Below, piece by piece: positions 1 to 64,000 of a DNA stretch of 64,000 nucleotides. This DNA is from Natronococcus amylolyticus DSM 10524 (GTDB lineage Archaea > Halobacteriota > Halobacteria > Halobacteriales > Natrialbaceae): positions 424,490 to 488,489 of the forward strand of contig NZ_AOIB01000013.1 of NCBI RefSeq assembly GCF_000337675.1, in the 5' to 3' direction. The notes below the pieces were generated by a model, which was not told the origin of the DNA, searched no databases, and was given only the letters and a program-made list of their open reading frames with translations. Position 1 is the stretch's first letter, and every line of letters starts with the position of its first letter. The translations under genes and the position numbers were made by a program.

Positions 1-681
1 GAGATTCCGGAGGCGTTCGACGAGGAGCCCGAATCCATCCAGTCGGTCGCCTCGGAGGAAAACCACTACATCGTCCAGTTCACATCGACCGACCAGGAGG
101 GGTTGAGCGATCAAGCCGAGGCAAACCTCCAGCAAGACGGTGACGCCGCGATCATCCAGCAGGTGTCCTCGACGTCGGCGAGCTTCGGCGAGCAGACCCA
201 GCAGACCGCGCTGCTCGGCATCGCCGTTGCCTTCCTCGGGATGAGCGTGCTCGCGTTCATCCTGTTTCGAACGTTCGTTCCCTCGATCGCGATCGTCGTC
301 TCGGCGTTTTCGGACATCGTGATTCCGCTGGCGTTCATGTCGATCGTCGGCATCCCGCTCTCGCTGGGGACGGTCGCCGCGCTGTTGATGCTGATCGGGT
401 ACTCCGTCGACTCGGACATCCTGTTGAACAACCACGTCCTGCGTCGGGGCGGTGACTTCTACGAGAGCACCCACCGGGCGATGCGAACCGGGGTGACGAT
501 GACCGTCACGTCGATGATGGCGATGCTCGTGATGGGGATCGCCGCATGGCTGTTCGGCGTCGAGTTGCTGTCGTCGATCGGCATCATCCTCTTCGTCGGC
601 CTCGCCGCGGACCTGATGAACACGTACATGCTGAACCTGAGCCTGCTTCGGTGGTACATGTTCCACGGGGTGGCGCGATGA
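1..681 (+). CDS. secF: Protein translocase subunit SecF (5' end outside window)
   Basis: The C-terminal 226 residues of SecF are visible, in frame from the first base. SecF works with SecD to drive late steps of Sec-dependent export across the cytoplasmic membrane using the ion gradient. After a short extracytoplasmic stretch there are about five membrane segments. The conserved SecF segment around GYSVDSDILLNN (codons near 394-432) corresponds to the family's helix-4 motif. Its TGA overlaps the ATG of secD (ATGA at 678-681), so the two are translationally coupled. The secF-then-secD order is usual in haloarchaea. No truncation is seen other than the window edge. Confidence 0.93.
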   Translation, partial: EIPEAFDEEPESIQSVASEENHYIVQFTSTDQEGLSDQAEANLQQDGDAAIIQQVSSTSASFGEQTQQTALLGIAVAFLGMSVLAFILFRTFVPSIAIVVSAFSDIVIPLAFMSIVGIPLSLGTVAALLMLIGYSVDSDILLNNHVLRRGGDFYESTHRAMRTGVTMTVTSMMAMLVMGIAAWLFGVELLSSIGIILFVGLAADLMNTYMLNLSLLRWYMFHGVAR

Positions 682-2300
682 ACCCGATCGCGTTCGTCAA
701 GGAGTACTGGCGGATCCTCCTGCTGGTGCTGTTCGTCAGCGTCGCGCTCGTCGCGCTGTTCGTCCCCGGTGGGGTGATGGACGACGACACCCTCGTCGAG
801 GAGGAAGACGAGGAGCTCGACGAGGGGCCGACGAACCTCGAGTATGGCCTCGGTTTAGACGGCGGGACCCGAATTAGTGCGCCGCCGGTCGGTATGAGCG
901 CCGACATCGACATCGAGCCGGAGCAGGAACGCGAGGTCGAGTCGACGCTCCAGGACGAACTCGGGGTCGACGCCGCCGACGCGATCGTCCGCTACCACGA
1001 GGACGACAACCGCTTCACCGCCGAGGTGTTCGCCGAAGAGGTCACCGCCGCGGAGTTCGCCGCCGCCTTACAGGAGGCCGGTGTCGACGTCGACGAGGGT
1101 GACGTCAACGACGAGGTCACCCAGCAGACCCGCGACGAGATTATCCAGACGATCGAACTGCGGATCAACGAGGCGGGGCTCTCGGGCGGCACCGCCTACC
1201 AGGAGGCGACCGTCGGCGACGGCTACTACATCGTCACCGAGGTGCCCGGCATGAGCCCCGCGGAACTGCGCGAGATGCTCACCGAGCGTGGAGACGTCCA
1301 GATCGTCGCCTACTACCCCGAGGAGGACGGGAACCAGACCAACGAGACGGTCCTCCAGGGCGAGGAGTTCGCCAGCGTCGGCTCGGCGTCGTACAACGAC
1401 CAGGAAGGGTACCACTACGTTCCCGTCACCGTCGACGACGCCGAGGACGGAGACGGCTCCAGTCCCGCCGCCGACTACCAGGAGTCGATGAACGAGTACG
1501 GCTTCACCGGTGAAGGGGTCGGCCAGTGCGCCGTCCACGACCGCGAAACCGGCGAGTTCGACTTCGATCCCGACGCCCCGCAGTGGTGTCTGCTCACCGA
1601 GGTCGACGGCGAAGTCGTCGACGCCCACAGCATGAGTCCCGATCTGGGCGAGAGCATGGCTTCGGGCAACTGGGTGAACGATCCCGTCTTCCAGATGATC
1701 GTGCCGACCCAGCAGGACGCCCACAACCTCGCGGTCAACCTCCAGTCGGGTGCCCTGACCGCCCCGCTGGACTTCGAGCAGGAACAGACGTTCTCGCTCG
1801 AGCCCGCACTCGCGGATCAGTTCAAGACCTACTCGCTGCTGATCGGCGTCCTCTCCATACTGACGGTCAGCGGGATGGTCTACCTGCGCTACAACGATCG
1901 CCGCGTCGCCGCACCGATGATCCTCACGGCGCTCGCAGAGGTGATCATCCTGCTGGGCTTTGCGGCGCTGATACGCATGCCGCTGGACCTCTCTCACGTC
2001 GCCGGGTTCATCGCCGTCGTCGGGACGGGGGTGGACGACCTCATCATCATCGCCGACGAGGTGATGGACGAAGGCGACGTCAGCTCCCAGCGGGTGTTCG
2101 AGTCGCGGTTCCGCAAGGCGTTCTGGATCATCGGCGCCGCTGCCGCGACGACGATCATCGCGCTGTCGCCGCTGGCCGTGTTGAGCCTCGGCGACCTGCG
2201 CGGCTTTGCCATCATCACCATCCTCGGCGTGCTGATCGGCGTGCTCATCACCCGGCCCGCCTACGGTGACATCCTTCAGCGCCTGCTGACGGACAAGTAG
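678..2300 (+). CDS. secD: Protein translocase subunit SecD
   Basis: A 540-residue SecD, the partner of SecF in the accessory Sec export complex. An N-terminal membrane helix (about residues 9-28) is followed by an acidic linker, then LDGGTRIS, which matches the conserved D-G-G-x motif opening the large extracytoplasmic domain. Five membrane helices fill the last 170 residues and include GTGVDDLIIIADEV, the SecD counterpart of the SecF helix-4 motif. The ATG at 678 is chosen because it overlaps the secF stop and gives the typical N-terminal helix; longer readings only add Arg-rich out-of-family sequence. The acidic external domain is expected for a halophile. Confidence 0.95.
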   Translation: MNPIAFVKEYWRILLLVLFVSVALVALFVPGGVMDDDTLVEEEDEELDEGPTNLEYGLGLDGGTRISAPPVGMSADIDIEPEQEREVESTLQDELGVDAADAIVRYHEDDNRFTAEVFAEEVTAAEFAAALQEAGVDVDEGDVNDEVTQQTRDEIIQTIELRINEAGLSGGTAYQEATVGDGYYIVTEVPGMSPAELREMLTERGDVQIVAYYPEEDGNQTNETVLQGEEFASVGSASYNDQEGYHYVPVTVDDAEDGDGSSPAADYQESMNEYGFTGEGVGQCAVHDRETGEFDFDPDAPQWCLLTEVDGEVVDAHSMSPDLGESMASGNWVNDPVFQMIVPTQQDAHNLAVNLQSGALTAPLDFEQEQTFSLEPALADQFKTYSLLIGVLSILTVSGMVYLRYNDRRVAAPMILTALAEVIILLGFAALIRMPLDLSHVAGFIAVVGTGVDDLIIIADEVMDEGDVSSQRVFESRFRKAFWIIGAAAATTIIALSPLAVLSLGDLRGFAIITILGVLIGVLITRPAYGDILQRLLTDK

Positions 2301-2331
2301 CTCGAGTCGACCGCTCGCCGCCTTCTTTTGC

Positions 2332-2436
2332 TCAGTCGTCGCGACAGCGCGGACACCAGTCGACGCGGTCGCCGTCGCCGTGGGCACGCACGAAATCGAA
2401 CGATACGGGGTCGTCACAGTGTGTGCAGATCGGCAT
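2332..2436 (-). CDS. 34-residue zinc-ribbon protein
   Basis: This tiny ORF starts MPICTHC and carries two CxxC pairs (Cys4/Cys7 and Cys28/Cys31) separated by 20 residues, the signature of a single zinc ribbon. Such one-domain zinc proteins of 30-60 residues are common and often conserved in haloarchaea, and their function is mostly unknown. It lies between secD and the exchanger gene, converging on secD with about 30 bp between the stops. The reading can be extended upstream, but MPICTHC places the first Cys pair at the extreme N terminus as in related small proteins. The function is not known. Confidence 0.6.
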   Translation of the reverse strand: MPICTHCDDPVSFDFVRAHGDGDRVDWCPRCRDD

Positions 2437-2526
2437 CGTTGTACCGGCGAACGAAACGTCCCTACGGGTAAGAGGCCCCTCCCTGCCACTGCAATTCGGT
2501 TCGCTCGAGACCACGTCACACCGAGT

Positions 2527-3537
2527 CTACGTCGGAACGATGTTCAAAACGCCGACGCTCTCGAGGACGAGCCAGACGACGAACACCCCGTACGAGCCGA
2601 GCAACAGCCAGGCCTCCCGCTCGGAGAGCAGCATGTCGGTCCGGGCGATTGCGAAGAAGACGACCGTCGCGAGGACGAGAAACGCCATCATCGGGACGAT
2701 GTGGGCGAACGTGATCGCAAGCGAGCCGGCGACGAGTACGCCGGCTGGAACCGCGACCAGCAGGTCGAAGACGTTGCTCCCCAGTACGTTCGCGAGGCTG
2801 ACCGACGGCCGATTCGCGCGGGCCGCGGCGACGCTGACGAAGACGTCGGGGACGCTCGAGCCCGCGGCGACAACGATCATCCCCCAGAGGAACGCGGGGG
2901 TGCCGAAGGCGTCGCCGAGGCCGATCGCGGCTCGGACGAGTCCCTCGACGCCGACGACGATGACGACCAGCCCGGCACCGAACCAGAGCCAGGTTCCCAG
3001 GAGGTTCACCGACGGGTCGGCCTCGAGTTCGTCCTCGGTCGCGTCGAGGTACTGGGTGAACACGTAGAGCCCGTACAGCCCGAGCGGGAACAGCGCGAGC
3101 CACCGCGTGACCTCGCCCTGCAGTCCGGCCCCCTCGAGGGGGTAGTAGATCACCGCAAGCGAGAACGTCAACAGGAGCACGGCGACCGCGAGCATGTAGA
3201 ACAGCGCCTCCTTGTAGACGAGCTTTCGGCTCGTCTCCATCTCTCCGGCGCCGACCAGTACGGCGAGTCCCGGAATGACGAGCAGGTTGAAGACGGCCGA
3301 GCCGACGATCGCACCGACGCCGAGCTCGAACTCGCCGTGGACCAGGGTCGCGAGCAGCACGCTCACCAGTTCGGGCATGCTCGAGCCGACCGCGGCGATC
3401 ACGGCCCCCTGGACGACCGGCGGGACGCCGTAGCCGACGGCGATCCGATCGGCCGCGTCCTCGAGCCAGACGCTTCCCTTCCAGACGACGCCCGTCGCGA
3501 CGGCCGCGAGGACGAGTAACCAGACGATCTCGAGCAC
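2527..3537 (-). CDS. CaCA-family sodium/calcium (cation) exchanger
   Basis: A 336-residue integral membrane protein with about ten hydrophobic segments arranged as two inverted halves. Each half contains an alpha-repeat motif: GSSMPEL at residues 51-57 in the first half and GSSVPDV in the second. These match the GxS-x-P-E/D ion-binding signature of the Ca2+:cation antiporter superfamily (YrbG/NCX_Mj-like), which exchanges Na+ or H+ for Ca2+ across the membrane. The second repeat has Asp where many members have Glu. The length fits the archaeal family. It is a monocistronic gene, and the ion specificity cannot be read from the sequence. Confidence 0.85.
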   Translation of the reverse strand: MLEIVWLLVLAAVATGVVWKGSVWLEDAADRIAVGYGVPPVVQGAVIAAVGSSMPELVSVLLATLVHGEFELGVGAIVGSAVFNLLVIPGLAVLVGAGEMETSRKLVYKEALFYMLAVAVLLLTFSLAVIYYPLEGAGLQGEVTRWLALFPLGLYGLYVFTQYLDATEDELEADPSVNLLGTWLWFGAGLVVIVVGVEGLVRAAIGLGDAFGTPAFLWGMIVVAAGSSVPDVFVSVAAARANRPSVSLANVLGSNVFDLLVAVPAGVLVAGSLAITFAHIVPMMAFLVLATVVFFAIARTDMLLSEREAWLLLGSYGVFVVWLVLESVGVLNIVPT

Positions 3538-3608
3538 GACGTATCAGCTACGACGTAGGTCGGGACCGCGCATAAAACGGCGACATGAAGCCGACAGGGA
3601 TCGGTTCA

Positions 3609-4277
3609 TCAGAACTGTTCGAGGCCCGTCTGCTCGGCGTCGGCGAGGACGTCCGCGCAGGTCGACCACGACTCGCGGGCGAACGGCGGGAGCGAGTCGT
3701 GGTCGGCAACGTAGGACTCGAGGAACGCCCGCGTGGTCGGGTCGCTCGGGTAGCCGCTGCCGACGGGGCCGTACTCGTCGGCCAGCGCGGCCATCGAGGC
3801 GTCGCGTTCGACCTTGGCGACGACGCTGGCCGCGCCGACGATCGGGTCCTGGTCGTCGGCGCCGTGTTCGGCTTCGATCTCGAGTTCGTACTCGGGCTCG
3901 CAGGCGTCGGCGACCCGGCGGGCGAAGCGATCGGCGTCGGTGTCGCAGGCGTCACAGAGCCCCGGCGCCGACGAATCGGCGGAAACGTCGACGGCCTCGA
4001 GCATCTCTTCGATCGCCTCGGCGTGGGCCCTGACCGCCAGCGAGTTCATGTCGGTCTCGGGGTTGTCGATCAGGGACGGCGTGATCTCGCTGACGCCGAC
4101 GGCGATCCGATCGTCCTCGCGCAGGGTCGCCGCCAGCTCCTCGCGGCGCTCGGGCACAAGACGCTTCGAGTCCGCGATTCCCTCCGGGAGCGCGTCGGGG
4201 TCCGCGACGTGGACGGCCGCAGCGAACATCGATCCCAGTGCGGGACCCTTTCCGGCCTCGTCGACGCCGAATGGCAT
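3609..4277 (-). CDS. rnhB: Ribonuclease HII
   Basis: A 222-residue RNase HII, which cuts the RNA strand of RNA/DNA hybrids, including single ribonucleotides in DNA. The protein opens with GVDEAGKGP, where the Asp-Glu pair is part of the metal-binding active site. Further conserved parts include ADSKRL and the VGAASVVAKVERD segment. The ATG at 4277 is preferred because the family normally has only 3-5 residues before the DEAG motif; an upstream in-frame ATG at 4373 would add about 32 unrelated residues. It is divergent from the SHOCT gene. Confidence 0.92.
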   Translation of the reverse strand: MPFGVDEAGKGPALGSMFAAAVHVADPDALPEGIADSKRLVPERREELAATLREDDRIAVGVSEITPSLIDNPETDMNSLAVRAHAEAIEEMLEAVDVSADSSAPGLCDACDTDADRFARRVADACEPEYELEIEAEHGADDQDPIVGAASVVAKVERDASMAALADEYGPVGSGYPSDPTTRAFLESYVADHDSLPPFARESWSTCADVLADAEQTGLEQF

Positions 4278-4377
4278 GGCTCGGGGGTCGGCCGGAAGCG
4301 AGAAAATCGTTGTGGAAGTCGCGACGGAGCTGTCGACGGTCCAATGGTTTTTGTCTCGAGTCGTCGTACGCAACGAT

Positions 4378-4859
4378 ATGAGCGGTACCGATCTCGTCGA
4401 GCGCGTCCGACTGTTCCCATCCGTCCTTTTTTTCCGCCGATCGGCGCCCTGATCGTCGGCGGCCTCCTCGGCAGCACACCGTTGATCGCGCTCGGCGTCC
4501 TCGGCGTGATCCTCGTTCCGATGCTCGTCTTGCTGTTCGGAGACGCGGCAACCGTCGAGCGATGGTGGGGCGAAGAAATGGCCGAGCGACTCGAGACCGA
4601 GTCGAGGTCCAACGACACGCGTTCGGCGGAGGGCGACGCCTACGAGATGCTGAAACGACGGTACGCGAACGGAGAACTCGACCAGGAGGAGTTTGAGCGC
4701 CGCCTACAGGCGATTCTCGACGCCGATTCCGCGTCGGAACGGACGGACGTCGAGCCGTCGCCGCCGTCCCGCCCGGAGACGCGACCGGGAGCCAAACCCA
4801 AACCGACGGAACTGGCGAACATGGATCGCGACCCCGAGCCGACGGAGGACGTTCGCTGA
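4378..4859 (+). CDS. SHOCT-domain membrane protein, apparently frameshifted at a T7 run
   Basis: The C-terminal reading frame encodes two adjacent membrane helices (GALIVGGLLGSTPLIALG, then LVPMLVLLFGD) and a short C-terminal SHOCT helix pair (AYEMLKRRYANGELDQEEF), a small oligomerisation-type domain. The natural start appears to be ATG at 4378, beginning MSGTDLVERVRLFPS. That frame meets a TGA at 4450. It would join the main frame if one more T were present in the T7 run at 4427-4433, or if ribosomes slipped -1 on T-TTT-TTC. The only ATG in the main frame (4344) gives an Arg-rich leader unlike a real protein. It may be a sequencing error, a mutation or recoding. Confidence 0.6.
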
Positions 4860-4949
4860 CCCGTTCTCACCAACCGAACGTCGACGCCAGTGGACTCCGT
4901 CCCGCGAGCACGTTCGCGACTCGGGATTCACTGCGGGACGGCACTTTCC

Positions 4950-6326
4950 TCAGTCGGCTGTCTCGGACGGCTGCTCCCGTGTCTCGCTCGGTTCGTCCCG
5001 GAAGTACTCCTCGAGTTCGAACGGTTCGTCCTCGCCCTCGACGCCGGTGACGTCCAGCGCCGTCACCTCGGCCTCGGTCTCGAGCAACCCCGCGAGACTC
5101 GGCTCCGTACGCCCCTCGTCGCTGCTGATGAGTTCCTTCACGTAGAGCCCGCCCGCACCGTGGAGGCGAACCTCCGCGTTCGTGGGCGATTCGAGATCCC
5201 CATCGATTTCGTAGACGGTGCGCTCGCGAGTCAGTCCCGCGCGACGGTGATCGACGCGCTGGGGGGTGTACTGCTCGACGGTGGTTCCCGAGAGCTCCTC
5301 GAGTGCGGTCTCGAACGCGTCCTCGTCGATCGCGCTGGAAAATTCGACGTCCGCGCGGTAGCGCTTGCTCGCGTCGTGTTCTTTCACCCGTTCGACCATC
5401 TCGTAGGTCGCGAGTCGCAGCCCCTCGACCTCCACCGCGCCCTCGGCTGCGTCGTTGATCTCGCGCTCGAGGTCGGCGGGGTCCGGCTCCCGAAATCGGG
5501 GTCGCTTGACCTCGAGCACGAACGGCCGCCCCTCCTCGAGCATCCGGGCGTCGACGTCCTCGCGGCCGGCGCCGTGGAAGGTGCCCTCCTCGCCGTCCAT
5601 CGCTTCGACGACGTGGGGGCGGACGACCTGCTCGACGCTGGTGTCGTACATGTAGCCCGAGCCGCCACAGTAGTCACAGGGCTCCTCGCCGTCGTCGCCC
5701 AGCTGGATCCCGCTGCCGCCACACTCCCGGCAGGGCCACTCCGTCTGGGGGATATCCCGCTCGAGCTTGCGGTAACGGCCGTAGACGAACGCGGGGTTGA
5801 TCTGGACGTCGACCGCGTGGCTCGTGACGGCGTCGTCCGCGTCGAACTCGAGAGGGTCGAACGCCTCGAGGTCGACGACCGCGAGCACGTCCGGCCGGTC
5901 GAAGTCGACCTCGGTGCCCGTCTTCGATCCGACGCGGCGACCGACCTCGCGGTTCATCTCGCGTTTCATCGACTCGCCGACGTCGGGCTCGAGGCTGGCG
6001 TCCTCGCGGAACAGCCGTTCGTTCTCCTCGACCAGCGGTGGAACTCGAGTGCCGACCTGGTAGGTGGCAAAGTCGACGCCCTCGAGTTCGCCGACGATCG
6101 TCTCCGCGATCGCGTCGAAGGTTGCGCAGTAGCCCTCACAGACCCAGCACGCATCGGGATCGACGGGCTCGAAATCGTCGTCGTCCTCGATCGCGATCGT
6201 CGTCCGCAGCGCCCGACCCCGCTCGGCGTTAGTTAGCCCGAAGCTCCGCTCGGCGAACGGCCGGCCGAGACAGGAGTCACAGACCGATCCCGTCGCGAGC
6301 AGCGCGCGGGCGTCCTCGGTACTCAT
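4950..6326 (-). CDS. pus10: tRNA pseudouridine synthase Pus10 (positions 54/55)
   Basis: A 458-residue Pus10, which isomerises uridines 54 and 55 in the T-loop of archaeal tRNAs. The N-terminal region carries paired cysteines (CDSCLG near residue 16 and CWVCEGYC near 60) and a central pair (CRECGG and CDYCGG), consistent with zinc binding. The catalytic Asp is expected in GREDVDARML, which resembles the RTDxG motif of TruA-type synthases. The C-terminal half contains the conserved TPQRVDHRR segment. The length fits the archaeal family. It converges on the SHOCT gene with a 90-bp gap. Confidence 0.9.
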   Translation of the reverse strand: MSTEDARALLATGSVCDSCLGRPFAERSFGLTNAERGRALRTTIAIEDDDDFEPVDPDACWVCEGYCATFDAIAETIVGELEGVDFATYQVGTRVPPLVEENERLFREDASLEPDVGESMKREMNREVGRRVGSKTGTEVDFDRPDVLAVVDLEAFDPLEFDADDAVTSHAVDVQINPAFVYGRYRKLERDIPQTEWPCRECGGSGIQLGDDGEEPCDYCGGSGYMYDTSVEQVVRPHVVEAMDGEEGTFHGAGREDVDARMLEEGRPFVLEVKRPRFREPDPADLEREINDAAEGAVEVEGLRLATYEMVERVKEHDASKRYRADVEFSSAIDEDAFETALEELSGTTVEQYTPQRVDHRRAGLTRERTVYEIDGDLESPTNAEVRLHGAGGLYVKELISSDEGRTEPSLAGLLETEAEVTALDVTGVEGEDEPFELEEYFRDEPSETREQPSETAD

Positions 6327-6438
6327 ATGCGCCCACTCGGGTAGCCGCGGGTAACACGTTTTCCATTCGACGCCTACAGCGGGTCACCGTGTCGGACTGT
6401 CCCACGAGGTTCAAATACGTCCGGTACAACCCGTCGGT

Positions 6439-7548
6439 ATGGACCAGTATCGACCGAGCCGCCGCGGCGTTCTCGCGGGTGCGGGCGTCGGGCTCGCCGG
6501 CCTGATCGCCGGCTGTGCCGAACCGCGGACCGAGAGCTCGATCGAGGGGGACTCCTCGAGCGGGATCGACCGGGAGAACCGCGCGGACGGGTCGACCTAC
6601 ACCGACGTCTACGAGACGATCATCGACTCGGTGACCCAGATCCGTGTGTTCGGGATCGAGGATCCGTACACCGAGGAGGAGGGCCGGGGGCAGGGATCGG
6701 GGTTCGTCGTCGACGGCGAGTACATCGTTACGAACGAGCACGTCGTCGCCGGCGCGGAGGAGGTCGACCTCCAGTACATCAACGGCGACTGGTCGGGTAC
6801 CCGGTTGCTGGGCAGCGACCGCCAGAGCGATCTCGCGGTCCTCGAAGCCGACCACGTTCCGGACGGCGCGACCCCGCTGGGGCTGGCCGAGGAACGACCC
6901 GTCGTCGGCCAGGAGGTGCTCGCGATCGGCAACCCCTACGGCCTCGAAGGCTCGATGTCGTCGGGGATCGTCAGCGGGGTCGATCGAACCGTTCCGGCAC
7001 CCCACGGCGAGTTCACGTTCCCGAACGCTGTCCAGACCGACGCGGCAGTCAACCCCGGCAACAGCGGCGGGCCGCTGGTCGACCTCGACGGGAACGTCGT
7101 CGGCGTCGTCAACGCCGGCGGCGGCGACAACATTGGCTTCGCGATCTCGGCCGCGCTCTCCCGACGGGTCGTCCCCGCGCTCATCGAAGAAGGCGAGTAC
7201 GACCACCCGTTCCTCGGAATCGCGCTCGCGACCGTCGACCGACTGATCGCCGAGGAGAACGACCTCGAGCAGGCGACGGGTGTCATCGTCACCGAGACGC
7301 TTCAGGAGCCAGCACTCGGCGCTCTCCGAGGGGCAGAGCGAACCGTCGAGCGCGGCGGCGAACCCGTACCGGTCGGCGGTGACGTCATCCTCTCGATCGA
7401 CGGGGAACCGATCCCGGACCGTCACGCGCTCTCGACGGTCCTCGCGCTCGAGACCAGCCCCGGCGATACCGTCGCGGTCGAGCTTCGTCGCGACGGCGAG
7501 GTCAGCACCGTCGACCTGACGCTCGGGGTGCGACCGACCGACGACTGA
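6439..7548 (+). CDS. HtrA/DegP-like serine protease, Tat lipoprotein
   Basis: A 369-residue trypsin-fold protease with a PDZ domain. The N terminus SRRGVLAGAG is a twin-arginine signal ending in a lipobox (IAGC, Cys26), so the folded enzyme should be exported and lipid-anchored outside the membrane. The catalytic triad is visible as His in TNEHVVAG, Asp in SDLAVLE and Ser in GNSGGPLV. The last ~110 residues form the PDZ domain, with DVILSIDGEPIPD. HtrA enzymes degrade or refold damaged extracytoplasmic proteins. A hairpin follows 41 nt after the stop. Confidence 0.9.
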   Translation: MDQYRPSRRGVLAGAGVGLAGLIAGCAEPRTESSIEGDSSSGIDRENRADGSTYTDVYETIIDSVTQIRVFGIEDPYTEEEGRGQGSGFVVDGEYIVTNEHVVAGAEEVDLQYINGDWSGTRLLGSDRQSDLAVLEADHVPDGATPLGLAEERPVVGQEVLAIGNPYGLEGSMSSGIVSGVDRTVPAPHGEFTFPNAVQTDAAVNPGNSGGPLVDLDGNVVGVVNAGGGDNIGFAISAALSRRVVPALIEEGEYDHPFLGIALATVDRLIAEENDLEQATGVIVTETLQEPALGALRGAERTVERGGEPVPVGGDVILSIDGEPIPDRHALSTVLALETSPGDTVAVELRRDGEVSTVDLTLGVRPTDD

Positions 7549-7588
7549 AGGGAACGAGTATCGGACCGAACGCCGTCCGTAGGGTCGA

Positions 7589-7625
7589 CGATACCGGTTG
7601 TCGACAGCGAGAGTAACCGGTATCG
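7589..7625 (+). terminator. Hairpin downstream of the htrA-like gene
   Basis: An 11-bp perfect inverted repeat (CGATACCGGTT / AACCGGTATCG) encloses a 15-nt loop and is followed by a T-rich stretch around 7636-7662. It could act as a transcription terminator or RNA-stabilising hairpin for the protease gene. It could also be a protein-binding dyad. Confidence 0.45.
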
Positions 7626-7787
7626 ATGCAATACATTCTCGATTTTAGTACAGTCTTTTACAACTGATTAAGGGTCCTGAAAAGCGTCCGAGAGGAACGC
7701 TACCGCGACAGCTCGGTCAGTTAAATCCTCGATAACAATAGTGGGCTTCGGCGTAGTCGGCAGTGGCGCGATGGCCGCCTGTTCCCT

Positions 7788-7994
7788 ATGACCAGCACCA
7801 ACACAACCGACCCCGACGCCGGGCAGACTCCTTCCGTAGACGTACATCTCGAACTCGACAGCGTCACGATCCAGAACAACGACGGTCCCAACGAGTGTGC
7901 GATGTTTCCGCGGGACGCGACCGAGATGGAGCTGATGACCAACTGGATCGCGGCCTACGACGACGCGTTCGTCAGGCTCGAGTCGATGCGCTGA
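7788..7994 (+). CDS. Small DUF7511-like protein
   Basis: A 68-residue acidic protein. Its core runs from DGPNECAMFP to NWIAAYDDAFVRLESMR. The same pattern (D-x-P-x-x-C-x-x-Y/F ... W-I-x-A-x-x-x-A-F-V) occurs in the small protein at 49469-49681, so the two are diverged members of one haloarchaeal family, which I believe is DUF7511. The function is unknown. It lies 3 bp upstream of a small membrane protein gene and is probably co-transcribed with it. The ATG at 7788 is the only reasonable start. Confidence 0.75.
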   Translation: MTSTNTTDPDAGQTPSVDVHLELDSVTIQNNDGPNECAMFPRDATEMELMTNWIAAYDDAFVRLESMR

Positions 7995-7997
7995 GCC

Positions 7998-8186
7998 ATG
8001 TACGCCTGGAGCACCGTCACCGCAATCGGGTTCTGGATCGGGACCCTCCTCCCGGTCGTCTACCTGCCGGTGTTTGTCGCCGGCATCGATTCGGCGCAGG
8101 CACTGACGCTGCTGTTCGGCCTGCTCGCCGTTCACGCGCTCGCCCTGATCGTCGGGCACGGCTACGACGGCTCCCGAACCCGGTGA
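7998..8186 (+). CDS. Small two-helix membrane protein
   Basis: A 62-residue hypothetical protein made almost entirely of two hydrophobic helices (about residues 7-28 and 34-53), with a short basic C-terminal tail (GSRTR). It starts 3 bp after the DUF7511-like gene and is probably its operon partner. No family is recognised. The even codon use (GC-rich third positions) supports it being a real gene. Confidence 0.6.
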   Translation: MYAWSTVTAIGFWIGTLLPVVYLPVFVAGIDSAQALTLLFGLLAVHALALIVGHGYDGSRTR

Positions 8187-8212
8187 CCGGTCGATCCCCG
8201 CTGACGCTCCGT

Positions 8213-8392
8213 TTATTCCGAAGGCTGCCAGACCTGTGCCTGCGGCGTGCCGCAGTCGTCACAGACTGCGGCCGCGTTGTCCTTGTACTCCTCGCGTTCG
8301 AGTTCGCCGTCCTCACAGACCGGACAGGGTCGTCCCTCGAGGATAGCGAGTACGTTCCGTCGCTGCCCGGCGGTGGACTGCGGTTTCGACAT
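8213..8392 (-). CDS. HVO_A0556-like zinc-finger protein
   Basis: A 59-residue protein with CPVC (residues 23-26) and CDDC (44-47), one zinc ribbon, followed by GTPQAQVW. The layout of an LxxLEGRPCP segment, a charged middle and a C-terminal QVW matches a small haloarchaeal zinc-finger family I recall under the name HVO_A0556. The start MSKPQST is the ATG closest to the domain; a longer reading to 8713 is out of character. A CACACAAT element lies about 73 nt upstream. The function is unknown; a role in nucleic-acid binding or regulation is only a guess. Confidence 0.75.
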   Translation of the reverse strand: MSKPQSTAGQRRNVLAILEGRPCPVCEDGELEREEYKDNAAAVCDDCGTPQAQVWQPSE

Positions 8393-8464
8393 ACCACACC
8401 CACTGCCGCCTGACTGACGTGAAACCGTTCGCCCTGTGTATGCAATGAACGGGTTGGTGAAATT

Positions 8465-8472
8465 ATTGTGTG
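8465..8472 (-). promoter_or_regulatory. CACACAAT upstream element
   Basis: Read on the minus strand, TCCACACAATAATTTC lies 73-80 nt before the zinc-finger gene start. The 8-mer recurs in the same relative orientation upstream of three other genes (24172, 45707 and 57437), each time followed by AT-rich sequence. This suggests a promoter-proximal element. Confidence 0.35.
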
Positions 8473-8554
8473 GAAGAAAGTCGCAAAGAAGTTGTTCCGA
8501 CCGAGTGCGATCCGAAATCGTCGCCCCTATCCCCGCCGCTGGCGTCGTATCGGT

Positions 8555-9151
8555 ATGCGCCAGTTCGTACTCATCGGTCACGAAGTCCCGACCGAGCCGT
8601 CGTTCTCGCTGGACGATCTCGCGGGCGGAGCCGGTCGACTCGACGCGCTCTGTCGGTCGATCACATCGGCGTTCGTCACCTCCCACGGGATCCGCGAGGA
8701 CGTCCGAGTCCACCTCGTCGCGGGCGACGAGTTCACGATCACCTTCGACGGAAGCGAGCTTCGGCGGCTAAACCCCGACGAGCGAAGCACCGCCGCGCTG
8801 GTCCGGAAGGCACTCGAACACCGCGAGGAAGCAATCGGTGCGATGCCGGCCGAACCCAGCCCCGGGGTCGAGCTCTACCGCCGCGGGTTCGAGGATACCC
8901 TCGAGATCGTCGCCGACGAGGGCACCGTCGTCCAGCTCCACGAGGACGGGGAGCCCGTTACCGCAGCGGAAACGCTCGAGGATCCGGTCTTCGTGCTCTC
9001 GGACCACCGGGACTTCACCCCCGAGGAGGCCGGGCTACTCGAGACCGCGGCCGACCGACGACTCCGGCTCGGCCCCGAACTCCTCCACGCCGACCAGGCG
9101 ATCACGGTAGCCCATCACTTCCTCGACACCGACGGCTACGAGCGCGTTTAG
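8555..9151 (+). CDS. trmY: tRNA (pseudouridine54-N1)-methyltransferase TrmY
   Basis: A 198-residue SPOUT-class methyltransferase beginning MRQFVLIGHEVP, the characteristic TrmY N terminus. It methylates N1 of pseudouridine 54 in the tRNA T-loop, using S-adenosylmethionine. The C-terminal knot region includes VFVLSDHRDFTPEE and LLHADQAITVAHHFLD, the SAM-binding and dimer part. Its substrate is made by Pus10, which is also encoded in this window (4950-6326). The ATG at 8555 is set by the family's conserved first residues. Confidence 0.93.
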   Translation: MRQFVLIGHEVPTEPSFSLDDLAGGAGRLDALCRSITSAFVTSHGIREDVRVHLVAGDEFTITFDGSELRRLNPDERSTAALVRKALEHREEAIGAMPAEPSPGVELYRRGFEDTLEIVADEGTVVQLHEDGEPVTAAETLEDPVFVLSDHRDFTPEEAGLLETAADRRLRLGPELLHADQAITVAHHFLDTDGYERV

Positions 9152-9155
9152 GTAG

Positions 9156-9179
9156 TTGTTAGAGGTTGGTTGCTAACAA
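9156..9179 (+). terminator. Small hairpin after trmY
   Basis: A 7-bp inverted repeat (TTGTTAG / CTAACAA) with a 10-nt loop starts 5 nt after the trmY stop. It has no strong T-run, so a role as terminator is only possible. Confidence 0.3.
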
Positions 9180-9338
9180 GTGCCACGATTTCGGCGGTGT
9201 ATAACGGGAGTCGTTTCGCTCGAGCGGGGCAGAAGGCGCCGAGCTCGAGGCAGGTACCGACGGTCGAGAGCTGCCGTCAGCCGGTCCGAGAGCCGTTTTC
9301 GGAAGGGTTAAACGAGCGGCTATCCACACTTTATCTGC

Positions 9339-9411
9339 GGGCCGGTGGGGTAGCTTGGTATCCTTCGGCCTTCGGGTGGCCGTAACCGCGATTCGAATTC
9401 GCGCCGGCCCA
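9339..9411 (+). tRNA. tRNA-Pro (CGG anticodon)
   Basis: A full cloverleaf can be drawn. The acceptor stem is GGGCCGG (9339-9345) with CCGGCCC (9404-9410) and discriminator A9411. The D arm spans 9348-9364. The anticodon stem is CGGCC (9366-9370) with GGCCG (9378-9382). The 7-nt loop TTCGGGT has anticodon CGG at 9373-9375. The T stem is CGCGA/TCGCG with loop TTCGAAT. The variable loop is short. CCA is not encoded and no intron is present. It decodes the proline codon CCG. Confidence 0.95.
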
Positions 9412-9543
9412 CTTTCTCCCGCACCACAACAACGAGAAGCGGAGCGACGAGTCTGCGATAGGGAGCCAGACCGAAACAGAGTCAACCGAACGGGAGACGC
9501 ACGGTAACGCGGATCTGTCGCAGCGCGACCGTCTCGCGAACTA

Positions 9544-9933
9544 TCAGAGGACTCGATCGGGCCGAATCCGAACTATCACCCGCTCGGTTTCGACCGGGTT
9601 CGGATACTCCTCGACGTCCAGATACCGCTGCGAAAGCTCGTCGATGTGGGCTCGAGCGCCGTCCGTCTGCAGTTCTTCGACCTCACCGACGACCGACAGG
9701 TACCGGTACGGATCGTCCGGGTCGGTCATGCTGACCCCGACGACGGGGTTCGCCCGCGCGTTGCGCTCCTTCTGGCGGCCGCGCTCAGTGTTGACCAGCA
9801 GTCGCTTTGCCTCGGGATCGTAGTCGATCCAGACCGGCGTAATGTGGGGCGCGCCATCGGCGGTTAGGGTTCCGACGTGAGCGAACGTCGGTTTCTCGAA
9901 CAGGTCGTGGTACTCCTCGGGGATCGGGACCAT
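9544..9933 (-). CDS. Pyridoxamine 5'-phosphate oxidase-like flavin/F420 protein
   Basis: A 129-residue split-beta-barrel protein of the pyridoxamine phosphate oxidase/F420-dependent reductase superfamily. The key pattern is FAHVGTLTADGAPHITPVW, followed by LLVNTERGRQKERNARANP and YRYLSVVGEVEE, which form the flavin or F420 binding barrel. It probably reduces or oxidises a small substrate as a dimer; the substrate cannot be read from the sequence. F420 use is plausible because cofH is present in the window. The start MVPIPEEYHD is preferred over a longer reading to 9999. Confidence 0.82.
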   Translation of the reverse strand: MVPIPEEYHDLFEKPTFAHVGTLTADGAPHITPVWIDYDPEAKRLLVNTERGRQKERNARANPVVGVSMTDPDDPYRYLSVVGEVEELQTDGARAHIDELSQRYLDVEEYPNPVETERVIVRIRPDRVL

Positions 9934-10046
9934 GGTTTGGGACACGCTCGCCGACTTCTTGGTGCTGTCTCTCACTGGCGTGCTCGCTCGAGCGAGCACG
10001 CGAATGCCGGGGAGCGGCGTATGGTGGTCGAACGAGACCTACGGGT

Positions 10047-10265
10047 ATGGACCAGACCCGACGACGACTGCTGCAGGTCGGCGGCGCGACAATGGCGACC
10101 GCACTGATCGCCGGCTGTGGCGACGACGAAGACGATGAAGGGGCTCCGGAAGATCCCACGGAAGAGGACGAGGACGGCGGGATCGACGGCGGCGAGGACG
10201 ACCAGGCCGAAGCCGAGGAGGGGACCGGGAACGGCCAGGAGGCCGACGAGGACGACGAGGAGTAA
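10047..10265 (+). CDS. Small acidic Tat lipoprotein
   Basis: A 72-residue protein. Residues 1-24 form a Tat lipoprotein signal (RRRLLQVGGA, with lipobox IAGC at Cys24). The remaining 48 residues are almost only Asp, Glu, Gly and Ala, with no obvious fold. It would be a lipid-anchored, strongly negatively charged surface peptide. No family is recognised. It is divergent from the oxidase-like gene upstream and starts about 110 bp from it. Confidence 0.7.
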   Translation: MDQTRRRLLQVGGATMATALIAGCGDDEDDEGAPEDPTEEDEDGGIDGGEDDQAEAEEGTGNGQEADEDDEE

Positions 10266-10377
10266 CCCCGCGACGCTACCTCGAGGCGGTTTCTGTTGAC
10301 TCTCGGATCGACTCGAGCGACGGGAGTAGCTACTCCGAATCCAAACCGTTACTGGATTCGAGCGCCTCGAACTGACG

Positions 10378-11109
10378 ATGACCGACGGACTCGACAGTGA
10401 CGTCGCCTCCGCGGACGACGTCGCAAAGCGACGCGACGATGTTGCAGCCCGCGTACGAACTCACGCCGGCGAGATGGCCCGTGAGTTGGCGGTTCTACAG
10501 GGCGGAGACTACGGCCAGCGGACCTTCGAGACCGACGACGGAGACTGGACGTTGAAGTACGAGGCCGGCGACGTCCAGTACCTGCGATACGAGCCGAGTT
10601 CGGGCTCCGAGATCTACGTCGTCTCGAGCAAACAGCCACCCGAACCGGGCCCGTTCGAGCGGGCGCTCGAGGACTACGACGCGTTCGTCGAGGTCTTCAA
10701 CGACCACATCGAGTCGTTCGAGGGGCTGTTCGACGACGCGGCGACGGAGCTCCCCGCGGTCGCCAGCGCGGCGGAGCTGGCCGCCGAGCGTGACCGCATC
10801 CTCGAGCGAATCCGGGAGGTCGCGACCGCGATGGCCCAGCAGCTCCACCGCTACGACGGGGAGTACGGCACCTATCGGACGACGGTGTCGGGCACCCGCT
10901 GGGAGCTGAAGTGGGACGGCGACGCGGTTTCGTACCTGCGAGTCGGCGGATCGGATGGCACCTACCTGCTCTCACAGTATGGCCCCGCACCGGCCCCAGA
11001 GGTTCGTCGGCTCGTCGGCGACGTCGGCGCGTTCGTCTCCTCGTTCAACGAGGACGTCGCCGACCTCGAGGCGGACCTCTCCCGCGTTTCATTCGAGACG
11101 ACGACGTAG
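10378..11109 (+). CDS. Conserved haloarchaeal protein with an internal duplication
   Basis: A 243-residue soluble, acidic protein of unknown function built from two copies of one ~100-residue module (about 19-118 and 139-236). Matching landmarks in the two copies are YGQRTF / YGTYRT, WTLKYEAGDVQYLRY / WELKWDGDAVSYLRV, IYVVSSKQPPEP / TYLLSQYGPAPAP and FVEVFNDHI / FVSSFNEDV. Each module has an N-terminal helix, a beta-rich middle and a C-terminal helix. There is no signal peptide or membrane segment. It appears monocistronic. No enzyme motif is visible. Confidence 0.8.
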   Translation: MTDGLDSDVASADDVAKRRDDVAARVRTHAGEMARELAVLQGGDYGQRTFETDDGDWTLKYEAGDVQYLRYEPSSGSEIYVVSSKQPPEPGPFERALEDYDAFVEVFNDHIESFEGLFDDAATELPAVASAAELAAERDRILERIREVATAMAQQLHRYDGEYGTYRTTVSGTRWELKWDGDAVSYLRVGGSDGTYLLSQYGPAPAPEVRRLVGDVGAFVSSFNEDVADLEADLSRVSFETTT

Positions 11110-11334
11110 GCGCTGCCTACGGGTACAGACAACGACTGTAGGGACTCCGTTCTCCGCCTGCTCGAGGACGACCCCTACGGACTCCGCCTGGTGCCGGCTG
11201 GGAACGGTACCTGTGTCCGTGCTCGGACGACCGATCGTAGACCGTTCGTTCCGGCCTCGAGAGGGGAAAGCCGTCACGGACGAACCGCTCGAGGCCGTCG
11301 CTCTCCGGCGGGTGACGGAACAAACGGAACGCCC

Positions 11335-11610
11335 TCAGACGTCGACGTATCGACTGACCCACTCCTGGCGCTGCTGGAGTTCGCGTCGACCTTTCGGCGT
11401 CAGCGCGTAGTAGTTCGTCCGCCGGTCGAGCTGGCCCTTCTCGATGAGCTCCTTCTCGACGAGCGCGTCGAGATTCGGGTACAGTCGGCCGTGTGTCACC
11501 GGCTGGTCGATATACTGGTTGATGTCGTCGAGGATTTCCTGTCCCGACGGTCGGTCCTTGCCCGCAATGACGTACAGCAAGTCGCGCTGGAATCCGGTTA
11601 GTTCGTCCAT
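11335..11610 (-). CDS. PadR-family transcriptional regulator
   Basis: A 91-residue winged-helix protein. GFQRDLLYVIAG, SGQEILDDIN, THGRLYPNLDALVEKELIEKG and a final wing NYYALTPKGRREL match the PadR pattern in order. PadR proteins are dimeric DNA-binding repressors controlling stress or efflux genes. The protein is short, lacking the C-terminal dimerisation domain of long PadR members, as is common in haloarchaea. The 225 bp between its stop and the gene at 10378-11109 shows no credible gene. Its target is unknown. Confidence 0.85.
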   Translation of the reverse strand: MDELTGFQRDLLYVIAGKDRPSGQEILDDINQYIDQPVTHGRLYPNLDALVEKELIEKGQLDRRTNYYALTPKGRRELQQRQEWVSRYVDV

Positions 11611-11781
11611 GGAGTGTCCTCTGAGTGACGACCTTCAGCGATCTGTGGCTTTGTTATAGAGCGGGTACGTTCGCTCGTCCCACCGGAACGCACTACATAG
11701 GCGGCTTTCGGCTCACGCTACTCGGTCACAGTCCGAAACCGTGACGGGGCGTTTTTTACGCCGACTGCCGTATCGGGAGTT

Positions 11782-12336
11782 ATGCCAACCGATCCGCTCG
11801 CCTGGGAAACCCTCGAGGAACGGACGTCGTACTCCTGCCCGGGGTTCGACGTGCTCACCGAAACCGTCCGACTTCCGGACGGGTCCGAAACCGAGTTCGA
11901 CTACGTCTCGGAGCCGGCGAGCGTCTGCGTCCTACCGTTTACGCCCGACGGCGACGTCGTCTGCATCGAGGAGTGGCGCCAGGCGGTCTCGCGGGTCAAT
12001 CTCGGCCTTCCCGTCGGCGGCACCGAACCCGAGGACGACGACCTCGAGGCCGCGGCCAGGCGCGAACTGGCCGAGGAAACCGGCCACGAGGCCGAGCGAC
12101 TCGAGCCGCTAATCACGGTCGAACCGGCCAACGGGTTCGCCGACTCGGTCATGCACTTCTTCGTCGCCTACGGCTGTCGCCCCGCCGCCGAGCAGCGCCT
12201 CGACCACAACGAGAGCATCCGTCCGACCGAGACGACCCTCGAGGAGCTCACGGAGGCGGTCCGTACCGGAGAGATCCGCGACGGCAGGACGGTGCTTGCG
12301 CTGTCGTACTACCGGCTGTTCGAGGCGGACGAGTAG
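11782..12336 (+). CDS. NUDIX hydrolase (ADP-ribose pyrophosphatase-like)
   Basis: A 184-residue Nudix enzyme. The Nudix box is complete, running from GGTEPEDDDLEAAARREL to AEETGHEAE (GX5EX7REUXEEXGU), and carries the metal-binding glutamates. The preceding VVCIEEWRQAVSRVNLGLPVG resembles ADP-ribose or nucleoside-diphosphate-sugar pyrophosphatases, which hydrolyse X-linked nucleoside diphosphates. The ATG at 11782 follows a TATA-like GTTTTTTAC about 30 nt upstream, consistent with a leaderless transcript. Confidence 0.87.
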   Translation: MPTDPLAWETLEERTSYSCPGFDVLTETVRLPDGSETEFDYVSEPASVCVLPFTPDGDVVCIEEWRQAVSRVNLGLPVGGTEPEDDDLEAAARRELAEETGHEAERLEPLITVEPANGFADSVMHFFVAYGCRPAAEQRLDHNESIRPTETTLEELTEAVRTGEIRDGRTVLALSYYRLFEADE

Positions 12337-12370
12337 ATAGCTCGTGAAGCGAGACGGGGCGCCTGGTCCA

Positions 12371-12402
12371 TAAAAAAGACGGCCGCGAGCGATCGCGGCC
12401 GG
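12371..12402 (-). terminator. Intrinsic-type terminator of the first acidic paralogue
   Basis: On the minus strand, 31 nt after the stop of the gene at 12433-13668, an 8-9 bp GC-only stem (GGCCGCGA / TCGCGGCC) with a 4-nt loop is followed by six T residues. This is the classical hairpin plus T-run arrangement. Confidence 0.65.
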
Positions 12403-12432
12403 TGGTACGGTTCGATCGCTCGAGCGGACCGT

Positions 12433-13668
12433 TCAGCGCAGGGCTGCGATCGAGGACGTCTCGTCCTCGTCGTCCTCGAGGTCGTTCTCCTCGTCGTCGG
12501 TCTCTTCGTCGGGCTCGGCCTCGTCGTCGGTCACTTCCTCGAGGTCCTGGGCGTCCCCGAGCGTGACGGTGTCAGCGTTGGCGTCGGTGACCGAGATCGT
12601 GGAGGCGGAGGCCTGGGAGACGGTTTCGGTCGTGGCCTCGTCGTTCTCCTCGTCAGCATCGTTCTCGTCCTCGTCGGCCTCGTTTTCGTCCTCGTCGGCT
12701 TCCTCGAGCGATTCGATCGTCATCGAGTCGAAGGTGATCTCCTCGACGTCGAACTGCTCGATGGTGAGGTCGTCGATCTCCTGGGTTTCGCCGTTCTCGT
12801 CCTCGTCGGCATCGTTCTCGTCCTCGTCGGCGGCGTTCTCCTCGTCTTCCTGAGCGGCGTCTTCATCCGCTACATCGTCGTTCTCGTCCGCAGCGGCATC
12901 GTCTTCGTCCGCAGCCGCGTCGTTCTCCTCTTCGTCGTCGCCGAAGATCCCGTCGAACCAGTCACCGATATCGTCGAGGAGCCCGCCATCCTCGACGGTC
13001 AGCTCGTCGATCGTCATTTGTTCGACGTCCATCGTCTCGATGGTCAGGGTCTGGATCGTGAGTTCGTTCGCGTCCTCGTCGATCAGATCCTGCCCGTTCT
13101 CGGGGGCCTCATCGTTATCGTTCATCTCTTCGTCCGTCTCGTCATCTGCGAGGTCGTTCTCCTCGTCAGCTTCTTCGTCGTCCATCATCTCGTCATCGTC
13201 CATCATGTCCTCGTCGTCCATCATGTCCTCGTCATCCATCATCTCGTCATCGTCCATCATGTCCTCGTCGTCCTCCTCGAGCTCGAGGTCGTCGATCGAG
13301 ACGTCCTCGAGGGTCAGCGACTCGAGCTGGATGTCCGAGATCGTTACGTCCTCGGTGGTCTCGGTGTCAGCAGTATCGTCCTCCTGGTTCTCATCTTCCT
13401 GATTCTCTTCACCGTTTTCCTCGAGTTCTTCCTCGAGATCCTGGGTGTCGGACTCGAGTTCGTCGACGTTCAGCTCCTCGATCGTCGCGTCCTCGATCGT
13501 CACTTCCTCGAGGTCGAGGGTCTCGACCTGGACGTTCTCGAGGGTCGCGCTCACGTCTCCGGCGTCGTCGCTCGTGCCCGCTGACGCGCCGGCGAGGGCG
13601 GGACCCCCCGAAAGCGCGACCAGCAGTGCGACGAACACGACGCCGAGTTTCTGTACGTTTGAAACCAT
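12433..13668 (-). CDS. Secreted acidic pentapeptide-repeat protein, paralogue A
   Basis: A 411-residue protein with a Sec-type signal peptide (hydrophobic core VVFVALLVALSGG, likely cut near ALA-GASA, residues 25-30). The mature part alternates five short ordered blocks (residues 41-72, 106-131, 201-227, 298-322 and 347-379) with Asp/Glu/Asn-rich linkers. The blocks are runs of pentads such as LTIET-MDVEQ-MTIDE: hydrophobic at positions 1 and 3, acidic at 4-5. This resembles pentapeptide-repeat beta-helices. One linker is a run of MMDD units. It ends in SIAAL-R, with no membrane anchor. It is 57% or so conserved by eye only within the blocks and signal of its neighbour. The function is unknown. 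Confidence 0.85.
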   Translation of the reverse strand: MVSNVQKLGVVFVALLVALSGGPALAGASAGTSDDAGDVSATLENVQVETLDLEEVTIEDATIEELNVDELESDTQDLEEELEENGEENQEDENQEDDTADTETTEDVTISDIQLESLTLEDVSIDDLELEEDDEDMMDDDEMMDDEDMMDDEDMMDDDEMMDDEEADEENDLADDETDEEMNDNDEAPENGQDLIDEDANELTIQTLTIETMDVEQMTIDELTVEDGGLLDDIGDWFDGIFGDDEEENDAAADEDDAAADENDDVADEDAAQEDEENAADEDENDADEDENGETQEIDDLTIEQFDVEEITFDSMTIESLEEADEDENEADEDENDADEENDEATTETVSQASASTISVTDANADTVTLGDAQDLEEVTDDEAEPDEETDDEENDLEDDEDETSSIAALR

Positions 13669-13696
13669 GCGAGCCGACCGTGGTCGGTAGCCGAGC

Positions 13697-13717
13697 TAAA
13701 ACGAGCCGACTGTTACG
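13697..13717 (-). promoter_or_regulatory. 21-bp promoter box of paralogue A
   Basis: Read on the minus strand, a CGTAACAGTCG element is followed by GCTCGTTTTA. The TTTTA is a TATA-like box ending 29 nt before the ATG, so a leaderless transcript is likely. The 21-bp box differs by one base from the one upstream of paralogue B and sits at the same distance from the start. Confidence 0.65.
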
Positions 13718-13966
13718 GTGTCGTGCTGGAGACAAGCCGGAATTAGCGACCGACTCCGGCGTCCTAATCAGTCGTTCACTCCGACCAGATCGGCGGCGAC
13801 TCGCGATCGAAACCATTCCTGTCAGGTTTCAGACATCCTGAACGCGATGGTCGGTATCACTCCGCGGGAACAGGACGTTTACTCACGGCACCGAAAAGAA
13901 ATCGCGATCAGTCCGCGGTCGACACCGCCGACCGACCGGAATCGGTCGATCTCGCGTGCAATCCGG

Positions 13967-15328
13967 TTAGCTCAGCGCGGCGATCGAGGGGAGACCGTCG
14001 TCGTTCTCCTCCTCGTCGTCATCGTCGTCGAGCAGCCCGTCGTCATCCTCCTCGTCGTCATCGTCATCGAGCAGTCCGTTATCGTTCTCCTCCTCGTCGT
14101 CGACCGCCTCGAGCTCCGCGGCGTCGCCGAGCGTCAGCGTGTCGACGGTCGCGTCACCGATCGAGATCGACGAGGCGGACGCCTGGCTGACCGTCTCCTC
14201 GTCGTCGTTCATCTCGTCGGCGTCCTCGTCGTTCATCTCGTCGTCTTCAGCCGCGTCGTCATCCATCTCCTCGTCGTCGTTCATCTCGTCGTTCGCGTCC
14301 TCGTCGTTCTCGGGCGCGTCCTCGTCGTCAGCTTCCTCGACCGACATCGCGGTCATCGAGTCGATGGTCATCTCCTCGACGTCGAACTGTTCGATGGTGA
14401 GGTCGTCGATCTCCTGGGTTTCACCGTTGTCGTCCTCGGGTGCGTCCTCGTCATCCATTTCCTCGTCGTCGGCGTTCTCCTCGTCCTCGGCCTCGTCGTC
14501 GTTCGCGTTCTCTTCGTCATCGACGCCGTTCTCCTCGTCATCGACACCGTTCTCTTCGTCTTCAGCCGCGTCTTCGTCGTTCATCTCGTCGTCCTCGACG
14601 GTTAGCTCGTCGATGGTGAGCTGCTCGACGTCCATCGTCTCGATGGTCAGAGTCTGGATCGAGAGCTCGTCAGCCTCCTCGTCGATCAGATCCTGGCCGT
14701 TCTCTTCGGCCTCGTCGTTGTCGTCCTCGAGCAGGCCGTCGTCGTTGTCGTCAGCTTCGTCGTTCTCCTCGTCGTTCAGGATGCCGTCGTCGTTCTCCTC
14801 CTCGTCGTCGGCTTCGTCAGCCTCCTCGTCATCGACGCCATTGTCCTCCTCGTCGACGTCGTTCATCTCGTCCTCGTCGAGTTCGAGGTCATCGACCGAG
14901 ACGTCCTCGAGCTCGAGCGACTCGAGTTCGATGTCGGTGAGGGTCACCTCGTCGGCGTCCTCGTCGTTCATCTCGTCCTCGTCGTTGGCGTTCTCCTCGT
15001 CATCGACGCCGTTCTCTTCGTCGTCGGCGTTCTCCTCGTCGTCAGCCGCCTCGTCCTCGTCGGCGGCATCGTCGTTCTCATCGAGTGCGTCCTGAAGCTC
15101 CTGGGTGTCAGCGTCGAACTCCTCGACGTTCAGCTCCTCGATGGTAGCGTCTTCGACCGTGACGCTGTCGAGTTCGAGGCTCTCGACCTGGACGTTCTCG
15201 AGTGTTGCGCTCGTGTCTCCGGCGTCGTCGCTCGCGGCTGCGGACGCTCCGGCGAGGGCAGGACCCCCCGACAGAGCGACCAGCAGAGCAACGAAGACGA
15301 CGCCGAGTTGCTGCGATCGTGAAACCAT
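13967..15328 (-). CDS. Secreted acidic pentapeptide-repeat protein, paralogue B
   Basis: A 453-residue paralogue of the next gene downstream, with the same plan: a Sec signal peptide (residues 1-30, nearly identical), then five pentapeptide blocks (41-72, 126-151, 220-246, 308-332 and 378-409) separated by acidic linkers, and a C-terminal SIAAL-S. Landmarks shared with paralogue A include ATLENVQVE, NGQDLIDE, IQTLTIETMDVEQ, GETQEIDDLTIEQFDVEE and TVSQASAS. The linkers differ completely: here they use repeated DDEENGV and DDGLLDD units. The ATG at 15328 (MVSRSQQLG) is chosen to match MVSNVQKLG of A; an ATG 9 nt upstream is possible. It has its own promoter. The function is unknown. Confidence 0.85.
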   Translation of the reverse strand: MVSRSQQLGVVFVALLVALSGGPALAGASAAASDDAGDTSATLENVQVESLELDSVTVEDATIEELNVEEFDADTQELQDALDENDDAADEDEAADDEENADDEENGVDDEENANDEDEMNDEDADEVTLTDIELESLELEDVSVDDLELDEDEMNDVDEEDNGVDDEEADEADDEEENDDGILNDEENDEADDNDDGLLEDDNDEAEENGQDLIDEEADELSIQTLTIETMDVEQLTIDELTVEDDEMNDEDAAEDEENGVDDEENGVDDEENANDDEAEDEENADDEEMDDEDAPEDDNGETQEIDDLTIEQFDVEEMTIDSMTAMSVEEADDEDAPENDEDANDEMNDDEEMDDDAAEDDEMNDEDADEMNDDEETVSQASASSISIGDATVDTLTLGDAAELEAVDDEEENDNGLLDDDDDEEDDDGLLDDDDDEEENDDGLPSIAALS

Positions 15329-15356
15329 GCGAACCACGCTACATCCAGCCGGAGAG

Positions 15357-15377
15357 TAAAACGAGACGACTGTTACG
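15357..15377 (-). promoter_or_regulatory. 21-bp promoter box of paralogue B
   Basis: The minus-strand element CGTAACAGTCG then TCTCGTTTTA lies 29 nt before the ATG. It differs from the box of paralogue A by one base, while the sequence between box and ATG and beyond the box has diverged. This points to a conserved core promoter or operator. Confidence 0.65.
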
Positions 15378-15582
15378 CCATTATCGTCGAGAAAAGATCA
15401 GTTAGAACCGTGTAACCGTCGCTAACCTCTCGTTCTTCGTCTCGTTTCTTGTGACCGTAATCGGCGGCGACACTACGGAGACACCGCGGCGACACGACGC
15501 CGATCGATCGGCTCCGGATCGACGGACGGGCCCACCGGCGGAGAACGGAACGTTTACCGACGCCCTCGCCAACACACGGTCG

Positions 15583-17061
15583 ATGCGCGAGTGCTTCGAA
15601 CTCCGGGACGCCGACGCCGGCGGTCGTATCGGCGAACTCACCGTTCCGCGAGCGGACGTGACCGTCGAGACGCCGGCGCTGTTGCCGGTGATCAATCCGA
15701 ATCTGGACACGATCTCCCCCCGTCGGCTCGCCGAGGAGTTCGGCGCCGAGATCCTCATCACCAACTCCTACATCATCTACGGCACCGAGGACGTTCGCGA
15801 GGCAGCCCTCGAGGACGGCCTCCACGAACTGTTCGACTTCCCGGGGGCGATCATGACCGACTCCGGCTCCTTCCAGCTCGCGGAGTACGGCGAGATCGAC
15901 GTCACGACCGAGGAGATCCTCGACTTCCAGTACCGGATCGGTTCGGACATCGCTACCCCAGTCGACATCCCGACCCCGCCGGACGTCTCCCGCGAGCAGG
16001 CCGAGGACGAACTCGCGACCACGCAGGAACGCCTCGAGATCGCCGAGACCGTCGATACGGGCGAGATGCTCGTCAACGCGCCCGTCCAGGGCTCGACCTA
16101 CCCCGACCTCCGCAAGGACGCGGGCCGACACGCGGCCGAAACGGATCTTGACGTCTTCCCCGTCGGTGCGGTCGTCCCCCTGATGAACGACTACCGCTAC
16201 GACGACATGATCGACGCCGTCGCGGGCGCCAAACGCGGTCTGGGCGCCGACGCGCCCGTTCACCTCTTCGGCGCCGGCCACCCCATGATGTTCGCGCTCG
16301 CGGTCGCGATGGGGTGTGATCTGTTCGACTCGGCCGCCTACGCGCTGTACGCCCGAGACGATCGCTACCTGACGGTTCGTGGCACCCGCCACCTCGAGGA
16401 TCTCGAGTATCTGCCGTGTTCGTGTCCGGTCTGTACCGAAAACGACCCCGACGATCTCCGGGCGCTCGAGGACAAACCACGGGAGAAAGAACTCGCCGCG
16501 CACAACCTCCATGTCACCTTCGAGGAGATCCGACGTATCAAGCAGGCCATCCGTGCGGGCAACCTCCTCGAGCTCGTCGAACAGCGCGCCCGCGCTCACC
16601 CGACGATGCTCGACGGCTACCGGACACTGCTCGATCACGCCGACCAGCTCGAGCGCTCGGATCCCGTCTCGAAGGGCGCCTTTTTCTACACCTCCCACGA
16701 GAGCGCGCGCCGACCCGAGGTACTGCGCCACCACCAGCGCCTCGACCGTCTCGCGGTACCCGACTCGTTGTTTCTCACCGAGGGCGACTCGGACAGCGAG
16801 CGCTACGACGAGTCCTGGCGGGTCCAGCCGCCATTTGGCCCCTTCCCGCGGGCGCTCTCGAAGAGCTATCCCCTCACCGCCGAAGTGCCCGAGCGAACCG
16901 ACCGTAGCGCGCTCGAGGCCGCAGCCGACGGCGTCGCCCGCTTAGTTGAGACGAATCCCGAGACCGAGTTCGCGCTCGGCCACCGGGGGTGGCCGGCGGA
17001 CGTGCTCGAGCGGATACCGGACGGCGTCGACCTCGTTGATCTGTCGGGAGAAAGCGGCTGA
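15583..17061 (+). CDS. tgtA: Archaeal tRNA-guanine(15) transglycosylase
   Basis: A 492-residue TgtA, which swaps guanine 15 in the D-loop of archaeal tRNAs for preQ0, the first tRNA-bound step of archaeosine synthesis. The TIM-barrel core shows [15 protein letters not shown], with the catalytic Asp region, and a later [11 protein letters not shown] segment. The zinc site is CSCPVC, followed by a His some 30 residues later ([10 protein letters not shown]). The C-terminal region continues to residue 492. The start [14 protein letters not shown] fits the family; the upstream extension is low quality. arcS follows 1.3 kb downstream. Confidence 0.93.
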
Positions 17062-17189
17062 AGGTTCCGTTTGCGGGTTCGTTTGCGAAGCCGCTACTGC
17101 ACCCAAATAGCGATTACAGCGCGGCTCCTCGAGGACGGCGTCCGACACGGACCAGAACAGCAAAGGGGCGAGCGCGACCCAGTAGCGGT

Positions 17190-17546
17190 ATGCTCGGGGC
17201 CGCGTCGCTCGTTCTCGGCGGAATCGTTGGGGTGTTTTTCGTCTCGTGGCTGGTCGGCCGGGTTCGTTCTTCCGACAGCGAGCGACAAGCGTCCGCAGCG
17301 CGCCATCGGGAGGCCCAGCAACGCGAGCCGCCGGTCGAGATCGGCGACACTCGAACGGTCGCCATCGAGGAGTTCACGACGCATCACTCCGGGACGCGTC
17401 AGGCGGTCTGCAGGATCGAGGGGTTCGTCGTCTTCGTCGAGGACCTGCCCGGCGACCTCGAGGAACGAGACATCATCGAGATCACGATCCTCTCGTTCAA
17501 CCGCGGCCACACCTCCGCGACCGCGACCTTCCTCGAGCGGGCCTGA
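17190..17546 (+). CDS. Membrane-anchored TRAM-domain RNA-binding protein
   Basis: A 118-residue protein with one N-terminal membrane helix (residues 2-22), a charged linker and a C-terminal TRAM domain from about residue 50. Diagnostic pieces are IGDTRTVAIEEF, IEGFVVFVEDLPGDL and ITILSFNRGHTSATATF, which match the small beta-barrel TRAM proteins that bind RNA and often act as RNA chaperones in archaea. Membrane attachment is the unusual part. It is located between tgtA and arcS, and its stop abuts the stop of the convergent wHTH gene with no gap. Confidence 0.8.
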   Translation: MLGAASLVLGGIVGVFFVSWLVGRVRSSDSERQASAARHREAQQREPPVEIGDTRTVAIEEFTTHHSGTRQAVCRIEGFVVFVEDLPGDLEERDIIEITILSFNRGHTSATATFLERA

Positions 17547-17798
17547 TCACTCCCCGAGTTCCTCCTCGAGCGAGAGCCACCAGAGGTAGCCCTCGCCGGC
17601 GACCTGGTGGCCCTCGAGTCGACCGGCCTCGACCAGCGACTCGAGCCGGGGGACCAGCTCCCTGGGAGTAACGTCGAACTTCCCCGCGAGATAGGTCGTG
17701 TTGACGACGGGCTTGGGGGCGGCGCGGATCGCCTCGACGAGTCGGTCGTCGATCGCGTCGCCCTCGGTGTTTTGATCCCTGTTTGACGGTGGCGACAT
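17547..17798 (-). CDS. Small winged-helix-like protein
   Basis: An 83-residue acidic protein. Residues 15-75 look like a winged helix: RLVEAIRAAPKPVVNTTYLA, then FDVTPRELVPRLESLVEAGRLEG (recognition helix), then YLWWLSLEEE (wing). It may be a small transcription regulator. It converges with the TRAM gene, the two stops being directly adjacent. The ATG at 17798 (MSPPSNRDQ) is preferred over a reading that starts at 18083 in the opposite gene. Confidence 0.7.
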   Translation of the reverse strand: MSPPSNRDQNTEGDAIDDRLVEAIRAAPKPVVNTTYLAGKFDVTPRELVPRLESLVEAGRLEGHQVAGEGYLWWLSLEEELGE

Positions 17799-17883
17799 AC
17801 GGGACGTACGGTCTCGACCGGGTTGAATCTGGGCCCAACGGGAAACGGGGAGGGTTTTTCGCCGCTGCCAGTGTGGATTGGGT

Positions 17884-18294
17884 ATGCTTCGCCCGCTGCT
17901 GCTCGCGTTCGCCATCCTCGAGATCCTCGTACCGGATCGAATTGTTGCTCGGGGAGAACGGCTTGCCTTCGAGAACCCGGAAAGCGGCCGACTTCGACCC
18001 TGGACGCTTCCCCTGGCGCGCCTCGAGGGTGTCACCGCGATCTGGCTCGTTCGGAACCGCGAGACGGCGTGGCCCGGCGTCAAGCCGCTGTTCGCCGTTC
18101 TCGGCCTGCCGGCCCTGTTACAGCCGCGGGCGTTTCTGAACGTCGCGCTCGCGACGGCCTACGAGAACCCCGAGGACATCGAGCTCAAGTCGTGGGTCGT
18201 CCCGTTCACGCGGGCTCTGGGCGCCTGCTACCTCGTCGTCGCGCTGTGGCCCGGCCGCTCCGGATCGCCGTCGGACGCCCGGTCGGAGCCGTAG
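17884..18294 (+). CDS. Conserved membrane protein of unknown function
   Basis: A 136-residue hydrophobic protein with three or four membrane segments (around residues 3-14, 42-58, 75-100 and 115-131) and Arg/Glu-rich loops. It includes PDRIVARGERLAFENP and a later echo TAYENPEDIELKSW, suggesting two related halves. No known family is recognised. It ends 47 bp before arcS and may share its transcript. The start MLRPLLLAF is an ATG two codons after another in-frame ATG. Confidence 0.65.
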   Translation: MLRPLLLAFAILEILVPDRIVARGERLAFENPESGRLRPWTLPLARLEGVTAIWLVRNRETAWPGVKPLFAVLGLPALLQPRAFLNVALATAYENPEDIELKSWVVPFTRALGACYLVVALWPGRSGSPSDARSEP

Positions 18295-18341
18295 CCGACG
18301 GCTATCGACAGCCTCTTTCGCGCCCCACCGTCATATCCGGT

Positions 18342-20093
18342 ATGACCGACTACTTCGAAGTACACGCACGCGACGGGGCCGCGCGCGTGGGCGAGCTTCG
18401 TCTCGAGGAGCCGCGTTCGACGCCCGCGCTCGTCGACGACGTCCTCGAGGACGCGGGCTCATTGTGGAGCGCCGATCGGGGGGTGCCCGAGGGCGACGAC
18501 TCCAGTCTCACCGTCCTTCCCCACCGCGGGTTCCCCGGCGGCACCGCCGACGAGGTCAAGGAATCCTTCGCCGTCGAGTATCCCAATGTCGACTACCCGA
18601 GCGTCGCCGTCGTCTCCAGCGACCACGCCGACGACCACGGTACCGACGCCTACGCCGTCTCGGACGTCCAGTCGATCACCGGCCACGGTGCGGCGCTGGT
18701 CGAGGCCGTCGTCGAGGCCCGCGAGGCGATACCCACCGACACCGCGCTCTACTTTTCGGGGGTCGCCACGCCCCGTAACGTCGCCGTGCTCGCCTACGCG
18801 GGTGTCGACCTGTTCGACGAGACAGCCACCGTCGTGAAGGGAACCGAGGGTCGGTATCTCACCACGGACGACGCCTACTTCCTCGAGGACCTCGAGGAGC
18901 TGCCCTGTGCCTGTCCCGCCTGCGAAAAGTCGCGCGAGGAGTTCACGCTCGAGGACTGCGTCGAACACAACGTCAACGCTCTCGAGGCAGAACTGGGGAT
19001 CGTCCGCCGACGGATCCGTGACGGCCGACTCCGGGACTACGTCGAGGGCCAGGCCCGCCAGGACCAGTGGCTCACCGCCGCGATGCGCGAACTCGACTCG
19101 CAATGGGGCTACCTCGAGGAGCGCACCCCGATCCTGCGAGACGCACAGATCGACGCCGCGAGCAGCGATACGATTCGGCGGGTCGAGATCCAACGCTACG
19201 CCGACCGGGTGACCACGCGGTACCAAAACCGGTTCAACAACCCGCTCGTGCTGGTGCCCTGCTCGGCGGCGAAACCCTACAGCGAATCCCAGAGCCACCG
19301 CCAGTTCCACGACGCGATCCAGTTCCGGGGCCACCTCGTCTCGATGACCAGCCCCATCGGCGTCGTCCCCCAGGAGCTCGAGACGACCTACCCTGCCCAG
19401 CACTACGACACCGTCGTCACGGGTCGCTGGTCCGAGGACGAGAAACAGTTCGTGAGTCAGGTTCTGCAGCGGTACCTCGAGCGTAACTCCTACCCGGAGA
19501 TCATCGCCCACGTCCCCAACGAGGGCTACCGCGACATCGTCGGACGGGTCGAGGACGAGCTCGAACTCGATATTACGTACACCGTCGAGGAGCACCCGAC
19601 CGAGACCGAGTCGCTAGCGAACCTCCAGCGGGCGCTCTCTGGCGAACTCAAATACTCCAAGCGCGAACGCGAGCACAACACCGTCCGCGCCATCGCAGAC
19701 TACCTGCTCGGCGACGGCGCGGGCGACGAGCTCTTCTCCGATATTCAAACGACAAGTCGGTACCCGAAGATCCAGGTTCGCGATCGCGACGAGACGCAGC
19801 TGGCGACGATGGTACCCCAGTACGGGACGCTGTCGTTCACGCTCGAGGGCGCCGAGATGTGGGTCGACAGCGAGGCGCCGACCAAACGTGTCGAGATCGA
19901 CGGCTTCGTCCCCCACGGCAGCGTGCTCGCGCCGGGGGTCGTCGACGCCGACGAGGAGATTCGGGTGGGCGACGAGGTCGTCGTCGAGGGGCCAAAGGCC
20001 TTCGGCGTCGGCCGCGCCGAGATGTTCGGCCGCGAGATGGCCGAAAGCACGCGCGGTATCGCCTGCGAGATCCGTCACGTCGAGGAGAAGTAG
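18342..20093 (+). CDS. arcS: Archaeosine synthase subunit ArcS
   Basis: A 583-residue ArcS, a paralogue of TgtA. It attaches lysine to preQ0 at tRNA position 15, after which RaSEA (37376-38476) releases the archaeosine side chain. The TgtA-like barrel includes YFSGVATPRNVAVLAYAGVD and ends with the CACPAC cysteine group. A central domain carries the PCSAAKPYSESQSH motif, typical of ArcS. The C-terminal ~75 residues are a PUA domain (VEIDGFVPHGSVLAPGV...VGDEVVVEGP) for tRNA binding. The ATG at 18342 is the first in this frame that matches the family. Confidence 0.92.
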   Translation: MTDYFEVHARDGAARVGELRLEEPRSTPALVDDVLEDAGSLWSADRGVPEGDDSSLTVLPHRGFPGGTADEVKESFAVEYPNVDYPSVAVVSSDHADDHGTDAYAVSDVQSITGHGAALVEAVVEAREAIPTDTALYFSGVATPRNVAVLAYAGVDLFDETATVVKGTEGRYLTTDDAYFLEDLEELPCACPACEKSREEFTLEDCVEHNVNALEAELGIVRRRIRDGRLRDYVEGQARQDQWLTAAMRELDSQWGYLEERTPILRDAQIDAASSDTIRRVEIQRYADRVTTRYQNRFNNPLVLVPCSAAKPYSESQSHRQFHDAIQFRGHLVSMTSPIGVVPQELETTYPAQHYDTVVTGRWSEDEKQFVSQVLQRYLERNSYPEIIAHVPNEGYRDIVGRVEDELELDITYTVEEHPTETESLANLQRALSGELKYSKREREHNTVRAIADYLLGDGAGDELFSDIQTTSRYPKIQVRDRDETQLATMVPQYGTLSFTLEGAEMWVDSEAPTKRVEIDGFVPHGSVLAPGVVDADEEIRVGDEVVVEGPKAFGVGRAEMFGREMAESTRGIACEIRHVEEK

Positions 20094-20110
20094 TCACAGA
20101 CGCACAACCT

Positions 20111-20335
20111 CTATGCGAATCGGCCTATGATCCGTGAGTTGCGCTTCCGGTGGGTCAATTCCTCCCCTGGCACCAGTTCGGCAGCGTATCGTACACAGAC
20201 CAAGCAGGTGACGAAACGATAGTCGGTTTCTCCTGTGGCCCTCGAGAATCGCGTGCCGAGTACGCAGCGCGAACACGACGTCCCTCGTAAGCCAACCGAC
20301 GGGGCTAATCGCCGGTCAGCACCGACCACTGGCAA
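20111..20335 (-). CDS. Possible small zinc-ribbon protein
   Basis: This weak candidate lies in the 304-bp gap between arcS and the propeller gene. The frame holds CSRC and, 20 residues on, FVTCLVCVRYAAEL, so two CxxC pairs could bind zinc. The only long start is TTG (20335) or GTG (20329). Codon use is poorer than in neighbours, and the region after the second pair is basic. It may be a decayed gene or chance. Apart from this frame, and the TATA box TTTTAT (20367-20372) of the next gene, the gap shows nothing. Confidence 0.3.
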   Translation of the reverse strand: MPVVGADRRLAPSVGLRGTSCSRCVLGTRFSRATGETDYRFVTCLVCVRYAAELVPGEELTHRKRNSRIIGRFA

Positions 20336-20397
20336 TTAACCGGGCCGGCTCGTGCAAACCGTCCTGTTTTATCAGTACGTATTAGTGTGCATATACA

Positions 20398-22320
20398 ATG
20401 AATACCACTCGGCGAACACTGGTAGCGTCGGGAACGTCTCTCGTCGCGGCTGGGGTGTTCGGGTCGCTGTCGACGGCGGCGGCCGAACACGACGAGGACG
20501 ATGAACTTGCCGAGGACGATTCCGAGTACTCTCCAGTCGAGGAGTCCGCGAGCTGGTCGTCGTACGCCGGGACCGTGGGAAATACGGGTGCCGTACCCGC
20601 AGACGGCGCCTTCCCTGAGCCGGAAACGGTCGCGTGGGAACACGACGACTCGGGCCACGTCGCCATCGCCGACGGACGGGTCTATCTCCGGTCGGAGAAC
20701 TCGCTTTACGCTCTCGACGACGGTGATGGTTCGGTCGTCTGGACGGCCGACGACGTCGGAACCGAAGGCGGTGTCCGGTATGGAACGCCGGCAGTCGCCG
20801 ACGAGACGGTCGTTATCGGCGGCGATCGACTGACGGCGCTCGACGCCGACAGCGGTGAGGTTCGCTGGAGCCAGGAGTTCGATACCGAGAGTGACGAGGC
20901 GGTAACGAGCCCGACGGTGGCGTTCGACACCGTGTTCGTCGTTGCCGACGAGGCCCTCCACGCCTTCGAATTAACTGACGGATCGCTCCGGTGGAGTCGG
21001 GAGTCGATCGAACTCGACCCGCCCGAGGATTCGGATCTGGACGACAGCCAGGATGTCGCCTTCGTCTCGACACCGGCCGTGTCGAACGAGTACGTCTACG
21101 CGGGTGTGGGTCACGACGACCCCGCCGGGGTGGCGGCTCTCGACGTCGATGCAGGCGAGACACAGTGGGCGCATGCTATCGAAGAGGAGACGAGGCGGTA
21201 CGCCGAGAGCTTCAACCGTGATATTCTGGCAACCGAAAACAGAGTATACACGCGTGGGGGTGACGTCGACCAGGGACTGCAGTACCCCGTTCTGGATTCT
21301 CGGACGGGTGAGGAAGTGACCCGAGAGAACGCATCCCGAACTCGACCGGCCGCGACGGACGAGGTTCGTGTCGCGACGGGACGAAGTGGATTCTCTGTCG
21401 AGAACCACGAGACGGACGAAGGGTGGAGCAAGGGTGGTGACGCGGACGGATGGAGCCACACGGACGCATGGGGACAGCCGGCCATCGCCGGAGAGATACT
21501 CGTGATCCCGTATCAAGTAAATGCCCCGGAGGGAGACGAAAACGATGGGATCTACGGCTTCGAGCTCGAGGACGGAACCGAACGGTGGCAGTTCACCCAC
21601 GCCGATGTGGACGGCACAGATGTCTGGAACACCCACGGGTTCGTCGTCAGCGGGGAGAGTATCTACGTCACTGGGGGAGATCAGCTCCAGGTCCTTCGCC
21701 CCGAGGATCAGGAGCAGCAAGAAGAGAGCGACGAGGAAGACGAGGAGCAGCAAGAAGAGAGCGACGAGGAAGACGAGGAGCAAGACCAAGAAGAAGGTGG
21801 CGAGGAAGACGAGGAGCAAGATCAAGAAGAGGGCGGCGAGGAAGACGAAGAGCAAGAAGCGGACGACCAACCGGAGGATTCGGACTCCGAGGACGAGTCG
21901 TCAGACGAGGAGCCATCGGAGGGCGACGAAGCTGACGACGGGGTTGATGAAACGCCAGGCGACGACACGGCGGAAGATGCTGACGATGATGCGTCGGACG
22001 CGGAATCCACAGAAGGGGCCGACGACGCCGACACCGGTGATGCCGACGACACAGACGAGGCCGACGAGGACGATACTGACGAGGCCGACGAGGAGGAAGA
22101 CGATACCGGCACCGACGACGGGGGCGCCGAGGCCGACGAGGGTGACGAGGACGTGGACGAGGGTGACGACACCGCTGGTGACACCGACGACAGTGATGAC
22201 ACCGACGACGCCGATGGGGTGCCCGGCTTCACCACCGGTGCGGGTATCCTCGGTGGCGCGCTCGGTCTCGAGTGGATGCGTCGGCAGGCGAGGACGGACA
22301 AGTCGGACGAAAAGCAATAA
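20398..22320 (+). CDS. Tat-exported PQQ-type beta-propeller protein with acidic stalk and PGF-CTERM-like anchor
   Basis: A 640-residue protein. Residues 1-29 are a Tat signal (TTRRTLVASG) ending in TAAA. Residues about 50-440 form a beta-propeller of the PQQ-binding type, with repeated units such as LYALDDGDGSVVWT, LTALDADSGEVRWS and VAALDVDAGETQWA. Residues 440-610 are an Asp/Glu stalk that includes EEQQEESDEED repeats. The end is PGFTTGAGILGGALGLEW plus RRQ, a PGF-CTERM-like tripartite signal processed by archaeosortase. It is probably a surface-anchored propeller; ligand or enzyme activity is unknown. The TATA box 26-31 nt upstream implies a leaderless mRNA. Confidence 0.85.
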   Translation: MNTTRRTLVASGTSLVAAGVFGSLSTAAAEHDEDDELAEDDSEYSPVEESASWSSYAGTVGNTGAVPADGAFPEPETVAWEHDDSGHVAIADGRVYLRSENSLYALDDGDGSVVWTADDVGTEGGVRYGTPAVADETVVIGGDRLTALDADSGEVRWSQEFDTESDEAVTSPTVAFDTVFVVADEALHAFELTDGSLRWSRESIELDPPEDSDLDDSQDVAFVSTPAVSNEYVYAGVGHDDPAGVAALDVDAGETQWAHAIEEETRRYAESFNRDILATENRVYTRGGDVDQGLQYPVLDSRTGEEVTRENASRTRPAATDEVRVATGRSGFSVENHETDEGWSKGGDADGWSHTDAWGQPAIAGEILVIPYQVNAPEGDENDGIYGFELEDGTERWQFTHADVDGTDVWNTHGFVVSGESIYVTGGDQLQVLRPEDQEQQEESDEEDEEQQEESDEEDEEQDQEEGGEEDEEQDQEEGGEEDEEQEADDQPEDSDSEDESSDEEPSEGDEADDGVDETPGDDTAEDADDDASDAESTEGADDADTGDADDTDEADEDDTDEADEEEDDTGTDDGGAEADEGDEDVDEGDDTAGDTDDSDDTDDADGVPGFTTGAGILGGALGLEWMRRQARTDKSDEKQ

Positions 22321-22447
22321 CAGCGAGGACGAGCCGGTCGTACCGTCGCATGCTGTTGTTCGTCCGAGCGGGACTGTACGGAGGAAGAACGCGGTACGGA
22401 CAGGCGGTACCACTGCGGTAGCGCCACGAGCGCAGCACCCGCGAGCG

Positions 22448-22485
22448 ACCAGCGGGAGCGAGCGGCCTTTTTAGCGTAGATTTTT
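22448..22485 (+). terminator. GC-rich block plus T-runs after the propeller gene
   Basis: A GC-rich segment with partly repeated GAGCGA/GGGAGCGAG units ends in TTTTT (22468-22472) and again TTTTT (22481-22485). This is the usual look of a haloarchaeal terminator. On the other strand an A-run at 22527-22531 gives the convergent small membrane gene its own T-run. Confidence 0.45.
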
Positions 22486-22542
22486 GCAAGCGGTTCGAGC
22501 GACCGCAGGGAGCGAGGACCCGCAGCAAAAAGGTACGTGTGC

Positions 22543-22818
22543 TTACCCGCGGATCGACGGCACGAGATCTAGCGCAACCGCAGCGATGGCGAAACCGAGA
22601 ACAACGAGTGCGAGGCTGACGACCGCACCGGTCGTCCCGGCCACCTCGAGCAACCCTCGAACCCCGGTCGCGACGAACAGCAAGGCGAACCCGAGCAGGG
22701 CAACGGTACCGACGACATCGAGCAGTGCGTCTCTGACGGCGGTACGGACGACGGCGTACAGCTCCTCGCGATCGACCTCGGCCGCCGTCCCGCCGTCAGG
22801 TTTCGGTTCCGTTCCCAT
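22543..22818 (-). CDS. Small membrane protein of unknown function
   Basis: A 91-residue protein with an acidic N-terminal region (EVDREELYAVVRTAVRDALLD) and two membrane helices (about 35-54 and 62-84). It ends in PSIRG. No family is recognised with confidence. It converges on the propeller gene. The ATG at 22818 (MGTEPKPDG) is preferred over an in-frame ATG two codons upstream. Confidence 0.65.
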   Translation of the reverse strand: MGTEPKPDGGTAAEVDREELYAVVRTAVRDALLDVVGTVALLGFALLFVATGVRGLLEVAGTTGAVVSLALVVLGFAIAAVALDLVPSIRG

Positions 22819-22915
22819 ACGCACCGACGCGTTTCGAGGCGTATAAGTTTTCGAGAACGAACGATCGAGAGCGTCGACCGAACGGTTATTCAGCCTTCGC
22901 CTCCGACCGCCCGTC

Positions 22916-23947
22916 GTGAACCTCTCGATCGTCGATCTGGCGCCCGTTCGGGACGGAGAAAGCGCAACCGAGGCCTACGAGCACACCACCGAACTCGCTC
23001 GAGTCGCCGAGGAACTTGGCTACGAGCGATTCTGGGTGGCCGAACACCACGGGCTGGCCGACTCGATCGCGAGCACCACGCCGGAGGTGCTGATCGCCCA
23101 CCTCGCCGCGAAAACCGACGACATTCGCGTCGGTTCGGGAACCGTCCTGCTGAACCACTACAGTCCGTTCAAGGTCGCCGAGACGTTCGCCTCGCTGGAC
23201 GGGCTGGCGCCCGGCCGGGTCGACCTCGGGCTCGGTCGCGCGACCGGAATGCCGGAAGTCGACCGCGCGCTGGGCACCGAGCGACGCAAGCGCAACCCCG
23301 ATCAGGACCACCGAGAGAAGGTCGAGGCCGCTACGAGCCATCTCTACGACGGGTTCGAGGAGGGCCACCCCTACGCGGATATCAAGATCCCGCGCTCGGC
23401 CGACGACGTCCCCGAGATCTGGGTGCTCGGCTCGAGCCCCTCGAGCGCCGAGATCGCCGGGGAGCTCGGCCTGCGGTACTGCTTCGCGGCGTTTATCCGC
23501 CCACAGCTCGCCGAGCGCGCCTTCGAAACCTATCGCGACAACTTCGATCCCTCCGCGTTCGACGCCGGCCCCGACGAGCCCCGGGGGATGCTCGCGGTGA
23601 ACGCGGCGTGTGCCGAGACCGACGAGGAGGCGGCGCGACTGCGGGCGACGGCCGAGGCCTCGTACAAACGGATGCAGCGCGGTGTCGTCGGCTCGATGCC
23701 GTCGGTCGAGGAGGCGATCGACGAACTCGGCGGCGTTCCCGAACCGACGCCGAACCCGCTTCCGGACGGCGAGTGGCCTCGCTCGATTTCGGGGAGTCCG
23801 GAGACGATGCGGGATCTGCTCGAGCAACTGACCGACCGAGTCGGCGTCGACGACGTAATCGTCCAGAACCTGATCGCCGATCACGACGACGTGATCCGAT
23901 CGCACGAACTACTCGCGGAGACGGCCGATCTCACGGCCGCACGCTGA
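22916..23947 (+). CDS. Luciferase-like (LLM class) flavin-dependent oxidoreductase
   Basis: A 343-residue TIM-barrel protein of the luciferase-like monooxygenase superfamily, group 1 (LLM_grp1). Visible family features are GYERFWVAEHHGLADSIAST near the N terminus, VGSGTVLLNHYSPFKVAE, and RVDLGLGRATG. Members use FMN or F420 to oxidise or reduce an unidentified small molecule. The protein starts with GTG at 22916 (MNLSIVDLAPVRDG), 27 nt after the TATA-like GGTTATTC. It is full length and monocistronic. Confidence 0.88.
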   Translation: MNLSIVDLAPVRDGESATEAYEHTTELARVAEELGYERFWVAEHHGLADSIASTTPEVLIAHLAAKTDDIRVGSGTVLLNHYSPFKVAETFASLDGLAPGRVDLGLGRATGMPEVDRALGTERRKRNPDQDHREKVEAATSHLYDGFEEGHPYADIKIPRSADDVPEIWVLGSSPSSAEIAGELGLRYCFAAFIRPQLAERAFETYRDNFDPSAFDAGPDEPRGMLAVNAACAETDEEAARLRATAEASYKRMQRGVVGSMPSVEEAIDELGGVPEPTPNPLPDGEWPRSISGSPETMRDLLEQLTDRVGVDDVIVQNLIADHDDVIRSHELLAETADLTAAR

Positions 23948-23977
23948 CCCGACTCGGACGGGGTCGAAGCCGCACCG

Positions 23978-24172
23978 TTACCAGTGAGCCGCCAGGTTAG
24001 CCAGATCGACGCCGATCGCAAACGGAAGCAACAGGACCGTCGCCGCGTACACGAGGCCAACCAGGACGGTATCGCGGACGCTTCGGTCCGGGAAGTCCTC
24101 CGACGTCAGCGAGTGACGTACCGCGCCGAGCAGCGTCCTCGTTTCTCCGAACGCCCGTTCGGTTCCGTTCAT
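23978..24172 (-). CDS. Small single-helix membrane protein
   Basis: A 64-residue hypothetical protein with a charged N-terminal half and one membrane helix (VLVGLVYAATVLLLPFAIGV). A CACACAAT element lies 48 nt upstream, followed by AT-rich sequence (GAGAATTATCAT), which supports it being transcribed. No family is recognised. Confidence 0.55.
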   Translation of the reverse strand: MNGTERAFGETRTLLGAVRHSLTSEDFPDRSVRDTVLVGLVYAATVLLLPFAIGVDLANLAAHW

Positions 24173-24219
24173 CGCTAGCGTTCACCCCCGTGACGGATTC
24201 GCATGATAATTCTCAATCT

Positions 24220-24227
24220 ATTGTGTG
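24220..24227 (-). promoter_or_regulatory. CACACAAT upstream element
   Basis: On the minus strand CCCACACAATAGATTGAG lies 48 nt before the start at 24172. It is one of four copies of this 8-mer in the window, all between genes and pointing towards the nearest start. Confidence 0.35.
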
Positions 24228-24306
24228 GGCTGGATTCGGATAACTGTGCCCATTGCATTACGAAGGTGTTCGGGTACGGCAGGATCGATCCGACTGCCCG
24301 ATTCGA

Positions 24307-25992
24307 TCACTCCCCGAGTACCGAATCGAAGAACTTCCGCTCCGAGGTCCGCAGATGTTGGTTGAACGTCGCGGGTGAGATCCCGAGTCGGTCGGCGATC
24401 TCCTCGCCGGTACTCTCGCGGGGCCAGTCGAAGTAGCCCGCGAAGTAGGCCGTCTCGAGGGCGGCCCGCTGCTTTTCGGTGAGGTCGCTCTCAAGAACCG
24501 ACTCCGAGCCCGACTCCGAGCGATCGCCCCGTTCGGTCGTCCGCTGGGCGAGGTAGGTGACGTCCGGGCGCTGTTCTTTGAGCAGTTCGATCATCTGGCG
24601 GGTGTCCCGGCCGCGAGGGAGTTCGACGACGAACCGGAACTCCCCGTCGGCGATCGTCGCGGAGGCGACCCGACCGCCGTGGGTCGCGATCGTCTCAAAC
24701 AGCGAGACCGCCGTCGGCGCGACGAGCTCGAACTCGAAGTAGTCCTTTCGAGCCGAGAGGACCCGCGCCTCGCCGAGACCGTCGGTTTCCTCTATCGTCT
24801 CGAGGAACGTCTCCTGCTCGAGGTCGGACGCGGAGCCGTAGACCAGCAGCGTCTCGTCGCCGTGGATCATCCGATCGAACCGGATCGTACACGACTCCTC
24901 GGTGGAGAGGGCGATCAACTCCGGGGCCATCTCCCCGATCCGGAACTCGAGTTCGATGACGGCGTCGCTGACCAGCGCGTCCTTGCGTTCGATGGCGGTG
25001 ATCGCGTGGGCGATGACGTCGCCGATCCGCGAGAGGATCGTCGCCTCGGCGTCGGTGAACGACCGGGCTGACGCCGAGTAGACGTTCAACACGCCGTAGA
25101 CGAGATCCTCGTGGACGATCGGGATCGCGACCGTTGATCGGTAGCCGCGGTCGCTTGCAGCCTCCCGCCACGGGCCGAACGTCTCCTCGGTCTGCGTATC
25201 CTGGGCGATCTGGACCTCGCCGGTTCGGATCGCCGTTCCGGAGGGTCCCTGGCCCCGTTCGTCGTCCGGATCGGCGGTGACCTCGACTTCGTCGAGGTAG
25301 CCGTCCTCGGCGCCGGCGGCCGCGGTTGGCTCGATCCGGTCGCTGCCAGGGTTGACGCTCCCGAGCCAGGCGAACCGGTAGCCGTCCGACTCGACGAGGC
25401 GGTCACAGACCTCCTGTTCGAGCTCTGCGCGGGTCTCGGTCGTGATCACCGCGTGGGTGATGTCGTGGCCGATTCGGTTGAGGCGGTTGAGTGCCTCGAG
25501 CTGTTCGCGCTGGCGTCGGCGCTGGCGTTCCTGGTGGGCTCGCTCGATCGCGTGATGGATCGTCCGGATCAGCAACTCGTCGGTGACCTCGTCCTTGACG
25601 AGGAAGTCCTGGGCACCGCTTTGAATCGCCTGGACGCCGACCTCCTGGTCGCTGACGCCGGTGAAGACGACGATCGGCGTCTCGTCGGCGACGTCGTCGA
25701 CCGTCTCGAGGGTGTCGAGCCCACGACTGTCCGGAAGGTTCAGATCGAGCAACACGAGATCCGGCGGCGTCGATCGGAGCGTCTCGAGGCCCTCCTCGAG
25801 ATGGTCCTCGTGGATCACCGTCGGCGCCTGGTTCGTCGACTCGTCGGGGTTGACCCGCTGGGTGAGTTCGGTCGCGTCCCGGAGCATCTCCTGGATCAGC
25901 CGCGCGTCGCCCGGGTTGTCCTCGATCAGCAGCAACTCGAGCGTGCCGCCGATATCGGCGTCGTCGCCGGCTCCGGAGACGACGTCGTTCAT
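24307..25992 (-). CDS. Receiver-GAF-HTH regulator of the Bat (bacterio-opsin activator) type
   Basis: A 561-residue regulator. Residues about 17-140 are a response-regulator receiver ([13 protein letters not shown], phospho-acceptor Asp in [11 protein letters not shown], Thr in VVFTGVSD, Lys in FLVKD). Residues about 180-335 are a GAF sensor domain, followed by a Bat-associated region. The C-terminal ~55 residues are an HTH of the haloarchaeal Bat type ([20 protein letters not shown]). The ATG overlaps the stop of the upstream receiver gene (ATGA), so both are made together. It is likely a phosphorylation-controlled transcription factor; the targets are unknown. Confidence 0.88.
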
Positions 25993-26453
25993 TGACCGTC
26001 CTCCTCGGGGGGGAGTCGGACTACGGAGAACCAGAACTTCTCGAACGCGCGGACGGTCTCGATGAACTCGTCGGGGTCGACCGGCTTCGTCAGGTAGGCG
26101 TTCGCGTGGAGCTCGTACGATCTGGCGATGTCCTCCTCAGCTCGCGAACTCGTCAGGACGATCACCGGGATCGACTGAAGCTGGGGATCGTCCTTGAGAT
26201 CGGCGAGCACCTCCTCGCCGTCCTTCCGGGGAAGGTTGAGGTCGAGCAACACGAGATCGGGTCGCGGCGCGTCCTCGTACTCGCCTCGCTGGTGGAGAAA
26301 ATCCAACGCGTCGCTGCCGTCCGAGACGGTGTGCAGGTCGTTGTCGATCCGACCCTGCTTGAACGCCTCTCGAGTTAGACGGACGTCACCCGGATTGTCC
26401 TCGACCAGGAGCAGCTGTGCGGGTTCGGGGGAGTGCTGTCCTGACTCGCTCAT
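25989..26453 (-). CDS. Single-domain response regulator (Rcp1-like)
   Basis: A 154-residue stand-alone receiver domain. Conserved parts are [18 protein letters not shown] (acidic pocket), phospho-Asp in [25 protein letters not shown] and YLTKPVD (Lys). The long insertion [16 protein letters not shown] is typical of the Rcp1/CheY-like group that pairs with phytochrome-type or PAS kinases. It overlaps the Bat-like gene by 4 bp and may pass phosphate to the same pathway. No kinase gene is adjacent upstream. MSESGQHSP is the likely N terminus. Confidence 0.87.
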
Positions 26454-27141
26454 TGGTCTTCGGTTAGTACTCGACGGTCGTTTCTGCTTCGGTTTCGCAG
26501 GTGAAGGGAGAGCTTCGACGCGGTCCTCGAGTCTCGTTCCGCGTCCGAACTCGCGGACTCCGTCTCGAACCCGCAGCGAGCGCAACTGTTCGGAGACAAG
26601 GTTACCTGCAATTGTCGACGAAGACGGATATACGTGCGGTCTTCGCGTGCGAACTTTGATCCCCGAACACGACAGTCGTGTCGTCGAACGCACCCCATTA
26701 CGAGCGGGAGACCCCCCGGCTGGAACGCCATCCGTTTACAGAGTTCCGTATCGTGGTATGAACTGTATCGGTGAAAACGGAGTCGCGATGGCGGCGAATG
26801 CGAGCCGCTACGGCGTCGCTCGTCTCGCACGCGGAGGATGGATATACAGCCGTCGCTCGAGAGTCTCTCGATCGCCGCAGTTCGGTTGTCGGTGGACGAC
26901 GAATCCCGTGTCATCGAGACAGGACCGGACGGCTCGGTGCCGGATCGTTCCCGACGGGAACGGGGTTCCGTTCGGAGCCCCGTCGCTCCGCTACCGGTCA
27001 CCGTCGCGAGACGACCGGGGTGAGTGTGATGTAATTCGATAGATGGCGCTAACGATCGTCCGCGAAGAGTGCGATGTCGTGATCGTGTTCCGAATCACTG
27101 GGGCCGATTCTTCCTCGAGCGCGTCCGAGCGGCCTCGGTGC
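26454..27141. other. Gene-poor stretch upstream of the response regulator
   Basis: About 690 bp with no credible gene. Short frames on both strands are Arg/Ser-rich and have poor codon use. Third-position GC is not elevated, and several AT islands (for example around 26620-26640 and 27027-27040) break the frames. It may be a decayed gene region. Together with the MITE and the pseudogene downstream it forms a 1.6-kb low-density island. Confidence 0.5.
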
Positions 27142-27225
27142 TATAGTAACAACTGAAACGGTTTGGACACCGATCGCACACCCGTCATGCGATCGGGTGC
27201 GCACTGACTTTCAGTGGCTACTATA
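27142..27225 (+). mobile_element. MITE-like element, copy 1 (84 bp)
   Basis: The ends TATAGTAACAACTGA and, inverted, TATAGTAGCCACTGA form a 15-bp imperfect terminal inverted repeat. The centre holds a GCGATCG/CGATCGC-type palindrome. A second copy, inverted and with only a handful of differences over 84 bp, lies at 53846-53929. No coding capacity is present, so this is a non-autonomous element moved by a transposase encoded elsewhere. No clear target duplication is visible at either copy. Confidence 0.8.
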
Positions 27226-27427
27226 GTCGACCCCTAGTTTCCACGACGGGACGACGCGGATCCAGGCGAACGGAGAACGTATAGTAAATTGGATATCGCG
27301 ATAGAGAATCGATTACAGTGGCGCGGTTCGTCCCCTTCCGTGGTCCACTCGCCTGCTGCTACCAGCAATTCGGATCGCGCTCCGACACTGTCGCTCCAAA
27401 ACCAGGTATCAACTACACACTGAGACG

Positions 27428-27859
27428 TCAGTCACGATCCCAGCAGTCCGCTCCGGACTGTGAACCGTCGATTTCGTCGAACAGCAGTGACTCCGTACAG
27501 CTCGGGACGAGCTCGAGTGCGACCCACCCCTCGTCGGACTGCTCGACGAAATACGCGCTGAGCTGTGGGTCGGAGCCCTCGTCGGCGTCGTAGAAGGGGA
27601 GCTGTGACAGCGTCGTACCGAGTTCCTCGTACTCGTCTTGGTTGACCTCGAGCGGGGTTCCGAGATCGTCGAGCGCCGCTCGGGGGAGTTCGTGTTCGAG
27701 CGCGGACTCGCCCTCGTCGATCGCTACTGCGTCGTCGGGAATCCGCTCGAGCCCCTGTACGTAGCGGTATCCACCCTCGGATCCTTTTCAGGTGATGCAG
27801 CCGGGCATCGACACAGCGCCGACATCGGCGATCGAAGCCACCAGCCGTCTCCTGTCCAT
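27428..27859 (-). pseudogene. Lipoprotein gene interrupted by an in-frame TGA
   Basis: The frame starts MDRRRLVASIADVGAVS, followed by MPGCIT (a signal with a lipobox-like PGC at residues 19-21). It then meets TGA at 27788-27790, codon 24, and continues open for another 119 codons to a second TGA at 27428. The downstream part has typical haloarchaeal codon use and an acidic composition: YRYVQGLERIPDDAVAIDEG, then DEYEELGTTLSQLPFYDADE and DEGWVALELVPSCTESLLF. A single base change accounts for the stop. The 202 bp between this gene and the MITE hold nothing recognisable. No family is known. Confidence 0.7.
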
Positions 27860-28040
27860 ATCCTACACTCCGTTCGATATGTAATGGGATTTGCCTCGTC
27901 GTGGCCTCGAGCGGAGACGGCTCCCGGCTTCACGGTTCCAGCGTTCGGAACCGCACCGCCCGGCTTCCTCGAGCCGTCCGAACGCTGCCACCGCATGGCT
28001 GGCTAGTGGTTTCATACCGGTCCCGTTCGTACGGTCGCCC

Positions 28041-28427
28041 ATGGACGAGATCTCACTCGGCGTTCCGGAACCGCTGCTCGAGCGACTCCCCGAGGACGAC
28101 ACCACCGCGGCGACCGACATGCAGGAGGCCGTCGGCGGCTGGGAGCGACAGCTCAACCGCGTGATCGAGGAGTCCGAGGACGAGCGCGAGGCGGCCGGTC
28201 GGATCCTCGAGGCGATCGAGCGCTTCGAAGACCGATACCAAACCTACGACGAACTGGTCCCGGAGCTGCGGGCGTGGGGCCAGTCGCCGATCTACGCGAT
28301 CGCGTGGCGGACGCTGTACGCCGACGTCGTTGCCCAGCTGTACGAACACGACGGTCTCGGCGAGCACCTGGAGCGGGAGCGAAACGCCCAGTTAGTCGAG
28401 GACGGAATCCGGCTGCAGGACCTCTGA
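28041..28427 (+). CDS. Hypothetical acidic protein
   Basis: A 128-residue soluble, mostly helical protein (MDEISLGVPEPLLERLPED...). It has a long charged helix around residues 35-70 and a hydrophobic patch GQSPIYAIAWRTLYADVVAQLYEH. There is no signal, membrane segment or recognisable catalytic motif. Codon use is typical of the organism, so the gene is real. It ends 83 bp before the next small gene on the same strand. Confidence 0.7.
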   Translation: MDEISLGVPEPLLERLPEDDTTAATDMQEAVGGWERQLNRVIEESEDEREAAGRILEAIERFEDRYQTYDELVPELRAWGQSPIYAIAWRTLYADVVAQLYEHDGLGEHLERERNAQLVEDGIRLQDL

Positions 28428-28510
28428 GCGGACGCTTCGACGATCCGATCAGAAGCGAGAAACCCCACGCACCCGCAAGGGCTTTGCTCCCGTAGTCGAT
28501 ACCTGAGAGC

Positions 28511-28984
28511 GTGGCATCGACCGACGACACCCGCGAACCGCTCGATCTGACGACCCGCACCCGCCGCCGCGTCCTCCCGGCACTTCACCGCATCAAAGAA
28601 CCCCTGGGCGGGTTCGCGACCTGCGTCCAGCACCCCGACGAGTACGTCGGCACCGTCGACCGAAGCCTCTCGTCGTTCCGATCGGACCTCGAGGCGATGT
28701 CGTTCGCCCCCGAGCCCGTCGCCTCGCTGAAAGTTCATCGCGACGGTCGCCTGTCGGCCGGCAGCTGGGTGCGGCGACGGTCCCCGCTCTCGAGGCGCCA
28801 GCTCCACGTCGCCCTCTTCAGAAACAGCGTCGAGGAGATCGAGGTGTTCGCCCACCGCGAGTACTCCTGGCTTCGCCATCCCTACAGACACTACACCGCC
28901 GAGGGGTGGGACACCGACGGCGGCGTGCGACGGATGCGGTCGCTGCTGTCGGACCACGGCGTCACGTTCTCGGTCGAGCGATAG
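28511..28984 (+). CDS. Conserved hypothetical protein
   Basis: A 157-residue basic-to-neutral protein of unknown function with a GTG start (MASTDDTREP). Distinctive features are RIKEPLGGFATCVQHPDEYVG, a central beta-rich part, and the His/Tyr-rich AHREYSWLRHPYRHYTAEGW. No known motif. It lies just upstream of the glycosyltransferase gene in the same direction (43-bp gap) and may be co-transcribed. Confidence 0.65.
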   Translation: MASTDDTREPLDLTTRTRRRVLPALHRIKEPLGGFATCVQHPDEYVGTVDRSLSSFRSDLEAMSFAPEPVASLKVHRDGRLSAGSWVRRRSPLSRRQLHVALFRNSVEEIEVFAHREYSWLRHPYRHYTAEGWDTDGGVRRMRSLLSDHGVTFSVER

Positions 28985-29027
28985 TCGGTCAGAACGGCTA
29001 TACCGACGGCCGAGAGAGTACGGGCCG

Positions 29028-30131
29028 ATGGTCGAGACGGTCGCGGCGTTCACGGATCTCTACCTGCCGACGGTAAACGGCATCACCTACACGATCTCGC
29101 TCTGGCGCGAACGGTGGAGCGGCCGCCGGGCGTCGATGGACGTCGTGTTTCCCAAGATAGACGGCTACGAGCCTAACGACGGCGAGTACGCGGTTCCGAG
29201 CATCGAGGCCCCACTGTACCCCCGATATCGGCTCGGACGGCCGACGCCACCTGACGACCTCGACGTCCCGGACGTCGTCCACGTCCACACTCCCTTCTCC
29301 CTCGGGGTCGCGGGCGTTCGCTTCGCTCGAGCGAACGACGTCCCGCTCGTCGCTTCCTACCACACGATCCTCGAGGGGCGCGTGCCGGATCTGGTCTCGA
29401 ACTCGCTGGTCGAACCTGGGCGACGGCTCTGTCGGGCCTACGAGCGGGCCTTCTTCGCCCGCGTGGATCACGTCATTGTGCCAACGGCGTTCGCCCGGCG
29501 ACACCTCCGCGAGTCGGTCGGCGCGGACGTCGAGGCGACCGTCGTCTCGAACGGGATCGACACCGACCGTTTCCGACCGACCGATCCCGGCCCGTTCCGC
29601 GAGCGCTACGGGCTCCCCGACGGGCCGCTGCTCGGGTACACGGGCCGCCACGGTCCGGAGAAGAACCTCGAGGAGGCGATCGACGCCGTCGCGGGCACCG
29701 ACTGCACCCTCGTTCTGGCCGGCGACGGTCCCGCCCGCGAGGGCCTCGAGCGTCGGGCGGCCGAGACCGGAGCCGACGCCCGCTTTCTCGGCTTCCTCGA
29801 TCGCGAGGAGCTGCCGGCGTTTTACTCGGCGCTCGATGCGTTCGTCTTCCCGAGCCCGGTCGAGACCCAGGGGCTGGTCGCGCTCGAGGCGACCGCCTGC
29901 GGGACGCCGGTCGTCGCCGCCGACGCCGGCGCCCTGATCGACAGCGTTATCGAGGGCGAGACGGGCTACCGCTACGAGCCGGGCGATCTCGAGGCGTTCC
30001 GATGGGCGATCCGACGCACCCTCGCCGAGAACGATCGGCTGTCGGATCTCTGTCGGCGCCGACGGGCGATGCTCTCGGTCGAGCACTCCCTCGAGCAGTT
30101 GGCGCGGGTGTACGGCGGGCTGCAGGGGTGA
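29028..30131 (+). CDS. GT4-family glycosyltransferase
   Basis: A 367-residue GT-B-fold glycosyltransferase, family 4. The N-terminal domain has FTDLYLPTVNGITYTI and VVHVHTPFSLGVAG. The C-terminal nucleotide-sugar domain has GYTGRHGPEKNLEEAIDAV, LVLAGDGPAREGLE and the E-x7-E signature in PSPVETQGLVALEATACGTP. It transfers a sugar to a lipid or glycan acceptor at the cytoplasmic face; the overall pattern is close to those of 1,2-diacylglycerol/mannosyl-type enzymes. Acceptor and donor are not readable. It is full length. Confidence 0.88.
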   Translation: MVETVAAFTDLYLPTVNGITYTISLWRERWSGRRASMDVVFPKIDGYEPNDGEYAVPSIEAPLYPRYRLGRPTPPDDLDVPDVVHVHTPFSLGVAGVRFARANDVPLVASYHTILEGRVPDLVSNSLVEPGRRLCRAYERAFFARVDHVIVPTAFARRHLRESVGADVEATVVSNGIDTDRFRPTDPGPFRERYGLPDGPLLGYTGRHGPEKNLEEAIDAVAGTDCTLVLAGDGPAREGLERRAAETGADARFLGFLDREELPAFYSALDAFVFPSPVETQGLVALEATACGTPVVAADAGALIDSVIEGETGYRYEPGDLEAFRWAIRRTLAENDRLSDLCRRRRAMLSVEHSLEQLARVYGGLQG

Positions 30132-30184
30132 TGGTACGCGGACGCATCCCAAGCGTTCAAATCCCGTGACTTCCTACAGCGGGT

Positions 30185-30532
30185 ATGGAGTTTGCCGTCT
30201 CTCGCGAAGGTACGACGCTCGTCACGTTACACGGAGGAAGCAACACGACTGCCTGCGACGACGCCGTTTCGGAAGTCGAGGACGCCCTCGAGTCGCTCGC
30301 GACCGAGGGAACGCTCGTCGACTGGGCGGTGACCGACGCCGAGGTCCACGAACCGCCCTCGGCGCCGTTCGATCCGTACACGATCGCGATCGAGTTCGAC
30401 GTCGTCGTCACCGTCGAAGCCGACGACGCCGAGGCGGCCGGTGAGCGCGGCGCCGAGACGATCGACGCGGCGCTGGCCGAGGCGGGCGTCGACTCGATCA
30501 CGTACCGTTCGTCGCCGACGGCATCGGCCTGA
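30185..30532 (+). CDS. Conserved haloarchaeal hypothetical protein
   Basis: A 115-residue acidic protein (MEFAVSREGTTLVTLHGG...). Its alternating strand/helix pattern suggests a ferredoxin-like alpha/beta fold: VDWAVTDAEVHEPP, YTIAIEFDVVVTVEADDAE, then an Ala-rich helix AAGERGAETIDAALAEAG. No enzymatic motif. It is a single gene located 120 bp upstream of samp1. Confidence 0.7.
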   Translation: MEFAVSREGTTLVTLHGGSNTTACDDAVSEVEDALESLATEGTLVDWAVTDAEVHEPPSAPFDPYTIAIEFDVVVTVEADDAEAAGERGAETIDAALAEAGVDSITYRSSPTASA

Positions 30533-30651
30533 CATGGACTACGGTACCGACTTCGCGGCGTGACCGCAGTTCGATCACAGCTGTGCCAGAACTGACGTAC
30601 AGCGGCCAGTCCGAGAGCCGGACTTATGGTTCCGGCCTCCGACCACCCGGT

Positions 30652-30930
30652 ATGGAACTCGATTTGCGATTCTTCGCCACCTTTCGCGAGGCGGTGGGGC
30701 AGAAGGAGCTGACGTCCTCGTTCGAAGAGGGCACGACCGTCGGCGACGTCCTGAGCGAGCTCGAAACCGAGTACGACGACCTCGAGGGAGAACTGCTTGA
30801 GGACGGCGAGATCCGTCCCCAGCTAAGCGTGCTGAAGAACGGCCGCGACGTGGTCCACATGGAAGGCCCCGACACCGCGCTCGAGGCGGGGGATACGCTC
30901 TCGGTGTTCCCCCCGGTCGCGGGCGGGTAG
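30652..30930 (+). CDS. samp1: Ubiquitin-like protein SAMP1 / MoaD family
   Basis: A 92-residue beta-grasp protein (MELDLRFFATFREAVGQKEL...) ending in VFPPVAGG. The terminal Gly-Gly is what the E1-like enzyme UbaA activates, so the protein can be joined to lysines of targets (archaeal ubiquitin-like modification) or carry sulfur for molybdopterin synthesis. The C-terminal diglycine and the size agree with haloarchaeal SAMP1. The ATG at 30652 is set by the conserved strand following it; upstream codons do not fit. Confidence 0.87.
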   Translation: MELDLRFFATFREAVGQKELTSSFEEGTTVGDVLSELETEYDDLEGELLEDGEIRPQLSVLKNGRDVVHMEGPDTALEAGDTLSVFPPVAGG

Positions 30931-30996
30931 TCGGCGCGACGGCCGAGACCGGTTTCGAGAGGGACTTATACGCCGCTCCCGGAGTCTCGGGTGGTG

Positions 30997-31767
30997 ATGG
31001 AGAACGAGACGGAGACGAACGCGAGCGACGGCGACGCCGCCGGAGACGCGACGGAACTCTCCGAACCGACCGACGGCGCAGAGCCGGTAACGTTCAGCTG
31101 GCGGGGGATCCGCGCGGGACTGGTCACCTGCGTCCCGATCGCGTTCGGCGTCGCCGGCTACGGCGTGGCGTTCGGCGTCCTCGCGAATCAGGTCGGGCTG
31201 AGCGTCGCGGAGGCGGCGCTGATGAGCGCACTGGTCGTCGCCGGCGCCTCCCAGATCGTCGCGGTCGAACTGTGGGCCGATCCGATCCCGATCGCCGCAA
31301 TCGTCGTCACGACGTTCGCGATCAACCTGCGGTACTCGCTGATGGGGGCGGCGCTCCAGCCCTGGTTCAAACGCCTGTCGGCCTCGAAGGCCTACGGCAG
31401 CCTGTTTTTCATGGCCGACGAGAACTGGGCGCTGACGATGCGGGACTTCCGGGCGGGCAACAGACGCGGCGCCTTCCTGCTGGGCAGCGGGATCGCGATC
31501 TGGACGTTCTGGGTCGCGTCGACGGTCGTCGGCGCGCTCGCAGGCGAGACGATCGGCGACCCCGCAGAGTACGGCGTCGACTTCGTCCTCGCGGCGGTGT
31601 TTCTCGCGCTGGCGGCCGAGCTCTGGGAGGGACGGTCGTCGCTGGCGCCGTGGATGGCGTCGCTCGGAACCGCGGTGATCGCCGCTGAGGCGCTTCCGGG
31701 CCGGTGGTACATCCTGCTGGGCGGACTCGCCGCGGCGGTCGTCGAGGTGATCCGCCATGATCGGTGA
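30997..31767 (+). CDS. azlC: AzlC-family permease subunit (branched-chain amino acid export)
   Basis: A 256-residue membrane protein with an acidic cytoplasmic N terminus (~35 residues) and about five to six helices. It has the AzlC pattern: GIRAGLVTCVPIAFGVAGYG, ALVVAGASQIVAVELW, and TTFAINLRYSLMGAAL. With AzlD it forms a two-component exporter for branched-chain amino acids or their analogues. A TATA-like ACTTATAC about 30 nt upstream points to a leaderless start among GTG 30991, GTG 30994 and ATG 30997; the ATG is taken. It overlaps azlD by 11 bp. Confidence 0.88.
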   Translation: MENETETNASDGDAAGDATELSEPTDGAEPVTFSWRGIRAGLVTCVPIAFGVAGYGVAFGVLANQVGLSVAEAALMSALVVAGASQIVAVELWADPIPIAAIVVTTFAINLRYSLMGAALQPWFKRLSASKAYGSLFFMADENWALTMRDFRAGNRRGAFLLGSGIAIWTFWVASTVVGALAGETIGDPAEYGVDFVLAAVFLALAAELWEGRSSLAPWMASLGTAVIAAEALPGRWYILLGGLAAAVVEVIRHDR

Positions 31768-32077
31768 CGGCGCGCTCTCGCTCGAGCCGATCGTCGTCGG
31801 CGTCGTCCTCGCGATGGCGGTCGTCACCTACGCGACCAAGACCGGCGGGCTCTGGCTGCTCAACCGGATCGAGGCGAGCGAGCGCCTCGAGGCCGCCCTC
31901 TCGGTGCTGCCGGGTGCGATCGTGATCGCCGTCCTCGGCCCCGAACTGGCGGCCGGTGGACCCGCCGAGTGGGGTGCCGGCGTCCTCGTCGTCGCCGTGA
32001 TGTGGCGCACCGAGAGCATCCTGCTGGCGCTGTGTACCGGCGTCGTCTCGGTCGTCGCGCTGCGAGCGGTCGTCTGA
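31757..32077 (+). CDS. azlD: AzlD-family permease subunit
   Basis: A 106-residue membrane protein with four helices, partner of AzlC. Characteristic parts are VTYATKTGGLWLLNRIEASE, LEAALSVLPGAIVIAVLGPE and a polar VMWRTESILLALCTGV. Its ATG lies within the end of azlC (overlap 31757-31767), a standard translational coupling. Together they form a small amino-acid exporter. Confidence 0.87.
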   Translation: MIGDGALSLEPIVVGVVLAMAVVTYATKTGGLWLLNRIEASERLEAALSVLPGAIVIAVLGPELAAGGPAEWGAGVLVVAVMWRTESILLALCTGVVSVVALRAVV

Positions 32078-32112
32078 GGGAGCTTTATTCCTCCGGCGAC
32101 CCAACGACGGGT

Positions 32113-32379
32113 ATGACAGAACGGACGCGGGTCGAACGCTCCTTTCGCGGGATCTCCGAACGACTCGCGAGACACTACCTGACGAACCTCGGCGGGGAGC
32201 GGGTCGACGACGAGACCGTCGCGGGCGAGGACTGGACGGCGTCGCTCTCCTCGGAGACGGTCGGCATCGGCCCGTCGCTAACGCTGACGGAGGTGACGGT
32301 CGTCTTCGAGGGCGATCCCGACGCGCTCGACGGGCTGATCGAGGACTTCGCACAGAAGGCGATGCGCGCGGGTGGCTGA
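32113..32379 (+). CDS. Small conserved hypothetical protein
   Basis: An 88-residue protein (MTERTRVERSFRGISERLAR...). It has a helical N terminus followed by beta strands (SLTLTEVTVVFEGDP) and a C-terminal helix (LDGLIEDFAQKAMRAGG). No known motif is recognised. Its TGA overlaps the ATG of the next gene (TGATG), so they form a coupled pair. Confidence 0.7.
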   Translation: MTERTRVERSFRGISERLARHYLTNLGGERVDDETVAGEDWTASLSSETVGIGPSLTLTEVTVVFEGDPDALDGLIEDFAQKAMRAGG

Positions 32380-32741
32380 TGGCGGGGGAGCCGATCGAGG
32401 GACAGATCCTGCTGCTTACCGCCGCGAAGGCGAGCGTTACGCCGACGCAGCTGCCTGATCTGGTGGATCTGGCCCAGGAGCGGCTGGCGGCCGACCGCGA
32501 GCGCTATCGCCGCGAGTACGAACGCCTCTACGAGGGCGACGGGCTCGAGGCGTTCGCCGTCGAGACGGGACACTGGGCGACGCTGGGGACGGAGCTGGGA
32601 ATGAGCGACCGCGAGCGATCGGCCGTCGAGCGCGCCCACGAGGAGCAGCTGTTACGGATCGGTCGGCGCACCGATCGCGAGGACGAGTTCGAAACTGCTC
32701 TCGAGATCCGCGAGCCAGTATTGATCGGAACCGGCGAGTAG
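32379..32741 (+). CDS. Small helical hypothetical protein
   Basis: A 120-residue acidic protein, mostly helical, coupled to the preceding gene by a TGATG overlap. The region around ARERLAADRERYRREY-like heptads (about residues 35-50) could be a coiled coil. No family is recognised. The pairing implies a shared function with the 88-residue protein. Confidence 0.65.
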   Translation: MAGEPIEGQILLLTAAKASVTPTQLPDLVDLAQERLAADRERYRREYERLYEGDGLEAFAVETGHWATLGTELGMSDRERSAVERAHEEQLLRIGRRTDREDEFETALEIREPVLIGTGE

Positions 32742-32888
32742 GTGGTCTTCGCGACGGCTACCGAATAGGGCTCGTCGATCGGCAACTGCGAAAGAACGGC
32801 GGCAGTCGGCGATCTGGCTCCGCGGTGGCCACGGACCTCCCGACCCGCCGTGCGGACGGGATCCCGATCGAGCCGACGACGCGGCCGA

Positions 32889-33083
32889 CTACAGCAGGAG
32901 TGCGATCACCGCGAGGACGATGAAGATCAGCACGAAGATGCGCGCGATCTCCATCGAGACGCCCGCGACGCCACCGGCGCCGACCGCGGCGGCGACGAGT
33001 GCGAGGACCATGAAGATGACTGCCCAGTAGAGGAAGTCGACGCCACCGATCTGGAGCGGGACCGCCGTTGCGAGTTCGTACAT
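32889..33083 (-). CDS. DUF1328-family small membrane protein
   Basis: A 64-residue protein with two membrane helices (VDFLYWAVIFMVLALVAAA and ARIFVLIFIVLAVIALLL) around the Gly/Ala-rich GAGGVAGVS. This is the YtjA/DUF1328 pattern: two short helices and a glycine hairpin. Function is unknown; related bacterial proteins are linked to envelope stress. The start MYELATAVP is chosen over a longer reading with eight extra residues. Confidence 0.8.
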   Translation of the reverse strand: MYELATAVPLQIGGVDFLYWAVIFMVLALVAAAVGAGGVAGVSMEIARIFVLIFIVLAVIALLL

Positions 33084-33250
33084 GCTGATCGATCCCACGC
33101 CGTCCATTATAAACGTCGGTGTCGGTCCGCGGCCCGTCGGTTCGGTAGGAGGGGAGTATCGACGGTCTCATACGGTTTACTGTACGTCAGTACCGGCGTA
33201 ACCGCGACCCGTGCGGCGGTTGCGCAGGTAAAGCGGTACAGCAATCCGTA

Positions 33251-35107
33251 TCAGTCGTCGCCGAAGAACGCCCGACACAGCTTCGCCTCCGCGCCGCGGA
33301 GGTGTTCGTGGAACGTCGGTCGCGAGACGTCCATCGTCTGTGCGAGTTCCTCTCCGGTCGTCGGTCGAGGCCACTCGAAGTAGCCCGCGAGGTAGGCCCG
33401 CTGTAACGCGGTGAACTGCCGATCGGTGAGCGATCCCTCGAGCCGCGAGGCGAACTCGTGGCGGGAGCGACCCTCGCTCTCGCGCTGGCGGAACGAGACG
33501 ACGTCGGTCCCAGCGTACCGGTCCTCGATCGCCTCGATAACCGAACGGACGTTTGCCGACCGCGGAATCTCCAGCGAGAGTCGGGCACTGCCGCCCTGGC
33601 TCTCGATCGTCTGGGTCCGAACGCCCCGGTCGGAGAGCCAGCCGACCGGATCGTCGTCGTCGGTGAGCTCGATCAGACAGCTCCCCTCGTGTTCGACCAG
33701 CACCTCGAGGGAGACGCCGGAGAGGTCGGCCGCGGCCGCTCGAAGCTCCTCCCCGCTCGCACCCTCGGCGGTGAACAGCGATGCCGTCCCGTCGCCGGTG
33801 CGGTGGACCGAGCGGCGGTACTCGAGGCGGGCGTCGGTTGCCGCCGATAGCGCGACGACGGTGAACGCGGGGTCCGTGAGTTCGATGTCGACGGCGACGA
33901 CGGCGTCGGTCGCGAGCGTGCGGCTGGTTTCGCGGGCGTTGACGCCGCTTGCGACCGCGCGGGCCAGCGCCGAGAGGATCACCGACTCGCGGTCGTCGAT
34001 CGGGCGGTCGCGGTCGGTACAGACCGTCAGCACGCCGTAGTCGATCCCGTTGTACCGAAGCGGGAACGAGGCGTGAGTGGTGTCGCCGTCGCCGTCGACA
34101 GCGACGGCGTGGGTATCGAGCGCCTCCACCGCCGGGTGGTCGTCGCCGATCGAGGGCCCGTCGACGGGAACCCCCGCGCGTTCTCGGACCTCGATGCGTT
34201 CTGTGGCCGGATCGCGCTCGCCGATCCAGGCGCCGTCGTAGGCCTCCTCCGCGGCGATACGCTCGCAGACAGCGGCCTCGAGCTCCGACCGGGAGGTCGA
34301 GCCCGCGACGACGTCAGTGACGTCCTGGATCAGCCCCTGGACTCGCTCGAGGATATACTCGAGTTCCTCGGTCCGGCGCTCGAGCTCGAGTTCGGCCTCC
34401 TTGCGGGGGGTGACGTCGTTCTGGAAACCGACGTAGTGGGTGGTCTCGCCGTCGCCGTTGCGGACGGGCGCGATCGTTACCTCGTTCCAGAAGGCGGTGC
34501 CGTCCTTCCGGTAGTTGACAAGTTCGACCGTGACGGGACGCTCCTCGCCGATCCCTCTGCGCATCTCGGCGATGGCCTCCGGGTCCGAGTCCTCGCCCTG
34601 CAGGAGCCGACAGTTGCGCCCGACGACGTCCTCGTAGCTGTAGCCGGTGATCTCTTCGTAGGCCTCGTTGATGTAGACCAGCGGGTTGTCCTCGCGGTTC
34701 GGGTCGGAGATGGTGATCCCCACCGGGGCCTCGTTGATCGCCCGATCCTTGACCGTTCGATCGCTCGCCGGCGGCTCCTGTTCGCCGAGGCGCTCGAACG
34801 TGATCGTCGCTCCCATTTCTCCGCGGTGGATTCGGACGTCGTACTCCGCGGTCTCGAGGGAGACGTGGCGAGCCGTGCCGACCGTCGTCTCGGTCAGGGC
34901 GGCTTCGATGCGCTCCCAGTGCGAGTCGAAAACCGGTTCCGGCTCCCTCGGGAGGGCGTCTTCCTGAAGGTCGAACTCCGTCCGAGCGGCCTCGTTCGCG
35001 AAGGTGATCACCCCGTCCGTCACGGCCAGAACGGGATCGACGAACCACTCGAGGGCGGTCGCCGCGGTCCCGCCTCCGGGATCGTGTGTCTCACTGACGC
35101 TGTCCAT
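33251..35107 (-). CDS. LOV/PAS-GAF-HTH regulator (putative blue-light Bat-like regulator)
   Basis: A 618-residue regulator. After an N-terminal PAS-like region comes a PAS domain of LOV type (about 125-235). It contains GRNCRLLQGEDSD, which matches the GxNCRFLQ flavin-adduct motif with the photoactive Cys at residue 166, plus NYRKDGTAFWNEVTIAPV and THYVGFQNDVT. A GAF domain (about 270-400), a Bat-associated region and a C-terminal HTH (LTDRQFTALQRAYLAGYFEW) follow. Known LOV domains bind FMN and form a Cys adduct in blue light. A light-responsive transcription factor is therefore likely but not proven. MDSVSETHDP is the chosen start. Confidence 0.87.
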   Translation of the reverse strand: MDSVSETHDPGGGTAATALEWFVDPVLAVTDGVITFANEAARTEFDLQEDALPREPEPVFDSHWERIEAALTETTVGTARHVSLETAEYDVRIHRGEMGATITFERLGEQEPPASDRTVKDRAINEAPVGITISDPNREDNPLVYINEAYEEITGYSYEDVVGRNCRLLQGEDSDPEAIAEMRRGIGEERPVTVELVNYRKDGTAFWNEVTIAPVRNGDGETTHYVGFQNDVTPRKEAELELERRTEELEYILERVQGLIQDVTDVVAGSTSRSELEAAVCERIAAEEAYDGAWIGERDPATERIEVRERAGVPVDGPSIGDDHPAVEALDTHAVAVDGDGDTTHASFPLRYNGIDYGVLTVCTDRDRPIDDRESVILSALARAVASGVNARETSRTLATDAVVAVDIELTDPAFTVVALSAATDARLEYRRSVHRTGDGTASLFTAEGASGEELRAAAADLSGVSLEVLVEHEGSCLIELTDDDDPVGWLSDRGVRTQTIESQGGSARLSLEIPRSANVRSVIEAIEDRYAGTDVVSFRQRESEGRSRHEFASRLEGSLTDRQFTALQRAYLAGYFEWPRPTTGEELAQTMDVSRPTFHEHLRGAEAKLCRAFFGDD

Positions 35108-35415
35108 ACACCCACGTACGAAGGCGATGCCTAAGAACCATGCTGGTACGCTCGACGTATCAACGAAGCCGCAACGAGCGCCGTGGCTTTTCACAAGGTG
35201 TGCTATCGTACATTTGCCGATCCGTCCGAGCGGCTACGGGAGACGGTCAACGACTCGAGGCACACGTACCGACGCTTGGCTATCGCGACGACAGCGGCTG
35301 GAAGTCCCGATGCGTGGCAGCCGCGTTCGCTACCGGCTCGTCCGCTCGTCCCAGGAGGCCGTCGAGACGTAGGAGATACCGCTCCGGTCGCGGGCTCGAA
35401 CTCGTCACGGAACGG
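35108..35415. other. Intergenic stretch between the LOV regulator and the rhomboid gene
   Basis: 308 bp with no credible coding frame, no hairpin with T-run and no recognisable repeat. It must contain the promoter of the LOV-regulator gene (minus strand). No TATA box stands out within 35 nt of 35107. Confidence 0.5.
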
Positions 35416-37281
35416 TCACTCCTCGGCGAACTCGTCCGCTGGATCCGCTTCCTCGGCGTACGTCTCGCGCTCGGCGACCGTCAGTTCGGTATCGTCGGTC
35501 CCGACGGCGACCCGCTCGCGGTCGTCGACGCGCTCCGTCGAAACCTGTAGTTCACCGACCGTCGTCGACTCGTTCGCGTCCGGGATCGCCGTCTCGCCGA
35601 CTTCGGTACCGTCTTCGGTGATCCGAAGCGAGAACCCCTCTTCGGTTGGTGCGACCGACACCTCGTAACCGTCGACGGTCGCCTCGGCCTCGACGGGATC
35701 GGTGACGAACGTTCTGGTCGTCTCGTTTCCGACCTCGAGATCGACGGCGTAGGCTGTTTCGTTGCCGACGACCTCCCAGCCGGTTCGGTCGACGTCGATC
35801 GACTCCCGCCAGCCGAGCCCGCCAACGTGGACCGTCTCCTCGCCGGCGTACGCGAGGACGTCGTCCCTGACCGCGACGGTAGCAATCTCGCGCTCGTCAC
35901 TGGCCAGAAGCAGGCCGTCCTGCTGGGACTCGATCGACTCCTCCCCGAGGTCGATCGGTGACCCCTGCTCGACGGTCGCGTTCTGCTCGTAGGTGAGGCT
36001 GTACTCCTCGATCTCGAGTTCGTTCGAGCCGTCGACGGCGCCGTCGTCGACGACGGTCAGCCCGAGCGGGAGACTCGGCGCGGCGACGAGCACCGTCGCG
36101 GCCAGCAGGACGATGAGCGCCGCCCGACGACGCGGGGTCGGACTCGAGAGCCACCGATCGGGCGCCAGCGCCACCAGTGCCGGCAGCGCGACGAGTCCGA
36201 CGGCGAGGAGCAGCGCGCCGACCGAGAGCGCGAGCGGGGCGCCCTCGCTGACGACGAGGGCGATCCCCGCGATGAGGCCGAGCGAGAGGACAGCGAGCCA
36301 CCCGAGCGCGAGCAGTCGCCGGGCTCGTGCCGGAAGCGACACCGGCCACGGGAGCGGGCGATCGCTTCCAGCGACCGCGATCGAGAGCACCGCGGCCAGC
36401 AGAAGTACGAGGACGACACCGGGGGCCCGGTAGAGCACGAACGTGTCGTCGCCGACGGTACCGACGAGCAGCCAGAGCGACTGGGCGAACCCGAACAGTA
36501 TCGTCGCTCCGAACACCCAGCTGGCCGCCGGCCGACGGCTGCGCCGTCGCAGGAGCGCGATCCCGACGAGCGCCCCGAGGAGGAAGCCGAGCAGGTGCGC
36601 CTGAAACCCGATCCCGGCCCACTCGGGCGGTGCCGGCGGCCCGCGCTCGATCGCTTCGTGCACGATGGGCTGGGTCAGCGCCTGGTAAACCAGCTGCACC
36701 CCGCTGGTTGCGACCACGCCGACGACGGTCGCCAGCGGGTGGGTGACGAGGGCGAACCCGGCGATGGCGAAGACGGCGCCCGAGAAGCCGAGCCCCGGTC
36801 CCAGCGAGAAGAAGGCCGTCGCGTAGGCGACGCCGAGCAACGCTGCCGGAAAGACGACGACCGCCCGAATCCAGGGGCGAGCGAGGAGACCATCGGCCTC
36901 CCGGTCGCGCCCGTCCCGGGGGTAGTGACTCCAGGCATACTCCGCGATCGGGGCGAACGCGAGCGTCCCGGCGACGTTCGAGACCAGATGTTCGGGCGAA
37001 CCGTGGGCGATTCCTGCGGTGAGCCACCCGGTCGGGTAGAGATACGACCACGTGATGAACGGGTAGGTGAGCGGCTCGCTCCAGTGGCGGAGCCCGCCCT
37101 GGACCAGCAGGTAGAACGCGACGACAAGACTCACGGTGACGAGCGTCCCCCAGGGGACACCGTAGACGAACCGCGACTCGAGGAGCGAACGCCAGCGTCG
37201 GCGGTCGCCGACGGCCAGCGCGAAGCCGACCGCGACGACGAACGCTGCGGCGAGGGCGATCTGAGCGGGAGCGAGAGGCAT
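35416..37281 (-). CDS. Rhomboid-family intramembrane serine protease with large C-terminal extension
   Basis: A 621-residue membrane protein. The N-terminal ~260 residues form the rhomboid core: AHGSPEHLVSNVAGTLAFAP (HxxxN region), the nucleophile Ser in GLGFSGAVFAI, and the His in GFQAHLLGFLLGALVG. About six more helices follow. From about residue 410 a hydrophilic, beta-rich extracytoplasmic domain of ~210 residues is rich in Asp/Glu and N-glycosylation-type NxT sites. The extra domain makes it twice the size of minimal rhomboids. It is expected to cut membrane protein substrates in the bilayer. It is divergent from raSEA. Confidence 0.85.
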   Translation of the reverse strand: MPLAPAQIALAAAFVVAVGFALAVGDRRRWRSLLESRFVYGVPWGTLVTVSLVVAFYLLVQGGLRHWSEPLTYPFITWSYLYPTGWLTAGIAHGSPEHLVSNVAGTLAFAPIAEYAWSHYPRDGRDREADGLLARPWIRAVVVFPAALLGVAYATAFFSLGPGLGFSGAVFAIAGFALVTHPLATVVGVVATSGVQLVYQALTQPIVHEAIERGPPAPPEWAGIGFQAHLLGFLLGALVGIALLRRRSRRPAASWVFGATILFGFAQSLWLLVGTVGDDTFVLYRAPGVVLVLLLAAVLSIAVAGSDRPLPWPVSLPARARRLLALGWLAVLSLGLIAGIALVVSEGAPLALSVGALLLAVGLVALPALVALAPDRWLSSPTPRRRAALIVLLAATVLVAAPSLPLGLTVVDDGAVDGSNELEIEEYSLTYEQNATVEQGSPIDLGEESIESQQDGLLLASDEREIATVAVRDDVLAYAGEETVHVGGLGWRESIDVDRTGWEVVGNETAYAVDLEVGNETTRTFVTDPVEAEATVDGYEVSVAPTEEGFSLRITEDGTEVGETAIPDANESTTVGELQVSTERVDDRERVAVGTDDTELTVAERETYAEEADPADEFAEE

Positions 37282-37375
37282 CGTTCGTCCGTTGTGTGAC
37301 AGGGGGCCTAACGGTTCGGGAACCGCGCCGCACCAGACGAAGGCGCTTTAGGTACCCGACCGTTTTCTGCTCCTA

Positions 37376-38476
37376 ATGAGTCACCCCACGCCCGACGTCT
37401 ACGAGCAGGGCAAGGGCATGGACGCCCACAACCAGGTCATGCGCGAGATCCGCTCGCGCAAGGAGGCCAGCTACGACCCCCACGAGCCGACCCGCGTCTG
37501 GCTCGACGAGGACAACACGCCGAACGGCGTCAAGCGAAGTCTGACGATCATCCTGAACACCGGCGGCTGCCGATGGGCCCGCGCCGGCGGCTGTACGATG
37601 TGTGGCTACGTCGCCGAAAGCGTCGACGGCGGCAGCGTTTCCCACGAGGCGCTGATGGACCAGATCGATGTCTGTCTCGCACACGAGGCCGAAAACGGGG
37701 ACGAGCCCGCGGAACTGATCAAGATCTACACCTCCGGCTCGTTCCTCGACGAGCGCGAGGTCGGCGCCGAAAGCCGGCGGGCGATCGCCGACACCTTCGC
37801 CGACCGCGAGCGGATGGTCGTCGAGTCCCTCCCCGACTTCGTCGACCGCGAGAAGATCGCCGACTTCACCCGCCACGGCGTGGATACCGACGTCGCGATT
37901 GGGCTCGAGACCGCGACCGACCGCGTGCGCCACGACTGCGTGAACAAGTACTTCGACTTCGCGGACTTCGAGGCCGCCTGCGCGGAGGCCGCCGCGGCCG
38001 ACGAGGAAGCGGCCGGCGACGCTGACGCGGGGATCAAAGCGTATCTCCTGATGAAACCGCCGTTCCTCACGGAGTCGGAAGCCGTCGCCGACATGATCTC
38101 CTCGGTCGAGCGCTGTGCCGCCGTTGAGGGCTGTCACACCGTCTCGATGAACCCCTGTAACGTCCAGCGCTACACGATGGTCGACGACCTCTACTTCGAG
38201 GACGGCTACCGGCCGCCGTGGCTCTGGTCGGTCGCCCACGTCCTCCGCGAGACGGTCGACGTCGACGCCATCGTCGTCTCGGACCCCGTCGGCCACGGCT
38301 CGGATCGCGGTCCGCACAACTGCCAGGAGTGTGACGACCTCGTCCAGAAGGCGATCAAGGACTTCGACCTGCGACAGGATCCCTCGGTGTTCGAGCAGGT
38401 GTCGTGTGACTGCGAACTGACGTGGGAGGCCGTGATGGAGCGCGAGCGGAGCTTCAACCAACCGCTGACCCGCTAG
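37376..38476 (+). CDS. raSEA: Archaeosine synthase radical-SAM subunit RaSEA
   Basis: A 366-residue radical SAM enzyme of the Elp3-like fold. The iron-sulfur cysteines appear as GGCRWARAGGCTMCGY, spaced Cys-x7-Cys-x2-Cys. Later conserved parts are KIYTSGSFLDE, IGLETATDRVRHDCVNK and the C-terminal NCQECDDLV cysteines. RaSEA acts with ArcS to cleave the lysine adduct on preQ0, giving archaeosine at tRNA position 15. tgtA and arcS lie 20 kb upstream. The gene is followed by the convergent sensor kinase with only 10 bp between the stops. Confidence 0.9.
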   Translation: MSHPTPDVYEQGKGMDAHNQVMREIRSRKEASYDPHEPTRVWLDEDNTPNGVKRSLTIILNTGGCRWARAGGCTMCGYVAESVDGGSVSHEALMDQIDVCLAHEAENGDEPAELIKIYTSGSFLDEREVGAESRRAIADTFADRERMVVESLPDFVDREKIADFTRHGVDTDVAIGLETATDRVRHDCVNKYFDFADFEAACAEAAAADEEAAGDADAGIKAYLLMKPPFLTESEAVADMISSVERCAAVEGCHTVSMNPCNVQRYTMVDDLYFEDGYRPPWLWSVAHVLRETVDVDAIVVSDPVGHGSDRGPHNCQECDDLVQKAIKDFDLRQDPSVFEQVSCDCELTWEAVMERERSFNQPLTR

Positions 38477-38486
38477 TCGAGTCGGC

Positions 38487-41400
38487 TCAACCCCGCGTCG
38501 GACCGTCGGCGTCGGGATCTGCCCGCGGGAATTCGAGCGTGACGACGGTCCCCCGCGGCTCGTTGTCGGCGATGGACAGTCGGCCGCCCGACTGCGAGAC
38601 AGCCCAGTTGACCAGCCAGAGACCGAGGCCGTTCATGTGCCGGAGCTGGGTAATCTCCCGTTCCTCCCGGAGCAGTTCCCGCTCCTCGGTGGGAATACCG
38701 GGGCCGTCGTCGGCGACCGACAGCGCGACCAGGTCCTCCGCCGGCCGATCGCGGACCGTGACCTCGATCGAGGGATCGCCGTCGTGGTGTTCGACCGCGT
38801 TCTCGAGAAGCTGGTCGATCGCCGTCTCCAGATACGCTCCGCCGGAAACCGGAGCAGGCCCCGATATCGAACGTCCGATCTCGACGTTCGGATCGTCGTT
38901 CTCGAGTCGGGTCGTCACTCGTTCGGCGAGCGCGGCGACGTCGATCGGCCGGGTGTCGGCGCCGTCCCGGTTGAGCGTCCGTTCGACGGTTCTCGACTTC
39001 TCGGCCAGCGAGGTGAGTTCGTTCGCCCGCTCGCGGATCGTCTCGACGCGCGCCGCGACCTCCCCGTCGACCCGATCCGCGAGCAGGTCGGCACAGCCGT
39101 CGATCACGTTCATCCCGTTTCGCAGGTCGTGTCGCAGCACTCGGTTCAAGATCTCGAGGCGCTTTCGTCGTCGCTTCTGCTCGGTGACGTCGGTGTAGAG
39201 CGCGAACGATCGGCTCTTGGTCTGGCCGAGCTCGATCGGAACGAGCCGCAGCATGAACTCGCGGAAGCCATCCGCGGTCCGACGTCTCACCTCGGCCTCG
39301 ACCACCGATCCCTCGCCGCTGCATCGGTTGATCGCCTCCGCCGCGTCCCGGTCTTCGAACGGGACGATGTGTGCGTCTAACGAGTTCCCCACTAACTCCG
39401 CCTCGTCGTAGCCGAACGTCCGCTCGAACGCGGGGTTGACCGCCTCGACGATCGGCTTGCCGTCCCGGTGTTGGACGCTCGCGACGGCGTCGGGAACGTT
39501 CTCGAAAAGCGCCGCGAACCGATCGCGTTCGGCCCTGAGCACCGACTCCGACTCGAGCTGATCCAGCCTGTCGGTAACGTGAGAGAGCAGCAACTCGACC
39601 AGCTCCTCGTCGTGGCGGTCGAACGCGCCCGGCGTCCGCGAGGCCGCCTGGAAGACGCCGTGGTCGCCGATCGGGGCGCTCAACACCGACGCGTAGGCGC
39701 CGGCGTCCGCCGCCGTGTCCTCGCAGCGCTCGACGTCGTCGATCCGGTACGTTCGGCCGGTTCGGTAGGTCTTCCCCGCGATCCCGGTCTCGATCGGTAT
39801 CCGATCGACGTAGTCGGTATCGTCGAGGTGCGAGGAGAGGGCGACCTTTACGAGCGAGTCGCCGACCGCACGGTCGACGGCACAGACGTCGAACTCGAGA
39901 ACGTCCTCGGCCGTCTCGACGATCAGCTCGTAAATCTCCTCGGGACGGCGGCAGTCGTCCAGCCGGGAGGCGACCTCGTGCAGATTCTCGATCTTCGCCC
40001 GGCGCTCCCGGAGTTCACGCTCCATTCGTTTGCGGTCGCTGACGTCGCGGACGACCCCGACCGAGCCCTCGATGTCGCCGCCCGAGCACAGCAGTCGCGT
40101 GGTGGACTCACAGGGAATTCGTTCCCCCGACTCGGTCAGCACGGTCAGCTCGTAGGTCGCGCCGTCTTCGGTTCCGGGCTCGAGGGCGCCGACTTGGTTT
40201 CGGATTCGATCGGCGCTCTCGGCGGTCAACACCGTCGAGAAGTGCTCGCCGACGAGCGTCTCCCGATCGTAGCCGGTTATCGACGCGAGCATGTCGTTGA
40301 CGGTGACGAACCGTCCCTCCCGGTCGGTCGCGTACACGCCGTCGCCGACGGCATCGACGATCGTCTTTGCGCGCTCGAGTTCCCGCTGACGCGCCGTCCG
40401 GTCGAGGGCGGCCTCGGCGGTCGCGGCGAGCACCCGAACCAGGTTCATGTCGGTGGCCTCGAGTTCGCGCCCCCCGACCGAACAGACCGACAGCACACCG
40501 TGTTCGCCGAGCGGGTACACGATCGCGTTCCCGAGGGGAAACTCGAGGTAGTAGGGAAACCGCTCGATCGAGGCGTCCTCGACTACCATCGGTTCACCGC
40601 GTTCGTAGACCTCCCAGAGAAGGCTGTCACTGGGGGTGACCGGCGAGCGATCGACGCTGGCGTCGGCCAGCTGCGAGGCCGTCGCCGCGAGCTCGAGGGC
40701 CTCGCCGTCCTCGTCGGCGAACCAGACGCCGGCCAGCGAGCGATCGAGGACGCTTCCGGTCGCACCCATGGTGATCTCGGCGATCGTCTCGAACGAGGAC
40801 GCGCCCACGAGCTGGCGCGTCGTCTCCTGGAGCGCCTCGAGGGCGTTCGCCCGCTCGAGGTCGTCGGTGATGTCGCGGGCGAAGGAGAGCACTCGAACGA
40901 CCTCGCCGTCCGTTATCAGCGGCGCGTTGACCCACTCGCAGGTGACTTCGGTGCCGTCCTTGCGAACGTTTCGGGTGACGGCCCGGGACGACTCCTCGAG
41001 GTCGGCTCCGACGAGCAGCTCCCACTGGGCCGCGACGTCGGTCCGGTCGTGTTCGCCGACGACCAGCTCGAACGCCGACGTACCGAGGGCCTCCGCTCGG
41101 TCGTAGCCGAACAGTTCCGTCGCGGCCGGGTTCCAGCTGATCGCCTCGAACGACCGGTTCCACTCGATGATCGCGAGCGGGGACTGTTCGACGAGCAGCT
41201 CGAACCGGCTCGAGTGCTCGCCCGATCGCGAGTCGGAACCCGAAAGCAACGCCGCGAGGCGCGAGCGAAGCGTCTCGAGGCCCTGGGACTGGGGCACGTA
41301 ACCGTCTGCGCCGGCCGCAATTACCTCGCCAGCTAGCTCCTCGCTGCCGCTCGACGGAAAGACCACCAGCGGAAGGTCGGGTCGGCGGCCCCGGATCCGC

Positions 41401-41573
41401 GAGCAGAGTTCGGCACAGGTCGCGTCGGGGACGGTATCGGTCGCCACGACGCAGTCGGCGCTCTCGAGTCCCGCCAGGCAGTCCGCGAGCGTCTCGACGA
41501 CCTCGTCGAAGACACCGTCGACGTTCGGCGGAACGTCCGACCCGACACAGACGACGCGCGTTGCCGTATCCAT
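38487..41573 (-). CDS. Multi-sensor PAS/GAF histidine kinase
   Basis: A 1028-residue cytoplasmic kinase with no membrane helix. Domains in order: a receiver-like N-terminal region (1-110) without a clear phosphorylatable Asp, PAS (about 125-240), GAF (about 250-395), PAS (about 405-520), GAF (about 530-680), PAS (about 690-810), HisKA with the phospho-His in LRHDLRNGM, and a HATPase domain with N-box LLENAVEHH and VADDGPGIP. It probably senses several soluble signals or redox/light states and phosphorylates a separate response regulator. No regulator gene is adjacent. The 28-cysteine-poor GAFs give no cofactor clue. Confidence 0.87.
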   Translation of the reverse strand: MDTATRVVCVGSDVPPNVDGVFDEVVETLADCLAGLESADCVVATDTVPDATCAELCSRIRGRRPDLPLVVFPSSGSEELAGEVIAAGADGYVPQSQGLETLRSRLAALLSGSDSRSGEHSSRFELLVEQSPLAIIEWNRSFEAISWNPAATELFGYDRAEALGTSAFELVVGEHDRTDVAAQWELLVGADLEESSRAVTRNVRKDGTEVTCEWVNAPLITDGEVVRVLSFARDITDDLERANALEALQETTRQLVGASSFETIAEITMGATGSVLDRSLAGVWFADEDGEALELAATASQLADASVDRSPVTPSDSLLWEVYERGEPMVVEDASIERFPYYLEFPLGNAIVYPLGEHGVLSVCSVGGRELEATDMNLVRVLAATAEAALDRTARQRELERAKTIVDAVGDGVYATDREGRFVTVNDMLASITGYDRETLVGEHFSTVLTAESADRIRNQVGALEPGTEDGATYELTVLTESGERIPCESTTRLLCSGGDIEGSVGVVRDVSDRKRMERELRERRAKIENLHEVASRLDDCRRPEEIYELIVETAEDVLEFDVCAVDRAVGDSLVKVALSSHLDDTDYVDRIPIETGIAGKTYRTGRTYRIDDVERCEDTAADAGAYASVLSAPIGDHGVFQAASRTPGAFDRHDEELVELLLSHVTDRLDQLESESVLRAERDRFAALFENVPDAVASVQHRDGKPIVEAVNPAFERTFGYDEAELVGNSLDAHIVPFEDRDAAEAINRCSGEGSVVEAEVRRRTADGFREFMLRLVPIELGQTKSRSFALYTDVTEQKRRRKRLEILNRVLRHDLRNGMNVIDGCADLLADRVDGEVAARVETIRERANELTSLAEKSRTVERTLNRDGADTRPIDVAALAERVTTRLENDDPNVEIGRSISGPAPVSGGAYLETAIDQLLENAVEHHDGDPSIEVTVRDRPAEDLVALSVADDGPGIPTEERELLREEREITQLRHMNGLGLWLVNWAVSQSGGRLSIADNEPRGTVVTLEFPRADPDADGPTRG

Positions 41574-41690
41574 AGCCCGTGTTCCACGTAGTCGGGACCG
41601 TCCGCCCGTCCGCTTTGGGCGGACCGACCGACACGTTCGACTAACTGTGTTGAAATTCCACAGGTAACAAAATAAATATGTCGGCTGCAG

Positions 41691-42383
41691 CTACAGTTTG
41701 CCGACCGCAGATTCGAACCCGCGGAGGATCCCCTGCCCGTCGGTCGGACCGACGTCCGGTAGCGTGGCGCGCTCGGGATGAGGCATCAACACCGCGACCG
41801 TCTCGCGCTCGCCGAGCAAGCCGGCGACCGCCGCCTTCGATCCGTTTGGGTTCGCGTCGCCGTCGACCGCGCCGTCAGCGTCGCAGTACCGAAAGAGGAT
41901 CCGGTCGTCGGCCTCGAGCGCCGCCAGTCGGTCGTCGCCGATCTCGTAGCGCCCCTCGCCGTGGGCGATCGGCACCTCGATTACGTCGCCCTCCTCGTAG
42001 GCGGCCGTCCAGGGCGTGTCGGCGCGCTCGACCCGGAGGTGGACGGGCTCGCACTGGAACCGGGCGCTCTCGTTGGTCGTAAACGCGCCCTCGGTCAGTC
42101 CCGACTCACAGCCAACCTGGGCGCCGTTGCAGATCCCCAACACCGGAACGCCGTCGGCGGCCGCCTCGCGGACCTCGGCCAGGATCGGCGAGCGCGCGGC
42201 CATCGCTCCCGCGCGCAGGTAGTCGCCGTAGGAGAACCCGCCCGGCAGAACGATCCCCGACGTTTCGGCTGGCAGGCCGTCCTCGTGCCAGACGATCTCG
42301 GCGTCGATACCGAGATGCTCGAGGGCTCGCTCGGCGTCGCGGTCGCAGTTCGAGCCGCCGAATCGGACGATCGATACCGTCAC
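41691..42383 (-). CDS. purQ: Phosphoribosylformylglycinamidine synthase subunit PurQ
   Basis: A 230-residue class I glutamine amidotransferase that feeds ammonia to PurL in step four of purine synthesis. The nucleophile is Cys in LGICNGAQVGCESG, and the catalytic His and Glu are in LMPHPERATLP. The N terminus VSIVRFGGSNCDRD fits the family. GTG at 42383 is chosen as start because it gives MTVSIVRFGG; another GTG three codons upstream is possible. It is downstream of purS on the same strand with a 59-nt gap. Confidence 0.93.
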   Translation of the reverse strand: MTVSIVRFGGSNCDRDAERALEHLGIDAEIVWHEDGLPAETSGIVLPGGFSYGDYLRAGAMAARSPILAEVREAAADGVPVLGICNGAQVGCESGLTEGAFTTNESARFQCEPVHLRVERADTPWTAAYEEGDVIEVPIAHGEGRYEIGDDRLAALEADDRILFRYCDADGAVDGDANPNGSKAAVAGLLGERETVAVLMPHPERATLPDVGPTDGQGILRGFESAVGKL

Positions 42384-42442
42384 AGTCGCCACCCCGCGGT
42401 GTTGCGACCGACGGTTTCGATCGTCGTGATGGAGACCGTCAT

Positions 42443-42694
42443 CTACCGCTCGTCGACCTCCACGTCGTAGTCGTGGATGGTCGGGTTCGCGAGCAGTCGT
42501 TCGGCCATCTCGTCGGCGCGCTCGCGGGCGCCGTCGGCGGAGTCGGCCTCGAGGTCGATCTCGAAGCGGTCGGCAGAGCGCAGCGCCTCGAGTTCGAAGC
42601 CCAGCCGCTCGAGGGCCTGTTTCGTGGTCTCGGCCTCGGGGTCGAGGACGCCGCGTTTGAGTCGAACCGTCACCGTCGCGGTGTAGGCCGTCAT
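42443..42694 (-). CDS. purS: Phosphoribosylformylglycinamidine synthase subunit PurS
   Basis: An 83-residue PurS, the small subunit bridging PurQ and PurL. MTAYTATVTVRLKRGVLDPEA and the C-terminal LLANPTIHDYDVEVDE are the family's landmarks. The start is set by the first strand, and an upstream extension of 19 codons is not part of the family. It is transcribed with purQ; purL is outside the window. Confidence 0.92.
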   Translation of the reverse strand: MTAYTATVTVRLKRGVLDPEAETTKQALERLGFELEALRSADRFEIDLEADSADGARERADEMAERLLANPTIHDYDVEVDER

Positions 42695-42912
42695 TACCTG
42701 ATACCCCGTAACCGTGCTCAAAAACGCTTTCGGGTTCGGTTCGAAATCCACGTTTGTGGATACTGGGAGAGTCGGGTCGAGCGCCGTCCGGCTCCGCGAC
42801 GCGAGTCAGCGATCGACGGCGCTCGATTCCGGCGTCTCGCGGGCGTCGCGACCCGAAGACGAGTACACGGACGAGGGACCCGATCCGGGTCGAATCCGTT
42901 CCCGTTCGGCAC

Positions 42913-43365
42913 TCAGGCAGCGTCGACCGTTCCGTCGGGTCGGACGGTAACGACGGGAACCGGTGCAGTTCGAACGACTTTGTCCGTGACGCTGCCGACG
43001 ACCATTCGCTCGAAACCGCCGCGGCCTGCCGTTCCCATCACGATCATCTCGGCGTCGACCTCGTCGGCGTAGTCGGCGATCTCCCGGGCGGGGCTCCCGG
43101 TTCGGACGACCGCTTCGGCCTCGAGGCCGTACGCCTTCGCATCGTCGGCGAGCTCGTCGGCCCATTCGGCCGCTATCTCGGCGACGTCTTCTGTCGTTTT
43201 CGGAGGTGGACCGCCGACCGAGGAGATGTGCGTGAGGCTTTCGTCCCCGACGGAAAGGGCGTGAACGGTCGCCCCCGTCTTCTCGGCGATATCGAATCCG
43301 GTTTCCGCAGCACTCTCGGCATATTTACTTCCATCCGTCGGCACAACTACGATATTTCCACTCAT
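42913..43365 (-). CDS. Universal stress protein (UspA family)
   Basis: A 150-residue single-domain Usp. It begins NIVVVPTDGSKYAESA, the family's first strand and loop, and ends with the nucleotide-binding signature GTAGRGGFERMVVGSVTDKVV (G-2x-G-9x-G-S), so ATP binding is expected. Usp proteins modulate survival under stress; haloarchaea carry many copies. The start MSGNIVVVP is preferred over an in-frame ATG five codons upstream. Confidence 0.88.
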   Translation of the reverse strand: MSGNIVVVPTDGSKYAESAAETGFDIAEKTGATVHALSVGDESLTHISSVGGPPPKTTEDVAEIAAEWADELADDAKAYGLEAEAVVRTGSPAREIADYADEVDAEMIVMGTAGRGGFERMVVGSVTDKVVRTAPVPVVTVRPDGTVDAA

Positions 43366-43431
43366 TCGTATTCTAATCAAGAGTAGCTAGCTACGGTCGT
43401 ATAAACCTTTGTAGGCAGTTGGAGGTGTCGT

Positions 43432-43653
43432 TCACCACCTCCGACCGTCCGACAGCGAACCGATTCGATCGTTCCCCGCCGTCGCGTCTTCGGCGAGCTC
43501 GTCGGCGGCGTTGCGTTCGAACGCCGTCGCATTCAGGGGTCCGCGGCTACGGTACGGGCGGAATCCGGCGGTCGCCTGGGCCTGGTGGCCGGGACCCGCC
43601 AGTCCGGCCAGATCGTCACGTGCTCGCGCCAGTAGCTCCAGAGTATGCAACAT
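43432..43653 (-). CDS. Possible small ORF in a 349-bp gap
   Basis: A 73-codon frame (MLHTLELLARARDDLAGLAG...) in the gap between the Usp and DUF3267 genes. Third-position GC is raised but below that of neighbours. No motif, hydrophobic segment or clear promoter supports it. A 7-bp GGAGGTG/CACCTCC hairpin at 43420-43441 overlaps its end. It may be real or chance. The rest of the gap contains only the Usp promoter region. Confidence 0.25.
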   Translation of the reverse strand: MLHTLELLARARDDLAGLAGPGHQAQATAGFRPYRSRGPLNATAFERNAADELAEDATAGNDRIGSLSDGRRW

Positions 43654-43714
43654 CGAACGGGAGACAAAACGGTGTATGGACAGTCGCTCGAGCCGCTTCC
43701 GGACCGCGTTCGCG

Positions 43715-44365
43715 CTACGCCGACGGCTCGTAGACGTACGAGTAGCGGATGTCCACGTCGTACAGCAGCGCCCCCTCGGGCAGCCCCCGGAGTCGCCACG
43801 TCGCGTAGAGGTCTCCGATCGCTCCGGCGGTGTTCAAGACCAGTACGAACGCGGCCGTGAGGGCGACGATCGGAACCGGCACGAACACCAGCGGGAAGCA
43901 GACGGCCGTGATCCCGACGAGCGGCGCGAGGCCGACGCGGAGCAGTTCCGCCCGCCGCTGAAACTGGCCGAACGCCGCCGCGTAGAACGCCCCCATCGAC
44001 GGTGCGACGCCGTACGTCACGTCGTAGCCATAGAACCGGAAGACGACGCCGTGGAGCAGTTCGTGGACGACCGTCGTCACGACCAGCGCGGCGAGAAACG
44101 GGACGGCGATAGCCGTCAGATCCATCGCGAACGTCGTCGTCTCTCCGTCGACGGTCACCTCGTAAAACGTGAACATCTCGGGGCCGTGGACGAGCGTCAG
44201 AAGGGCCACGAGCGCCACCGACGAGACGATCCCCAGCACGCTGGAGCCGACCAGCAAGCCGACCGTCGGATACCGGAACTCGTACGGGTCGGCGTATCCG
44301 TCGGGTGTCGGCGGAAGCTCCGGTGCCCGCGTGAGATCCGAACCCGACGCCTCGCTCGTTGTCAC
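43715..44365 (-). CDS. DUF3267-like membrane protein with HExxH motif
   Basis: A 216-residue protein with about five membrane helices. The motif VVHELLHGVVFRFYGYDV (HELLH) in a membrane segment matches the DUF3267 family, distantly related to zinc membrane metalloproteases (S2P-like). A further YGVAPSMGAFYAA follows. It may be an intramembrane or membrane-associated zinc peptidase, but activity is unproven. GTG at 44365 (MTTSEASGSD) is used; the longer reading to 44863 runs into the next gene's territory. Confidence 0.78.
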   Translation of the reverse strand: MTTSEASGSDLTRAPELPPTPDGYADPYEFRYPTVGLLVGSSVLGIVSSVALVALLTLVHGPEMFTFYEVTVDGETTTFAMDLTAIAVPFLAALVVTTVVHELLHGVVFRFYGYDVTYGVAPSMGAFYAAAFGQFQRRAELLRVGLAPLVGITAVCFPLVFVPVPIVALTAAFVLVLNTAGAIGDLYATWRLRGLPEGALLYDVDIRYSYVYEPSA

Positions 44366-44501
44366 GACAGAGGCTACCGAACCGGAGTACAAGTAACGGC
44401 CGCTTCGAGCGACTCGGAGGCCGCCGACACTACCGGTCCGAGATCGAACCCCGGCCGAGCGTCGCTCGAGAATCACGACCCCGGTCCCGCGGTCACACGA
44501 G

Positions 44502-45707
44502 TCAGTCGGCCGGCGCCATCGGCTTTCCGTGACTCGAGATCGGTTCGACCAGCCGATCGGCCGCCCGTCGCGCGCCGGCGACGTTCCCCGCGAACGGGCC
44601 GACGGTCCCGGCAGCCAGCGCGCCGGTGACGAACACCGGGGATCGGGTGCCGTCGGGACGGCGCCACGCCAGCGTCTCGTCCTCGAGCATCGGCATCCCT
44701 CGGTAGCCGCGCTCGAGCTCCAGCTCCTCGGCGACCCGGTCGACGAACGGATGGTCGAACACCGGGGCGAACCCGGTCGCGAGGACGACGCGCTCGGCCG
44801 AACAGCAGCCGCCGTCCTCGAGCAGCAGTCGGACGCTGCCGTCGACCGCGCGGGCCGACTCAACTTCGCCGATCCGGGTTCGCAGGTCCCCGTCGCCTGC
44901 CGCCGAGTCGAGCCGATCGAGCAGCGTCGGCGGAACGGTGGCGTCGTTTCGCGCCTCGCGGACGACCTCGAGGCGGTTCCGCGAACCGGGCGGGTGACGG
45001 TGGAGGTGCCGCTCGACGTGCGACCAGTTGATCCAGCGGGGATCGGCCTCGATGGCCGCCTCCTCGGGGTCGCGCCTGGAGAGCAGCGTCACGGGTTCCC
45101 GGTCGGCGAGGCAGGTCGCCAGCTGGGCCGCGGTAACCCCGCCTCCGACGACGACCGTCTCCTCGGCCCGACGATCGGGGTCGAACCCGTCCCAGACGTG
45201 GGTAATCCCGTCGACGCCGTTCGCCCAGTCGGGCGTTCGGTACCGTCCACCGCGTCCGATCGCCAGCACGCAGGTTCGGGTTCGGATCGATCCCTCGTCG
45301 GTCTCGAGGACGAGTGGTCCGTCCTCGCGTTCGCTGACGGCGTCGACCGCCGTTTGCCTGTGCAGCGCCTCGAGGTTCTCCCGGTCGATGACCCGGTCGG
45401 CGTAGTCGAGAAACAGCGACAGCGACGGTCGACGTGGGTAGCCCGGCGTCGGGAGGAGTTCGTCCTCGCGGCCGCAAGCCTCCGCGAAACTCTCGAGGCC
45501 GAACGGCTCGGTGCCGACGTGGTGGACGAACGTCGAGCGCATCGCGTCCATCTCGCAGGCCCGGGCCTTCCGTCGGAACGAGGCCAGCAGCCGTTCGTTC
45601 GGATCGACGATCAGAACGTCTTCGCGCTCGAGGTCGGTGTCCTCGAGCAACCGCTGGACGAGGTACGTGCCGTGGACGCCCCCGCCGACGATGACGCAGT
45701 CGTACAT
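44502..45707 (-). CDS. FAD/NAD(P)-binding oxidoreductase (SidA-like)
   Basis: A 401-residue flavoprotein. MYDCVIVGGGVHGTYL is the FAD-binding dinucleotide fold, TVVVGGGVTAAQLA a second (NAD(P)-binding) fold, and VLATGFAPVFDHPF the ATG-type motif of the flavin-containing/ornithine monooxygenase group. The substrate is unknown; similar proteins in other organisms are annotated as lysine/ornithine N-hydroxylase-like. The promoter has both a CACACAAT element and a TTATTAA box. It is adjacent to DoxX, FeoB-like and CobW genes. Confidence 0.8.
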   Translation of the reverse strand: MYDCVIVGGGVHGTYLVQRLLEDTDLEREDVLIVDPNERLLASFRRKARACEMDAMRSTFVHHVGTEPFGLESFAEACGREDELLPTPGYPRRPSLSLFLDYADRVIDRENLEALHRQTAVDAVSEREDGPLVLETDEGSIRTRTCVLAIGRGGRYRTPDWANGVDGITHVWDGFDPDRRAEETVVVGGGVTAAQLATCLADREPVTLLSRRDPEEAAIEADPRWINWSHVERHLHRHPPGSRNRLEVVREARNDATVPPTLLDRLDSAAGDGDLRTRIGEVESARAVDGSVRLLLEDGGCCSAERVVLATGFAPVFDHPFVDRVAEELELERGYRGMPMLEDETLAWRRPDGTRSPVFVTGALAAGTVGPFAGNVAGARRAADRLVEPISSHGKPMAPAD

Positions 45708-45746
45708 GTGAATCAGATAGGCCTATTGTTACTTCATACCTTCGTC

Positions 45747-45763
45747 TTAATAATCATTGTGTG
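45747..45763 (-). promoter_or_regulatory. Promoter region of the FAD oxidoreductase
   Basis: On the minus strand CACACAATGATTATTAAG combines the CACACAAT 8-mer with an AT-rich ATTATTAA box. The box lies 40-47 nt before the ATG. It resembles the TATTATTAATAC boxes at 48130 and 52677. Confidence 0.45.
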
Positions 45764-45878
45764 GGATTCTGAGGTAGGATAGTAACCGAGTGAGCGAACC
45801 GGACGGGAAGCGCCCAGTCGTTCGGTCGAAAGCTGTGGGGTTTTCCTCGGTGCAACGCGTAGTCCCGCCGCGAGTGCC

Positions 45879-46349
45879 ATGTCCGAAGAAACCTTCGCCG
45901 ACCGGTTCGGCGCCTATCAGCGGCAGTTCGACAGGCTCGACGCGGCGATCGCCGCCCACATGGATCGGTGGGGGATACCGGTGTTGCGGGCCGCGATCGG
46001 CGTCGTATTCATCTGGTTCGGCGCGCTCAAGGTGCTCGGCGTCTCGCCGGCCGGCGAACTCGTTGCGGCGACCGTCTATCTGGTGCCGCCGGATCTGTTC
46101 ATCCCCGTCCTCGGCGTCTGGGAGGTGCTCATCGGGATCAGCCTGCTCTACCGACCCCTCATTCGGCTCGGCATCCTCCTGCTGTTCTTCCAGCTACCCG
46201 GCACGTTCCTCCCGCTGCTCCTCGTTCCGGAGGCGGTCTACGTCACGTTCCCGTACGCGCTCACGGTCGAGGGGCAGTACATTATCAAGAACCTGGTGAT
46301 CATCGGCGCGGCGCTCGTGATCGGCGGCACCGTTAGAGAAGACGTGTAA
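45879..46349 (+). CDS. DoxX/YkgB-like membrane protein
   Basis: A 156-residue membrane protein with four helices and a charged N terminus. The segment VLRAAIGVVFIWFGALKVLGVSPAGEL and the later GVWEVLIGISLLY match DoxX-like small membrane proteins, associated in other organisms with thiosulfate:quinone oxidation or redox stress; the role here is unknown. Its last 17 bp overlap, antisense, the end of the FeoB-like gene. ATG at 45879 (MSEETFADRFG). Confidence 0.78.
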   Translation: MSEETFADRFGAYQRQFDRLDAAIAAHMDRWGIPVLRAAIGVVFIWFGALKVLGVSPAGELVAATVYLVPPDLFIPVLGVWEVLIGISLLYRPLIRLGILLLFFQLPGTFLPLLLVPEAVYVTFPYALTVEGQYIIKNLVIIGAALVIGGTVREDV

Positions 46350-48021
46350 GCAGCCGTCCGATCCACACGAGCGCGAGCGCGAATCCGATCGCCGCCGCGG
46401 CCTGACGGGCAAGCATCTTCGCGACGAACCGGGCCGAGACCTCGCGAGCGACCGTGATCGCGGTGACCAGACAGGGCAGGAGCACACCCGCGAGGTAGAC
46501 CGCGACCAGCACCTGGAGCGGCGAGAGCGCGGTGATCCCGCTCGCGTCGGCGGTCAGCAGCGCGATGCCGTCCTTGCGGATCGAGGCGAGGACGATCGGC
46601 AGAGCGGCCTCGGCGGGGAGGCCGAAGGCGCCCATCGCCGGCACCAGCGCGTCGCCGAGGCGTTCGAGCGCGCCGACGTACTCGAGCAACGCGGCGACGA
46701 CGCAGATCCCCGCGAAGACGGGTAAGGCGGTCGTGAGGAAGCTCGCGAACGAGGATCTTGCCTCGCGCCAGATCGCGCGCGGACGGGGCCACTCGAGGAA
46801 CGTCCGACGATCGACCGCGAGCGACGTCGTTCGGGCTTCCGAGGGGGCAATCAGGCGGACGTAGAACAGCGTCGTCGCGACGAGCACGACGAGGTAGGGG
46901 ACGACGAGCCAGCTCATCCCGACCGCCGCGAAGACTGCGAGCGTGGCCGGAAACTGGTAGGAACAGGCCGCGCCGAAGGAGATCGCCGAGATGGTGGTAC
47001 AGCGGGTACAGTCCGAGCAGCTCCGGGTGCTCGTCACGGCGGGGACGTTACAGCCAAAGCCCATCACGACGCGGACGAGATCTCGCCCCGTCAGCCCGAC
47101 GCGGCGCATGACCGGGTGGAGCGCGGTCGTCACCCGCGTCACGAGCCCGCTGGCTTTGTATGCGCCCATGAACAGGGCGAAGATCAGCATCGTCGGCAGC
47201 GCCCAAACGAACAGGAACGGCCCCATCGCGAGCAGTCCGTAGTCGCTGACGAACACGGCCGCTACCGGCTCCGGCAGCGGCGCCGCCTCGAACCAGGTGA
47301 CGGCGGGCTCGAGGGCGGCACCGACGATCGGGTCGAGTTCGCCCGCGATGGTGTTGGCGAACCAGACGGCGACAACGGCGGGGAGGAGGAGAACGAGCGC
47401 GCTCGCGATCGGTCCCATGTACGGGCGCTCGAGGATCGTCTCGGACGGCTCGATCTCCCAGTTCGCGTGGGTCGTCGTCTCGACGGGAAACGAGCCCGCG
47501 TAACGAAGCGCCTCGAGGGTCGAGCCGGCATCGGCTCCCGCCGCCGAGTCCGCGTCAGGAGCGACCCCGCCATCCGCGGCTACCCGCGTTAATCGTCGGG
47601 CGTCGACGGGGACGACCGGGACGCCGAGATCCGACTCGAGTTCGGCGATCGTCTCCTCGGCGTCGTCGGCGTCGTCGATCCGATCCCAGTGGGTGACGAC
47701 CACCGCGCCGGGACGTCCCTCGACGAGCGGCAGTAGCTCCTCGAGATCCCGATCGAGATCGGTCGCCGGGACGACGAGGACGACCCGGTCAGTCGCCTCG
47801 AGTTCAGCCAGGGCCTCGCGGGTCGTCTCGGTGTCGGCCTCGAGGGTAATTCCGGGCGTGTCGACCAGCTCGAACCCGTCGGTCCGGTAGATCTCGCTCG
47901 AGACGGTCGATCCCTCGACGTTCCGGTCGGCCGGTCTCGAGCCGGTCAGGCCGGCCGCGAGCGCCGATTTGCCGACGCTTTCCTTCCCGATCAGGGTGAT
48001 CCGATCTCGGCTCTCACTCAT
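46333..48021 (-). CDS. feoB: FeoB-like ferrous iron (metal) permease with GTPase domain
   Basis: A 562-residue FeoB-type protein. The N-terminal GTPase has G1 GKESVGKS, G3 DTPG and a divergent G4 (THWD instead of NKxD). About nine membrane helices follow, with the diagnostic Gate motif GFGCNVPAVTSTRS and Cys-rich SDCTRCTTIS just after it. FeoB imports Fe2+ with GTP control. This protein is shorter than typical FeoB and no feoA is adjacent, so the metal could differ. Its ATG overlaps a 28-codon ORF (ATGA), and a GGAGGA sequence lies 8 nt upstream. Confidence 0.86.
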   Translation of the reverse strand: MSESRDRITLIGKESVGKSALAAGLTGSRPADRNVEGSTVSSEIYRTDGFELVDTPGITLEADTETTREALAELEATDRVVLVVPATDLDRDLEELLPLVEGRPGAVVVTHWDRIDDADDAEETIAELESDLGVPVVPVDARRLTRVAADGGVAPDADSAAGADAGSTLEALRYAGSFPVETTTHANWEIEPSETILERPYMGPIASALVLLLPAVVAVWFANTIAGELDPIVGAALEPAVTWFEAAPLPEPVAAVFVSDYGLLAMGPFLFVWALPTMLIFALFMGAYKASGLVTRVTTALHPVMRRVGLTGRDLVRVVMGFGCNVPAVTSTRSCSDCTRCTTISAISFGAACSYQFPATLAVFAAVGMSWLVVPYLVVLVATTLFYVRLIAPSEARTTSLAVDRRTFLEWPRPRAIWREARSSFASFLTTALPVFAGICVVAALLEYVGALERLGDALVPAMGAFGLPAEAALPIVLASIRKDGIALLTADASGITALSPLQVLVAVYLAGVLLPCLVTAITVAREVSARFVAKMLARQAAAAIGFALALVWIGRLLTRLL

Positions 48022-48104
48022 CTCGACGACTCCTCCGTCACCGGTGTACTCGCCGACGTCTCGGATCGGCCGGTCTCCTCGGCGGCGTGATCTCGGTGCT
48101 TCAT
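48018..48104 (-). CDS. 28-codon leaderless ORF coupled to feoB
   Basis: This tiny frame begins MKHRDHAAEETGR and ends with a TGA inside the feoB start (ATGA at 48018-48021). Its ATG lies about 30 nt downstream of the only TATA-like box (CTATTATTAATA, 48130-48141) in the feoB promoter. A transcript from that box would begin at or near this ATG. It is hydrophilic, with His and Glu near the N terminus. It may be a small metal-responsive protein or a leader peptide that couples translation. Below the usual size cutoff for gene calling. Confidence 0.45.
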   Translation of the reverse strand: MKHRDHAAEETGRSETSASTPVTEESSR

Positions 48105-48129
48105 CCGTGGCTGCTCACTCGCCAGCCAG

Positions 48130-48172
48130 TATTAATAATAGTATCGCATAAGATAATAACTTCTATTATCCA
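48130..48172. promoter_or_regulatory. Divergent promoter region feoB / cobW
   Basis: The region holds TATTAATAATA at 48130-48140 (the TATA box for feoB on the minus strand) and TTCTATTATC near 48162-48171 (26-30 nt before the cobW ATG). The two form an ATAATAG/CTATTAT inverted repeat around AGATAATAAC. A single AT-binding regulator could cover both promoters. Confidence 0.5.
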
Positions 48173-48193
48173 CGAGTCTGTATTGGTAATCGA

Positions 48194-49459
48194 ATGCCCG
48201 ACAACTCGACGCCAGTCACGGTCCTGTCCGGAACGCTCGGTGCCGGCAAAACCACCGTTCTGAACCATCTCCTGCGCGAGACCGAGGATCGGGTCGCGGT
48301 CCTGGTCAACGATATGGGCGAGGTCAACGTCGACGCCGAACACGTCGCCGAATCCTCCGATATCGCAGACGAGGACGAGGAGCTGATCGAGCTCTCGGAC
48401 GGCTGCATCTGCTGTGAGCTCCGTGGCGACCTGCTCGAGGCGATCGACGAACTCACCCGCGAGCGGGCGTTCGACGCCGTCGTCGTCGAGTCGACCGGGG
48501 TCGCCGAACCGCTGCCGGTCGCCCAGACGCTGACGATCGGGTTCGACCAGAGCGACCTCGAGCCCACCGAGTTCTACGAGGAGACCGGGATGGAACCGCT
48601 CGAGGACTGCCATCTCGACACGACTGTGACCGTCGTCGACGCCCACCAGTTCGACGCGGCGATGCGCTCGGACGAGCTCCTCGACGACGACGGCACCGAG
48701 AAACACCTCGGCGACCTGCTCGTCGAGCAGGTCGAGTTCTGTGACGTCCTGTTGCTCAACAAGTGCGACCTCGTCGACGAGGAGACCCTCGAGCGGATCG
48801 AGTCGACGCTCGAAGTACTGCAACCCCGTGCGGAGATCGTCCGTACCGAACACGGTCGCGTCGACCCCGACACGATCGTCGACACCGACCGGTTCGACTT
48901 CGAGGACGCGAGCCAGTCGGCCGGCTGGATCCGGGAGCTTCAGGAGCCCCACCAGTCCGCCGAGGAGGAACACGGCGTCACCTCCTTCGTCTTCGGCGCC
49001 CGTCGCCCGTTCCACCCCGAACGGCTCGCCGACCTGCTCGATACGTTTCCCGACGAGGTCGTCCGCGCGAAGGGCCACTTCTGGCTCGCCGGCCGCGGCG
49101 AGGAGGCGCTGACGATCAACGTCGCCGGCCGGTCGATCCGCGTTGGCCCCGGCGGCTCGTGGATCGACGCGATGCCCGAACCGGAGCGCAGCGAGCACCT
49201 CGAGCAAAATCCCGAACTCGAGGAGAGCTGGCACGACCGGTGGGGTGACCGCAGCACCCAGCTCGTCCTGATCGGAACCGAGATGGACCACGAGTCGCTG
49301 CGGGCTGCCCTCGAGGACTGCCTGCTCGAGGACGCGGAACTCGAGGCGGACTGGTCGAGCTACGAGGACCGGTTCCCGACGTTCGAACCCCCTGAAGACG
49401 AGCCGACGGCGAAGCCCGAGGACGACTCGAGCCAGGAAGAGATCGGCATCGCGGATTAA
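48194..49459 (+). CDS. CobW/ZNG-family GTP-dependent metallochaperone
   Basis: A 421-residue G3E GTPase. The Walker A is SGTLGAGKTTVLNHLL, the metal-binding CxCC motif is SDGCICCELRGDLL, and the guanine-specificity motif is LLNKCDLVD. The C-terminal CobW domain includes RAKGHFWLAGRGEEALTINVAG. Such proteins hand zinc or other metals to client enzymes or act in metal starvation. It has an acidic C-terminal tail. It is divergent from the FeoB-like gene and followed 9 bp later by a DUF7511-like gene. Start ATG 48194 is leaderless-compatible. Confidence 0.88.
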   Translation: MPDNSTPVTVLSGTLGAGKTTVLNHLLRETEDRVAVLVNDMGEVNVDAEHVAESSDIADEDEELIELSDGCICCELRGDLLEAIDELTRERAFDAVVVESTGVAEPLPVAQTLTIGFDQSDLEPTEFYEETGMEPLEDCHLDTTVTVVDAHQFDAAMRSDELLDDDGTEKHLGDLLVEQVEFCDVLLLNKCDLVDEETLERIESTLEVLQPRAEIVRTEHGRVDPDTIVDTDRFDFEDASQSAGWIRELQEPHQSAEEEHGVTSFVFGARRPFHPERLADLLDTFPDEVVRAKGHFWLAGRGEEALTINVAGRSIRVGPGGSWIDAMPEPERSEHLEQNPELEESWHDRWGDRSTQLVLIGTEMDHESLRAALEDCLLEDAELEADWSSYEDRFPTFEPPEDEPTAKPEDDSSQEEIGIAD

Positions 49460-49468
49460 GATCGACCA

Positions 49469-49681
49469 GTGACCGAGTACGACACCGACGCCGACCCGTT
49501 CGCCGACGCACGCACCGAAACCGACGGCGACGTCTCGCCGTGTTACCAGGCGTACATCGAGCGCCGCGACCATCGACCCGACAGCTGCACCGTCTACTGT
49601 GCGCTCGACGGCGAATCGATCGAGGATACCTGGATCCGCGCGAAGGGCGACGCGTTCGTCTCCCGCGAGGACGCCAGGTAA
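49469..49681 (+). CDS. DUF7511-like small protein, second copy
   Basis: A 70-residue protein with a GTG start (MTEYDTDADPFAD). Its core HRPDSCTVYCAL, then DTWIRAKGDAFVSREDAR, aligns with the C-terminal half of the protein at 7788-7994 (DGPNECAMFP, then NWIAAYDDAFVRLESMR). It is probably co-transcribed with the CobW gene, 9 bp upstream. A chaperone or client role with CobW is only inferred from position. Confidence 0.7.
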   Translation: MTEYDTDADPFADARTETDGDVSPCYQAYIERRDHRPDSCTVYCALDGESIEDTWIRAKGDAFVSREDAR

Positions 49682-49720
49682 CGGTTCCGAACGCTATACA
49701 CTCCAACACGCCACACGACG

Positions 49721-49978
49721 ATGTCAACCAACTTCCAGACCGCAGTCAGATCGAACGTCTCGCACGCAACCCGACGCGAAGCAATCGACCGTCTCGTCGC
49801 GGCAGACGAGCGACGCAATCTCGCACTCCTCGTCGAGATGGGCGGGCTCCGCGGGGAGTTCCGTCGGCGCGCCCTCGAGGGACTCGCCGACTGTAACGCG
49901 AACGAACAGCTCGAGGAGCTAGCCGAGGATACGACGGTCGATCCGTCGCTCCGGCGTCGCGCGGCCGAGCTGTCCTAA
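49721..49978 (+). CDS. Small helical protein
   Basis: An 85-residue, all-helical protein (MSTNFQTAVRSNVSHATRRE...) with two or three helical hairpins. The pattern ALEGLADCNANEQLEELAED is reminiscent of HEAT-like repeats. It is conserved-looking but unassigned. It lies in the same orientation 40 bp after the DUF7511-like gene and is followed by a hairpin. Confidence 0.65.
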   Translation: MSTNFQTAVRSNVSHATRREAIDRLVAADERRNLALLVEMGGLRGEFRRRALEGLADCNANEQLEELAEDTTVDPSLRRRAAELS

Positions 49979-50005
49979 CGTCGCATCCGCCGACGCCGTC
50001 GACAG

Positions 50006-50031
50006 CCCGGTTCGGCTAGCAGCGAACCGGG
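50006..50031 (+). terminator. Hairpin after the small helical protein gene
   Basis: A perfect 9-bp stem (CCCGGTTCG / CGAACCGGG) with an 8-nt loop lies 28 nt after the stop at 49978, followed by a modestly T-rich GCTGTTGTT. It probably ends the cobW operon transcript. Confidence 0.5.
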
Positions 50032-50114
50032 CCGCTGTTGTTAAAATACGCGGGGATCAGTTGCCCTCTTGCTAGTAACTCTTTTTACGTACCGAGTGCT
50101 CGGTTAATAACGCT

Positions 50115-50267
50115 ATGGCATACAGCTGTTCCACCTGCGACGAGTCGTTCCAGTCCGCGGCAGGCGTCACCCAGCACGTCGCGCTGCATCACAACACCTG
50201 TGCCGTCTGTGACGACGCGTTCGACGACGTAGACGGACTTCGAAACCACGTTCACGAGAACCACTAG
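50115..50267 (+). CDS. 50-residue C2H2-type zinc-finger protein
   Basis: The frame begins MAYSCSTCDESFQSAAGV and continues TQHVALHH, then CAVCDDAFDDVDGLRNHVHENH, ending TAG. Two classical C2H2 fingers are complete: C-x2-C-x12-H-x4-H (with spare His) and C-x2-C-x12-H-x3-H. It is probably a nucleic-acid-binding or adaptor protein; small C2H2 proteins are common in haloarchaea. A T-rich TATA-like TCTTTTTAC lies about 30 nt upstream, so it is likely leaderless. Too short for many gene finders. Confidence 0.82.
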   Translation: MAYSCSTCDESFQSAAGVTQHVALHHNTCAVCDDAFDDVDGLRNHVHENH

Positions 50268-50405
50268 CTGCGATCGGCGAATTCCGTTTTTGTGTTCGGT
50301 TCCGAAAAAGCCGTTCGAACCCCATTCTCGAGTACGACCGTGGTGAGCCCGAAGTTCGTCCCCGAATCTCCTACCGACAGTGGATACCCCACCCGACCGA
50401 AACGG

Positions 50406-50729
50406 CTACACGCTCGTCGACTGAGCGTTGTGACTGCGCAGCGTTCGTAACATGTCCTGACAGAGCGGCTCGGGGTAGTAGCGGACCGTCTCGCTCCGAG
50501 AGTCCCACTCTATCAGCCCCGAATCGGCCAGTTTCGGGAGGTGGACGTGATGCATCTCGGTGGACAGCGAGGTCTCTCCCGACTGAGAGTCCACGTGTTC
50601 TACGAGCTCGTCGACAGTAGCTGTGTTCGTCGGTTGCGTATCGAGGAACCGAAGGATCTGTCGTCTGTGACGGTGACACAACAACTGGAGCAGTTCGTCA
50701 CACTTCTCGGCGTGGGGGTTGGCGTTCAT
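50406..50729 (-). CDS. DUF7344-type winged-helix regulator
   Basis: A 107-residue protein. The pattern LLCHRHRRQILRFLDTQ, then DELVEHVDSQSG, LSTEMHHVHLPKLADSGLIEWD and VRYYPEP is that of a haloarchaeal ArsR-like winged helix (DUF7344 group). It is likely a DNA-binding regulator, target unknown. The ATG at 50729 (MNANPHAEK) is preferred over an earlier start that adds eight residues. Confidence 0.8.
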   Translation of the reverse strand: MNANPHAEKCDELLQLLCHRHRRQILRFLDTQPTNTATVDELVEHVDSQSGETSLSTEMHHVHLPKLADSGLIEWDSRSETVRYYPEPLCQDMLRTLRSHNAQSTSV

Positions 50730-50853
50730 CGGAATTCGACCCTCCGATAACAAAACCGCAGCTCGCTCATAAGTGTAACGTATATGAACCTCTAAGAATT
50801 GCGAATTTCGCAGTTCTGTCCGAAACAGCTGCGGTTTCCGGTTGCGCTGTCCG

Positions 50854-51387
50854 TCACTCGCTACTCGGCTCTTTCGGCTCGAAGTGACCCCACGGCTGAC
50901 TGTACTTTCTCGTGATGATCTCGGAGCTGTGAACGGTGAGCCCGTGTTCGTTCAACTCCTTCGTCAGTCGGATGAGATCGGACGTGGAGGTCGCGATAGT
51001 TTCGATGTAGAGGTTGTGCTCGCTGGTGATCATCTCCGTGATATCGACGACGCCGACGATGTCGAGAACGTTTTTGGCGACGCTCGAGCGGGCCGACGGG
51101 TCGCTGGTACACACGAAGAGGAGCCGAAGCGGAAAACCCGCCCGTTCGTAGTCGATCTTGGGCTCGTATCCTCTGATGACCCCCGCGTTCTCCATCTTGT
51201 CGATCCGGTTGCGGACGGTGCTGGGCGAAACGTCCACTTCCGTCGCGATCTCGTTGATCGTGACGTTGCGGGCGTCGCGTTGCAGCGCGAACAGCACACC
51301 TTCGTCGATGGCGTCGATCTCGACCGCCTCACCGTTCTCGTCGTCGGAATCGGATTCGGCAGCGACAGGCACGTCTTCGTCGGCCAT
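50854..51387 (-). CDS. Lrp/AsnC-family transcriptional regulator
   Basis: A 177-residue regulator with an acidic N-terminal extension of about 20 residues. The HTH is IDEGVLFALQRDARNVTINEIATEVDVSPSTVRNRIDKM. The C-terminal RAM/AsnC ligand domain has VDITEMITSEHNLYIETIAT. Such proteins sense amino acids or other small ligands and control nearby genes. It sits between a second regulator gene and the FAD oxidoreductase, both on the same strand, and could regulate this locus. MADEDVPVAA is the chosen start. Confidence 0.87.
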   Translation of the reverse strand: MADEDVPVAAESDSDDENGEAVEIDAIDEGVLFALQRDARNVTINEIATEVDVSPSTVRNRIDKMENAGVIRGYEPKIDYERAGFPLRLLFVCTSDPSARSSVAKNVLDIVGVVDITEMITSEHNLYIETIATSTSDLIRLTKELNEHGLTVHSSEIITRKYSQPWGHFEPKEPSSE

Positions 51388-51456
51388 GGTAGGAGTAGTA
51401 CGCCTCGAGGGAAGAAGGGCAACTCGGTCAGCCAGTGTCACGGGTCGAGCCGACGC

Positions 51457-52656
51457 TCAACAGTCGCAGTAGTCGGGTTCGCAACACTCGAGTTCCTCGA
51501 GCACCATCCGTTTCTCCCGGTAGGCCTCGAGCGGGCCCGTCTCGACGCCGAGTCGCTCGCCGAGTTCCTCCGCGACGACGGCGAATCGCTGGCGGAACTT
51601 GTAGATGAAACAGAACTGTTGGCCGTTGTGTGCGACCTGGGGGCCGGCGAGAAACAGCCCGGGCGTCTCGGTCGACTCGTCCCGATCGGTGAGGTCGGGG
51701 AACTCGCCGTCGAACGCGAACAGGTCGTCGATGACCGCGAGGCTTCCCTCGAACCCGGTCGCGAGCACGGGGGGTGCTCGAGAGCGAACCCGATCGCCGT
51801 CGGTCGTCGTGACGAGGTACCCTCCGTCGTCGCGTTCGATCCCGTCGACGCGGGCGTCGGCGACGAGGTCGATCGGCGCGCCCTCTTCGAGGGACGTCTC
51901 GAGGCGCTCGTTCGTTCGCGGTGAGAGCACCTCGCTGGGGTCGGGGCTGCGGAACTGCCAGGTCCCCTCGTCGTCGAGTACCGTCACCGACCGTCCGGCC
52001 TCGGCAAGCCCGAGCGCGGCGTCGATCCCGCTCTCCGAACCACCGACGACCACGACGTCCGAGACAGTCTCTGCCACGGTTCCCGCGCCGTCGGCGGCGA
52101 CCCTGTTCGTTCCAGCCGAGTCCGTACTCGAGGCCCGCGTCGCGTACTCGGCCCACGAGTCGACGTTTGCGACGTGGACCCCGTGGGTCGCCCCCTCGAG
52201 GTCTCCGCTCGAGGGGTACTGGTACTGGCCGGCGGCCCAGACGACATAGCGAGCGCGGATCGATCCCCCGTCGGTCTCGAGGACGAACCCGTCCGTGTCT
52301 TCGTCTTGCTGTGGGACGACGGACTCGACGTCGATACCCGTCTCGACGGGCAGCTCGTGGAACTCGGCGACCGCCTCGAGGTACTCGGCGTACTGCTCGC
52401 CTGTGGGGTGTTCACAGTCCAGTGCCAGTGCCGGCGAGGTGTCGATCGTGACGGCGTTCAGATCCCGAACCCCGAAGGCGTTGGCCGGAAACGACGGCGT
52501 CAGCAGTCGCATCTCGTCGGGCCAGCGCCGGAAGGAGGCGCCGATCCGGTCACGTTCGAGGACAGCGTAGTCGACCTCGAGTCGCTCGAGCGCGACTGCA
52601 GTCCCGATTCCGGCCGGCCCGGCGCCGACGACCGCGACCTCGAGTGAGTCGTTCAT
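51457..52656 (-). CDS. FAD/NAD(P)-dependent oxidoreductase with Cys-rich tail (CzcO/YpdA-like)
   Basis: A 399-residue flavoprotein with VAVVGAGPAGIGTAVALE (FAD fold), VVVVGGSESGIDAALGLA (NAD(P) fold) and VLATGFEGSLAV. The overall arrangement resembles CzcO/YpdA-type reductases, linked in bacteria to metals or low-molecular-weight thiols. The C terminus ends EELECCEPDYCDC, a four-cysteine tail that could bind metal. The TATTATTAATAC box 21-30 nt upstream indicates a leaderless mRNA and is shared with feoB. The substrate is unknown. Confidence 0.82.
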   Translation of the reverse strand: MNDSLEVAVVGAGPAGIGTAVALERLEVDYAVLERDRIGASFRRWPDEMRLLTPSFPANAFGVRDLNAVTIDTSPALALDCEHPTGEQYAEYLEAVAEFHELPVETGIDVESVVPQQDEDTDGFVLETDGGSIRARYVVWAAGQYQYPSSGDLEGATHGVHVANVDSWAEYATRASSTDSAGTNRVAADGAGTVAETVSDVVVVGGSESGIDAALGLAEAGRSVTVLDDEGTWQFRSPDPSEVLSPRTNERLETSLEEGAPIDLVADARVDGIERDDGGYLVTTTDGDRVRSRAPPVLATGFEGSLAVIDDLFAFDGEFPDLTDRDESTETPGLFLAGPQVAHNGQQFCFIYKFRQRFAVVAEELGERLGVETGPLEAYREKRMVLEELECCEPDYCDC

Positions 52657-52676
52657 ACCCACTGATGGTCGCTGCG

Positions 52677-52688
52677 TATTAATAATAC
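52677..52688 (-). promoter_or_regulatory. TATTATTAATAC promoter box of the Cys-tail oxidoreductase
   Basis: On the minus strand CAGTATTATTAATACG ends about 21 nt before the ATG at 52656. The same 12-13 bases occur in the feoB promoter (48130 region), and a close variant (GATTATTAAGACG) precedes the gene at 44502-45707. Confidence 0.5.
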
Positions 52689-52834
52689 TGTCCACAATAT
52701 TACTAACTAATAGCATAGATCGAGGGGTAGATGTTAACGTCGGCTCGTGGAGCAGCGATCCGCGGAGCTTTTGGTCGACCGGAAGCTGAGATCGTACCGA
52801 TGACTCGACGACCGCTCGAGCGGAGGTGGCTGCG

Positions 52835-53860
52835 ATGACGACCGACCTGACCGAAATCACCGTTGTCGGAGACGACGACACCGGACTGGTCGCCCGCGTG
52901 ACCAGCCTCCTGTTCGAGCGCGGGGCGAACATCGAGGATATGGATCAGGCGGTTCGGGACGGCGTCTTTCGGATGAACCTCGCCGTCGACACCGCGGAGA
53001 TGGTCTGTACCGAGGAGACGCTCCGAAACGACCTTCGCGAGCTCGGCGAGGACCTCGGGCTCGACGTCCAGGTCCGGTTCCCCGCCGATCGCGAGACCCA
53101 GCGGATCGCCGTGCTGGGAACCAGCGAGAGCCACTGTCTCGAGGCGCTGTTCGAAGCCTGGGCGAACGACGAACTCGGTGCCGACATCGGAGTCGTCATC
53201 GGCAACCACGACGACCTCGAGCCACTCGCTCAACAGTACGACGTTCCCTTCCACGATATCGGCGACGAGAACGGCCAGCAAAACGAGGAACGGCTGCTCG
53301 AGGTGCTGGCGGAGTACGACGCCGACCTGATCGTCCTCGCACGGTATATGCGCATCCTCGGCCCGAACGTCGTCTTCCGCTACGAGGATCGGATCATCAA
53401 CGTTCACCCCTCGCTGCTGCCGGCGTTCCCCGGCGCAGAGGCCTACCGCCAGGCCCTCGAGGAGGGCGTCCGCGTCGCGGGCGTCACCGCCCACTACGTC
53501 ACGACCGATCTCGATCAGGGGCCGATCATCACCCAGCGCGCGTTCGACGTCCCGGACGATGCCGACCTCGCGGAGATCAAGCGACGAGGCCAGCCCCTCG
53601 AGGCCGACGCCTTGCTCGAGGCGGTGCGGCTCCACCTGAACGGCGACGTCTCGGTCCACCGCGGTCGGACGAGCGTTCGCGGGGGCGAGACAACGTATCA
53701 GCTGGGGCTATCCGACGAGATGGATGAACTCACGCCGGATCGACCCGTCGATGGAATCGCCGACGCCGTCGACGGCGCGACGACACCGGACGGGAAAAGC
53801 GAGGACGAGGCGGAGCGAGAGACCGAACCGGAGCCGCCGGCGAACTATAGTAGCCACTGA
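52835..53860 (+). CDS. purU: Formyltetrahydrofolate deformylase / formyltransferase PurU
   Basis: A 341-residue protein with an N-terminal ACT domain (TEITVVGDDDTGLVARVTSL) and a formyltransferase domain: VLGTSESHCLEALFEAW, DLIVLARYMRILGP, NVHPSLLPAFPG and GVTAHYVTTDLDQGPII. In family knowledge it hydrolyses 10-formyl-THF to formate and THF, feeding purine synthesis. The GTG nine bases upstream is rejected because a strong GGAGGTG ribosome site sits 6 nt before ATG 52835. The last residues YSSH and the stop come from the inserted MITE, so the acidic C-terminal tail may be altered. Confidence 0.9.
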   Translation: MTTDLTEITVVGDDDTGLVARVTSLLFERGANIEDMDQAVRDGVFRMNLAVDTAEMVCTEETLRNDLRELGEDLGLDVQVRFPADRETQRIAVLGTSESHCLEALFEAWANDELGADIGVVIGNHDDLEPLAQQYDVPFHDIGDENGQQNEERLLEVLAEYDADLIVLARYMRILGPNVVFRYEDRIINVHPSLLPAFPGAEAYRQALEEGVRVAGVTAHYVTTDLDQGPIITQRAFDVPDDADLAEIKRRGQPLEADALLEAVRLHLNGDVSVHRGRTSVRGGETTYQLGLSDEMDELTPDRPVDGIADAVDGATTPDGKSEDEAERETEPEPPANYSSH

Positions 53861-53929
53861 GAGTCAGTGCGCACCCGATCGCACGGCGGCTGTGCGATCG
53901 GTGTGCAAACCGTTTCAGTTGTTACTATA
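53846..53929 (-). mobile_element. MITE-like element, copy 2, supplying two stop codons
   Basis: An 84-bp copy, inverted relative to 27142-27225, with the same 15-bp terminal repeats TATAGTARCMACTGA. Each end carries an in-frame TGA. One ends purU (reading Y-S-S-H-stop) and the other ends the convergent small zinc protein (Y-S-N-N-stop). No clear target duplication is visible. No open frame of its own. Confidence 0.8.
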
Positions 53930-54097
53930 ACGGGACGTCGAACCGTCCCAGGACTCGCGACAGTCGACGCTACAGAACTCGTAGTGGACGGCCTCGCCGT
54001 TCTCGACGATGCTCACGACCCGACGCTCGCCGTTTTGTGTCACCGGATCCTCGCAGGCCTGACACGCCGGTGTGTCCTCGTCGCTCGAACCAGTCAT
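53915..54097 (-). CDS. Small zinc-binding protein (DUF7576-like)
   Basis: A 60-residue acidic protein with CQAC (residues 12-15) and FCSVDCRESW (two more Cys), a treble-clef-like zinc site, as in haloarchaeal DUF7576-type proteins. The last four residues YSNN and the TGA at 53915-53917 lie in the MITE, so the natural end of the gene is lost. It converges on purU. The function is unknown. Confidence 0.7.
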   Translation of the reverse strand: MTGSSDEDTPACQACEDPVTQNGERRVVSIVENGEAVHYEFCSVDCRESWDGSTSRYSNN

Positions 54098-54168
54098 CGA
54101 TCCTCAAAATAGGATGCAGCTACTTGAACGATCCTGTTGCGGCGGTATCGGCCGGCCGATACGAGGAC

Positions 54169-54400
54169 TCAGACGTCTTCGGGGTCGACCGCTACGCCCT
54201 CGAACAGCGGATGGAGATCGCCGTCGAGCTGGGCCTTCAGGTCCCGGAGTTCACCCTGCGTGAGCGTGGCCGCGATCGCGTCGGTGACCCGTCGGCGAAC
54301 TGCTCGACATTGTCGCCCTCGACCCCGGCCCCTGGAGATGATCGCCGACGCGCTCGGCGAACGACTCGCGTAGCCGGCGCCATCAAGATCGGCGTTCTCG
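54169..54400 (-). pseudogene. DUF2267 gene remnant (frameshifted, 5' truncated)
   Basis: Reading the minus strand in three successive frames gives ESFAERVGDHLQG, then VEGDNVEQFAD, then VTDAIAATLTQGELRDLKAQL and a final LHPLFEGVAVDPEDV before TGA at 54169. Together these look like the second half of a DUF2267 protein with two single-base deletions (near 54323-54326 and 54288-54291). No N-terminal half or start is present upstream, where the acetamidase promoter begins. It is a dead fragment. Confidence 0.6.
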
Positions 54401-54471
54401 AGCGAGCGAAGTCAGCTGACGTCCGTGTCACTGAATCGTTTATCACGATCCGGGTGATACTCTCACGCACA

Positions 54472-55794
54472 ATGGCACAGCGAGAGGTTCAACAGGAGCT
54501 GTCGGTCGACCAGTACACGCTCGGGCTCGTCGGCCCCGACCAGGAGTGGGCGGGAACGGTGGCCGACGGCGGGACGATCGAGACCTACACCCCGCCGGGC
54601 TGCTGGGGTCCGATGATCACCCCCGAGTTCCGGGGCGGCCACGAGGTAACGAGGCCGATCCGTGTCGAGAACGCCGAGGTCGGCGACGCCGTGGCGCTGA
54701 CGATCCGCGACGTCGAGGTAACGAGTCTGGCGACGAGCACGGGCTCGATGCGCGAGCGAACGGAGGCGTTCGGCGACGACCCGTTCGTCGACCACCGCTG
54801 TCCCGACTGCGGCACCGAGTGGCCCGAGTCGATCGTCGAGGGCACCGGCGAGGAGGCGATCCGCTGTGCGGAGTGTGGCGCCAACGCCTCCTCGTTTGGC
54901 TTCGAGTACGGCTACACCGTCGTCTTCGACGAGGATCACACGGTAGGGATCACGGTCGACGAGGACGCCGCACACGACCTCGCCGAGGACGCCACGGAGC
55001 TAATGGACATCCCAGAAAACTCCCGCCAGCACCCGATCCTGCTGTACGCGCCTTCGGAAATGCCCGGCACGCTCGGTCGGCTGCGGCCCTTCATCGGCAA
55101 CGTCGGCACCACGCCGTCCGTGGAGCTGCCCGACTCCCACAACGCGGGCGACTTCGGTCAGTTCCTCCTCGAGACCGACCACGACTGGGGACTCGAGAGC
55201 GAGGCCGAACTGGAGGCCCGCACCGACGGCCACATGGACATCCCCGAGGTCCGTGCGGGCGCGACGCTGATCTGTCCCGTCAAGGTCGACGGCGCGGGCG
55301 TCTACGTCGGCGACCTCCACGCCAACCAGGGCGACGGCGAGCTCTCCCTGCACACGACCGACGTCAGCGGCAGGGTGCGGATGGACGTCGAGGTGATCAA
55401 GGGCCTCGAGATCGACGGACCGCTACTCCTGCCCAACGAGGAGGACCTGCCGTTTATCAGCAAGCCGTACAGCGACGACGAACTCGAGACCGGGCGCGAA
55501 CTGGCCGACGAGCACGACGTCGACCTGCTCGACGAGATGGGGCCGATCCAGATCGTCGGAACGGGCGCGACGATCAACGACGCGACGGAGAACGCCTTCG
55601 ATCGGGCCGGCAGCCTGCTCGAGATGAGCGAGGGCGAGGTGCGCTCGCGGTGTACGTTCACCGGCGGCGTCCAGATCGGCCGGCTACCGGGCGTGGTCCA
55701 GCTCGACATGCTCGCGCCGATGGATGTCCTCGAGGACCGCGGAATAGCACACCTCGTTCGGGAGCAGTACGCCGAAGGCGGACGAGAGGCCTGA
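54472..55794 (+). CDS. Acetamidase/formamidase family protein
   Basis: A 440-residue protein of the FmdA/AmdA family, which hydrolyses short amides such as formamide or acetamide to the acid and ammonia. Visible landmarks are PGCWGPMITPEFRGGHEV, the zinc-ribbon insert HRCPDC...IRCAEC, RPFIGNVGTTPS, the conserved NAGDFGQ and GATLICPVKVDGAGVYVGD, plus LHANQGDGE. These suggest a metal-dependent hydrolase. The zinc-ribbon insert is a haloarchaeal variation. The ATG at 54472 follows GTTTATCAC at about 30 nt. Confidence 0.87.
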   Translation: MAQREVQQELSVDQYTLGLVGPDQEWAGTVADGGTIETYTPPGCWGPMITPEFRGGHEVTRPIRVENAEVGDAVALTIRDVEVTSLATSTGSMRERTEAFGDDPFVDHRCPDCGTEWPESIVEGTGEEAIRCAECGANASSFGFEYGYTVVFDEDHTVGITVDEDAAHDLAEDATELMDIPENSRQHPILLYAPSEMPGTLGRLRPFIGNVGTTPSVELPDSHNAGDFGQFLLETDHDWGLESEAELEARTDGHMDIPEVRAGATLICPVKVDGAGVYVGDLHANQGDGELSLHTTDVSGRVRMDVEVIKGLEIDGPLLLPNEEDLPFISKPYSDDELETGRELADEHDVDLLDEMGPIQIVGTGATINDATENAFDRAGSLLEMSEGEVRSRCTFTGGVQIGRLPGVVQLDMLAPMDVLEDRGIAHLVREQYAEGGREA

Positions 55795-55857
55795 CTCCGG
55801 TCGACACGGCGCTCTGCTCCGGACGGGGAGAAACGATTCCGTTGCGTCCGGCGCGTC

Positions 55858-56100
55858 TCAGTCGGCTTCGTTCGGCTCGATGGTCGCCCGCTCGTCGGTC
55901 GCACGGTCGTCGCTCGAGGCCGTGCCGAGCCGTGCGCTTCGGTCCTCCGAAACCAGCGGTGCAACGGCCAGCAACAGCATCGCGAGCATAAACACCGCCA
56001 GCATCGAGAGAACGACCGTCGTAACGCTGAACGGGACGATGCCTGCGAGGATACCGGACGTAACACCCGCGAGGATTCCACCGGGAGTGACGGGACTCAT
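55858..56100 (-). CDS. Small membrane protein
   Basis: An 80-residue hypothetical protein with two membrane segments (GILAGVTSGILAGIVPFSV and VLSMLAVFMLAMLLLAVAPL) and a hydrophilic, acidic C-terminal tail. No family is recognised. It converges on the amidase gene (63-bp gap). Confidence 0.6.
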   Translation of the reverse strand: MSPVTPGGILAGVTSGILAGIVPFSVTTVVLSMLAVFMLAMLLLAVAPLVSEDRSARLGTASSDDRATDERATIEPNEAD

Positions 56101-56241
56101 CGCTTTCGGCCGTTCCTTTCGTATCGGCTCACATGAGTGTTACTTTTTCGTGGTCGACTTCGTGGAACCGCCGTCCCGCTCCGTCGGGTGGGTCAACGGG
56201 ACGACCGAACGGCATTTACAGCAGCAGCCGGACCTGTTCGT

Positions 56242-57315
56242 ATGGAGATACCCGAGGGGCTGGGGTCACACGTCCTCGATACGCTCGCGCCGAACATCGC
56301 AGTGCTGGACGATGAGGGCGCGATTCTGGGGACGAACGAGGCCTGGAAGTCCTTCGCCGAGGAGAACGAGCTCCAGCCGCCGGCAGACGGCGTCGGCGTC
56401 AACTACATCGAGGTCTTCGAGGACAGCGACAGCCCGCACGCCGAGCGGGTGGCCGAGGGGGTTCGGGCCGTTCTCGAAGACGAACGGGAGACGTTTACCC
56501 TCGAATACCCCTGTCACTCGCCGGACTCGCATCGGTGGTTCCAGCTGACCGTCGAACGGACGCGCTACGAGGACGAGCTGTACGCGGTCGTCTCCCGCCG
56601 GAACATCACCGACCGTAAGCTGAGCGAACGGCGGGTCGAGGAGTCCAACGAACGCCTCCAGCAGTTCGCTTACGCTGTCAGCCACGACCTCCAGGAGCCC
56701 CTACGAATGATCACGAGCTACCTCGGCCTGATCGAGCGTCGCTACGAGGACGAGCTCGACGAGGACGGCCGGGAGTTCATCGAGTTCGCCGTCGACGGCG
56801 CCGAACGAATGCGGGACATGATCGAGGGGCTGCTCGAGTACTCCCGCGTCGAGACCCGCGGGGACCCGTTCGAGCCCGTCGACCTCGATACCGTTCTCGA
56901 GGAGGTCAGCACGGACCTCCAGATGGCCGTCGACGACGATGACGGCGAGCTGACGATCGGGTCGCTACCGATGGTCGAGGGCGATCGCAGCCAGCTCCGG
57001 CGGCTGTTTCAGAACCTGCTCGAGAACGCGATCACGTACTCGGGCGAGGATCCGCCACGGGTTCACGTGGAGGCCGAGGAGAGCGACGGCGAGTGGATCG
57101 TCGCGGTCAGCGACGACGGGATCGGGATCGCTCCCGGAGACCAGGATCGGATCTTCGACGTCTTCGATCGGCTCCACAGCCGCGAGGAGTACGAGGGAAC
57201 GGGGATCGGCCTCGCGCTGTGTGAGCGGATCGCCGAGCGCCACGGCGGGAGCATCGAGGTCGACTCCGAGCCCGGCGAGGGGTCGACGTTCTTCGTAACG
57301 CTGCCTGCTCCCTGA
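56242..57315 (+). CDS. PAS-domain sensor histidine kinase
   Basis: A 357-residue soluble kinase. One N-terminal PAS domain (about 10-125) is followed by a HisKA domain with the phospho-His in FAYAVSHDLQEPLRMI, then a HATPase with LLENAITYS, VSDDGIGIAPG and GTGIGLALCERIAERHGG. This bacteriophytochrome-like kinase core is common in haloarchaea. No membrane segment and no adjacent regulator are present. MEIPEGLGSH is the probable start; longer readings are basic and unlike the family. Confidence 0.87.
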   Translation: MEIPEGLGSHVLDTLAPNIAVLDDEGAILGTNEAWKSFAEENELQPPADGVGVNYIEVFEDSDSPHAERVAEGVRAVLEDERETFTLEYPCHSPDSHRWFQLTVERTRYEDELYAVVSRRNITDRKLSERRVEESNERLQQFAYAVSHDLQEPLRMITSYLGLIERRYEDELDEDGREFIEFAVDGAERMRDMIEGLLEYSRVETRGDPFEPVDLDTVLEEVSTDLQMAVDDDDGELTIGSLPMVEGDRSQLRRLFQNLLENAITYSGEDPPRVHVEAEESDGEWIVAVSDDGIGIAPGDQDRIFDVFDRLHSREEYEGTGIGLALCERIAERHGGSIEVDSEPGEGSTFFVTLPAP

Positions 57316-57397
57316 GACGGTTTGATCGTCCTCGAAGTCCGTCACAGACAACGTTTCCGCGCGGAAGACGTTCGACCTCGTTTTTCACCCGAGTCCT

Positions 57398-57405
57398 CAC
57401 ACAAT
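57398..57405 (+). promoter_or_regulatory. CACACAAT upstream element
   Basis: The 8-mer is followed by ATCTATTATCGG and lies 32 nt before the ATG at 57437. It is one of four copies of this 8-mer, each upstream of a small or redox gene. Confidence 0.35.
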
Positions 57406-57436
57406 ATCTATTATCGGACGAACCGTACGGCGCCGT

Positions 57437-57643
57437 ATGCCCGACGGGGAGAGTGAACGAAGGATGGCCGTCTGCACCTCCTGCGAATCCGCTTACGCCG
57501 CCGAAGTATGGCCGGACGGAACGATCAAACCGATCGGAACGAAGGGGAGCTGTCGCTGTGGATCGACGGAGTTTCGAGTGGCCGAATACTCGTCGGACGT
57601 CGTCCCGGAGCCGGGAGAGTCGACCGACGCTGCCGACCCGTAG
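57437..57643 (+). CDS. Small Cys-rich (zinc) protein
   Basis: A 68-residue protein with CTSC (residues 13-16) and SCRCGSTEF (two more Cys), a compact zinc ribbon, followed by an acidic tail. It belongs to the class of small zinc proteins abundant in haloarchaea. TATA-like CTATTATC is about 25-28 nt upstream, compatible with a leaderless mRNA. Function is unknown. Confidence 0.7.
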   Translation: MPDGESERRMAVCTSCESAYAAEVWPDGTIKPIGTKGSCRCGSTEFRVAEYSSDVVPEPGESTDAADP

Positions 57644-58023
57644 TCGGAGGGGACGACGCTCGTTCCGGACCGTCTCGAGCGCGCCCGTTCCGAACGGTCC
57701 GGCCGACTCCGGACTCGGTGCGTGAAACGAGACATCGCCGAGAGGGGACACCGCTCGTCGTCTCCAGAACCCACCCACTACACACCACTGCGTCCAGTGT
57801 CCCAGTGTAATCGGGTGTCGCGGTCGAGAAAGGCCACGTCCAAATGTTCAAACGGTAGTCTACAATCGAGTAGTGGCGGAACCGCAGGAAAACGGCCGTA
57901 CGCGAAGCGAACGGAGACCGACTGAACACACTGGACACGCTGGGGGGAAGGGGTCGAGAACGTTCGCCTCCGGCGTCGAATTCACGACTCCAGCCTTGAA
58001 CCCGCCTCGAGAGAGCGCCCGAA
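57644..58023. other. Intergenic stretch downstream of purC
   Basis: 380 bp without a credible gene: frames are short, Arg/Ser-rich and lack third-position GC bias. A GTCCAGTGT/CCAGTGT/CTGGACACG set of short similar words occurs around 57790-57945. No hairpin plus T-run is clear. Confidence 0.45.
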
Positions 58024-59043
58024 CTACAGCCCCTGAACGGACCCGATCGCACTCGAGAGCGGCGGGGCGTCGAAGACGTCCAGTCCAGTGTAGGTGTTGG
58101 CGCCGGCACAGTACATGTTTCGGGCCGTCTCGAGCACGCGGTCGTCGAGCGGTTTCGGCTCGACGTCACAGAGGGACCGCCAGTCGGCGATATCCTCCTG
58201 TTTGGCCTGTGCCTTCGCGGCCTCGACGGCCTGGACCCACTCGGGCTGGGTTCGCTTGTGGTACTGTCGGAGGACCTCCTTCGAGAGCTGGGTCGCCCCG
58301 TAGCTGAAGCGGTTCTCGTCGAACGTGCCGACGACGTCCGCGACCCCGACGTCGCCCTTGTAGTAGAGACACTCGATCTTGCCGTCCTGGTGGACCAGTT
58401 CGGTCTCGGCGGCCTGCTCGGTGATGACCCGGTTGACCTCGAGCGCGAGGTCTTCGAGCTCGTCGAGATCGGCCTTCCCGGCGATCACGTCGGCCTCCGC
58501 GCGGTCGAGCTGGCGGTCGCTCTCCTCGTACTTCGTCGTGAACTCGACGACCGGTTCCGGGAGGTCGACGGGTTCGTCGGGCCACTCCTCGAGTTCGAGG
58601 CCGTGGTCGGCTGGCTCGGTGCGCCGGCGCAGGCTCGAGCCGATCGGAACCCGGTTCCGGAAGACGATCTCGAGGGGGATCAGGAAGTTCTCGCCTGCGG
58701 CCTCGTGGTAGCTGTCGTAGTCGTACTCCAGGCCCTCGTTGGGCAGCTTCGGCGTCTGGGTGAGGTCGATCGCCATCTGCCAGGGCGGGCGCGAGGCCTC
58801 CTCGAGCGAGCGGACCTCGCCGTTCTCGACGACGCCGCGGTAGTGGGTCGGCACGCCGGCCTCCTCGAGCAGCTCGAAGTTGAAGGCGCCCATCGTACAG
58901 AGGCTCGCGCCCTTGTCGGGGATCTGGTCGGGCATCTTCCCCCAGTCGAAGACGGAGTAGTCGTCGGTGAAGACGAACGAACCCTCACCGAGGCTGTCGT
59001 CGGTGGCCTTCTCCTCGATGTGGAACTCCTTGACGCTCGTCAT
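58024..59043 (-). CDS. purC: SAICAR synthetase (PurC)
   Basis: A 339-residue PurC, which joins aspartate to CAIR in purine synthesis, using ATP. The N terminus KEFHIEEKATDDSLGEGSFVF is followed by a YSVFDWGKMPDQIPDKG active-site segment, and the conserved IPLEIVFRNRVPIGSS comes later. C-terminal haloarchaeal region continues to SSAIGSVQGL. The ATG at 59043 is preferred over GTG three codons upstream. purQ, purS and purU also lie in this window, but scattered rather than in one operon. Confidence 0.9.
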   Translation of the reverse strand: MTSVKEFHIEEKATDDSLGEGSFVFTDDYSVFDWGKMPDQIPDKGASLCTMGAFNFELLEEAGVPTHYRGVVENGEVRSLEEASRPPWQMAIDLTQTPKLPNEGLEYDYDSYHEAAGENFLIPLEIVFRNRVPIGSSLRRRTEPADHGLELEEWPDEPVDLPEPVVEFTTKYEESDRQLDRAEADVIAGKADLDELEDLALEVNRVITEQAAETELVHQDGKIECLYYKGDVGVADVVGTFDENRFSYGATQLSKEVLRQYHKRTQPEWVQAVEAAKAQAKQEDIADWRSLCDVEPKPLDDRVLETARNMYCAGANTYTGLDVFDAPPLSSAIGSVQGL

Positions 59044-59202
59044 CCGAGACACCTCTGGGCAGCCGGGCGGCCGCAGTTCATATGTCAGATGCGGAGGCCG
59101 GACGGTAAGAAGGTTTCAGTATCGGCGCGGACGGCTCCCACTGCGGCTCCAGAGTGACTGCCAGTTGATAACATATACCCGATCGGCGTCCCTCCGAATC
59201 GT

Positions 59203-60000
59203 ATGGAACTCAACTACAGACGACGCGGCACTGGCGAGCCGCTGCTTCTCGTTCACGGACTGGGCGGCAGCTGGCGGACGTGGACGCCGATACTCGACGC
59301 GCTGGCCGCCGAACGGGACGTGATCGCGGTCGATCTCCCCGGACACGGCGAGACGCCGTCGCTGTCGGGCGAGGTCTCGATCGACACCCTCGCGACGGCC
59401 GTCACCTCGTTTCTGGAGGCCCGCGACCTCGAGGGAGTCGACGTCGTCGGAAACTCGATGGGCGGACGACTCGTCCTCGAACTCGCGCGCCGAGGGACGG
59501 TCGGTTCGACCGTCGCGCTCGCTCCGGGCGGGTTCTGGACCGGATGGGAGCGATACTTCTTCTACGCAACCCTCGCACCGTCGATCCGCCTCGTTCGCCT
59601 GCTGCAGCCGGTTATGGGCCGACTCACGGCCAGCGCGGTGGGTCGGACCCTGCTCCTGGCACAGCTCTCGGCACGTCCCTGGGCGCTGCCCGCGGACGTC
59701 ACCCGCGAGGAGATGCGGACGTTCGCCGACTCGCCCGCCTTCGACGAACTGTTGTATCGGTTGGGTTTCGGAGCCGGGCAGTCCGGAACGGACTCCGCTC
59801 CAGGATCGATCGTGATCGGGTGGGGCCAGGAAGATCGGGTTACCCTCCCCCGTCAGGCGAAACGAGCGCTGAACCGGTTTCCGAACGCGCAGCTGTACTG
59901 GTTCGAAGAGTGCGGGCACTACCCTCACTGGGACGCTCCCGAAGAGACCGTGCGGTTGATCCTCGCCGGTACCGCCGGCGACGACTCCGACGGCTCGTGA
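59203..60000 (+). CDS. Alpha/beta-fold hydrolase
   Basis: A 265-residue alpha/beta hydrolase. The oxyanion region is LLLVHGLGGSWRTW, the nucleophile Ser is in VVGNSMGGRLVLE, the acid is likely Asp in GWGQEDRVTLP, and the His is in ECGHYPHWDAPEE. The order and spacing fit the fold's catalytic triad, as in esterases, C-C hydrolases or haloalkane-type enzymes; the substrate is unknown. ATG at 59203 with a TATA-like ACATATAC about 31 nt upstream. Confidence 0.88.
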   Translation: MELNYRRRGTGEPLLLVHGLGGSWRTWTPILDALAAERDVIAVDLPGHGETPSLSGEVSIDTLATAVTSFLEARDLEGVDVVGNSMGGRLVLELARRGTVGSTVALAPGGFWTGWERYFFYATLAPSIRLVRLLQPVMGRLTASAVGRTLLLAQLSARPWALPADVTREEMRTFADSPAFDELLYRLGFGAGQSGTDSAPGSIVIGWGQEDRVTLPRQAKRALNRFPNAQLYWFEECGHYPHWDAPEETVRLILAGTAGDDSDGS

Positions 60001-60123
60001 GTCGTCTCGCAGTACCCGAACGGGACGAACCCGACCGCTCGCAGCCGCCGAGTGACCGTGGCTCGCGCGAACTGAACGACCGATCCACCACCCTTTTCTC
60101 GCTGTACTGGTATTGATACGCCG

Positions 60124-61497
60124 ATGGAGCGACCGGTGACCGAGGCAGATCTCGAGTTCGATCACGTTCCCGACACCGACCAGTCCTTCGAGAACGCGCT
60201 CGCGAAGGCCCGCGACGGCGACCGACTGACCGTCGACGACGCGATCGAACTGCTCACGACGGGGACCGACAGCGAGGGGATCGACCGCCGACGCAAGGAG
60301 CGCGTGCTCGAGGCTGCCAACCGACGCCGAGCCGACGTCGTCGGCGAGGAGGTCACCTTCGTCGCGAACCTGAACAACAACGTCACCACCGCCTGCAACG
60401 TCGGCTGTCTGTTCTGTAACTTCAAGGACGCCGCCCACACCTTCGAGAGCGAGTACGAAGCCGAGACGGCCGGGTTCACGAAGACGCCCGCCGACTCCCG
60501 TGAGACCGTCTCCGACGCGGTCGACCGAGGGATATACGAGGTCACGTCGGTGTCGGGGCTCCACCCCGCGTTCGCCCTCGACGACGAGCACCTCGAGATC
60601 CTCCGCGAGCATCCGACTCCGAAGGAAGTCAACTTCAAACCGCCCGAGGTGTACGAAACCGATCCGGGAACCTACGCCGCACAACTGGAAGCGATGAGCG
60701 TCGACGGCGTCCACGTCCACTCGATGACCCCCGAGGAAGCCTACCACGCCCGCCGGGGGACCGACTGGTCCTACGAGGAGGTCTACCGCCGGCTGCAGGA
60801 GGCGGGGCTGGACACGGTCCCCGGCACGGCGGCAGAGATCCTCGTCGACGAGGTTCGGGACGTGATCTGTCCCGGCAAGATCGGCACCGACGGCTGGCTC
60901 GAGGCGATGGAGGCCGCCGCGGACGTCGGGCTCGGGCTCACCGCGACGATCATGTACGGCCACGTCGAGAACGAGGCCCACCGCGCGATGCACCTGAAAC
61001 GAGTCCGAGAACTCCAGGAGCGCGTTGACGGCGCGATCACGGAGTTCGTCCCCCTCTCGTTCGTCCATCAGAACACGCCGCTGTTCGAACACGACATCGT
61101 CTCGAGCGGTCCGAGCGACGACGAGGACGAGCTGCTGATCGCCGTCTCGCGACTGTTCCTCGACAACGTCGAGCACATCCAGTCCTCGTGGGTCAAGTAC
61201 GGCGACCAGCAGGGACTGAAGATGCTCTCCTGTGGCGCCGACGACTTCATGGGGACGATCCTCTCCGAGGAGATCACCAAGCGCGCCGGCGGCGAGTACG
61301 GCGAGTTCCGCTCCTTTTCGGACTACGTCGAGCTAATCGAGTCGATCGGCCGCGTTCCGGTCGAACGGTCGACGGACTACGAGAAACGCCGCGTGATCGA
61401 TCCCGACGAGCCGCCGTTCGGCCCCGAACTCGGCCCGAAGGCCGACGGGACGCCGCTGCTCGAGCGCGACGAGCGGACGGTTCCGGCCGACGACTGA
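60124..61497 (+). CDS. cofH: FO synthase subunit 2 CofH (F420 biosynthesis)
   Basis: A 457-residue radical SAM enzyme that, with CofG, makes the deazaflavin FO, precursor of coenzyme F420. The cluster motif is CNVGCLFCNF (Cys-x3-Cys-x2-Cys). Also visible are TSVSGLHPAFALDDEHLE, the GTAAEILVDEVR segment and IMYGHVENEAHRAMHL, all CofH-type. The length is full plus a short acidic C-terminal extension. cofG is outside the window. Its 3' neighbour starts 42 bp later on the same strand. Confidence 0.92.
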   Translation: MERPVTEADLEFDHVPDTDQSFENALAKARDGDRLTVDDAIELLTTGTDSEGIDRRRKERVLEAANRRRADVVGEEVTFVANLNNNVTTACNVGCLFCNFKDAAHTFESEYEAETAGFTKTPADSRETVSDAVDRGIYEVTSVSGLHPAFALDDEHLEILREHPTPKEVNFKPPEVYETDPGTYAAQLEAMSVDGVHVHSMTPEEAYHARRGTDWSYEEVYRRLQEAGLDTVPGTAAEILVDEVRDVICPGKIGTDGWLEAMEAAADVGLGLTATIMYGHVENEAHRAMHLKRVRELQERVDGAITEFVPLSFVHQNTPLFEHDIVSSGPSDDEDELLIAVSRLFLDNVEHIQSSWVKYGDQQGLKMLSCGADDFMGTILSEEITKRAGGEYGEFRSFSDYVELIESIGRVPVERSTDYEKRRVIDPDEPPFGPELGPKADGTPLLERDERTVPADD

Positions 61498-61539
61498 CCC
61501 CGACGCAGCTTTTTGTCGGCGCTGCACGTACCGACGCCT

Positions 61540-61812
61540 ATGAACCACCTCCTGGAGATCGACGACCGCAGCTGGCGACTGCCGAACCACGCCCATCTCG
61601 TCGTCTACGAGCGCGAGGGAAGCGAGCGCGGCCTGCTCACGATCTACGACTGCGGCGCGACCCAGGGACCGCCGAAGGCGCAGTTGCTGGGAACCCTCGA
61701 GTCGGTCGACGTCGATGCCGTTATCGAGCCGAATCCGACCGGACGCACCGTGAGTCTTCGTGAGGCGGCGACGCTCGAGCGAGCGGATGAGGACCGGTAC
61801 CGGATCGCCTGA
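61540..61812 (+). CDS. Small hypothetical protein after cofH
   Basis: A 90-residue protein (MNHLLEIDDRSWRLPNHAHLVVYERE...) with beta-rich character and no known motif. It starts 42 bp after cofH and may be in its operon; an F420-related role is only positional. ATG at 61540 is preferred over an earlier in-frame GTG/ATG. Confidence 0.6.
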   Translation: MNHLLEIDDRSWRLPNHAHLVVYEREGSERGLLTIYDCGATQGPPKAQLLGTLESVDVDAVIEPNPTGRTVSLREAATLERADEDRYRIA

Positions 61813-61818
61813 CCCCGC

Positions 61819-62061
61819 TCACTTCGCGCCGCGGGCGAGTCCAGGTCCGTCGTCCTCGCGTTCGGTGAGTTCGACGGTCGGCTCCTCGCCCGCCGAACGG
61901 GCGACCGCGAGCGCGAGCGCGGCGATAGCCAGCAGGCCGATGGCGCCGCCACCGACGGAGACGATCGACAGCCCGCCGAGGAAGAGGCTGCCGACGAGGA
62001 TCGCTGCACCCAGGACGAGCCCGGCGACTGGGACGCCGAATGCAATGGTATCACTGTGCAT
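61819..62061 (-). CDS. Small membrane protein
   Basis: An 80-residue hypothetical protein with two membrane helices (about 9-30 and 34-53) and an acidic, hydrophilic C-terminal tail (GEEPTVELTEREDDGPG). No family is recognised. It converges on the 90-residue gene with a 6-bp gap. Confidence 0.6.
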   Translation of the reverse strand: MHSDTIAFGVPVAGLVLGAAILVGSLFLGGLSIVSVGGGAIGLLAIAALALAVARSAGEEPTVELTEREDDGPGLARGAK

Positions 62062-62147
62062 ACGAACCCTACGGCTCGAGCCGGAATATACGTCGTTGCC
62101 GCTTCACTGGTACGTCCGGAAAACAGGCCTGTTGGCGTCTCGGGGGA

Positions 62148-63542
62148 TCAGCTCCCGTTCTCGCGTCGGCCGCCGTATTCCGCGTAGAATCGATCGACGA
62201 GCCACTCCGTGGCGTTCGTCTTGTGCCCATCGGGAACGTAGACGAACGGAATCGGCGCGTCGAACGCCCGCTCGCCGTACAGCCCCCAGTCGCCCGCCGA
62301 ACGGGTCGTCCCGCCGTAGGCGATTGGGATCTCCTTTAGCTCCGCGGGCTCGTACTCCGGGACGTACGAGCGCTCGATCCAGACCTCGTGGGCGGGCAGG
62401 TCGAACCGCTCGGCGAGCGCCGTCTCCAGCCGATCGTCGTTCGAGACGAGCCACTGGCCGAACGCGTCGAGATCGGCATCGATACGGTCGGCGTAGGCGA
62501 TGCGGTGTTTCCAGCAGGTCTTCGGGAACCGTCGCCGCCGAAAGCGCTCGTGGAGCGCCGCGAGCGTCGTCTCGGGGTTGTCGCGGGCGGCGACACGAAG
62601 TCGCTCCATCACCGTGTTGTCGTCGACATACCCCTCGAGAATTCCCTCGAGCGTCACCGGTGGCTCCCCCGTAACAGTCGCGAGCTCCTCGACGAGCTCC
62701 CGCAGGAGAATGTTCGCGTACACCGACTTGTGGTGCTGGGTCACCCACATGTACAGCGCGATCCGTCCCTCGAGATAGTTGCCGAGCGTCGACAGCGCCT
62801 TCTCGGAGAGCGCCAGCCCCTCTTCGGGGTGGGCCGTGTAGGAGTCGACCATCCGATCGGTGTCGAAACTCAGCACGTCTGCACCCGTCATCTGGTTGTC
62901 CCGCGTGATGTAGTCCAGTCGATCGACGTCGATCGGCGAGTGGAGCAGCTGGGCGCCGAGTCCGTGCTGCCAGGGACCGCCGCGCTCGTAGACGAGGCTG
63001 TAGCCCAGCACGTACGCACAGACCTCGAACGGGTCGACCCCCATCGCCTCCAGGTCCTCCTGGAACTCCCGGAGGATGATTAGACAGCCGAGCAGCTCGT
63101 GGTCGTTCGCCGTCCGAAGCGGCGCTTCGTCGACGCCGGCGTCGCGAAACGCCGCGCGCAGTCCGCGGTCGGCGAGGCGCTCGCGAATCTCGCTCGTGTC
63201 CAGAAACGGCTCGCAGATGTGGGAAAACGGCGGATGACCGACGTCGTGGAGCAGACAGGCACACTCGAGGGTCCGCTGGATCTCGTCGAGCACGCGATCG
63301 GGCGTGTCGCGGACGAAGTAGGGCTCCTCGCGCAGATTCTCGAACACCGTGCGACCGAGGTGGTAGACCCCCAGACTGTGCTCGAAGCGCGTGTGGTTCG
63401 CGCCCGGATACACGAGGTTCGTCGCCGACAGCTGGCGGACGTACCGGAGCCGCTGGAAGGCCGACCGGTCGACGACGCGCTCGACCAGCGGCTCCGGCAG
63501 CTCGATGTAGCCGTGTACCGGGTCCTTGATCTGGGTGACCAT
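62148..63542 (-). CDS. HD-domain phosphohydrolase (dGTPase/SAMHD1-like)
   Basis: A 464-residue HD-superfamily protein. The metal ligands are visible as the His in HTRFEHSLGVYHLGRTV, the HD pair in ACLLHDVGHPPFSH, and the later Asp in SPIDVDRLDYITRDNQM. This spacing is that of SAMHD1-like dNTP triphosphohydrolases and related HD enzymes. The N terminus KDPVHGYIEL is conserved in this group. Nucleotide substrate is inferred from family only. ATG at 63542 (MVTQIKDPVH). Confidence 0.87.
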   Translation of the reverse strand: MVTQIKDPVHGYIELPEPLVERVVDRSAFQRLRYVRQLSATNLVYPGANHTRFEHSLGVYHLGRTVFENLREEPYFVRDTPDRVLDEIQRTLECACLLHDVGHPPFSHICEPFLDTSEIRERLADRGLRAAFRDAGVDEAPLRTANDHELLGCLIILREFQEDLEAMGVDPFEVCAYVLGYSLVYERGGPWQHGLGAQLLHSPIDVDRLDYITRDNQMTGADVLSFDTDRMVDSYTAHPEEGLALSEKALSTLGNYLEGRIALYMWVTQHHKSVYANILLRELVEELATVTGEPPVTLEGILEGYVDDNTVMERLRVAARDNPETTLAALHERFRRRRFPKTCWKHRIAYADRIDADLDAFGQWLVSNDDRLETALAERFDLPAHEVWIERSYVPEYEPAELKEIPIAYGGTTRSAGDWGLYGERAFDAPIPFVYVPDGHKTNATEWLVDRFYAEYGGRRENGS

Positions 63543-63826
63543 CGGTTGTGAGAGAACGCGCCCGCCGCGGTCTTACGCTTTCGGTTCCCCTCGCCGCGCG
63601 GTCGACCTCGAGTGGCGGACGCCTTCCGAGGCACCGCGACCGGTTGCTCGACCGCATAATTGTATCGGTGAACGGACCTGTATTTGGGTCGGTTCACCCT
63701 CGTTTCTGGAAACCGATCCGATATCCCGGTACCCGTTGGTCGGTCGTCTCCTTTTAGAAATCATATGTTGGGATTATAAGTATAATTCCAGCAAGCCAAG
63801 TATTTATTGAAATTCCGGAGTGCGGT

Positions 63827-64000
63827 ATGGACGCGCTGTCACGGCGCGTGACTTCCATGAGTAACGAACAGACTCCCGACGACGACAGACGCACAGTACT
63901 GAAAACGCTCGCCGCAACGGGTCTCGCTGGCGCCGGTATCGCCGGTGCGAGCGGCTCGGCGAGCGCGAATCCGGGCGGAGGCGGAAACCCCGGCCAGGGC
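63827..64000 (+). CDS. Tat-exported protein (3' end outside window)
   Basis: The first 58 codons are visible. A twin-arginine signal (DDDRRTVLKTLAATGLAG) is followed by GASGSASANPGGGGNPG, so cleavage after ASA is likely. ATG 63827 lies about 25 nt after the TATA box GTATTTATT (63800-63808), favouring a leaderless mRNA with this start; ATG 63857 (MSNEQTPDD) is the alternative. A GGATTATA/TATAATTCC dyad (63771-63789) sits just upstream of the TATA box. The exported protein cannot be identified. Confidence 0.75.
   Translation, partial: MDALSRRVTSMSNEQTPDDDRRTVLKTLAATGLAGAGIAGASGSASANPGGGGNPGQG

Follow-up and report, generated by a model that had tools for sequence, protein, structure and literature searches.

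The tandem genes P1 and P2 of Natronococcus amylolyticus DSM 10524 encode secreted, acidic proteins in which five short blocks of pentads are separated by long Asp/Glu/Asn linkers. The locus raises the question of how five blocks of about one coil each could fold, and what the linkers between them might do. A preliminary description of this DNA had offered two answers: beads on a string, or a composite β-helix assembled between chains. We analyzed the window, a stretch of 64,000 nucleotides (contig NZ_AOIB01000013.1, positions 424,490 to 488,489) to which all coordinates below refer. The reading that we favor, with a probability of about one half, is an exported β-solenoid core with long loops; these would make up a brush, hydrated and either charged or glycosylated, on the cell surface or within the extracellular matrix.

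Two secreted polyanionic proteins

Both genes lie on the reverse strand.

12433..13668 (-): P1, open reading frame of 411 aa; secreted five-block acidic protein, the paralogue adjoining the NUDIX/PadR genes
13967..15328 (-): P2, open reading frame of 453 aa from the ATG at 15328; secreted five-block acidic protein, the paralogue adjoining tgtA
12380..12401 (-): terminator-like stem-loop 3' of P1, consensus match only

A Sec-type signal peptide (M-V-S..LGVVFVALLVALSGGPALAGASA) is present in P1 and P2, which bears out the earlier view of a secreted paralogue pair. The mature chains carry net charges of about -178 (P1) and -213 (P2); Asp and Glu make up about 50% of the residues, and Lys, His and Cys do not occur at all. 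The Asp/Glu-rich C-termini read PSIAALS or SSIAALR. Both proteins thus end in SIAAL, as had been described, plus one residue; the ending is frequent within the genus and is not family-wide. No lipobox cysteine follows the signal peptide of either cysteine-free chain, and P1 and P2 have neither the C-terminal PGF motif and transmembrane segment of PGF-CTERM-type anchoring nor an NCBIfam match at cut-off. No other anchor or binding domain was found in the two proteins. Two long forward-strand frames opposite P1 and P2 (13018-13584 and 14139-15095) are mirror images of the Asp/Glu codons and were set aside.

Pentad blocks and linkers

The blocks, with AlphaFold2 (AF2) predictions for P1, are as follows.

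13435..13554 (-): P1 block 1, predicted β from residue 55 onward, pLDDT 73-86 there
13273..13353 (-): P1 block 2, predicted β, pLDDT 86-87
13175..13273 (-): linker expanded by an in-frame tandem repeat, 18 bp x 5.5, MMDDDE-type (Tandem Repeats Finder)
12982..13068 (-): P1 block 3, predicted β, pLDDT 86-90
12931..12987 (-): P1 amphipathic segment GGLLDDIGDWFDGIFGDDE after block 3, from alignments; predicted helix 231-241, low confidence
12682..12780 (-): P1 block 4, predicted β, pLDDT 89-90
12526..12627 (-): P1 block 5, degenerate pentads, predicted β, pLDDT 87-90
15095..15214 (-): P2 block 1
14873..14953 (-): P2 block 2
14585..14671 (-): P2 block 3
14315..14413 (-): P2 block 4
14096..14197 (-): P2 block 5

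Blocks 1-4 contain about 6, 5, 5 and 4 pentads, respectively. Block 5 is degenerate and fails the strict pattern, and P2 block 4 is partly degenerate too. The earlier count of five blocks with 4-6 pentads therefore stands for the five ordered blocks and their four clear runs, but not for block 5. We counted mature residues in runs of at least four hydrophobic-x-hydrophobic-x-x pentads and compared them with 5000 shuffles. P1 has 100 such residues (shuffle mean 0.08, maximum 25) and P2 has 80 (shuffle maximum 20).

Between the paralogues, the blocks are 70-83% identical and the linkers 28-59%. The conservation of the blocks is as first described, but the wording that the linkers share almost nothing was slightly strong, even if their identity largely reflects common composition. 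By count, the linkers of P1 and P2 contain no N-x-S/T sequon.

A family of exported haloarchaeal proteins

We assembled 78 distinct homologues of about 340-880 aa. Blocks 1-5 are present in all of them, in invariant order, and all four linkers are kept in 78/78; the linkers consist of short tandem repeats and are 11-185 residues long. Purifying selection acts on the blocks, with dN/dS of 0.11-0.23 between orthologues (0.16-0.23 for the P1 blocks against close orthologues, 0.12 for P2 against its closest orthologue). The shuffles, the dN/dS values and the family conservation together rule out chance or a low-complexity artefact as the source of the pentad blocks. In the alignments, the amphipathic segment (GxLxxIxDFxxGxFGG) occurs in P1-type homologues and is absent in P2.

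Blocks 1-3 are almost contiguous in the Halorussus and Haladaptatus homologues, and look-alikes of 254-278 aa are nearly without linkers. The Halorussus homologues also have a C-terminal Ig-like domain (weak Transglut_C match).

Within the genus, 8/9 genomes carry the genes, usually arranged as this tandem pair. Profile searches gave matches in at least 94 of 125 genomes and at least 25 of 29 genera of Natrialbaceae; for the class as a whole the figures are at least 108 of 392 genomes and 34 or more of the 84 genera sampled. These genome counts are lower bounds, as the block-only profile missed the source genome, presumably through composition filtering, and another search recovered it. An exported family is thus present in roughly one third of the sampled haloarchaeal genera, if not more. 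Its named carriers include Natronococcus, Natronorubrum, Natrialba, Natrinema, Haloterrigena, Halopiger, Halovivax, Halobiforma, Halorussus, Haladaptatus and Halostella. The nearest named relatives are Natronococcus species; Natronococcus sp. A-GB7 is 94-100% identical over tgtA, NUDIX and PadR. For the family, all Pfam and NCBIfam models stay below their cut-offs, in agreement with the preliminary description, and our literature search found no paper describing it. The family has apparently gone unannotated so far.

Predicted structure of the core

The AF2 monomer prediction of P1 used 46 homologous sequences, with all blocks in register in the alignment. All five blocks are predicted as β structure with pLDDT mostly 86-90, and the linkers, already suspected of being disordered, fall below 50. 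The model has a pTM of 0.51, with about 208/411 residues at pLDDT >50. For a compact Haladaptatus homologue, the blocks score mostly 82-96, pTM is 0.56, and about 191/348 residues are ordered. Both a prediction of β structure and conservation of the blocks among homologues, on which the preliminary description had staked its case, are thus obtained. In our view, pTM values of 0.51/0.56 would require blocks that are confidently placed relative to one another, and five independent beads would be expected to give values several times lower. The models suggest that the five short blocks probably fold together, as one small β core bearing long floppy loops and one predicted domain per chain.

We consider it very unlikely that the blocks fold singly, like beads on a string, with the linkers as spacers. 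The great length and variability of the linkers would suit such an arrangement, as would AF2 confidence that is local to the blocks. However, a lone pentad block of 20-40 residues would amount to about one coil with a hydrophobic core open at both ends. The pTM values, reached with about half of the chain disordered, are too high for independent units, and blocks 1-3 are almost without linkers in Halorussus and Haladaptatus. On these last two grounds independent beads were rejected as the main reading. For the same two reasons we favor a composite β solenoid within one chain.

The composite β-helix of the preliminary description is retained in part, as a composite core, but moves from between chains to within one. 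Stacking of blocks from different molecules into fibres or a matrix network seems improbable to us. Each block is about one coil with exposed edge strands, the protein is secreted and repetitive, and tandem paralogues with co-conserved blocks could hetero-assemble; all of this would favor stacking between chains. Yet the monomer prediction already satisfies the five blocks in one chain, and the blocks are mutually distinct and fixed in order, which would be expected of coils in a single stack and not of sticky units that could replace one another.

Foldseek gave no significant match by which the fold of the core could be named. This holds for the P1 model against the PDB, where the non-significant matches are mostly β helices (TM ~0.04), and for the Haladaptatus model against the PDB and BFVD (viral). 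When Halorussus blocks 1-3 were run as a single sequence against the PDB, the top matches were mainly pentapeptide-repeat proteins: designed beta1 (E = 8.6e-8), NP275-NP276 (0.0087), HetL (0.08) and Rfr (0.26). Profile-based forms of this search gave weak matches (E 0.03-0.1), and the resemblance may stem from periodicity alone. A DUF2807-type putative adhesin (PDB 3pet), a secreted β-structured protein, shows weak profile similarity that is not significant (E 0.05); disordered acidic loops are noted for the five-block proteins and none for the adhesin.

In the single-chain solenoid that we favor, the five pentad blocks would follow one another as the coils, about 5-6 in all, of a single short β solenoid of pentapeptide-repeat-like type. 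The tail and the four segments between blocks would leave this core as long, intrinsically disordered loops, so that the molecule would be a small, stiff rod carrying a dense hydrophilic brush.

Comparison with pentapeptide-repeat proteins

The five-block proteins share with pentapeptide-repeat proteins (Rfr fold; PF00805/PF13599) a five-residue period, two hydrophobic positions (i-2 and i) and a predicted all-β structure. Pentapeptide-repeat proteins are defined by at least eight contiguous repeats with Leu/Phe at the center position i (PMC8145042). The longest run that we found, in Natrialbaceae and Halorussus alike, is seven contiguous pentads, in block 1. We also tested the consensus (A/C/S/V/T/L/I)(D/N/S/K/E/I/R)(L/F)(S/T/R/E/Q/K/V/D)(G/D/E/N/R/Q/K). 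Over 1373 family pentads, position i is Ile in 38%, Val in 37%, Leu in 21% and Phe in 4%; i-2 is L/V/M/A, i-1 is Thr in 50%, and i+1 is Glu/Asp in 80%. The Ile/Val center (75%) and the acidic i+1 (80%) set the family apart from pentapeptide-repeat proteins, as do secretion, polyanionic character and loops of 11-185 residues between coils. P1 and P2 have no match to the Pfam pentapeptide models, and the best homologues reach about 22 bits against a gathering score of 38; Pentapeptide_4 matches Halorussus and related homologues below cut-off (E 5e-5 to 2e-4). With regard to the right-handed quadrilateral β helix of that superfamily, which has four repeats per coil, we observed confident all-β blocks and no Foldseek match. 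The core would work like a pentapeptide-repeat solenoid, but it falls outside the canonical definition and we stop short of assigning it to that superfamily.

The extra-helical loops of the pentapeptide-repeat proteins QnrB1 and AlbG have 8-13 residues (PMC8145042). If the solenoid reading is true, loops of 100 residues or more are tolerated between almost every pair of coils, a tolerance far exceeding that of known pentapeptide-repeat proteins.

Linker chemistry and habitat

The linkers of the homologues fall into two chemical states. In comparing them we use neutrophile and alkaliphile labels that we take from species descriptions, partly echoed in the literature. The median density of N-x-S/T sequons in neutrophile linkers is 10 per 100 residues, several-fold above same-composition shuffles, and most of their Asn residues sit within a sequon. 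Alkaliphile linkers, by contrast, have a median of 0 sequons, consist of about 50-67% Asp/Glu and are generally depleted in Ser/Thr. The difference in sequon density gives a Mann-Whitney p of ~2e-10, uncorrected for relatedness. Judged by sequence, the linkers are apparently sequon-packed or near-pure acid according to whether the brine is neutral or alkaline.

Contrasts within genera agree, both for Halobiforma nitratireducens versus H. haloterrestris and for Natrialba chahannaoensis/hulunbeirensis versus N. asiatica. On the block tree we count about 10 switches of linker state, and at least 5 fall on well-supported branches. Five independent pairs lie on supported branches, of which four agree, none disagrees and one is a tie (underpowered sign test, p 0.125). 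The single exception is Natronoglomus, with 3 sequons per 100 residues though a soda-lake isolate; by our own reading, in which isolate names are linked by interpretation, its lineage also includes a facultatively alkaliphilic strain.

In partial S-layer proteins of the genus we sought a parallel sequon split and found none; this limited check argues against proteome-wide loss of sequons or glycosylation as the cause of the dichotomy. It also speaks against neutral low-complexity drift, by which the linkers would be functionless slippage products tolerated in loops, with a composition that tracks proteome-wide acidity. The short in-frame tandem repeats throughout the linkers and the general Ser/Thr depletion in alkaliphiles are what drift might leave behind, but retention of four linkers in every homologue and the placement of most neutrophile linker Asn in sequons, well above shuffles, are not, and we regard drift as unlikely.

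A more specific scenario is possible, though we hold it tentatively and would not bet on it. Entrants to soda lakes may repeatedly have swapped dense N-glycosylation sequons for polyacid loops on a fixed solenoid core. The product would be a widespread haloarchaeal surface-brush protein with switchable loop chemistry, in effect a genetically encoded protein equivalent of the acidic polymers in the walls of alkaliphilic bacteria. The linker switch can be tested directly as a sign that a lineage has adapted to alkaline brine.

Putative role at the cell surface

We infer that a surface polyanion or glycan brush is the most likely role, on the basis of composition, the signal peptide and the weak C-terminal Ig-like match of distant Halorussus homologues, a domain that would fit a surface location. 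The brush of neutrophilic species would be full of N-glycosylation sequons, and that of soda-lake species, to which this one apparently belongs, would be a nearly pure Asp/Glu/Asn polyanion. Such a hydrated fixed-charge layer, on the cell or in the matrix around it, could bind cations; in alkaline brine its negative charge could also retain Na+ and bring down the local pH (pH/Donnan buffering). Halomucin and other sequon-rich or acidic haloarchaeal surface glycoproteins are, we assume, likewise secreted, acidic, disordered and potentially heavily N-glycosylated coat material; likened by description, the five-block proteins differ in having only about 340-880 aa and a five-block β core.

The acidic wall polymers of alkaliphilic Bacillus are fixed negative charge outside the membrane, and such an action on local pH and Na+ is described for them (PMC8153356). 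The functional analogy with teichuronopeptide and poly-γ-glutamate lies in extracellular fixed charge and alkaline habitats (PMC8153356). Unlike these polymers, the five-block polyanion is ribosomal, genetically encoded and also found, in sequon-rich form, in neutrophiles, and any effect that it has on pH homeostasis is putative. The question arises whether, in haloalkaliphilic archaea, a protein polyanion takes the place that acidic wall polymers have in Bacillus.

The core could instead be a scaffold for linkers that are themselves the active part, with Asp/Asn/Gly segments binding a divalent cation or ligand as in a calcium-dependent adhesin. DNGVDDEDNG-like linker repeats resemble calcium-binding repeats, and the Ig-like domain of the Halorussus homologues could be read the same way. 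Against this, EF-hand, RTX and thrombospondin models gave no match and linker sequence is unconserved. Calcium bridging is also unlikely where the linkers are most acidic, because soda-lake brines lack major divalent cations (PMC4766312). We judge this reading a little less probable than drift, and retain the brush as the preferred role.

Conserved neighborhood and promoter

The flanking genes and promoter elements are as follows.

11335..11610 (-): PadR-type winged-helix regulator (Pfam PF03551), neighbor in 37/40 Natrialbaceae loci
11782..12336 (+): NUDIX hydrolase (AdpP/NudE-like; Pfam PF00293), adjoining a block gene in 37/40 Natrialbaceae loci
15451..17061 (+): tgtA, archaeosine tRNA-guanine transglycosylase (TIGR00432 above cut-off), neighbor in 29/40 Natrialbaceae loci
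13697..13714 (-): P1 promoter element AACAGTCGGCTCGTTTTA, conserved across 74 homologous promoters
15357..15374 (-): P2 promoter element AACAGTCGTCTCGTTTTA, 28 nt before the ATG at 15328

Either tgtA, NUDIX-PadR or both flank the block genes in all 40 Natrialbaceae loci examined, and in none of six Halorussus, Haladaptatus and Halostella loci. Several Natrinema loci keep one flank only, as though the two paralogues, P1 and P2, had come apart.

The promoter core, AACAGTC-n3-TCGTTTTA, lies 28 nt upstream of the ATG, and AAC...TTTC...ATAAT...GTAACAGTC-n3-TCGTTTTAGCC is common to 74 distinct promoters. A longer GTG alternative of P2 begins at 15337; the ATG at 15328 is favored because the TTTTA box ends 28 nt upstream of it, as in 61/74 homologues. 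A synteny-conserved locus with its own conserved promoter makes it probable that the family is physiologically important. Inexact matches to the element across the genome, sought as a guide to co-regulated genes, stay at the level of a reversed-pattern control and point to no functional partner. The perfect element has two sites in this genome, only before P1 and P2, and a related element is found in the Halorussus homologues.

Related or similar proteins and opposite-strand frames

The genome that encodes P1 and P2, the secreted five-block paralogs, also encodes a third secreted protein:

G000:C21:15667-17106, minus strand: L003, distantly similar secreted protein

L003 bears only a distant resemblance to P1 and P2 and consists of a signal peptide followed by five short QVTIEQATIFVLIED-type blocks with Asp/Glu/Asn linkers in between. 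Similar sequences are found in 9 of the 29 Natrialbaceae genera. Within Natronococcus, G001 is the sole genome that lacks both the P1/P2-type genes and any exact match to the promoter element that precedes them, which may reflect either loss or an assembly gap.

The homologs of family f4 (L133, L134, L137, L139, and L141) have short linkers and are well suited to structure determination. As read from their sequences, they carry a predicted helical insert that separates block 4 from block 5 and an Ig-like C-terminal region. Halorussus-like genomes encode shorter secreted pentad proteins (L145-L147 and L167-L168; L148-L149, L153-L154, L169, and L171) with few or no linkers; a weak profile match is the one feature hinting that these may be related to the P1/P2 family. 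The block profile also weakly matches a giant open frame of 5441 aa (G377:C207).

Two long open frames lie opposite the paralogs:

Window 13018-13584, plus strand: long open frame opposite P1
Window 14139-15095, plus strand: long open frame opposite P2

Both are Ser- or Val-rich and are attributed to the high Asp/Glu content of the P1/P2 coding strand.
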